29,108 bases of DNA, taken from an uncultured Dialister sp. (GTDB lineage: Bacteria > Bacillota > Negativicutes > Veillonellales > Dialisteraceae). Numbering within the stretch: position 1 is the stretch's first letter; every line of letters begins with the position of its first letter. The position numbers were made by a program, and so were the translations under genes. Below, one piece after another: positions 1 to 29,108 of the stretch. The stretch spans positions 1-29,108 of the forward strand of contig CAKQBK010000028.1 of assembly GCA_934216155.1 (NCBI GenBank), read 5' to 3'. The notes under the pieces are model-generated. The model was not told the DNA's origin, made no database searches, and worked only from the letters and a program-made list of their open reading frames with translations.

Positions 1-225
1 AAACTGTTAACCGTCTACCAATGACAGACACTTGTACTTCGCATCTGCCAATCCAAATCCTGTACACCTACACTAGATGCCTCATCATTTTTCCTCTGCA
101 GCGAAAAAATGACAAAGATCCTGTTTCGGTCCGGAAGATTTGAATATTTCAGAGGCTTTTCACCTCCATGATACACACCACTAGCAATGAAACGTGATGC
201 GTATCATGGAAATGAAAAACTTTAC

Positions 226-410
226 TTTGTTGTTAGTTATCGGTTGTTGGGTTTATGCTCCGAGTTCGTATAGTACATTTCGCACAAAAACAAATCCACA
301 TTGGTTTAAGGTTTAGGGGTTATCATTCAAACCTTAAACCCTAAACCATTGCCTCTTTCATCTCGGCAAGTTATCAACAAAAGAACTCGGCACGTAAACC
401 AAATAACCCC
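226..410. repeat. Nested heptamer palindrome, copy 1
   Basis: The outer left arm carries TTGTTAG-like heptamers followed by GTTTATGCTCCGAG. The outer right arm carries the complement (CTCGGCACGTAAACC). An inner palindrome at 301-349 is exactly seven heptamers: GGTTTAA and GGTTTAG words on the left, ACCTTAA and ACCCTAA words on the right. Copies 2 and 3 at 505-712 and 1448-1661 have the same architecture but differ in individual words. No coding potential is visible. Confidence 0.8.
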
Positions 411-504
411 GAGTCACTAGTCCACCAGTCACCATTTTCCCTTCCATATATTAAAATTGCAGAAGTACCAAAAAATCACAACATCAAATTTCTAAAATTT
501 TTAT

Positions 505-712
505 TTTGTTGGCAGTTGTCTGTTGGTAGTTGTTTGGTTTACTCTCCGACTTCTTCAGATACAATTCGCACAAATACACAACCTTATTGGTTTAAGGTTT
601 AGGGGGTATCAATTAAACCTTAAACCATAAACCAATGCCGCTTCCTTCATGGCAAGTTGTCACAAATGAACTCGGCGGGTAAACCAACAACAAACAACCA
701 TCAACAAACAAC
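505..712. repeat. Nested heptamer palindrome, copy 2
   Basis: The left arm reads in phase as TTGGCAG, TTGTCTG, TTGGTAG, TTGTTTG, then GTTTACTCTCCGAC. The right arm is the approximate complement: GAACTCGGCGGGTAAACC, then AACAAAC and AACCATC words. The inner palindrome at 587-635 has GGTTTAAGGTTTAGG on the left and CCTTAAACCATAAACC on the right. The architecture matches copies 1 and 3. Confidence 0.8.
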
Positions 713-766
713 ATGTCTCCTACTTTGCGACACACCGTAACGAGATGTTTCCGTTCGCCCTTCCCG

Positions 767-860
767 CTAGTGCTGCGAGATTTCTCCACTCTCCTACACA
801 TCGAGTTTCATAACTTTTCCACCATTCAGCACCAATACGACCGGTCGAAATGACGCTAGT
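767..860 (+). repeat. About 85-bp intergenic element with CGACCGGTCG, copy A
   Basis: The element starts with AGTGCTGCGAGATTTCTCC and ends with TACGACCGGTCGAAATGACG. It contains a perfect 10-bp palindrome, CGACCGGTCG. An inverted copy sits at about 9096-9200 and a diverged direct copy at about 29010-29100. The ends are conserved (GAGATTTCTC and GGTCGAAATGACG), while the middle 40-50 bp diverges. No transposase is associated, so any mobility would have to be in trans. Confidence 0.7.
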
Positions 861-944
861 GCAGAATGACTTACATGCCTTTGCGCATTTTATCGCCTAT
901 CTGTTAGCCATATTTTCGCTCTCTTGCGTTCTTTTCTTTCCATC

Positions 945-1062
945 CAGCGTAGATCCCCACTTTCCGTCATTCCGACCAACGTGGAGGAATCTTTGTGTTA
1001 TTCCTTGCAGCACTTTGTATGACAAACGGTATGAAATGAGACTTCCCGTTTTAGTATGTCCT
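945..1062 (+). repeat. CATTCCGACC...GGAATC element, copy 1
   Basis: Contains TCATTCCGACC, AACGTGGAGGAATCTTTG, then TGTTATTCC, and after a short divergent stretch ATGAAATGAGACTTCCCG followed by TTTTAGTAT. The same series of blocks recurs at 28830-28925 in the same orientation. ATTCC and GGAAT can pair as a short hairpin. This resembles the widespread class of small intergenic repeats of the form GTCATTNCGA...AATCT found in many bacteria, which is a family resemblance rather than an identification. Confidence 0.65.
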
Positions 1063-1214
1063 CCATTGACACCACCATTCCTAATTCCTCATTGCATTTT
1101 CCCCCTCTATCTATATAAACGAAATAGCCATGTTCAAAAACAACCTATTCATATTAGATTTTCGTTAAACTTATTTCTAACTTGCGGCGCTTTTTAACTT
1201 GTGCGCCGCTAAGT

Positions 1215-1300
1215 AAGTTTACACCGCTGTCTCGGCTCCCCTGTCGGGGGAGCTGCCGAAGGCTGAGGGGGCAGCTCTAGCGGTATAAAACACTAACGGT
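1215..1300. repeat. GC-rich hairpin repeat, REP-like
   Basis: GGCTCCCCTGTCGGGGGAGC forms a strong stem-loop and is followed by TGCCGAAGGCTGAGGGGGCAGCTC, which can also fold. The shape matches short palindromic intergenic repeats common in gut Firmicutes. A related but not identical element (CCTTCTCCATTGGAGAAGG, then ACCGCGAAGCGGT) lies at 28655-28700. It could also act as a terminator-like structure, but it has no uridine run. Confidence 0.5.
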
Positions 1301-1447
1301 ACGACAATCCGTTATGGGACTTATACCATTTCTCACTTCTAACTTCTCACTTCTAACTGCCTTTCACATTCCCCCTCTATCTATAAAAACGGAAATTTTC
1401 CTAAAAAAACGAACATTTTGAAGATTAGAATTTGATTACTTTGATTT

Positions 1448-1661
1448 TGTTGTTAGTTGTTTGGTTTATACTCAAAGCTCTTCTTTTACAATTTGCATAA
1501 ATCCAAAGCCCCATTGGTTTATGGTTTAGGGTTTGAATGATAGCCCTTAAACCTTAAACCCTAAACCAATGCCACTCTCGCCTAAGCAAGTTGCCATGCA
1601 AGGACTCGGCACGTAAACCAATCAACAAACAACCATCAACCAACCATCAACCAACAACATC
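1448..1661. repeat. Nested heptamer palindrome, copy 3
   Basis: The left arm reads TTGTTGTTAGTTGTTTGG, then TTTATACTC. The right arm has CTCGGCACGTAAACC, then AACAAAC, AACCATC and AACCAAC words. The inner palindrome at 1514-1569 has GGTTTATGGTTTAGGG on the left and CCTTAAACCTTAAACCC on the right. The right arm is extended by extra AACCATC/AACCAAC units relative to copies 1 and 2, as expected for slippage-driven growth. Confidence 0.8.
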
Positions 1662-1685
1662 CCTTTAGTCCCCAAATTCCCACGC

Positions 1686-1730
1686 AAAAAGGATAGAATC
1701 ACGTTTCTACAAACATGATTCTATCCTTTT
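1686..1730 (-). terminator. Intrinsic terminator of the aminotransferase gene (bidirectional shape)
   Basis: Perfect 15-bp inverted repeat: AAAAGGATAGAATCA at 1687-1701 and its complement at 1716-1730, with a 14-nt loop. Read on the minus strand it ends in a uridine run (CCTTTTTG), 27 bp past the aminotransferase stop codon. Confidence 0.85.
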
Positions 1731-1756
1731 AAAAATCAAATCGAATGACTCACCTA

Positions 1757-2629
1757 TTACGGCAAACCGTCTTTCATGAGGTGCGCGTAGTGTTCCTGAA
1801 TCTTTCTGGTTACATTGCCGACTTTTCCATCAGCGATCGGTTTTCCGTCGATAGAAAGGACTGGAATGATGCCGTCTTCGGAGTTGGTAAGGAAGACTTC
1901 TTCTGCATCCATCATGGTATCCAGGCGAATTGGTTCTGCCCCGTCATCGATGGAGGTGACGCCGGCAGTCGGTGCCACGCGGGAGAGAACCAGGGAACGA
2001 GTGATGCCACGGATCATGTATTCATTGGTTGCAGGGGTCCAAATGACGCCGGCTTTGACAATGCATACGTTGGAGTGGGAGGCTTCGGTCAGGAGGCCAT
2101 CTTTGATGAAAATCGCATCGTAAGCACCTTTTTTCTGTGCTTCTGCGCGAGCCATCATGTTGTTCAACTGGTTCAAGGAGAGGATATCGCAGTGGTGTCC
2201 ACGGTCGTCATTCATGGTGATGCACTGTACGCCATCCTGTACTTTGGCAATGGAGTCCAGGTTGATTGGTTTGGCATAAATCAATACATTTGGACGCAGT
2301 TTATTTCTAGCTGGAATGGTGAAGTCATGATCGCCCTGTCCACGGGTAACGATGATTTTCACATACCCTTCGGTAATGCCGCTTTCTTCCACTACCACTT
2401 CGATGATTTCAGTGAATTCATCCGGTGCGGTCACCGGGCGAATGCCCAAAAGACGCATGGAGCGATAGAGACGGTCGGTGTGATAGGAGAGGGCGAACGG
2501 ACGGCCATGATAGACCCGAATCCATTCGTAGCAGCCATCGCCAAATTGCAGGCCTCTGTCGTCTGCTGCTATGATTTTGGAGAAATCATAGTAGTAATTG
2601 TGGTTGTAGTATATGGTAGTTTGTGCCAT
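1757..2629 (-). CDS. Class IV PLP aminotransferase homologue (D-amino acid/branched-chain type) lacking the catalytic lysine
   Basis: The 290-residue product has the full length and most signature motifs of fold-type IV PLP enzymes, closest by eye to D-amino acid transaminase. These include DRGLQFGDGCYE (24-35), a TRG motif (95-97), TEASHSN with the conserved glutamate E182, RGIT (207-210) and TNSEDGIIPV (249-258). In Bacillus D-amino acid transaminase the PLP-binding lysine lies in the motif DIKSLN; here that motif reads DILSLN (148-153), with leucine codon CTC at residue 150. Without this lysine the usual internal aldimine cannot form, so ordinary transaminase activity is doubtful. The ATG at 2629 is chosen because GGAGG lies 8 nt upstream; an in-frame GTG at 2638 overlaps that ribosome binding site. 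It is a single gene with its own terminator. It may be a repurposed enzyme or a PLP-binding protein. Family assignment is firm; function is not. Confidence 0.85.
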   Translation of the reverse strand: MAQTTIYYNHNYYYDFSKIIAADDRGLQFGDGCYEWIRVYHGRPFALSYHTDRLYRSMRLLGIRPVTAPDEFTEIIEVVVEESGITEGYVKIIVTRGQGDHDFTIPARNKLRPNVLIYAKPINLDSIAKVQDGVQCITMNDDRGHHCDILSLNQLNNMMARAEAQKKGAYDAIFIKDGLLTEASHSNVCIVKAGVIWTPATNEYMIRGITRSLVLSRVAPTAGVTSIDDGAEPIRLDTMMDAEEVFLTNSEDGIIPVLSIDGKPIADGKVGNVTRKIQEHYAHLMKDGLP

Positions 2630-2689
2630 ATGTTTCACCTCCGTTAAATATATTATTTTTATTGGTCAAATCCCACATCGTGATGATAC

Positions 2690-2975
2690 CCCATCGCCCA
2701 AAAGGTTAGCCCTACGGGCAGGTTATTTTTCTGCCACGTTGGTAAATCTTACATAGAAATATCAAATCGCCACCCAAAGGGGTATAAAAGGTTATTTTAG
2801 TAATCGTACAAAGTAACCTTTCATAACCTTGCCGCAAACTATTTCAATGCCTTGTCAAGATCGCCGAATCATCGAACTATAACCTTGACACTAACCGGCT
2901 TAGCACCTTGCGTATGTAGCGAAACTCAGAAAATAATAACCTTTGGGCTATCGGTTACATCATTATGTGAGACAA
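2690..2975. repeat. AGGTTA-word intergenic repeat, copy 1
   Basis: Fills most of the roughly 350-bp gap between the aminotransferase and etfA. It contains AAAGGTTAGCCCTACGGGC, then AGGTTATTTT, then GGGGTATAAAAGGTTATTTT. These are followed by complementary-looking words (GTAACCTTTC, ATAACCTTG, ACTAACCGGC, ATAACCTTTGG). Related modules recur at 26045-26120, the first in the same orientation and the second inverted. No gene and no clear etfA terminator is visible here. Confidence 0.6.
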
Positions 2976-2980
2976 GGAAG

Positions 2981-3982
2981 TCATTTCTTCAGTTCTTTCA
3001 CCTTTTCAATGAAAAGTGGCAGGAATTCTTTCAGGTCCGCTTCGATAGCATAGTCCGCCATTTCCATGATCGGTGCTTTTTTATCTTTGTTTACGGCAAT
3101 CACGATGTCTGCATTGACTGCGCACATGTGTTGCATAGCACCGGAAATGCCGAAAGCGAAGTACACTTTCGGAGCGACCCCTTTACCGGTCTGACCGATC
3201 TGATGGCTATGAGGTTCCCAGCCTTGTTCAGAAATCGGACGGGAGCAGCCCACAGCAGCACCCAGCAGGTCTGCCAGTTCATGAAGTTTGTCCCATTCTT
3301 CTTTGGTGCGGATGCCGCGACCACCGGCTACGATGACTTTGGCATTTTCTACCGGATGGTCATCTTTTTCGCCGTGAATGATATTTCTAAGCACGGTGCC
3401 CAGATCTTCCTTCTCCAAGGATACTTGGACCGGAAGTACGACCCCTACTCGGCTGGAATCAGCGGTTGGATATTTGAAAATACCAGGACGGACGGTGCCT
3501 ACCTGGGGGCGATAGTTCGGGCTAATGATATCGGCCATAATATTTCCATCCATGGCCGGACGGGACCAGATGACCAATTTCTTTTCTACATCAGCAGACA
3601 GTTCGGTCACGTCAGCGGTGACGCCGCAAACCAGTTCAGCTGCCAGACGAGGTGCCAAGTCGCGGCCCACAGCAGTGGCTGCGAAAATGATGGTATCAGG
3701 TTTCTTTTTTTTCAAGAAACCAGCCAGTGCTTTCTGGTACGCTTTGCCGTCATAATGAGCCAGAAGCGGGTGATCGATGACATAGACCGTATCGGCACCA
3801 AGGGAAATCAATGAGCAGGCATCATCTTTAAGGTCACTGCCGATGAGCACCACTTCTACTTTTTCTCCCAGCTGGTCAGCCAAAATGCGGGCCTCGCCGG
3901 TGAGTTCTCCAGTTACTTTTTGAATTTTGCCATGGAGCAGAGCGCCAATGACATAAATTCCTTTATGATCAGAAAAATCCAT
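2981..3982 (-). CDS. etfA: Electron transfer flavoprotein, alpha subunit
   Basis: The 333-residue protein matches EtfA along its length. An N-terminal alpha/beta domain contains GRDLAPRLAAEL (107-118). The C-terminal FAD domain contains GRGIRTKEEW (221-230), CSRPISEQGW (246-255), SHQIGQTGKGVAPKVYFAFG (259-278) and GAMQH. With EtfB it forms the heterodimer that passes electrons between flavin dehydrogenases and other carriers in the cytoplasm, typically for butyryl-CoA dehydrogenase or lactate dehydrogenase in anaerobes. It follows etfB after 11 bp, and its ribosome binding site (AAGGAG) overlaps the etfB stop codon, so the two are co-transcribed and probably translationally coupled. No acyl-CoA dehydrogenase gene is adjacent, so the electron partner is not shown by the context. 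Confidence 0.95.
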   Translation of the reverse strand: MDFSDHKGIYVIGALLHGKIQKVTGELTGEARILADQLGEKVEVVLIGSDLKDDACSLISLGADTVYVIDHPLLAHYDGKAYQKALAGFLKKKKPDTIIFAATAVGRDLAPRLAAELVCGVTADVTELSADVEKKLVIWSRPAMDGNIMADIISPNYRPQVGTVRPGIFKYPTADSSRVGVVLPVQVSLEKEDLGTVLRNIIHGEKDDHPVENAKVIVAGGRGIRTKEEWDKLHELADLLGAAVGCSRPISEQGWEPHSHQIGQTGKGVAPKVYFAFGISGAMQHMCAVNADIVIAVNKDKKAPIMEMADYAIEADLKEFLPLFIEKVKELKK

Positions 3983-3993
3983 GTTTGCTCTCC

Positions 3994-4785
3994 TTACATG
4001 ACATTCAATTTTTTCACAGCTTCAAACAGGGCATCTACAGCTTCTTCCGCCGTTTTCCCTTCGATACGAAGATTTTCTTTCTTCGGCGGTACCACCGGAC
4101 GAACCTGGCGGACCTGGGTCGGGGAGCCTTTCATGCCGATTCTTTCTGGATCCACATCGAGGTCAGCAGCGGTGAGCTGATGAATTTCGACTTCATCTTT
4201 TTTCAGAAGGCCTTTGATGCTTGGATATCTAGGTGCATTCAGGGCTTCCGTGGCAGTGACAACCGCCGGAAGCTTCAGTTCCAATTCTTCCGTCACATCG
4301 CCCATGAGGCGTTTCACGGTAACAAATCCTTCTTTTTCAAAGGAAATATCTGTGGCAGCGCTTACGTCTGCAATGCCCAAGGTAGCGGCCATTTCCGGCC
4401 CAATCTGAGCGGTGTTGCTGTCGATGGATTCCTGTCCACAGAAAATCAGGTCAAAGGTGCCCAATTTCTTCACCGCAGCCGACAGGGTATAGCTGGTCGC
4501 CAAAGTATCAGCGCCGCCAAAGGCACGATCGGTCACCAGGTACACATCATCAGCGCCCATAGCGATGGCATCTTTCAGTACAGCTGCTGCCTGCGGCGGT
4601 CCCATGGTGATAACCGTCACGGTGCCTCCCACCTGGTCACGCAAAGCAAATGCAGCTTCCAATGCATGAAGGTCCAGCGGATTCATAATGCTGTTTGCAT
4701 TGTTTCGCTTCAAACGTCCGGTAGTCGGATCCACTTCCATTTTGGATGTATCCACTACCTGTTTGATACAAACCAGAAACTTCAT
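3994..4785 (-). CDS. etfB: Electron transfer flavoprotein, beta subunit
   Basis: The 263-residue protein begins MKFLVCIKQVVDT, the usual EtfB start. It contains IMNPLDLHALEAA, VITMGPPQA, DRAFGGADTLATS and the nucleotide-binding DSNTAQIGPE loop. These motifs closely follow those of the electron-bifurcating EtfB of Acidaminococcus, which binds a second FAD instead of AMP. The bifurcating versions I recall have DGDTAQ where this has DSNTAQ, so bifurcation is plausible but not proven. The start has AAGGGGG 7 nt upstream. It is the first gene of the etfBA pair. A 98-bp heptamer palindrome lies just upstream, and I see no clear promoter. Confidence 0.95.
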   Translation of the reverse strand: MKFLVCIKQVVDTSKMEVDPTTGRLKRNNANSIMNPLDLHALEAAFALRDQVGGTVTVITMGPPQAAAVLKDAIAMGADDVYLVTDRAFGGADTLATSYTLSAAVKKLGTFDLIFCGQESIDSNTAQIGPEMAATLGIADVSAATDISFEKEGFVTVKRLMGDVTEELELKLPAVVTATEALNAPRYPSIKGLLKKDEVEIHQLTAADLDVDPERIGMKGSPTQVRQVRPVVPPKKENLRIEGKTAEEAVDALFEAVKKLNVM

Positions 4786-4808
4786 AATAGCCCCCTTTTT
4801 AGCAATAG

Positions 4809-4906
4809 GTGACTAGTAGACTGGTGACTCGTGACTGGTAACTAATAATCAGGGAAACGTATATTTCCTGAATTACCAGTCACTAGTCACTAGCCACTAG
4901 TCACCC
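4809..4906. repeat. Heptamer palindrome, 14 units (GTGACTA/GTCACTA)
   Basis: Fourteen consecutive 7-nt units with no indel. The left arm runs GTGACTA, GTAGACT, GGTGACT, CGTGACT, GGTAACT. Four central units are degenerate. The right arm runs ATTACCA, GTCACTA, GTCACTA, GCCACTA, GTCACCC, the complement of the left arm. It lies 23 bp upstream of etfB, in the gap between etfB and the antitoxin fragment. Confidence 0.85.
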
Positions 4907-5010
4907 ATAAATACTCCTACTTTTCCAATATAATTCATCTGTTTCAGTATAACATAAATGGGACACTTTGGGCAGATACAATTTGATATTGAAATACCAC
5001 TAGTGGTACT

Positions 5011-5064
5011 AAGCTGCTTAGGTTCCTCACGATTCTCAGGTGGCTCAGGTTTCTCAAACGTGCA
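5011..5064. repeat. Nonamer array AGGTTNCTC, half-palindrome
   Basis: Units AGGTTCCTC, ACGATTCTC, AGGTGGCTC, AGGTTTCTC, then AAACGTGC. The same words in the same order of drift, ending in a GTGC block, are found at 9029-9083 and 10959-11003. Only the left arm is present here. A small palindrome, CCACTAGTGG, lies just before it. Confidence 0.7.
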
Positions 5065-5096
5065 GATAAACTTCTACATTATTATCCAAATCAATC

Positions 5097-5152
5097 AAAA
5101 AGGCTAGAACTTATCATTCATTATTTCATAAGAAGATAAAATTCTAGCCTTT
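5097..5152 (-). terminator. Intrinsic terminator downstream of the antitoxin fragment
   Basis: AAAGGCTAGAA (5099-5109) pairs with TTCTAGCCTTT (5142-5152), and the stem is extended inward by TTATC/GATAA. On the minus strand it ends in TTTTTG. It lies 13 bp after the stop codon of the 45-codon gene, which supports that gene being expressed. The shape is nearly bidirectional. Confidence 0.75.
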
Positions 5153-5164
5153 CATTTTGCATTT

Positions 5165-5302
5165 TTATGATTTTAAATCTGAAAAAAAAGTCTCTAAATC
5201 ACGATAACCTTTCACCGAAGAATCTTTAGCAATCTGCTCACCTTCCAACATCGCCTCTATGGTTTCTTGATTTGGCTGTTCCAAAGAACTATCATTCGGC
5301 AT
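5165..5302 (-). CDS. Orphan C-terminal fragment of a RelB/DinJ-family antitoxin
   Basis: The 45-residue product reads like the C-terminal half of RelB/DinJ antitoxins: PNQETIEAMLEGEQIAKD followed by SSVKGYRDLETFFSDL. In that family the C-terminal half wraps the toxin, while the N-terminal ribbon-helix-helix domain binds DNA. Full proteins have about 85-100 residues, and the ribbon-helix-helix part is missing here. No RelE/YafQ-like toxin lies on either side. The ATG at 5302 is preferred, although its ribosome binding site is weak; an upstream in-frame extension to 5398 encodes hydrophobic sequence unlike any antitoxin. It has a candidate promoter and a terminator. It may be a decaying remnant of a toxin-antitoxin pair or a stand-alone toxin-neutralising peptide. 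Confidence 0.65.
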   Translation of the reverse strand: MPNDSSLEQPNQETIEAMLEGEQIAKDSSVKGYRDLETFFSDLKS

Positions 5303-5379
5303 ATGCACCACTTCTTTCTCTAAATATATGAAAATAACCAAAACACAAACTTTATACCTGAGAAATATCATTTTACATT

Positions 5380-5409
5380 GATATACTCTGGTCCTCAATA
5401 AAATGTAAA
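5380..5409 (-). promoter_or_regulatory. Candidate sigma-70 promoter for the antitoxin fragment
   Basis: On the minus strand, TTTACA (5404-5409) and TATATC (5380-5385) are separated by 18 bp. This would give a leader of about 70 nt before the ATG at 5302. The match is moderate. Confidence 0.35.
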
Positions 5410-5477
5410 GTATATAAAGAGAATACCCAATCCATTTTCAGTACTAGTTATGCATCGTTTTATAAAATAGGGGTATT

Positions 5478-5504
5478 GGGGCGCTATATAAGTTGATGCG
5501 CCCC
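5478..5504 (-). terminator. Hairpin downstream of dnaE, possible terminator
   Basis: GGGGCGC (5478-5484) and GCGCCCC (5498-5504) form a perfect 7-bp stem 33 bp after the dnaE stop. On the minus strand it is followed by AATACCCCTATTTTAT, which is only weakly uridine-rich, so intrinsic termination is plausible rather than certain. Confidence 0.5.
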
Positions 5505-5511
5505 TTCCACC

Positions 5512-5546
5512 ATTCCTAATTTCTCATTCCTCATTCCTAATTGAAT
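5512..5546. repeat. Heptamer array ATTCCTA overlapping the dnaE stop codon
   Basis: Five in-phase units: ATTCCTA, ATTTCTC, ATTCCTC, ATTCCTA, ATTGAAT. The dnaE stop codon (TAG on the minus strand, 5537-5539) is the complement of the last three bases of the fourth unit. Confidence 0.7.
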
Positions 5547-8500
5547 TTCCGTCCTTCCACCGCTGCATTTCCCAACAGTCCTTTCAATGCATTTTCCGCT
5601 TCTCCAGAAAAATCCACGTGGAATTTAGGAATCATCCGTATTTCCTGCCGAGTCCTTTGGATGTGAAGGAAAACCGGTGTATTTCCATGGTAGGAAAGGA
5701 GAACCCGTGCCAGGGCGTCGCTGATGGCGGGGGTTTCGTGGTTCTCATCCACATAGAGATGCACTTCGTCTACTGGCGCGCGGACGGCCTGGTAAAAATG
5801 ATCCATCGGGATGATTTCTTCGGCCAGCACTTTCACATCCCGTTCATTGGACTGTACCCGGCCGCGGATGCACACCGGGAGATCTTCTTTCAGGAAGGGA
5901 CGAGCCGTTTCCCACGTAGATGGGAAAACCACCGTTTCCATTTCCCCATCATAATCTTCCAATGTCACATAGCCCATGGGGGCCCCTTTCTTCGTGACGG
6001 TTCCTTTGATGCGGGTGATGGTGCCGCCGATGGTGACCATCTTTCCATCGTAGGAGGCCCCTTCGGCTTCCAAATGGTAAATAGGGGTGCACCGGGCCAT
6101 TTGTTTTTTATACGAATCCAGCGGATGGCCACTGACGTAGAAGCCCAAAAGTTTTCGTTCCCAATCAATTTTATCGGCATTGCTCATATCAGGCAGGTCG
6201 GGATAGGTGACGGTTTTCTTCATATCATCGCCGCCAAAGAGGTTAAGCTGCCCCGATTCCCGGTCCGCCCGATTGGCTGACACGTCGCTTATCACTTCCG
6301 GAAGCACCGCCAAAAGTTGGGACCGGTTGGGGCCGAACGAATCCAAGGCCCCGCAGCGGATGAGGCTTTCATAGGCACGACTATTGAAGCCTTTCCCGTC
6401 CACTCGTTCCAGGAAATCCGACAGGGATTGGAAAGGTCCCCCTTTCTTTCTCGCCTCGATGATGGATTCCACGGCGGTCTCCCCTACGTTCTGGATGCCG
6501 TCCAAGCCGAAGAGAATTTTATTTCCACTGACAGAGAAATAGGCTTCTGACAGATTCACATCCGGGGCAGCCACTTCTACGCCGGCCCGTTTGGTATCGG
6601 AAATATAGCGACTCACTTTGTTTTTGTCCCCATTGTAGCAAGTCATCATGGCCGCCATAAATTCTGGACGGTAGTGGGCTTTCAGATAAGCGGTCTGCCA
6701 AGCAATCCAACCATAGCACACGCTGTGAGATTTATTGAAACCATATCCAGCGAAATGAACCATCAGGTCAAAGACATAGTTGGCGGTTTCTTCTTTGACG
6801 CCATTCTTCACAGCCCCTTCGACAAAGGTATCCCGGTTCTTCTGCAGGATTTCCGGTTCTTTATGGCCCATGGCGCGGCGAAGCATATCGGACTGGCCCA
6901 GGCTGAATCCCCCCATGGCAGAGGCGATCTGCATGACCTGTTCCTGGTAGAGAATAACCCCATAGGTTTCTTTCAGAATCGGTTCCAGGGACGGATGGGG
7001 GTATTCGATAGGAATCTCTCCGTGTTTTCTCTTGATGAAATCTTCCGCCATGCCGCTTCCCAGTGGTCCCGGTCGGTACAGCGCCACCATTGGAATCAAA
7101 TCTTCGAACCGGTCCGGATGGAGTTTCATGAGAAGGTTGGTGAATCCAGTGGATTCAGACTGGAAAACCCCGATGGTATCCCCTTCGCAAAGCATCTGGC
7201 AAGTCTTTTCGTCCACGCTAGGAATGCGTTCAATATCCAGGTCGATCCCCCGATTGACCTTAATCATTTCCAATGCATCATGGATGACCGTCAAATTGCG
7301 AAGCCCCAGAAGGTCCATTTTCAGAAGCCCCAGTTGTTCCACCAAATCTTTTTCATACTGGGTTTGAATAAAATCATCCTGGGTGAGCTGAATGGGCACG
7401 TAATCGTCCACTGGTTGTGAACAAATCACCACGCCGGCTGCATGGGTACCGGAGTTACGAGAAAGCCCTTCCAAGTCCAGACAATGGTCAATCAAGGTAT
7501 GCACCGTCTGGTCCGAATCATACAAAGACTTAAATTCTTTGGACCCGTCCAAGGTCTTTTTCAATGTCACCCCTGGACCGCTAGGTACCATTTTTGCAAT
7601 CTTATCCACATCGCGAAGAGGCAAGTTCATGACACGACCGACGTCACGAATGACCGCCCGGGCCGCCAAGGTGCCAAAGGTGATAATCTGCGCCACCTGG
7701 CTATCTCCATATTTCCTGGCCAAGTACTCAATCACCTTTCCGCGGCCTCGATAGCACAGATCCGTATCAATATCAGGCATGGACACACGTTCCGGATTGA
7801 GGAAACGTTCAAACAGAAGGTCAAACCGAAGGGGGTCAATTTCTGTGATGTGCAGCAAGTACGCTACGATACTGCCGGCCGCACTGCCACGGCCCGGTCC
7901 GATAGGCACTTCGTGGGTCTTTGCATAATGGATGAAATCCATGACGATGAGGAAATAGTCGGAAAAGCCCATCTGGTCGATGACAGACAATTCATAATCG
8001 AGCCGCTTCTGTTCCTCCCCAGTGGGATGGGAATACCGTTCCGGAATGGCGGCTTCACACAATTTCCGCAAATAGCTGGCCGACGTTTCCCCTTCAGGCA
8101 CGTCAAAAGACGGGAGCTTGTGGTCCCCAAAGGTAAAGGTCACGTTGCACCGGTCCGCAATTTTCGCCGTATTGTCCAACGCCCCTTCATACTGCCCCAA
8201 AATGGCCTTCATCTCATCGCCGCTCTTGCAATAAAATTCATCATTGGCAAAACGGAAATGGTTGGGGTCATCTAAGGTGCTACCGGTGGAAATACAAAGT
8301 TTGATTTCCTGGCTTCGGGCATCTTCCTTGCGAACGTAGTGGAAATCATTGGTAGCCACCAGGCCCAGCCCATACTCCTTCGCCAACGCAGCCAAAGTGG
8401 GACGGCAAGCCGCTTCTTCTGGGAGCTGATGATTTTGCAATTCGATGAAATAATTGTCCTTCCCGAAAGTGTCAATATAGAACTGAATCACCTTCCTGGC

Positions 8501-8962
8501 TTCGTCCATGTCATGATTCAAAATGGCCTGAGGCAACTCCCCAGCCACACAAGCAGACATGGCGATGACCCCTTTGTGATATTTCCGAAGCAGCTCATGG
8601 TCTACCCGTGGCTTATGGAAATACCCCTCTGTCCAACCTTTGGAGCAAATTTTCACCAAGTTCTGGTACCCTTCGTTGTTTTCTGCCAGAAGAATCAGAT
8701 GGCCCAGCTTTTCCTTCTCCCCCTTGGGCCGCTCAAACCGGCTGCCCCGGGTCACATACACTTCGCATCCGATAATGGGCTTAATCCCCTGGGCCAGACA
8801 TTCCCGATACAAGTACACCGCCCCATACATGACCCCATGGTCCGTAATGGCCAAGGCAGTCTGCCCCAAAGATTTCACGTAAGACACTAAATCCTTAATC
8901 CGGCACGTGCCATCAAAAAGACTGTACTCTGTATGGACATGAAGGTGAACAAATGGATCCAT
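5537..8962 (-). CDS. dnaE: DNA polymerase III alpha subunit, DnaE type
   Basis: The 1141-residue replicative polymerase carries the expected domains in order. The N-terminal PHP domain has HVHTEYSLFDG (8-18) and ITDHG (39-43). The polymerase active site has GPGRGSAAGS (355-364) and PDIDTD (396-401), whose aspartates D397 and D399 match the catalytic pair. The glycine-rich fingers follow, and near residue 960-1040 an OB-fold region begins MVTIGGTITRIKG. It lacks the inserted exonuclease of PolC, so it is the DnaE class, which catalyses DNA synthesis on the sliding clamp. The start has AAGGAG upstream of MDPFVHLHVH. It is monocistronic, divergent from the plus-strand gene at 9405. Its last codons run into a heptamer repeat. 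Confidence 0.97.
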   Translation of the reverse strand: MDPFVHLHVHTEYSLFDGTCRIKDLVSYVKSLGQTALAITDHGVMYGAVYLYRECLAQGIKPIIGCEVYVTRGSRFERPKGEKEKLGHLILLAENNEGYQNLVKICSKGWTEGYFHKPRVDHELLRKYHKGVIAMSACVAGELPQAILNHDMDEARKVIQFYIDTFGKDNYFIELQNHQLPEEAACRPTLAALAKEYGLGLVATNDFHYVRKEDARSQEIKLCISTGSTLDDPNHFRFANDEFYCKSGDEMKAILGQYEGALDNTAKIADRCNVTFTFGDHKLPSFDVPEGETSASYLRKLCEAAIPERYSHPTGEEQKRLDYELSVIDQMGFSDYFLIVMDFIHYAKTHEVPIGPGRGSAAGSIVAYLLHITEIDPLRFDLLFERFLNPERVSMPDIDTDLCYRGRGKVIEYLARKYGDSQVAQIITFGTLAARAVIRDVGRVMNLPLRDVDKIAKMVPSGPGVTLKKTLDGSKEFKSLYDSDQTVHTLIDHCLDLEGLSRNSGTHAAGVVICSQPVDDYVPIQLTQDDFIQTQYEKDLVEQLGLLKMDLLGLRNLTVIHDALEMIKVNRGIDLDIERIPSVDEKTCQMLCEGDTIGVFQSESTGFTNLLMKLHPDRFEDLIPMVALYRPGPLGSGMAEDFIKRKHGEIPIEYPHPSLEPILKETYGVILYQEQVMQIASAMGGFSLGQSDMLRRAMGHKEPEILQKNRDTFVEGAVKNGVKEETANYVFDLMVHFAGYGFNKSHSVCYGWIAWQTAYLKAHYRPEFMAAMMTCYNGDKNKVSRYISDTKRAGVEVAAPDVNLSEAYFSVSGNKILFGLDGIQNVGETAVESIIEARKKGGPFQSLSDFLERVDGKGFNSRAYESLIRCGALDSFGPNRSQLLAVLPEVISDVSANRADRESGQLNLFGGDDMKKTVTYPDLPDMSNADKIDWERKLLGFYVSGHPLDSYKKQMARCTPIYHLEAEGASYDGKMVTIGGTITRIKGTVTKKGAPMGYVTLEDYDGEMETVVFPSTWETARPFLKEDLPVCIRGRVQSNERDVKVLAEEIIPMDHFYQAVRAPVDEVHLYVDENHETPAISDALARVLLSYHGNTPVFLHIQRTRQEIRMIPKFHVDFSGEAENALKGLLGNAAVEGRKFN

Positions 8963-9028
8963 CCTTCTTCACTCCTTTTTCTTCCACTGTTAGAAATAAC
9001 GATTTTCTCTTATTGTATCATATTTAGC

Positions 9029-9083
9029 AGGTTATGACAGGTTGCTCAAGGTGCTTAGGTTGCTCAGGTTCCTCAAGTGTGCC
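9029..9083. repeat. Nonamer-type array AGGTTNCTC, half-palindrome, upstream of dnaE
   Basis: Units AGGTTATGAC, AGGTTGCTCA, AGGTGCTT, AGGTTGCTC, AGGTTCCTC, then AAGTGTGCC. Unit length varies from 8 to 10, unlike the strict heptamers. It ends in a GTGCC block as at 10995-11003. Confidence 0.65.
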
Positions 9084-9095
9084 GCTAACCACAAA

Positions 9096-9200
9096 CGTCA
9101 TTTCGACCGGTCGTATTTTGTGCAAAATAAAACACATGCTATGAAACTGGATGTGTAGGAGAGTGGAGAAATCTCAAAGCACTAGCGGTAACGGCTTTCT
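9096..9200 (-). repeat. CGACCGGTCG element, copy B (inverted)
   Basis: Reverse complement of the element at 767-860. CGTCATTTCGACCGGTCG lies at the left end and GAGTGGAGAAATCTC with AGCACTAGCGGTAACGG at the right end. GGATGTGTAGGAGAGTGGAG is also shared with copy A. It lies in the 440-bp gap between the divergent genes dnaE and the 9405 gene, which otherwise holds only the nonamer array and a promoter. Confidence 0.75.
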
Positions 9201-9346
9201 GTATCAAATCATAACGGTGAAGCAATACCTAACTCTAGGGAAAATTTGGCAAACTAAAGTGAGCCACGTTGAAATAACTCCATCAGCCCATGTATGGGTC
9301 CTCTATGCAATCAATGAATCCAAAGCAACCTGCGTCCCATATATTG

Positions 9347-9376
9347 TTGCGCCTCATTTTTATTTTATGGTATGCT
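9347..9376 (+). promoter_or_regulatory. Candidate extended -10 promoter for the 9405 gene
   Basis: TATGCT at 9371-9376 is preceded by TGG (extended -10), with TTGCGC about 18 bp upstream. The implied start site near 9383 lies downstream of the ATG at 9372, which excludes that ATG and favours the start at 9405. Confidence 0.5.
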
Positions 9377-9404
9377 AAATAAAAAGAAAAAAGGAGATGC
9401 TAAT

Positions 9405-9860
9405 ATGACTATGAAACCACAGGGGTTATTATCCCACATGAAAAATGGATTTCCTCTTTCCATCACGGAAGAGGAATATACGAAAAGAGCAGAAGAAATC
9501 CGTCGGATCGCTTCTACTCTTTCTATTCGTATGGATATCCTAGATGCGCTGGAAAAGGATTATCGCATCAAATTACTGGTTCTATCCATTGCCTCTTACT
9601 TTGGTTTCGATGCGGTCACAGGAGACGATTTACTCAAAGCCTCTCATTTAGAATTTCCTACTAATATGAACGCCATGAAATATTTCTTTATTCAGGCCGG
9701 CTGGATGCCCCATTATCTGGAATATACCTTCCATCCCGAAGTGGATGCCACCTTCCCAGAAGTACTCGATACCATCTATACCGACGTAGAATTTTATATG
9801 GATATGTCAGAACAACTCCATACCCTTCGCATCCCCAGCGCCCTCCGTATCGTATGGTAA
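9405..9860 (+). CDS. Conserved-looking protein of unknown function, 151 residues
   Basis: I do not recognise this protein. It is 151 residues, soluble, acidic in parts and predicted mostly helical, with no signal peptide, membrane segment, cysteine cluster or nucleotide-binding motif. Tryptophan and tyrosine-rich stretches in the second half (FIQAGWMPHYLEY, DVEFYMDMSEQLHTL) suggest a folded domain. The start at 9405 has an excellent ribosome binding site (AAAAGGAG, 8 nt spacing), and a TGG-extended -10 box lies upstream. It is the only plus-strand gene in the window and diverges from dnaE. A heptamer palindrome begins 11 bp after its stop codon and may end transcription. Confidence 0.85.
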   Translation: MTMKPQGLLSHMKNGFPLSITEEEYTKRAEEIRRIASTLSIRMDILDALEKDYRIKLLVLSIASYFGFDAVTGDDLLKASHLEFPTNMNAMKYFFIQAGWMPHYLEYTFHPEVDATFPEVLDTIYTDVEFYMDMSEQLHTLRIPSALRIVW

Positions 9861-9870
9861 GAGATATGGA

Positions 9871-9968
9871 GTAACGGTTGGCAGTTGGCGGTTGGCAGTT
9901 GGCGTTTGACGGTTGACGGTTAACTGTTAACTGCTAACTGCTAACTGTTAACCGATAACTGCCAACTA
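9871..9968. repeat. Heptamer palindrome, 14 units (TTGGCAG to CTGCCAA)
   Basis: Fourteen gapless heptamers: GTAACGG, TTGGCAG, TTGGCGG, TTGGCAG, TTGGCGT, TTGACGG twice, TTAACTG twice, CTAACTG twice, TTAACCG, ATAACTG, CCAACTA. The words shift one base at a time from TTGGCAG to its complement, so the array is a large imperfect palindrome. It lies between two convergent genes. Confidence 0.9.
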
Positions 9969-10019
9969 AAAAGACCGGCAACCCATCACTGAGAATGTCC
10001 CAGTCACAAGTTGCCAGTC
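9968..10019 (-). terminator. Intrinsic terminator of desulfoferrodoxin
   Basis: GTTGCCAGTC (10010-10019) pairs with GACCGGCAAC (9973-9982), with one G-T pair. On the minus strand it is followed by TTTTT (9968-9972). It lies 15 bp downstream of the desulfoferrodoxin stop. Confidence 0.75.
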
Positions 10020-10033
10020 CCGAATCACCAATC

Positions 10034-10402
10034 TTAAAATTCACATTTCCAAAGTCCGTGAAGATTGCAATATTCATATACCACGCCATGGGGTACGTCA
10101 GCAAAAGTCGCTTTCGGTTCTTCGCCCGGTTTCAGGTAACGCACCTGGAATCCCTCTTCTGTCACCAAAGCGATCCACTGGATGTAATGGGCTTCCAGCA
10201 TAGGATGCAGCACTTCTCCCACTTGTACGTGCAGGAAATCCCCTTCGTGGGTCACCACCGGTACATGTTTTTCCCGAGCCCCATCGGTGGTGCCGGCTGC
10301 TAAGGGCTGTAACTTCTCGCCGCAGCAAGAAATAGTCATTTCTTCTCCGGTTTTAAAAAGGAAAGAATCGCAAGATGGGCAATAATAGATATGAAGTGTC
10401 AT
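10034..10402 (-). CDS. dfx: Desulfoferrodoxin (two-iron superoxide reductase)
   Basis: The 122-residue protein reduces superoxide to hydrogen peroxide in the cytoplasm of anaerobes, using electrons from rubredoxin-like donors. The N-terminal desulforedoxin-like iron centre is present (C8-P-S-C11 and C26-C27). The C-terminal catalytic Fe(His)4Cys centre is complete: EKHVP (E44, K45, H46), LHPM (H66), HYIQW (H72) and YCNLHG (C112, H115). The presence of all four N-terminal cysteines makes this the two-iron class rather than neelaredoxin. The start at 10402 follows AAAGGAG by 6 nt; an upstream in-frame ATG has no such site. It is monocistronic with its own terminator. Confidence 0.95.
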   Translation of the reverse strand: MTLHIYYCPSCDSFLFKTGEEMTISCCGEKLQPLAAGTTDGAREKHVPVVTHEGDFLHVQVGEVLHPMLEAHYIQWIALVTEEGFQVRYLKPGEEPKATFADVPHGVVYEYCNLHGLWKCEF

Positions 10403-10443
10403 GATGTGCTCCTTTCTCTGCAGGTCGCAGAACACAGAATGAG

Positions 10444-10527
10444 GTGACTAGTGACTAGTGACTGGTGACTGGTGACTGGTGACTGGTGACTGGTGACTGG
10501 TGACTAGGTCCTAGGGATTAGGGAACG
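10444..10527. repeat. Heptamer tandem array (GTGACTG), 12 units
   Basis: GTGACTA twice, GTGACTG six times, GTGACTA, then GGTCCTA, GGGATTA, GGGAACG, all in phase. Six identical adjacent copies indicate recent slippage. There is no right arm, unlike the related array at 4809-4906. It begins about 40 bp upstream of the desulfoferrodoxin start. Confidence 0.9.
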
Positions 10528-10621
10528 ATAGCGTCATTGTCATCGATTCTTCGCTAGCCACAATCCACTTAATTGATTTTCTTCTATATCTATATATTAC
10601 CATATAGTTCTACATTTATCA

Positions 10622-10670
10622 ATATAGAAGTTGCTAGTTGTTTGCCTCATAACAACCAACAACAATCACC
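10622..10670. repeat. Heptamer palindrome, short (GTTGCTA/AACAACC)
   Basis: Left words GTTGCTA and GTTGTTT, a short spacer, then the complementary words AACAACC, AACAACA and ATCACC. It is of the same family as the arrays at 17815-17872 and 27703-27757. Confidence 0.6.
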
Positions 10671-10672
10671 AA

Positions 10673-10798
10673 AGGTTCTCAAGGTTCTAAGGGTACTTAA
10701 GGATCTTACGGGCCTCAAATGAGATGATACCCTTAGTGCCTATCGGCCCATTCGAGAAACCTTCAGAACTCTTAGAACCCTTAGAACCTGTAATTTCT
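10673..10798. repeat. Nonamer palindrome (AGGTTCTCA / TTAGAACCT)
   Basis: Left arm nonamers AGGTTCTCA, AGGTTCTAA, GGGTACTTA, AGGATCTTA, CGGGCCTCA. The right arm has GAGAAACCT, TCAGAACTC, TTAGAACCC, TTAGAACCT, which complement the left. The centre contains GAGATGATACCC and a CGGCCCATTCGAG block. Confidence 0.8.
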
Positions 10799-10958
10799 AG
10801 GAAAATGCTAATTGTCACAGAAGTACGCGGCACATAAACCAACAACTCACAACAGACAACTAACAACTTTTTTTCTCCAATAGCCCCTCCACGGCCAATG
10901 CTGTTAAGTTAAGGATTTGCGTTAGTAAGTATGATTCCGCTAGTAAGGACAGGCTCCA

Positions 10959-11061
10959 AAGTTTCTAAGGGTTCTCAGGTTGCTCAGGTTCTTCGAATGT
11001 GCCTATTAGCTCATTCGAGAAACGTGAGAAACCTCAGTATCCTGAGAAACCTGAGTAACCT
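10959..11061. repeat. Nonamer palindrome at the end of the Wadjet operon
   Basis: Left arm AAGTTTCTA, AGGGTTCTC, AGGTTGCTC, AGGTTCTTC, GAATGTGCC. The right arm has five exact nonamers: GAGAAACGT, GAGAAACCT, CAGTATCCT, GAGAAACCT, GAGTAACCT. Its right end lies 31 bp downstream of the jetD stop. The transcript would fold into a long hairpin, so it may end the jet operon, but there is no uridine run. Confidence 0.8.
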
Positions 11062-11092
11062 TTGCATCAGCAGAAATCATCGCATATTTCGC

Positions 11093-12271
11093 TTAACTTA
11101 ATAGCATTGCCTCCACGGCCCATTCCACTTCATCATGAGGAATCCGCTCTTGTTCCAGTCGCCAACCATTGTCGTGAATCAATTTCCACGCCATTTTTTC
11201 GCTAACGGTCAAATGGTCCGGGATGGTGGTAGTATTTCCTGTATCTTTCACTTTCGGATCCACATAGGCCAGAAGCGTTTCTTTATCCATGAGGAAGGAG
11301 TGAATCTTCATTTCTGGCAATACTTTTCGAAGATTGCTGAGAATATTGAATCCATCATGGTCCAAGTCGCCCCAGTAATAGATTTCCTTATCAGCCAACC
11401 AGGGAGCGGCCTGTGCCAATTCCAAGACGCCATAGCCCATGCCAAACAGGATGAGACTATCTTCTACCATTGGGAAGGTATAGCCATTGACTTTGTTTTC
11501 CGTAATAAAAACCCGATGGGCCGCTGGATGGAAATGGGCAATTTCATCTTGAGAAAGAAAGAGTTTCGATACGCCGCAGAAAGTCTGCGATTCATCCAAA
11601 CTGCGAACACAAATCTGCGGCACTGGCAGATTTTCTACAAAAAGTTTTTCCAACAGCTCCGGAAGGCTTGTCACCTGATTGTCGGGAAAGAGTGCATTCC
11701 AAAGACTTTTGGTTAAGAATTGGTGGGTTTCCAGAAATTTCGTATCCACCCCCGGAATAGACCATTCCCTGAGATATCCTTCGGTTTTGAGGGCCTTGTG
11801 TTTCATAAATGTCGCAATAGGGAAATACAGAGGATAGAACCCTTCTTCATCGATGCGGTTGAAATATTTGAGTAGCCATGGCTGGAGAGTCGGTTCTTTT
11901 TCTTCTGTTTCTTTCCATAGGTTCTCAAAGCGATGCTGTTTCTCTGTGAGCCCCAAAAGCTGAAACACCTCTTCTGGCGTATCTACCAAAAGCCGAACCG
12001 GCAGTGTCTGTTTTCCAAAGCCGGGAATTTGTTTTCTTTTTTCTTCGATGTGCCACAGAGGATTCCCTTGCCGATCCTTTTTGGGCTGCCGCCAGAAATC
12101 AGACCAGGAAAGGATATCCTTCCAGGAACTTGCGATTTCTTCTGGCAGCTTCAGCACCATTTTGAAATATGGCGGCTCTACCGGCTCCACCAGTGCCCGA
12201 TACAATTTCCCGCTGGCTTCCCCTTTAGATAGTTTTTCTTTCAATTCCTCTTCAAGAAGTTTTCTTTTCAT
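11093..12271 (-). CDS. jetD: Wadjet defence protein JetD (nuclease subunit)
   Basis: The 392-residue protein matches JetD, which has an N-terminal DUF3322-like region and a C-terminal DUF2220 Toprim domain related to topoisomerase VI subunit A. The Toprim acidic residues are visible: glutamate in ITENK (E258) and GDLDHDG (301-307, D302, D304, D306). The family-typical RLEQERIPHD lies near the C terminus (371-380). In Wadjet systems JetD is the nuclease that cuts plasmid DNA after the SMC complex has extruded it. Its start overlaps the end of jetC by 20 bp, and AAAGGA lies upstream. It is the last gene of the operon, and a nonamer palindrome follows. Length and catalytic residues are intact, so the subunit looks functional. 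Confidence 0.92.
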   Translation of the reverse strand: MKRKLLEEELKEKLSKGEASGKLYRALVEPVEPPYFKMVLKLPEEIASSWKDILSWSDFWRQPKKDRQGNPLWHIEEKRKQIPGFGKQTLPVRLLVDTPEEVFQLLGLTEKQHRFENLWKETEEKEPTLQPWLLKYFNRIDEEGFYPLYFPIATFMKHKALKTEGYLREWSIPGVDTKFLETHQFLTKSLWNALFPDNQVTSLPELLEKLFVENLPVPQICVRSLDESQTFCGVSKLFLSQDEIAHFHPAAHRVFITENKVNGYTFPMVEDSLILFGMGYGVLELAQAAPWLADKEIYYWGDLDHDGFNILSNLRKVLPEMKIHSFLMDKETLLAYVDPKVKDTGNTTTIPDHLTVSEKMAWKLIHDNGWRLEQERIPHDEVEWAVEAMLLS

Positions 12272-15200
12272 GTTCTTTGAATTCCTTTCGGTATTCGCCG
12301 ATGGTCATGTTGCGCAATTCAGACTGCCGTTTGTCATTTTGACTGACAAATCCCAGATGAGAAATGAACGGTTCAATGGTGGGAATCTTCGCCAGCGGGG
12401 TCACAACCAAGAGTTGCAGCCCCATTTTGCGGAACAATTCCAAGCCAAACCGAGCCGATTCATCAGAACTCTTCAGAAATGCTTCATCAATGGCAGTGAA
12501 ACGGAAGGTGGGAAGACGACCGCTCCCTGCGATACCGAAGCTATAGACGAAGCTGGCTGCCAAAATGGTGTAAGCCAGTTTTTCTTTTTGCCCGCCGGAC
12601 TTACCGGAAGAATCGGTATAGTGTTCAAATTCTGGTCCCTGGCTACCATCGTCCTGACGAATCCGTTCAGACACCGCAAAGGTGAACCAGTTTCTCACAT
12701 CAGTCACCATCTGGGTCCACCGGCGGTCTTCTTCTGCATGGCCCGGGCGGCTAGCGCTAAAGCGATCCAATATTTTTTCAATTTCCAGGAACTTTTCTTC
12801 ATTATAATTGTCATCGCTGCCAGAAATAGAGCTATCGGTGCAGGCTTTCAGCTGCTGACGGAAATGACGAATTTCATTATTTAAGGTTTCTACACACTCG
12901 ATTTCAATGTAGTGGCCTTTGTTGTAATCGATATCATAAAGAGACTGATTGATTTCTTCAATTCGTTCTTTAATGACATCTCGATTGCCAAGCAGTTTGG
13001 ACTGGAAAATGGCCATATCCTGGATGGTATTTTCCCGAAGTCGTTTCTTGAATTTCGGAAGCAGCTTTGGCAAGTCATCTTCTTTGATACGCCGATGGAG
13101 TTCTTTGTATTCATTGCGATTGGCCCGATTCAGTTCATTGGTCAGGTTTGGATCCCCTTCATTGTGCACCGTCAGATATTGCATGTATTTCGACATGCCA
13201 GAGGTCATGATGGCTCCCTGTTCTTCCTTCCGATTGCTGCACTGCTCTTTACGTCCATTGATCCAGCGGGTATACATACCATTCTTTTCTTGCATGGATT
13301 TCAGCGTAAAGAACCCCTTGCCAATGATATCTTCTCGATGGTCTTCCAAAAGAGCAAATCCTTCTCTCGCCACATGCTCCGGTGCCGCTGCCAACATCTT
13401 CTGGTCATCTTTCTGCTTTTCCTGGTACATATCCACGCGAGCCTTTACGTTCCCCAAAGCACTGCGGCAATGACTGATATCCTCCTGCATGGCTTTCCAT
13501 GCTTTGGTGAGCTGGGCGATTTCTCGTTCCAAACGAGCCAACACCTGTGAATTATTCATCAGCTCTTTGATACGTTTCTTCTGCCGGTCCACCCGTTCCA
13601 TAAAGGACAACTGGTCGATGTCTTTGAATTGGTCCATGCGGAGTAATGAGTCTGCCGCATTCTGGTGACGAATCAAAAGATCTCTTTTTTCTTTGAACGC
13701 AGCAATTTGAGTGGCTACTTTTTCTTTTTCCGCTTCCAGCTGGGTCAGTTCTTTCTGAATGAGAGTGATTTTTTCTTTATTGGAGAACCCCAATACATAA
13801 AAACGACGGTCATCGATGCGGCGACGGTCATCTTTTTGGTGACGACGTCCGCCGGTCTTAATCTGCCCACCTAAGGAAAGAGCAAAGGAAGCCTTTTTGA
13901 AATCCTTAGTGGTTTCTGCGCAAATGTGGTCAAAGCGGTGGTACAGTTCTGCAGCCAACCAGCTGGCATAGGGCGAATCTTTCTTGATATTCATCTTTCG
14001 TGCCGCTGCCTGGGGAGGAAGTTCGGTCATATCCACCGGGCGGGTGTATTCATCTACCCGATAGTACACCATGCGACGACCAAGGAAATGGGATTCCATC
14101 CACTGGATGACTTTATCATACAGTGCTTCTGGCACCAACATAGACACCCCAAATTCGGAGAGCAGTCGTTCCAGAGCCCCTTCCCATTTCTGCTCGCTAG
14201 GTTTGACTTCCATGATTTCCCCAGCAAAAGGCATATCCCCTTCAGGAACCACCAGGTCGTGGCACAAATTCTTTCGGATAGAAATAAACTGTTCTGGAAT
14301 GTTGGAATCCCGTTTCTTCAAAGAATCCAATTCTGCCCGGTCATTGGCAATCTGTGTCACCAATTCCCGTTCCCGACTGTCGGCCTCAAATTTTTTCTGA
14401 TCCAAGTCATCGAAATCCTCACGGAAAGAAGTGACCATGTCTTCTAACGTTTTCCTCTGTTTCATGAAGGCATCCAAATTCAAGGGCAATGATAATTTCA
14501 ACTGCGACGCATAGGATTTGTAAGTTTGCACTTTGGAAAGGACCATTTGCAAATCTTTTTCATAGAGTTTCAAATCTTTGCGAGCCGCATCGAGCTGGCT
14601 GCCCCCTTTTTCCCAACTTTCCTTTTTCTTGTTGTCAATTTCATCAGACATATGCTCCGATTCCTGCTGCATGGCAGAAAGGCGGGTCTCTATATCTTTC
14701 CGCTCTTTGTCACATTTCGCCAGTTCTTCTGTCAGGATTTTGATTTCCTCTTTCGCCAAATAAGGAGCCACCCCATCAGACATGAGAGAAAGTTCTGCCT
14801 CTTCTTTGAGACACTGGTCGTACACATCGGACGCCTTGACGATCGGTTCCAAAAGTTCCATTTTCTCCCGATCTCTGAGAATGGCATCATGAATATTTTT
14901 CAAATCATGGAAACGGGTAAGAAGTCGCTGGATATTGTCATTCATTTCCCCCATATCCACATCGCCAAGCATATTTTTCCGAACGAAATCGGTGATACCA
15001 TTTACCTTTTTCATTGAAACGGTCTGTTGGAACAGATCCAATGCATTTTCCTGTTCGATACCAAACAGGGACTTAAACCGCACTGCATATGAGGTATAGT
15101 CATTGAAAATTTCTACGTAAGGAACCCGTTTGAGCCGCTTTTTCAAGTCCGTGATATTATTTCCAAAACCGCCGAAATCCTGCTTAATGGATAGTACTTT

Positions 15201-15659
15201 CTCTGCCACCACGAAGAAACGAGTCGGTTTATCACTGCCGGGCGTGAAATAAAATACTTGTGCCAAGGTGATAAAACTATTATTTTCCGCATCAGCAAAA
15301 ACAGCCAAAATAACCGAATATTTATTTTTATCACGAAGGGCCACCGGTTCTTCCTCGCCGGACTCATTGCTCCGTTTCGCATAATACCCACGTACATAGG
15401 AATTGAGAGAGCGCTCTTTGCTGCCTGCATCGGCTGCTTTGTTGTAATTGATTTTCGGTTGTGGAATCAAAAGGGTCAGAATAGCATCCACCAAAGTGGA
15501 TTTCCCGGAACCAATTTCCCCAGTCAAAAGAGAGGTATGTCCCCCTAGCTCAAAATCCCAAACCGCTCCATCGAAAGTCCCCCAGTTGTACACTTCCAAA
15601 CGGCGCATGCGAAAACCAGGACCGACACCGCTCGTTTCATCGGAATCAAATAGATTCAT
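12252..15659 (-). CDS. jetC: Wadjet defence protein JetC (SMC-like ATPase)
   Basis: The 1135-residue protein is an SMC/MukB-like ABC ATPase. It has YNWGTFDG (24-31) before Walker A GEIGSGKST (47-55), long coiled-coil regions on both sides of a central hinge, the ABC signature SGGQ (1021-1024) and Walker B with catalytic glutamate TAIDEAF (1055-1061). JetC dimerises with JetA and JetB to form the DNA loop-extruding motor of Wadjet. The ATG at 15659 is chosen because GGAGGAG lies 7 nt upstream; a start at 15695 adds 12 basic residues without a better site. It overlaps jetB by 14 bp and jetD by 20 bp, which indicates translational coupling. All ATPase motifs are intact. Confidence 0.95.
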   Translation of the reverse strand: MNLFDSDETSGVGPGFRMRRLEVYNWGTFDGAVWDFELGGHTSLLTGEIGSGKSTLVDAILTLLIPQPKINYNKAADAGSKERSLNSYVRGYYAKRSNESGEEEPVALRDKNKYSVILAVFADAENNSFITLAQVFYFTPGSDKPTRFFVVAEKVLSIKQDFGGFGNNITDLKKRLKRVPYVEIFNDYTSYAVRFKSLFGIEQENALDLFQQTVSMKKVNGITDFVRKNMLGDVDMGEMNDNIQRLLTRFHDLKNIHDAILRDREKMELLEPIVKASDVYDQCLKEEAELSLMSDGVAPYLAKEEIKILTEELAKCDKERKDIETRLSAMQQESEHMSDEIDNKKKESWEKGGSQLDAARKDLKLYEKDLQMVLSKVQTYKSYASQLKLSLPLNLDAFMKQRKTLEDMVTSFREDFDDLDQKKFEADSRERELVTQIANDRAELDSLKKRDSNIPEQFISIRKNLCHDLVVPEGDMPFAGEIMEVKPSEQKWEGALERLLSEFGVSMLVPEALYDKVIQWMESHFLGRRMVYYRVDEYTRPVDMTELPPQAAARKMNIKKDSPYASWLAAELYHRFDHICAETTKDFKKASFALSLGGQIKTGGRRHQKDDRRRIDDRRFYVLGFSNKEKITLIQKELTQLEAEKEKVATQIAAFKEKRDLLIRHQNAADSLLRMDQFKDIDQLSFMERVDRQKKRIKELMNNSQVLARLEREIAQLTKAWKAMQEDISHCRSALGNVKARVDMYQEKQKDDQKMLAAAPEHVAREGFALLEDHREDIIGKGFFTLKSMQEKNGMYTRWINGRKEQCSNRKEEQGAIMTSGMSKYMQYLTVHNEGDPNLTNELNRANRNEYKELHRRIKEDDLPKLLPKFKKRLRENTIQDMAIFQSKLLGNRDVIKERIEEINQSLYDIDYNKGHYIEIECVETLNNEIRHFRQQLKACTDSSISGSDDNYNEEKFLEIEKILDRFSASRPGHAEEDRRWTQMVTDVRNWFTFAVSERIRQDDGSQGPEFEHYTDSSGKSGGQKEKLAYTILAASFVYSFGIAGSGRLPTFRFTAIDEAFLKSSDESARFGLELFRKMGLQLLVVTPLAKIPTIEPFISHLGFVSQNDKRQSELRNMTIGEYRKEFKEHEKKTS

Positions 15660-16248
15660 GGGCGTTCTCCTCCTTTTCTTCCACTTGCAAACCATTTTCT
15701 TCTACATACCGTTCCAGCTCTTTGTTAAATTCACTGAGCCATTCCGCATCGACGAAACGACGTAAAATAGGCTGCACTTCATAAGCCAGTTCATTGTCCC
15801 GGACAGGCATGACGATTTTCATATCCAATGCTTTTGAAAAACAGGTTTTGATAGAATTGATAAATTTCACCTCATCAGAAGTTTCTGGGAAATAGGGCTT
15901 CATTTTCTGCACCATTTCCTCTTCCTTCACCACCAGCATGCTGTCCCCATTGGCCCCATCAAATTCATTGATTTCATTGCGAAGGAGCGCCAGAAAAAGA
16001 CTCATTTTAAACGTGAGCGGTTGCTTTCTCACCAAATGCGGCAATTCGTCACTGTCTTTCTGCCGCAAGAACGCATAGCCCCCTTCGGTATCAATTTCCA
16101 AAGAAAGACCGATCTTTTCCATATATTCACCGATACGATACTGCTGTGTGGTCAAAGTATTCCAAATTTCCGGCTGGCTTCCTTTCACTACCACCCCTTG
16201 CAGCAATTGAATCAAAGCCGTAGAAAATATGATATCTGCTTTCTCCAT
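15646..16248 (-). CDS. jetB: Wadjet defence protein JetB (MukE-like, DUF4194)
   Basis: The 200-residue protein fits JetB in size and position and carries DUF4194-like features, including an N-terminal helical segment (IIFSTALIQLLQGVVV), FLRQKDSDELPHLVR in the first half and a charged C-terminal tail. JetB is the small KITE-type winged-helix subunit that bridges the kleisin JetA and the SMC protein JetC. The stop codon of jetA and the start codon of jetB overlap by one base (TGATG), and jetB overlaps jetC by 14 bp. The identification rests mainly on operon context and length, since the sequence has few diagnostic motifs. Confidence 0.88.
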   Translation of the reverse strand: MEKADIIFSTALIQLLQGVVVKGSQPEIWNTLTTQQYRIGEYMEKIGLSLEIDTEGGYAFLRQKDSDELPHLVRKQPLTFKMSLFLALLRNEINEFDGANGDSMLVVKEEEMVQKMKPYFPETSDEVKFINSIKTCFSKALDMKIVMPVRDNELAYEVQPILRRFVDAEWLSEFNKELERYVEENGLQVEEKEENAHESI

Positions 16249-17720
16249 CAGCGATCCCTCTTTTCAAAAATAATCCGATCCATAGTGACATACCGATTCC
16301 GTCCATCAATGCCTACAAAGGCAATGGTCTCCTTAGCGGGCGTAAAATGGCTAGGCTCACTTTTGGCAATTTCCATGTAGGCCAATAGTTCAAACAAACC
16401 TTTTTCCAAAGGAAATACATCGAGCACTTCCTTCAGTGTAACTTTCTTTCGGGTTTCCAATAATTCCTCAATATGGGATTTCAGCACCACTTTATCCACA
16501 TAGACTTGGTTGAAAATGGCATCCAAACTGCCGTGGTGCTGTCCCATTTCCAAAGTGTCCGTCTCCAGTTCCATTTTAACAGGGGGCATCTTGAGCGGTC
16601 GTTCCATAGGCAGCGTAATGGTCGGGGCCGCCTCTGAAATCCACATAAACGCTTTCTCTTTTTTCGGTTCGTGGCCCTTCATGAGAATCGCCTTTTTCTG
16701 TATTTCCTTCACTTGGAAATAAATGTTCTTCTTTTCCTGTAAATTATTTTCATTGACATACCAGCTGATCTGTTCCGACAATTTCGCAATGGTTTGCTGT
16801 ACGTCTTCGGCACCATCTACCCACGCCCGCTTGATATGGAGAGCGTTGTACCGATTCATCTCCTGCGACAGGGCTTTCAATGACAAAATTTTTCGCATCG
16901 TGTCATCGAAATCCTGCTGCTGGGAAGAGGCCATAAGATAATCAAAAAAGGCGGCGAAACTTTTGCCCTGTTCCGATTCTTCGATCACTTCCCGATCTTC
17001 TATAAACTGTTCCAGCAAAGCACCTTTGCCTTGCTCCCATTCATTTACTTCATCACGGAAATCATTATAAATGGCTTGAAATTTATCTTTTACTTCACGG
17101 AAATCCGATAAAATGCCATTGGCAATATCCAGAGCTTCCTGGAAACGTTCCTTGATCTGTACCTCATCGAGTACTTCTACCTCGCCACCATTGCGAAGAT
17201 CCTTGATTTTCGCATCGATATCGGCCCGCTGTTTTCTTAAATAATCCAATCGAGCCTTTTTGTCCGGATTGGCTTTGTGTTCAATTTCATGGAGAATATT
17301 GAAAAACGTGTGCAGCCGAGATTCTGTACCAATAAAGCTACGGCTTTTCAGATTTTCCAACCATTCCACTGCCCGCTGCCCAGCGGTAGTCAAATCATAG
17401 CAAGTCATCCGATTACGATAAAATCTTCGAAGCCATCGATGGTCCTCATCGGCCCACCGCCTAAGATACATCTTGGCTTCCCCTTCCAAGGATTCTTCCG
17501 ATACGTCTTCCCCTAAGAGTGTGTGCTTTTCCTGAAGAAAGGGCCGCATGTCCTGAAGCAGCCGAGCCTCACTTAAATTTCGCACATTGCCCTCTATAAA
17601 TTCTTTATAAAAAAAGGCACAGCAGAAAGCTGCATCATCAGAAGCCAAAAGCTTCCACGAAGCATTGCTGTGTCTCATTAAAGCCAAAGAATCTTGGGCC
17701 ATGAATGAGTCCTGGGCCAT
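16248..17720 (-). CDS. jetA: Wadjet defence protein JetA (MukF-like kleisin, DUF3375)
   Basis: The 490-residue protein matches JetA (DUF3375). An N-terminal winged-helix-like segment (LMRHSNASWKLLASDDAAF) is followed by FLGTE-like SFIGTESRLHTFF. A helical middle contains ARLDYLRKQRADIDAKIKDL and QEALDIANGILSDFREVKDKF. The C-terminal domain includes ETRKKVTLKEVLDVFPLEKG. JetA is the kleisin that closes the JetC ring. The ATG at 17720 follows AAAGGAGG at 7 nt. The first twelve codons are a near-exact duplication (MAQDSF, MAQDSL), so an in-frame ATG at 17702 is also available. It is the first gene of the jetABCD operon, with a candidate promoter 43-70 bp upstream. Confidence 0.92.
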   Translation of the reverse strand: MAQDSFMAQDSLALMRHSNASWKLLASDDAAFCCAFFYKEFIEGNVRNLSEARLLQDMRPFLQEKHTLLGEDVSEESLEGEAKMYLRRWADEDHRWLRRFYRNRMTCYDLTTAGQRAVEWLENLKSRSFIGTESRLHTFFNILHEIEHKANPDKKARLDYLRKQRADIDAKIKDLRNGGEVEVLDEVQIKERFQEALDIANGILSDFREVKDKFQAIYNDFRDEVNEWEQGKGALLEQFIEDREVIEESEQGKSFAAFFDYLMASSQQQDFDDTMRKILSLKALSQEMNRYNALHIKRAWVDGAEDVQQTIAKLSEQISWYVNENNLQEKKNIYFQVKEIQKKAILMKGHEPKKEKAFMWISEAAPTITLPMERPLKMPPVKMELETDTLEMGQHHGSLDAIFNQVYVDKVVLKSHIEELLETRKKVTLKEVLDVFPLEKGLFELLAYMEIAKSEPSHFTPAKETIAFVGIDGRNRYVTMDRIIFEKRDR

Positions 17721-17762
17721 AGATGGCCTCCTTTCATTATATAACCAGTGGTTTGTCGTTCA

Positions 17763-17790
17763 TTTATATAGTAGTTGCTTGGTAATTCAA
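17763..17790 (-). promoter_or_regulatory. Candidate promoter of the jetABCD operon
   Basis: On the minus strand, TTGAAT (17785-17790), a 16-bp spacer, then TATAAA (17763-17768). The implied transcript start near 17756 leaves a leader of about 36 nt containing AAAGGAGG. A heptamer palindrome (17815-17872) lies immediately upstream of the -35 box. Confidence 0.5.
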
Positions 17791-17814
17791 ATTTCTGAAT
17801 CCACTATTGTTACT

Positions 17815-17872
17815 AAGTTGTTAGTTGTTAGTTGTTTGTTGCTAAAACCAACAACTAGCAACAATCATCATC
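17815..17872. repeat. Heptamer palindrome (GTTGTTA/AACAACT) upstream of jetA
   Basis: In-phase words TAAGTTG, TTAGTTG, TTAGTTG, TTTGTTG, then CTAAAAC, CAACAAC, TAGCAAC, AATCATC. It separates the jet promoter from the terminator of the PLP lyase gene. Confidence 0.75.
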
Positions 17873-17918
17873 ACAATTATACACCAGTTGAAAATGGAAT
17901 TCATGACAGGTTATGAAA

Positions 17919-17960
17919 TAAAAAATGAGAAATGGCGGAAAGGTCACACCACTTCTCATT
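17919..17960 (-). terminator. Intrinsic terminator of the hfq-PLP lyase operon
   Basis: AATGAGAAATGG (17924-17935) and CCACTTCTCATT (17949-17960) pair with one mismatch. On the minus strand the stem is followed by TTTTTTAT. It lies 8 bp past the stop of the gene at 17968, so the housekeeping transcript should end before the jet operon. Confidence 0.8.
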
Positions 17961-17967
17961 TTCATTA

Positions 17968-19209
17968 TTATTTCTTCTGTGCTGCCAGAATTTTTTCTGC
18001 TGCACCCATCACAGCTAGCATGGCATGTTCGAAGGTGAGTCCCCCCTGGAAATACATGATATAGGGTGGACGCACTGGACCGTCAGCAGACATTTCAATG
18101 GTGGAGCCCTGTACGAAGGTTCCAGCGGCCATGATGATCGGATCTACATAGCCCGGCAGTGGGGCTGGTACAGGGGTGGCATCGGAATCTACCGGGGACC
18201 AGCTCTGTACGGCTTCTGCAAAGCGGCACATATTTTCTTCCGAGTTCAAAGTAACGGCAGTAATCAAGTCTGTGCGCAGGTGACCCGGTGCTGGTTTCGC
18301 ATCAAATCCTAAGAGTGTGAACACAGCGGCACAGAATTCGGCGCTCATCATGGCCTGACGGGTCATATGAGGTGCCAGGAACAGCCCTTCAAAGAAAGGA
18401 CGATAGGAAGCCGCATAGGATCCCATTTCTGCGCCCAATCCTGGTGCAGTCCATACGTGAGCACACAGTTCCACCAAATCTTTTCTGCCGCAGATATAGG
18501 CACCGGTCGGAGCCAATCCGCCGCCTGCATTTTTAATCAAAGAACCAGCAGTGATATCTGCGCCCATTTCAATTGGTTCCTGCCGGCAAGTGAATTCGCC
18601 ATAGCAGTTATCTACGAAGCAAATGGCGTTTGGATTCTTGGCTTTCACCACATCGATGATTTTTTTGATGTCTTCCGGGAAGAGAGAATTGCGGAGCATG
18701 TATCCGCAGGAACGCTGGATTTCTACCAGTTTCGTATGTTCATCTACGGCTTCCGCAATGGCATCCAGGTCGTAGGTATTTCCTTTCAGCGGCACTTCCT
18801 TGTAATGAACGCCTTTTGATTTCAGATTGCCAGGCGCATCTCCGGTGATACCGATGACGCTCTGCATGGTGTCATAAGGAGCACCTACAGCAGAAACCAT
18901 AGTATCCCCTGGTTGAAGGAGTGCCAGAAGAACTGTTGCCAGTGCATGGGTACCGGAAACAAACTGGGGACGAACCAGTGCGGCTTCGCAATGGAAAATA
19001 TCACACCAGATATCTTCCAGCATTTCTCTTCCTGGATCGCCATAGCCGTATCCATTGGACGGTGCAAAGTGATAGGCACCGAGATGGTGTTTTCTAAATG
19101 CTTCTAATACTTTTTGTGTGTTGAAGAGGGAAATCTCTTCCATGTCATGAAAAACAGGCGCACAAAGAGCGAGCGCCTCTTTCTGTACCTGTTCAAGTGT
19201 TTTATTCAT
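17968..19209 (-). CDS. Methionine gamma-lyase family PLP protein (YnbB / 'aluminium resistance' type)
   Basis: The 413-residue fold-type I PLP enzyme belongs to the family often annotated as aluminium resistance protein or methionine gamma-lyase family protein. Visible motifs are YGYGDPGRE (54-62), PQFVSGTHALA (81-91), CFVDNCYGEF (197-206, pyridine-binding D200) and GSLIKNAGGGLAPTGAY (222-238), with the probable PLP lysine K226. The exact reaction is not established for most members; a C-S or related lyase is inferred from the fold. It starts 9 bp after the hfq stop codon, with AAAGGA inside the last hfq codons, so it is co-translated with hfq. This gene order is common in Firmicutes. Confidence 0.9.
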   Translation of the reverse strand: MNKTLEQVQKEALALCAPVFHDMEEISLFNTQKVLEAFRKHHLGAYHFAPSNGYGYGDPGREMLEDIWCDIFHCEAALVRPQFVSGTHALATVLLALLQPGDTMVSAVGAPYDTMQSVIGITGDAPGNLKSKGVHYKEVPLKGNTYDLDAIAEAVDEHTKLVEIQRSCGYMLRNSLFPEDIKKIIDVVKAKNPNAICFVDNCYGEFTCRQEPIEMGADITAGSLIKNAGGGLAPTGAYICGRKDLVELCAHVWTAPGLGAEMGSYAASYRPFFEGLFLAPHMTRQAMMSAEFCAAVFTLLGFDAKPAPGHLRTDLITAVTLNSEENMCRFAEAVQSWSPVDSDATPVPAPLPGYVDPIIMAAGTFVQGSTIEMSADGPVRPPYIMYFQGGLTFEHAMLAVMGAAEKILAAQKK

Positions 19210-19218
19210 TTGTGTACA

Positions 19219-19419
19219 TCAGATCCTTTGAATTGTAGATATTGCGTGTTTATAAATCAGCTGGGAACGGTTCTCGCTGACTAAAAGTACGGTGAAGCTG
19301 TCAAAGGATTTTACTTTTCCTTTGAGCTGGACACCATTCATCAAGAAAATGCTCACCGGGGCATTTTCCTTTCTAGCTTCGTTCAAAAATGTGTCCTGCA
19401 GATTCATTTTACCTTCCAT
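19219..19419 (-). CDS. hfq: RNA chaperone Hfq
   Basis: The 66-residue Sm-like protein forms a hexamer that binds small RNAs and mRNAs. The Sm1 motif ([20 protein letters not shown] and [14 protein letters not shown]) and the Sm2 motif (YKHAISTI) are clear. The C-terminal tail is very short, as in other Firmicute-type Hfq proteins. The ATG at 19419 has AGAGGAG upstream; a second in-frame ATG at 19407 also has GGAAGG close by. The gene overlaps the end of miaA by 11 bp and is followed closely by the PLP lyase gene, the usual miaA-hfq arrangement. Confidence 0.96.
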
Positions 19420-20332
19420 CGTTTTTCTCCTCTAATATTGAAATGACATAGGCCTCGATTTCCCTGTACCATATGTCTTCTTCTGATGGTGTTTTTTCCA
19501 CCCAGTGAATATATGGCATTCGTCTATACCAGGTCAATTGTCTTTTTGCAAAGTGGCGTGTGTTCTTCTGAATCAGTGCTTCCCCTTCCTCTAGGGAATA
19601 CTCTCCTTTCAGCACAGGAATCATCTCTTTGTAGCCGATTCCCTTCAGCGCCTGTGATGTTTCCGGAACGCCCGCCTCTAAAAGTGACCTGACTTCCTCT
19701 AAGAGTCCTGCTTCTATCATTTGGTGGACCCGCTTATTTATTTTATCATATAATACCGCTCTGTCCATAGCAATTCCTAAAACCGGACCATCATAGACTA
19801 GAGTTTGTGATTTTTTCGCCTGATTTTCTTCCACCCCTGCCGTCAGGAGTTCCAATTTCCGAATCATCCGCTGCGGGTCCACTGGGATATCGGTCTCGCC
19901 TTTATCTTTCAGAGCAGAAATCAGTGCTTCTTTCCCCTCTTTCTGATACAAGTCATACCATTGGCTGCGTCCTTCCACCTTGGGAAGAAAACTGTAGCCT
20001 TCCAAAAGGGACTGGATATAGAGCCCGGTGCCTCCCACTACGATGGGCACCCGGCCCGCTTCATTTTCTTCATGAATGATTCGTTTGGCCTGTTCCTGAA
20101 AATCAGCAGCGGAATAAAATTCCGTCGGTTCCAGACAATCCACCAAGTAGTGAGGCACCCCATCGGCTTCTTCTTTGGTTACTTTGGCCGTACCGATGTC
20201 CATGTGTTTGTACACTTGAAAAGCGTCGCCGGAAATAATGGATGAGCCCAATTTCTTTGCCAGATAAATGCCCAGTGCGGTTTTCCCCGATGCGGTGGGG
20301 CCCAATATGGTGATGAGTTTTTCTTTTTTCAT
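19409..20332 (-). CDS. miaA: tRNA dimethylallyltransferase MiaA
   Basis: The 307-residue enzyme transfers a dimethylallyl group to A37 of tRNAs reading UNN codons. It shows the P-loop GPTASGKT (11-18), the substrate-binding [35 protein letters not shown] and the C-terminal RQLTWYRR. MiaB, encoded about 6 kb away in this window, then adds the methylthio group. It is co-transcribed with hfq (11-bp overlap). A 238-bp gap with a nonamer palindrome separates it from the upstream methyltransferase gene, so expression of the miaA part may be partly uncoupled. Confidence 0.97.
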
Positions 20333-20406
20333 AGATTGATCACTCCATAGGATACTGTCGGTAAGCTAAGGGATTGCAACAATTGGTGAAATTTCGCTAG
20401 AAGTTT

Positions 20407-20533
20407 CAGATTGCTTAAGGTTCTAAGGGTTCTCAGGGTTCTCGAATAATCTAATGATGCTAGCATATATCGGCACATTTGGCGAACCTTAGAACCTTAG
20501 AACCTTAGAACCTTGAGAACCTTGAGTAACCTG
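20407..20533. repeat. 8-9-mer palindrome (AGGTTCTAA / TTAGAACCT) inside the mutSL-miaA cluster
   Basis: The left arm has AGGTTCTAA, GGGTTCTCA, GGGTTCTCG. The right arm has GAACCTTA three times, GAACCTTGA twice and GTAACCTG. The centre carries CGGCACATTTGGCGAA, the complement of the TTCGAATGTGCC centre at 10990-11003. It lies between two same-strand genes and could form a strong RNA hairpin acting as an attenuator or processing site. Confidence 0.8.
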
Positions 20534-20570
20534 TAATATCTAACGGAATCATACCTACTATCTCAAATCC

Positions 20571-21353
20571 TTATTTTAACAGAATAACCCCATAAGCTGT
20601 AGTCTGCCCTTTTTTCCCATGAATTTCTGTGAATAATCCATTGCGGAACAGCGGTGAAAAAGGTCTTTCCTTGACGATGATTTTCTGTCTAGCCACGTTC
20701 ATTGCCAGACGCAGCACCTCTTCCTCTAGCCCATCATAGGACGCAGCCCGCCGGAATCCTTCCATATCATTCACTTCCCGTTTCACCGGATGATGAAACA
20801 TGGGGTCAAAGTAAATCACATCAAAACTTTTCGGTTCCGCTTGGGATAAAAAGGTTTTGAAATCTTGATGAAGCAAGGAAATACGACGCACCGCCTGGGT
20901 GAGTCGCTCCTCTTTATCCACGTAGCCAGCAATACCAGCCCGTCCGATTTCATAAAGAATGTCACTTTTTTCCAAAGCAGTCACATGGCCTCTATCCCCC
21001 AAGTACCAAGACATAGTGCTAGAATCTCCCGCCTGCCCAAAAGTACAATCCAATACAGAGCAAAATCGGTCGGACGGAAGGAGCCGGCACAATCGATCCT
21101 GATTTCCTTTTTCCATTTGGGAGGTCCGAAGCACCGCGGTCCCCATATGAAAGCGATACTCTTCTCCCCCATTCCAATAATAAGGAAGCTGCTTACCATA
21201 AATGAGAAATCCATCGACACCATAGCGAGCGACCATATCTTCCAGCGTATCTTCTCTTGGGAAATAGGGAAATCCCAGCGCGCATGCCCTGGCTTTTGCT
21301 TCGTCAATAATAGAAGCGGTGCTATTTCGTATGGTTGTTACTGCTGTCCTCAT
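20571..21353 (-). CDS. Class I SAM-dependent methyltransferase, RsmJ-like (DUF548)
   Basis: The 260-residue protein resembles RsmJ/YhiQ, the 16S rRNA m2G1516 methyltransferase. The SAM-binding fold shows VLDCTFGQAGDSS and GHVTALEKS. The family-typical catalytic region is VIYFDPMFHHPVKREVNDM, comparable with the LDPMFP motif of RsmJ. An N-terminal extension (ALGFPYFPREDTLEDMVARY) is typical of Firmicute members. The rRNA target is inferred from the family only. The ATG at 21353 overlaps the mutL stop (ATGA), indicating coupling; a longer start at 21422 would lie wholly within mutL. Confidence 0.8.
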   Translation of the reverse strand: MRTAVTTIRNSTASIIDEAKARACALGFPYFPREDTLEDMVARYGVDGFLIYGKQLPYYWNGGEEYRFHMGTAVLRTSQMEKGNQDRLCRLLPSDRFCSVLDCTFGQAGDSSTMSWYLGDRGHVTALEKSDILYEIGRAGIAGYVDKEERLTQAVRRISLLHQDFKTFLSQAEPKSFDVIYFDPMFHHPVKREVNDMEGFRRAASYDGLEEEVLRLAMNVARQKIIVKERPFSPLFRNGLFTEIHGKKGQTTAYGVILLK

Positions 21354-23311
21354 GGGCGTTTGAAAAGCCTCCCCAATTCTTCCGGCGTAAATTTCACAAT
21401 GGTAGGACGGCCATGGGGGCAAACGAAAGGACGAGTGGTATGGAATAAATCCACAATCAATTCTTTCATTTGGCGAATATTCAAAACGTCTCCCCGCTTA
21501 ATGGCTCCTCGACAAGCCGCATAGGCCATCATACGATGGCGAAGTGTTTCTGGCGATGGCACATTCTGGTCATGAAATGCCACCAGAATATCTTTGATGA
21601 CCCGCTCCATTTCCGCTTCCGAAAAATCTTCCGGCGCACCAGTGATACGAATCACGTCCGGCCCAGCCTGCTCAAACGTAATGCCCAATCGTTCCAACTC
21701 TTTCTGCTGGTCCAGCAGGAGCACCACATCCTCTGGATCCACATGGATTAAATAAGGCACCAGGATATCCTGCACCGGAATTCCTTCTGCCCGTGCGGCC
21801 AATCGATCATAGCGTACCCGTTCATGGGCGGCATGCTGGTCGATGATAAATAAATCCATACCACGTTTGCACAGAATGAAACAATCCGACACCTGTCCCA
21901 ACGGAATGATTGGTTCTTCCTGTTTTTCTACCTTAAACAGCGGATCTGTGGTGACCTCTTCCCGTTTCGGTTCTTCCTTCTGGTATTTCTGAAATACTGA
22001 TGTGGTCGATAGTACATCCTTAGTATTCACAGCAGGTTGGAAATTTGATTCCTCACGGCTCTGTGCCGGTGCATGGTCATGTCCATTTTCTGAAGAAGTA
22101 GAAATAGCAGAAGCGGTTTCCCTCTTACTTCCATAGGGAGTCACCGATTCGCCCCAGGCGGAATGGTTCGGCGTTTCTTCCCGTTTTCCCCACAATCCAA
22201 TGTCATGGCCCAAGGAAGAGGCATCTTCCACTTTCACCGTAGCAGGATTCAAATCGCCCCCATGGAGAATCTGATGGGATGGGTCCCGAATCATTTCTCT
22301 CGCAATGTCATCGGCTTTGTCCTGCTGAGACGTCAATGTTTCCAGCACCGCATGATACACCAGACGGAACAAAGACTGTTCGTCAGAGAATTTGATTTCT
22401 CTCTTCTGGGGATGCACATTCACATCAATGCTTTCCGGTGGCACCTGGAAAGACAACACCAAAAGGGGATATCCATTTTTCGGAAGCAGCGAATGGTACG
22501 CATTATCCACCGCTTTGGATACCATAGCACTTTCTACCACGCGGCGATTAATAATCACCGTCTGGTATTGCCGGCTGGATTTCAAAAGAGACGGTTTTGA
22601 AATCATTCCTGTGAGAATCATTTCCTGCCCTTCCCCACTGACTTCCAGCATTTCGCCAGCGGTCTTGGTACCATACAAGGCAGAAATCACATCCACCAAA
22701 CGACCATTGCCCGGTGTTTCTATGACGGTCCGTCCATTATTGATGAGCCGGAAGGAAATATCCGGATTGGCCAGTGCCAATTTACCAATCATGCCATTGA
22801 TGCGACTGGATTCGGTCCGTTCAGATTTCAAAAATTTCTTTCTAGCCGGTACATTATAAAATAAATCCCGCACTTCAATGGTGGTGCCCGACGGCGCACC
22901 GATGGGCTTCACTTCCGTCACTTCGCCGCCTTCCACTTCCACCACAGTGCCCTCTTCATCGTCTGGGCGACGGGTGGTAATGGCCGTGCGAGAAACAGAC
23001 GAAATACTTGCCAGTGCTTCCCCGCGGAACCCCAAAGAAGCGATGTGATAAATATTTTCTACAGAAGAAATTTTACTGGTAGCATGACGAACAATAGACA
23101 GTTTCGCATCTTCCGGGGACATGCCGCTTCCGTTATCGGTGACGCGGATATAGGTCATACCGCCATCAGCAATTTCCACTTCGATATCGCTGGCTGCGGC
23201 ATCGACCGCATTTTCCACCATTTCCTTCACTGCATTGACAGGACGTTCTACCACTTCGCCAGCAGCGATCTGGTTGGCCGTCACTTCATCCAATACATGA
23301 ATCAATGCCAT
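21350..23311 (-). CDS. mutL: DNA mismatch repair protein MutL (endonuclease type)
   Basis: The 653-residue protein has an N-terminal GHKL ATPase (NQIAAGEVVERP, VENAVDA, LGFRGEALASISSVS) and a C-terminal nuclease domain. The metal-binding motif is DQHAAHERVRYD (491-502), with aspartate where most members have glutamate in the last position. ACR (599-601) and CPHGRP (631-636) complete the site. MutL therefore nicks DNA itself, as expected in a bacterium without MutH, acting with MutS in the nucleoid. The ATG shares one base with the mutS stop (TAATG), and GGAGGG lies 7 nt upstream, so mutS and mutL are coupled. Confidence 0.97.
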   Translation of the reverse strand: MALIHVLDEVTANQIAAGEVVERPVNAVKEMVENAVDAAASDIEVEIADGGMTYIRVTDNGSGMSPEDAKLSIVRHATSKISSVENIYHIASLGFRGEALASISSVSRTAITTRRPDDEEGTVVEVEGGEVTEVKPIGAPSGTTIEVRDLFYNVPARKKFLKSERTESSRINGMIGKLALANPDISFRLINNGRTVIETPGNGRLVDVISALYGTKTAGEMLEVSGEGQEMILTGMISKPSLLKSSRQYQTVIINRRVVESAMVSKAVDNAYHSLLPKNGYPLLVLSFQVPPESIDVNVHPQKREIKFSDEQSLFRLVYHAVLETLTSQQDKADDIAREMIRDPSHQILHGGDLNPATVKVEDASSLGHDIGLWGKREETPNHSAWGESVTPYGSKRETASAISTSSENGHDHAPAQSREESNFQPAVNTKDVLSTTSVFQKYQKEEPKREEVTTDPLFKVEKQEEPIIPLGQVSDCFILCKRGMDLFIIDQHAAHERVRYDRLAARAEGIPVQDILVPYLIHVDPEDVVLLLDQQKELERLGITFEQAGPDVIRITGAPEDFSEAEMERVIKDILVAFHDQNVPSPETLRHRMMAYAACRGAIKRGDVLNIRQMKELIVDLFHTTRPFVCPHGRPTIVKFTPEELGRLFKRP

Positions 23312-25869
23312 TATCGTCCCTCCTTCGCTTCTTTCGACAGACGGAAAAGAATTTCCATCGCTTCGATAGGAGTCTTGCTCATCACGTCGATTTGTGCCAA
23401 TTCATCAATGATGGGAGAACCAAACAAATCAAATCCCATAGACGGCTCTTCTGCAATTTTCTTCACCGGTGCAGCTTTCCCATCTTCCTCTTCCAAGCCA
23501 GCTAAGATATCATCAGCCCGCTTCAAAAGAGATTCTGGAAGGCCTGCCAACCGTGCCACATGGATCCCATAGCTTCTATCAGCACAACCGGGGATAATAC
23601 GCCGTAGAAAAGTAATATCCCTGCCCCGTTCCTTGACCGATACGGTATAATTCTTGATTCGCTGACTGCCTTCCGCCATATCGGCCAATTCGTGATAATG
23701 GGTAGCAAACAAAGTGAACCCATGGATTTTTGTATCGATGTATTCCACCACCGCTTTGGCAATACTCATGCCATCATAGGTGCTGGTGCCACGCCCAATT
23801 TCATCCAAAATGATGAGGCTATTTTTCGTGGCATTTCTCAAAATGTGAGACACTTCCTGCATTTCCACCATGAAGGTACTCTGGCCGGTAGAAATATCAT
23901 CGGTGGCACCCACTCTTGTGAATATCCGGTCCACTGGAGAGAACACCGCACTTCTGGCAGGGATAAAAGACCCCACCTGAGCCATAATAGTCAGTACTGC
24001 TACCTGTCTCATGTAAGTGGATTTACCGGCCATATTAGGCCCTGTGATGACCATGATTTCCTGGTCTCGATGGTTCAGCTCCGTATCATTGGGAACAAAC
24101 ATTTCTCGCTTCAGTGCATGTTCCACCATGGGATGCCGACCATCTTTGATGGAAATATGACCATTCTTCTGGTTCTCAATAACCGGACGAATATAGCGAT
24201 CCTTCAAAGCCGCTCTAGCCAGACTGGCCAGACAATCCAACTGGGCCAATGCTCTGGCCGTTTTCTGCATATCTGGAATTTCCGGACGAATTTCTGCTTT
24301 GATGGCCTGGTAAATTTTCAGTTCCAGTTCTTCAGTCTTTTCTTTCGCAGAGAGTGCTTTGGTTTCAAATTCCTTCAATTCCGGTGTAATATACCGTTCT
24401 GCATTGACCAAAGTTTGCTTTCTTACATAGTATGGCGGAATCGGAATTTTATTGGCATTGGAAATTTCAAAATAATAACCGAATACATTGTTAAACCCGA
24501 TTTTCAGTTTGATGCCGGTCTTTTCTTTTTCCCGTTCTTCCAAGTCAGCAATATACTTCTGGCTATTTTCTGAAAGAGAACGAACTTCATCCAGTTCGGC
24601 AGAGAATCCCTCTTTGATGTATTTCCCATCTTTGATATTTCCTGTGCCGTTTTCATTCATGGAACGGTCCAGCAAATCAAAAATAGGACCATGGAGTCCC
24701 AGCTGGCCATTGATCTTTTTCAGCACCATAGAACCGGCACCGGAAAGAAGGTCCTTCACCGCAGGAATCACCTTCAGAGTGGCTTTCAAAGCCAGCAAAT
24801 CTTTCGGCGATGTAGAATTGGTCTCAATACGGCTCAAAATGCGTTCAAAGTCAAACACAGAAGACAGCAATTCTTCCAAACGGGTCAATTCGGTCATATG
24901 TCCTGTCAATTCTTGAATCCCATCTTGCCGCATAATAATGCGATTCACATCAGTCAAAGGCCGTTCCAACCAGCGTTTGAGAAGTCGGGCTCCCATAGCG
25001 GTGTGGGTGTAATCCAACAGTTCCAAAAGGGTGCCCCGCCGTCCGCCGTCACGCATATTTCTTGTAATTTCCAAATTGCGCAAACATTCTTCCGATAAAG
25101 TCAACGTATGGTCTTCTCGAATCGGCTGGGCGGAATGAAACTCTGCCACGTCGGTTTTCATCACTTCTCGCAGATAGGCAGCCAAGCAGCGAAATACGTC
25201 CTGTACCCCTTCGTTTTCACAAGACATAGCCACCGTAGGCAATTCGCCCTCGGCCAGTTCGTCCCGGCGAGAAATTAAGCACGCTCCCATGCGAGCCGCA
25301 CAAAAGCTGGATAATTTGCTGTACAATCCGTCGGACATGGCGCAAACTGCTTCGGCCGGATTGTATACAGAAAGCATGTCAAAGAAATCATCCTGTTCTT
25401 TCTTCTTATCCCACACGCCCCACCAACATTCGCCAGTGGTCACATCGGCCATGACCGCATCAATTTCTTTATCTGCTTCTTTGATGTAAATCAAATAGTT
25501 ATTCGACTTATCGGCAATCGCATTTTCAAACAGAATGGTCCCTGGCGTAATGACTCGAATGACGTCACGTTTCACTAACCCTTTGGCTTTCTTCGGGTCT
25601 TCCAGTTGTTCACAAATGGCTACCTTATAGCCCTTTTGGATGAGCCGGTAAATATAAATTTCTGCTGCATGAAAAGGAACGCCGCACATAGGGACTCGCC
25701 CCTCTGCACCAGCGTTCTTTCCCGTCAAGGTGAGCTCCAATTCGTGAGACGCCGTCACTGCATCATCATAAAAAAGCTCGTAAAAATCACCGAGCCGATA
25801 AAATAACAGACAATCCTGGTATTTTTCCTTCACCTTTTTATATTGATCCATCAAAGGCGTCTTCGCCAT
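23311..25869 (-). CDS. mutS: DNA mismatch repair protein MutS
   Basis: The 852-residue mismatch sensor carries the N-terminal mismatch-binding motif GDFYELF (27-33, with F29 and E31), the connector, lever and clamp domains, and the C-terminal ABC ATPase. The ATPase shows Walker A GPNMAGKST (610-618), Walker B LIILDEIGRG (685-694) and the ATHYHEL switch. The start has GAGGTGA upstream. It is the first gene of the tightly packed mutS-mutL-methyltransferase unit. No obvious strong promoter is seen in the repeat-containing gap upstream. Confidence 0.98.
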   Translation of the reverse strand: MAKTPLMDQYKKVKEKYQDCLLFYRLGDFYELFYDDAVTASHELELTLTGKNAGAEGRVPMCGVPFHAAEIYIYRLIQKGYKVAICEQLEDPKKAKGLVKRDVIRVITPGTILFENAIADKSNNYLIYIKEADKEIDAVMADVTTGECWWGVWDKKKEQDDFFDMLSVYNPAEAVCAMSDGLYSKLSSFCAARMGACLISRRDELAEGELPTVAMSCENEGVQDVFRCLAAYLREVMKTDVAEFHSAQPIREDHTLTLSEECLRNLEITRNMRDGGRRGTLLELLDYTHTAMGARLLKRWLERPLTDVNRIIMRQDGIQELTGHMTELTRLEELLSSVFDFERILSRIETNSTSPKDLLALKATLKVIPAVKDLLSGAGSMVLKKINGQLGLHGPIFDLLDRSMNENGTGNIKDGKYIKEGFSAELDEVRSLSENSQKYIADLEEREKEKTGIKLKIGFNNVFGYYFEISNANKIPIPPYYVRKQTLVNAERYITPELKEFETKALSAKEKTEELELKIYQAIKAEIRPEIPDMQKTARALAQLDCLASLARAALKDRYIRPVIENQKNGHISIKDGRHPMVEHALKREMFVPNDTELNHRDQEIMVITGPNMAGKSTYMRQVAVLTIMAQVGSFIPARSAVFSPVDRIFTRVGATDDISTGQSTFMVEMQEVSHILRNATKNSLIILDEIGRGTSTYDGMSIAKAVVEYIDTKIHGFTLFATHYHELADMAEGSQRIKNYTVSVKERGRDITFLRRIIPGCADRSYGIHVARLAGLPESLLKRADDILAGLEEEDGKAAPVKKIAEEPSMGFDLFGSPIIDELAQIDVMSKTPIEAMEILFRLSKEAKEGR

Positions 25870-26217
25870 GAAATCACCTCATATCATATAACGTGAAACA
25901 GGTTTCCCCATTTATTATTCAAAAAGATAGTGAAAAGGGTTATTATTGTCTTTTCATTGGACAGCAAACATAGAGACATCACCACATCTCAAAGAGTTAT
26001 AACTGCTTCATCCGCCTACTTCATTTAGCAAGATTTCAATATTCAAAAGGTTAGCCTACCGGCAGGTTATGCAGCCAAGTTATTGTAACCAATAAAATAA
26101 CCTTTTATACCCCTTTATACCCCTGTCACTAGCCATTATGGCCCCATGTTAGAAATAGTATGCAGCAAAATGATAACCCTTTCCCCTATCCATATCTCCG
26201 CTACAGTCTCTTCCGCT
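25870..26217. repeat. 348-bp gap with AGGTTA-word repeat, copy 2
   Basis: No gene is visible. From 26047 the sequence AAAGGTTAGCCTACCGGC, then AGGTTAT, closely matches 2698-2725 in the same orientation. AAAATAACCTTTTATACCCC (26094-26113) matches 2779-2801 in the opposite orientation. The second module is followed by a repeat of TTTATACCCC. The rest of the gap is unremarkable and shows no clear miaB terminator. Confidence 0.6.
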
Positions 26218-27540
26218 TTACACTAAAGTCCCCTTCAAAACCCAAGTCTGCGCTGTTTCTACCTTCGCTTCCACAGTATCGCCCACTTTGAGTCCTTCTT
26301 TATAAGGGAAGAGAATCATCTTATTTGTCGACGTGCGGCCGAACCAATTGGTTTCATCCTGCTTGGAAGGTCCTTCCACAATGACCGTGTAAGTCTTTCC
26401 TTCCATTTCTTTGTTCAGTTCCAAACTGATTTCATTTTCCACATCCATCAGTTCCTGCAGGCGGCGATGTTTTGTTTCGTCATCAATCTGGTTCTCCATA
26501 CGAGCTGCTGGTGTTCCTTTACGAGGAGAATAAATGAAGGTATAGCAAGAATCGAAACGAATTTCCTTCAAAAGTTTCACCGTTTCCTGGTGCATTTCTT
26601 CTGTTTCTCCCGGGAATCCGGTAATCAAATCGGTGGTAATGGCAATATCTGGCATTTTTTCACGGACATACGCTACCAGTTCCTTGAAACGCTCAATGGT
26701 ATAGCCACGATTCATAGCCTTCAGCATTTCCGTAGAACCATGCTGCACCGGCAGATGCATATGGCGTACCACTTTCGGAGAAGCTGCCATGGCATCCACC
26801 ATATCATAGGTCATATCTCTCGGATGGGATGTCATATAGCGAACCCGTTCAATCCCATCAATTTTATCGATAGCACGAATCAAAGTTCCAAAATCAGTGC
26901 CATTCCGGAAATCTAATCCATAAGAATTGACATTCTGTCCCAAAAGAGTGACTTCCTTATATCCCTCATTGGCCAATTCCTGAATTTCCTTGCAAATGGC
27001 TTCCACCGGACGGCTCAGTTCCCGCCCGCGGGTATAGGGCACGATGCAATAGGTACAAAACTTATTGCACCCCTGCATAATCGGAATCCAAGCGAAAATA
27101 TGAGACTTACGAACCGCTTTCAAGTCACTGTAATCACTGACACTGTGAGGATTCCGTTCAGTCTTTACCACATGACTGCCTTTGGCATTTTCGTTAGAAA
27201 TAATATCCTTCAAATCATGAATATGGTACGGTCCAATCACGAAATCAATAATCGGCATACGCTCGATCAGTTTGCCCTTATTCTCCTGGGCCATGCACCC
27301 GGCAATGCCCAAAAGCAAACGAGGATTCTTCTCCTTCAGCTTTTTGATTTCCCCAATCTTGCCATACACCTTTTCTTCCGCATTCTGACGGATGCTGCAG
27401 GTATTCATAATAATAATATCCGCATCGTCCATCTTTTCAGCCGGCTGATACCCCAATTCCTCCAGCTGTCCATTGATACGTTCCGTATCAGATTCATTCA
27501 TTTGGCAGCCGTACGTAAGGGTAAAATATTTTTTATCCAT
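26218..27540 (-). CDS. miaB: tRNA-2-methylthio-N6-dimethylallyladenosine synthase MiaB
   Basis: The 440-residue radical SAM methylthiotransferase converts i6A37 to ms2i6A37 in tRNA. The N-terminal UPF0004 domain provides three cysteines for an auxiliary cluster (C12 in YGCQMNESD, C48 in NTCS, C82 in GCMAQ). The radical SAM motif GCNKFCTYC supplies C158, C162 and C165. A TRAM domain ends the protein. Together with MiaA in this window it completes the pathway. The start has AAAGGA 9-10 nt upstream. It is monocistronic; a structured RNA candidate with its own terminator lies upstream on the same strand. Confidence 0.97.
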   Translation of the reverse strand: MDKKYFTLTYGCQMNESDTERINGQLEELGYQPAEKMDDADIIIMNTCSIRQNAEEKVYGKIGEIKKLKEKNPRLLLGIAGCMAQENKGKLIERMPIIDFVIGPYHIHDLKDIISNENAKGSHVVKTERNPHSVSDYSDLKAVRKSHIFAWIPIMQGCNKFCTYCIVPYTRGRELSRPVEAICKEIQELANEGYKEVTLLGQNVNSYGLDFRNGTDFGTLIRAIDKIDGIERVRYMTSHPRDMTYDMVDAMAASPKVVRHMHLPVQHGSTEMLKAMNRGYTIERFKELVAYVREKMPDIAITTDLITGFPGETEEMHQETVKLLKEIRFDSCYTFIYSPRKGTPAARMENQIDDETKHRRLQELMDVENEISLELNKEMEGKTYTVIVEGPSKQDETNWFGRTSTNKMILFPYKEGLKVGDTVEAKVETAQTWVLKGTLV

Positions 27541-27702
27541 ATCTTTATTCCTTTATATAATACATATAAATACATTTTACAACTAGACAATTATCGTATT
27601 ATTATATCATACTTTTCTTAGATTCTGCAGAAAAAATATGATGTAAGAAAAACAAACTCTATGACTTGGAAATAGTAGTGAATAGATGAACAACCATTCA
27701 TC

Positions 27703-27757
27703 TGTTGTTAGTTGTTAGTTGTTGGTTCTTATTGATAAAGCAACTAAATGACCAACC
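27703..27757. repeat. Heptamer palindrome (GTTGTTA / CAACTAA)
   Basis: In-phase words GTTGTTA twice, GTTGTTG, GTTCTTA, then after a short centre AGCAACT, AAATGAC, CAACC. It separates the miaB leader region from the terminator of the upstream RNA. Confidence 0.7.
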
Positions 27758-27770
27758 TCTTATAAAACGC

Positions 27771-28068
27771 AAAAAATCCCACAACAAAAACAGGGGAAAC
27801 TTTCGCACTACGGGCCTGAAATCGTAATGCCTGGTTCTCTTTGTTTCTGCTGCGGGATTTTACCTGCATCAGGATCAAATTCCTTTCGGAACTTGCCAAC
27901 TCTCTTATTAAGTTATACATCAGTGAAGGCGAGAAACTTCACCCGGTTGAGCGGCTGTGTCCAGCCGGAGCTCTTATGGATTCGTCATCCGTAGGCAACT
28001 TGCAGGTCCTATCCCCACAGCGTTTTTTTGATCGGCGCCGTGCGCTATGGTCTTCTGACCTTTGCCTT
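27771..28068 (-). ncRNA. Candidate structured non-coding RNA, about 300 nt, family not identified
   Basis: On the minus strand a good promoter precedes a sequence rich in perfect helices and ends in an intrinsic terminator. Helices (plus coordinates) are: GGTC/GACC hairpin with AGAA loop (28049-28060); CGGCTG/CAGCCG with 4-nt loop (27952-27967); GTGAAG/CTTCAC (27923-27942); TTCC-GAAA-GGAA tetraloop (27880-27891). A long-range pair of ACCTGCA (28001-28007) with TGCAGGT (27862-27868) is extended inward by TTGCC/GGCAA (27994-27998 with 27893-27897). The 3' end is a 19-bp stem (27842-27860 with 27774-27792) enclosing an inner GCATTACG/CGTAGTGC hairpin, followed by six uridines. I see none of the core motifs of RNase P RNA, tmRNA or SRP RNA. 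It could be a stand-alone RNA or a leader acting on miaB. Confidence 0.7.
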
Positions 28069-28074
28069 GACATC

Positions 28075-28103
28075 ATCATACACGATATGATTTGAAAAAT
28101 CAA
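28075..28103 (-). promoter_or_regulatory. Sigma-70 promoter of the 300-nt RNA
   Basis: On the minus strand, TTGATT (28098-28103), an exact 17-bp spacer, then TATGAT (28075-28080). This is the best promoter match in the window. The expected start is near 28068, just before the first stable hairpin. Confidence 0.7.
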
Positions 28104-28194
28104 GTGTTTTGGAAAACTTTGTTCTTACACGTTCTGTAATCGCAAAAATAGCTCTTAGAGAGTCTGTAAGCCCATGACGTGTATACTTATTTGG

Positions 28195-28250
28195 GTGACT
28201 AGGGACTTGTGACTGGTGACTAGGATCTAGTAAGTAGGATCTATTAATTA
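28195..28250. repeat. Heptamer array (GTGACTA/GGATCTA), 8 units
   Basis: In-phase GTGACTA, GGGACTT, GTGACTG, GTGACTA, GGATCTA, GTAAGTA, GGATCTA, TTAATTA. It shares its first words with the arrays at 4809-4906 and 10444-10527 but has no complementary arm. Confidence 0.8.
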
Positions 28251-28346
28251 GTTTGTTTAACATAGAAAAAACGCTCTATATCACGTACTTCTTTTTAATA
28301 TCAATCCATGTGGAACAAGGTCCATTATATTTGCTTTTATTTGCGC

Positions 28347-28372
28347 CAAAAGAAAAGCACCCTTACGGGTGC
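28347..28372 (-). terminator. Intrinsic terminator of the 125-nt RNA
   Basis: On the minus strand, GCACCC, loop GTAA, GGGTGC (28357-28372), then TTTTCTTTT (28348-28356). It is a textbook intrinsic terminator with no protein-coding gene upstream of it. Confidence 0.85.
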
Positions 28373-28473
28373 CTTTCCGTACGCTTGGCAGGCGTCCGAG
28401 TCTCCTGCATCTCTCGGGTTTCCCCTGTCTAACCATCGGCGCGTGGGCCGGACGAACTCCCCCACCTCAAACG
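28348..28473 (-). ncRNA. Candidate structured non-coding RNA, about 125 nt, possible pseudoknot, family not identified
   Basis: On the minus strand a consensus TATAAT (28480-28485, no clear -35 box) precedes a GC-rich transcript ending in a strong terminator. GTACG (28472-28476) pairs with CGTAC (28379-28383) and closes the domain. A GGG-GAAA-CCC hairpin lies at 28416-28425. CCGAG (28413-28417) can pair with CTCGG (28396-28400), and the interleaved GCAGG (28404-28408) with CCTGC (28388-28392), which is the topology of an H-type pseudoknot. An alternative long-range helix CGTCCG/CGGACG (28449-28454 with 28393-28398) competes with the first of these, so two exclusive folds are possible. It might be a riboswitch-like or regulatory RNA, but no gene follows it in the sense direction for more than 800 bp. 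Confidence 0.6.
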
Positions 28474-28526
28474 TACTTAATTATAGAATACCACTTTTAT
28501 CCTTATTTCACCACTTACTTTGTTTT

Positions 28527-28562
28527 CTTCACAATAGCGGTCTCACCTCTATCATCATTTCG
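28527..28562 (+). repeat. Short intergenic repeat ACAATAGCGGTCTCACC, copy 1
   Basis: TTTTCTTCACAATAGCGG, then TCTCACCTCTATC and TCATTTCGAC, recurs at 28799-28840 with few changes. At the second copy it runs directly into the CATTCCGACC...GGAATC element, so the two modules are joined there. Confidence 0.6.
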
Positions 28563-28654
28563 ACAGAAACACAAAAAAGACGCAGCCATAAAAAACGATT
28601 GAGTCTTTTTCATGCATACGGTAAATAGAAAAATGACTCTATGGAAAAAGCAAA

Positions 28655-28700
28655 GCCTTCTCCATTGGAGAAGGGGGGACCGCGAAGCGGTGGATAAGGC
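28655..28700. repeat. Short palindromic repeat, REP-like
   Basis: CCTTCTCCATTGGAGAAGG is a strong stem-loop, followed by ACCGCGAAGCGGT, a second small hairpin, and GGATAAGG. The two-hairpin form parallels the element at 1215-1300. Confidence 0.5.
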
Positions 28701-28798
28701 CTATCCCGATATAAAAGAAAAGTGAGGAAATAGGAAGGTGCGTATCATACCAGTGAAGAAAAAGCAAGCCTCTATTTTTTCTTTTTCATTACTAGCGT

Positions 28799-28925
28799 TG
28801 TTTTCTTTACAATAGCGGTCTCACCTCTATCGTCATTCCGACCAACGTGGAGGAATCTTTGTGTTATTCCCATCAGCTCTTTGTTTGTCAAGCGATATGA
28901 AATGAGACTTCCCGTTTTAGTATAA
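28799..28925 (+). repeat. Composite intergenic repeat: ACAATAGCGG module joined to the CATTCCGACC element, copy 2
   Basis: The left part repeats 28527-28562. The right part (TCATTCCGACC through ACTTCCCGTTTTAGTAT) repeats 966-1062 at the other end of the window in the same orientation. Confidence 0.7.
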
Positions 28926-29009
28926 CCGCTACTGACTTCTGCCTTCCATTTTCTCGCTATGTTCGAAACAACGCCTCACCGTAACAATTTGATTCAGTAA
29001 GCCCTTATC

Positions 29010-29100
29010 GCAAGTGCTGCGAGATTTCTCTACTCAGGGATCCAAATCAATTTACATCTTCAACCCCATTTCGCACAAATATGCCCGGTCGAAATGACGG
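29010..29100 (+). repeat. CGACCGGTCG-type element, copy C (diverged)
   Basis: AAGTGCTGCGAGATTTCTC at the left end and GCCCGGTCGAAATGACGG at the right end match copy A. The 10-bp palindrome is broken by a substitution (CCCGGTCG), so this copy appears to be decaying. Confidence 0.65.
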
Positions 29101-29108
29101 AGCCAGCT

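Follow-up and report, generated by a model that had tools for sequence, protein, structure and literature searches.

The window analysed here, a stretch of 29,108 nucleotides, very probably encodes, on its minus strand, a member of a real and independent RNA family that is uncatalogued and lineage-restricted, as judged by comparison with seven homologues. We lean towards regarding this RNA as the product of a stand-alone non-coding RNA gene belonging to a dispersed, multi-copy Dialister family, with proposed roles as dimer and as regulator. Judging from the product of its miaB gene, which shares 86% identity with the protein of Dialister sp. UBA1703 and 85% with that of either D. succinatiphilus or Dialister sp. 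UBA7295, the source of the window is Dialister, a common genus of the human gut and mouth, or a close relative.

The predicted RNA gene of the window

The predicted transcript and the signals that delimit it are the following:

27771–28068, minus strand: predicted transcript of about 298 nt, its start taken from the −10 box and its end from the U-run
28075–28103, minus strand: promoter in the sequence, TTGATT (28103–28098), a 17-nt spacer and TATGAT (28080–28075)
27774–27860, minus strand: 3′ domain, an exactly paired 19-bp terminal stem (27860–27842 with 27792–27774) enclosing a hairpin (27830–27805), with a corresponding long stem when it is folded jointly with relatives
27771–27776, minus strand: U-run in the sequence, six U, of the terminator-like end

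The genes nearby include miaA, hfq, mutL, mutS and miaB, and hfq is indeed in the same window, at 19219–19419 on the minus strand. The RNA lies upstream of miaB and on its strand, between that gene and a skipping-rope RNA (RF02924; 28475–28380, minus strand, 45.5 bits), which lies about 310 nt upstream of the RNA start. The skipping-rope RNA is on the same strand but is a different family; none was found in the regions fetched around the other copies, and a search of seven genomes revealed one in G015 alone, approximately 0.7 Mb from its RNA copy. The literature matches listed for skipping-rope RNA included no RNA paper. In the same part of the window a repeat beginning AATGAYGATAGAGGTGAGACCGCTATTG occurs twice, at about 28531–28559 and 28809–28837 (minus strand), and by eye resembles a small repeat element.

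The minus-strand promoter TTGATT-17-TATGAT that the first-pass annotation had named is present and agrees with the consensus at nine of 12 positions. A scan of 27500–28500 gave five promoter-like sites versus 2.7 in shuffled sequences, so that by itself the pattern is weak evidence. The −10 box gains weight because the same position, 6–7 nt 5′ of helix P1 (see below), is occupied in all eight copies of the family (TATAAT in six, CATAAT in one, TATGAT in the window); the −35 element is not conserved among the eight.

That positions 28068–27771 form a compact structured unit was also found: the fold of 28085–27760 has an energy of −113.5 kcal/mol, whereas shuffled sequences average −89 (z −4.45), and none of 100 shuffles was equally stable. 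The 5′ core of the window copy folded alone gave z −1.84, with nine of 200 shuffles equally stable, and the core-only folds of five copies (z −0.06 to −1.84) are not exceptional in stability. The 19-bp terminal stem followed by six U is exact, the three outermost A-U pairs of the stem using part of the U-run. A terminator scan that allows loops of 3–8 only reported none in the window region.

A nested pairing across about 140 nt, likewise proposed at first, does exist in the window RNA (ACCUGCA, 28007–28001, with UGCAGGU, 27868–27862; span 145), but it and the covariation-supported helix P1 compete with each other. The best energies with the long-range pairing and with P1 are −106.5 versus −106.3 for 28068–27771, and −110.4 versus −107.3 with three extra 3′ bases. 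Because of this competition, and because in none of the seven relatives is that segment matched downstream by an exact complement longer than 6 nt, the 145-span pairing is probably not the conserved fold.

Homologues, their distribution and their loci

A DNA search of the genomes of 13 relatives gave short matches only (18 in nine of the 13 genomes, E up to 1). One 22-nt stretch of the query recurs three times in Dialister sp. UBA1703 (G001) and three times in D. succinatiphilus (G002), and the places carrying it, once read, share one architecture. Searching with a G002 copy gave seven homologues: three in G002 (L058, L059, L060), three in G001 (L061, L062, L063) and one in G015 (L064); a fourth G001 match is the 3′ part of the L063 copy and is left out of the count. 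The carriers are three of the 12 genomes of the Dialister family that were searched, with dispersed copies, up to three per genome. Since no copy was found in the other nine, the RNA family looks dispensable.

Two covariance models were used: R1 from the alignment of the seven relatives with the window excluded, and R2 with the window included. R1 recovers the window copy end to end with 47.9 bits and an E-value of 1.9e-9, which, the relatives having been found via 22 nt of the window, is circular for that piece and not for the other hundred or so positions. The other copies, being the model's own sequences, score 131–155 bits, and nothing else in the window matches R1 at E up to 10. Applied to 61 genomes of the order, R1 found G001, G002 and G015, plus one match in G007 (L068, E 0.78), which was rejected by eye as coding-like. 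R2 was run over 380 genomes of the class, which we take to be Negativicutes, with nine candidates scored per genome under strict filters, such that weak relatives may be missed; five genomes were matched with E no greater than 0.1, and three of them are the accepted carriers. L110 (coding-like) and L111 (no core motif), at E 0.08–0.09, were rejected on reading. With all candidates scored in the 12 family genomes, the carriers were again three, and there was one further match each in G001 and G003, at E 0.7–1.

Outside these genomes, a degenerate form of the 22-nt motif gave no match in viral contigs, a 14-nt piece gave 26 stretches there of which none has the fold, and the phage and plasmid collections searched with the G002 copy L034 gave none. 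L104 (31 nt, E 0.18) was rejected as a weak model match. In a Firmicutes sample the motif with up to one mismatch occurred in one of 398 genomes, G002 itself. The RNA family thus looks narrow (three of 380 genomes of the class), and the idea of a lineage-specific RNA is borne out by homologues with covariation in three of the 12 genomes of the family. By eye, the core shows one-base length differences, and no start codon is common to all copies. The literature matches listed for Dialister plus RNA terms contained no study of Dialister RNAs, and for two listed surveys of structured bacterial RNAs (PMC6429828, PMC8632094) the word Dialister is counted 0 times.

At the gathering cut-offs of Rfam 15 no family was found at the window RNA or at the seven relatives' loci; the search gave no high-scoring match to a known family. 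At E up to 10 the window region had five weak matches only (E 1.8–5.1), all far below cut-off and mostly to snoRNA and microRNA families of eukaryotes. For six loci searched at E up to 1 there were likewise only weak matches below cut-off. These searches bear on the suggestion of a divergent 6S RNA (RF00013), likewise an independent RNA gene and of a similar order of size. Size and independence fit, and the carrier G001, a draft genome, has no 6S match. But a search of the region with E as high as 10 gave no RF00013 match, G002 and G015 each carry a distinct 6S RNA gene, scoring above cut-off, elsewhere in the genome, and the fold differs: that of the window is branched, whereas 6S RNA is a rod with a central bubble. 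A 6S identity is hardly credible. As to 6S RNA itself, no match was found in G001 and G003, whereas the four other genomes searched have one; draft assemblies may explain this.

The copies of the relatives lie at several sites. L059 and L061 are between rpsO and pnp, antisense to both (rpsO of L059 read by eye); at that site G015 has rpsO, a short gap and pnp without the RNA (both genes read by eye). L062 is between ftsY and cobN, antisense to both, and in G002 the collinear copy is L060. L063 is flanked by an M20-peptidase gene, with dus beyond it, and a solute-binding-protein gene, again antisense to both, so that at least four of the seven relatives' copies (L059, L061, L062, L063) are antisense to both neighbours. 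L058 adjoins a haemagglutinin-repeat gene; on its other side gyrA follows at about 2.9 kb, with an unassigned open reading frame between. L064 is between two transposase genes, one with an HTH_38 domain, presumably IS30-like, and one of IS110, before which the copy ends by about 700 nt. No gene recurs beside all copies among those looked at, and the copies look like independent units gained and lost between species.

It had been suggested that the RNA is a long leader of miaB, which could make it a 5′ riboswitch or attenuator, and the window copy is indeed on the same strand, with 230 nt from the U-run to the miaB start. The other loci tell against this. In the miaB loci of 13 relatives, taken with up to 6 kb on each side, no copy was found. 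In L001–L003 the gene before miaB is by eye ribH-like, without the RNA, and a miaB search in viral contigs found no relative. Moreover, the RNA ends in its own terminator-like structure, and the relatives' copies share no common downstream gene, L059, L061, L062 and L063 being antisense to both neighbours. We regard a miaB leader as very improbable.

A different question is whether the RNA belongs, as the part that is transcribed, to a small dispersed element, mobile and perhaps non-autonomous, whose copying would explain spread and copy number. The copies are at different loci, and that of G015 is flanked by transposase genes. In G002, L058 and the rpsO-pnp copy, together with their flanks, align at 85% along 604 bp and at 90% along a further 152 bp, and the duplication behind L058 (about 750 bp) thus exceeds the RNA in size. 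Furthermore, a 165-bp repeat or a 58-bp piece of it is near copies of G002 and G001. It should be noted, however, that the rpsO-pnp and ftsY-cobN copies occupy the same sites in G001 and G002, and that compensating changes keep the core fold. A mobile element is unlikely, though of some weight, and we continue with the reading as a stand-alone RNA gene.

The 165-bp repeat itself is at L059 8552–8716 and L058 5166–5330, at approximately 150 bp from the RNA copy in one of these G002 cases and 2.5 kb in the other, and its 58-bp piece is at L063 2807–2864, about 240 bp from the G001 copy; by eye it has inverted ends and is MITE-like. Long inverted-repeat hairpins are found at L047 1023–1089 and L032 1965–2049, some 200–300 nt from RNA copies; they draw sub-threshold matches from microRNA and plastid 3′ UTR models. 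The bridge RNA of IS110 elements is a structured RNA with variable loops. The likeness consists in the variable loops and in the IS110 gene near the G015 copy; unlike in that system, no IS110 gene is among the scanned neighbouring open reading frames of the G001 and G002 copies.

The conserved core and the palindrome in the P3 loop

The features of the 5′ part of the RNA are:

27940–28067, minus strand: conserved 5′ core domain, R1 positions 1–127, from the R1 match
27993–28067, minus strand: helix P1, 28067–28062 with 27998–27993, AGGCAA/UUGCCU (AGAUG/CAUCU in relatives); three of five modelled pairs changed on both sides
28015–28050, minus strand: helix P3, 28050–28043 with 28022–28015, with a 20-nt apical loop, from energy fold and covariation
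28033–28040, minus strand: 8-nt palindrome CGGCGCCG in the P3 loop, followed by an A-tract (28029–28023); proposed symmetric kissing loop
27999–28005, minus strand: invariant CUGCAAG between P1 and P2, in eight of eight copies
27965–27986, minus strand: near-invariant GACGAAUCCAUAAGAGCUCCGG, from comparison of the copies

The core structure comprises 28 pairs in six helices, and over eight distinct rows 96.0% of the cells are paired, in an alignment that was fitted to the structure. P4 is the weakest helix (87.5%). When the partners are slid by 1–3 columns, pairing falls to 31–43%. Twelve of the 28 pairs changed on both sides, and none of 500 shuffles reaches any of five measures. The covariation that the first-pass annotation had asked about is present, mostly as window versus rest: of the 14 doubly changed cells, 12 are in the window row and two in the G001 copy L063, which makes few independent events. 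On this alignment the core covariation appears strong, on few independent events.

In the folds of L063, L064 and L048 a hairpin CAUCU-CGCAU-AGAUG is preferred over P1. The window copy is unable to form this hairpin, and comparison therefore favours P1. A consensus fold that joins the window copy to six of the relatives includes the long 3′ stem, which in the copies is then followed by 4–6 U; as predicted from sequence, every copy has its own −10 box and terminator-like end. The hairpins inside the terminal stem number two in the five relatives folded whole, L060 and L062 having been folded with an incomplete 3′ end, and one in the window, and these inner hairpins vary between paralogues. The lower number, together with the window copy being the most divergent of all, could mean that it is a decaying paralogue of the family, but its substitutions in P1, P3 and P4 come in pairs, its palindrome has given way to a different one, and it has both a promoter and a terminator-like end. 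Decay is accordingly quite improbable.

In all eight copies the P3 loop opens with two bases, then a perfect 8-nt palindrome and then an A-rich stretch. The palindrome is GUGGCCAC in six copies, GAGGCCUC in G015 and CGGCGCCG in the window, and these three states represent perhaps two changes only. In letter shuffles of the window loop, a test chosen after the palindrome had been seen, a palindrome falls at that offset in 0.04% of cases and somewhere in the loop in 0.47%. The isolated 8-mer duplex has an energy of −14.5 to −16.5 kcal/mol, loop strain being ignored. The concerted change points to intermolecular pairing, since the central bases of the palindrome cannot pair with each other within one chain.

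The loop is thus kept self-complementary through sequence change in eight of eight copies; rival single-molecule folds exist. In such folds the palindrome is partly paired (mean unpaired 0.45–0.91), half of the window palindrome can pair with the 3′ arm of P3, and in L063 and L064 part of the palindrome folds locally into a small hairpin. The alternative P3 fold of the window copy, which uses 28042–28036 instead, lowered our estimate for a dimer. That the RNA is a homodimer via the P3-loop palindrome is, from the sequences, a serious proposal to which we give slightly less than even credence.

Proposed function and known RNAs

From these features we can only infer a function, as follows. A homodimer would form by pairing of the palindromic P3 loops of two molecules. 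In the dimer the near-invariant core (CUGCAAG, GAYGAANNCAUAAGAGCUCCGG) would be exposed to a shared partner, probably a protein. More speculatively, the fast-changing 3′ hairpins might give each paralogue its own RNA target, and the paralogues might together serve as related trans-acting regulators. A trans-acting regulator with a variable 3′ part is possible, if rather doubtful. The terminal U-run and the A-tract are compatible with an Hfq-dependent sRNA, nothing more. As the paralogues of G001 and those of G002 carry the same palindrome, heterodimers are conceivable. We are still more hesitant about a new RNA class of small multi-copy homodimers or paralogue heterodimers that combine a constant 5′ scaffold with paralogue-specific 3′ recognition hairpins.

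The nearest comparison is with OLE, GOLLD and ROOL, which are, like the window RNA, stand-alone structured bacterial RNAs and which are ornate RNAs forming RNA-only homo-oligomers. For OLE and GOLLD, adjacent loop bases that covary as palindromes have been argued to indicate symmetric intermolecular pairing, and their loop palindromes covary between palindromic states, as here (PMC12286853). In contrast to these three, the Dialister RNA has about 300 nt, a single 8-nt palindromic loop and up to three copies per genome, reaches no Rfam cut-off and is known here from sequence alone.

The covariation of the P3-loop palindrome, which is of the kind used for OLE and GOLLD, suggests by analogy a homodimer, and on its sequence the Dialister RNA appears a good candidate for a self-pairing RNA. 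It would stand as a compact candidate of about 300 nt beside the few natural RNAs that have been argued to be homo-oligomers, and such RNAs may be findable from loop palindromes that change together.
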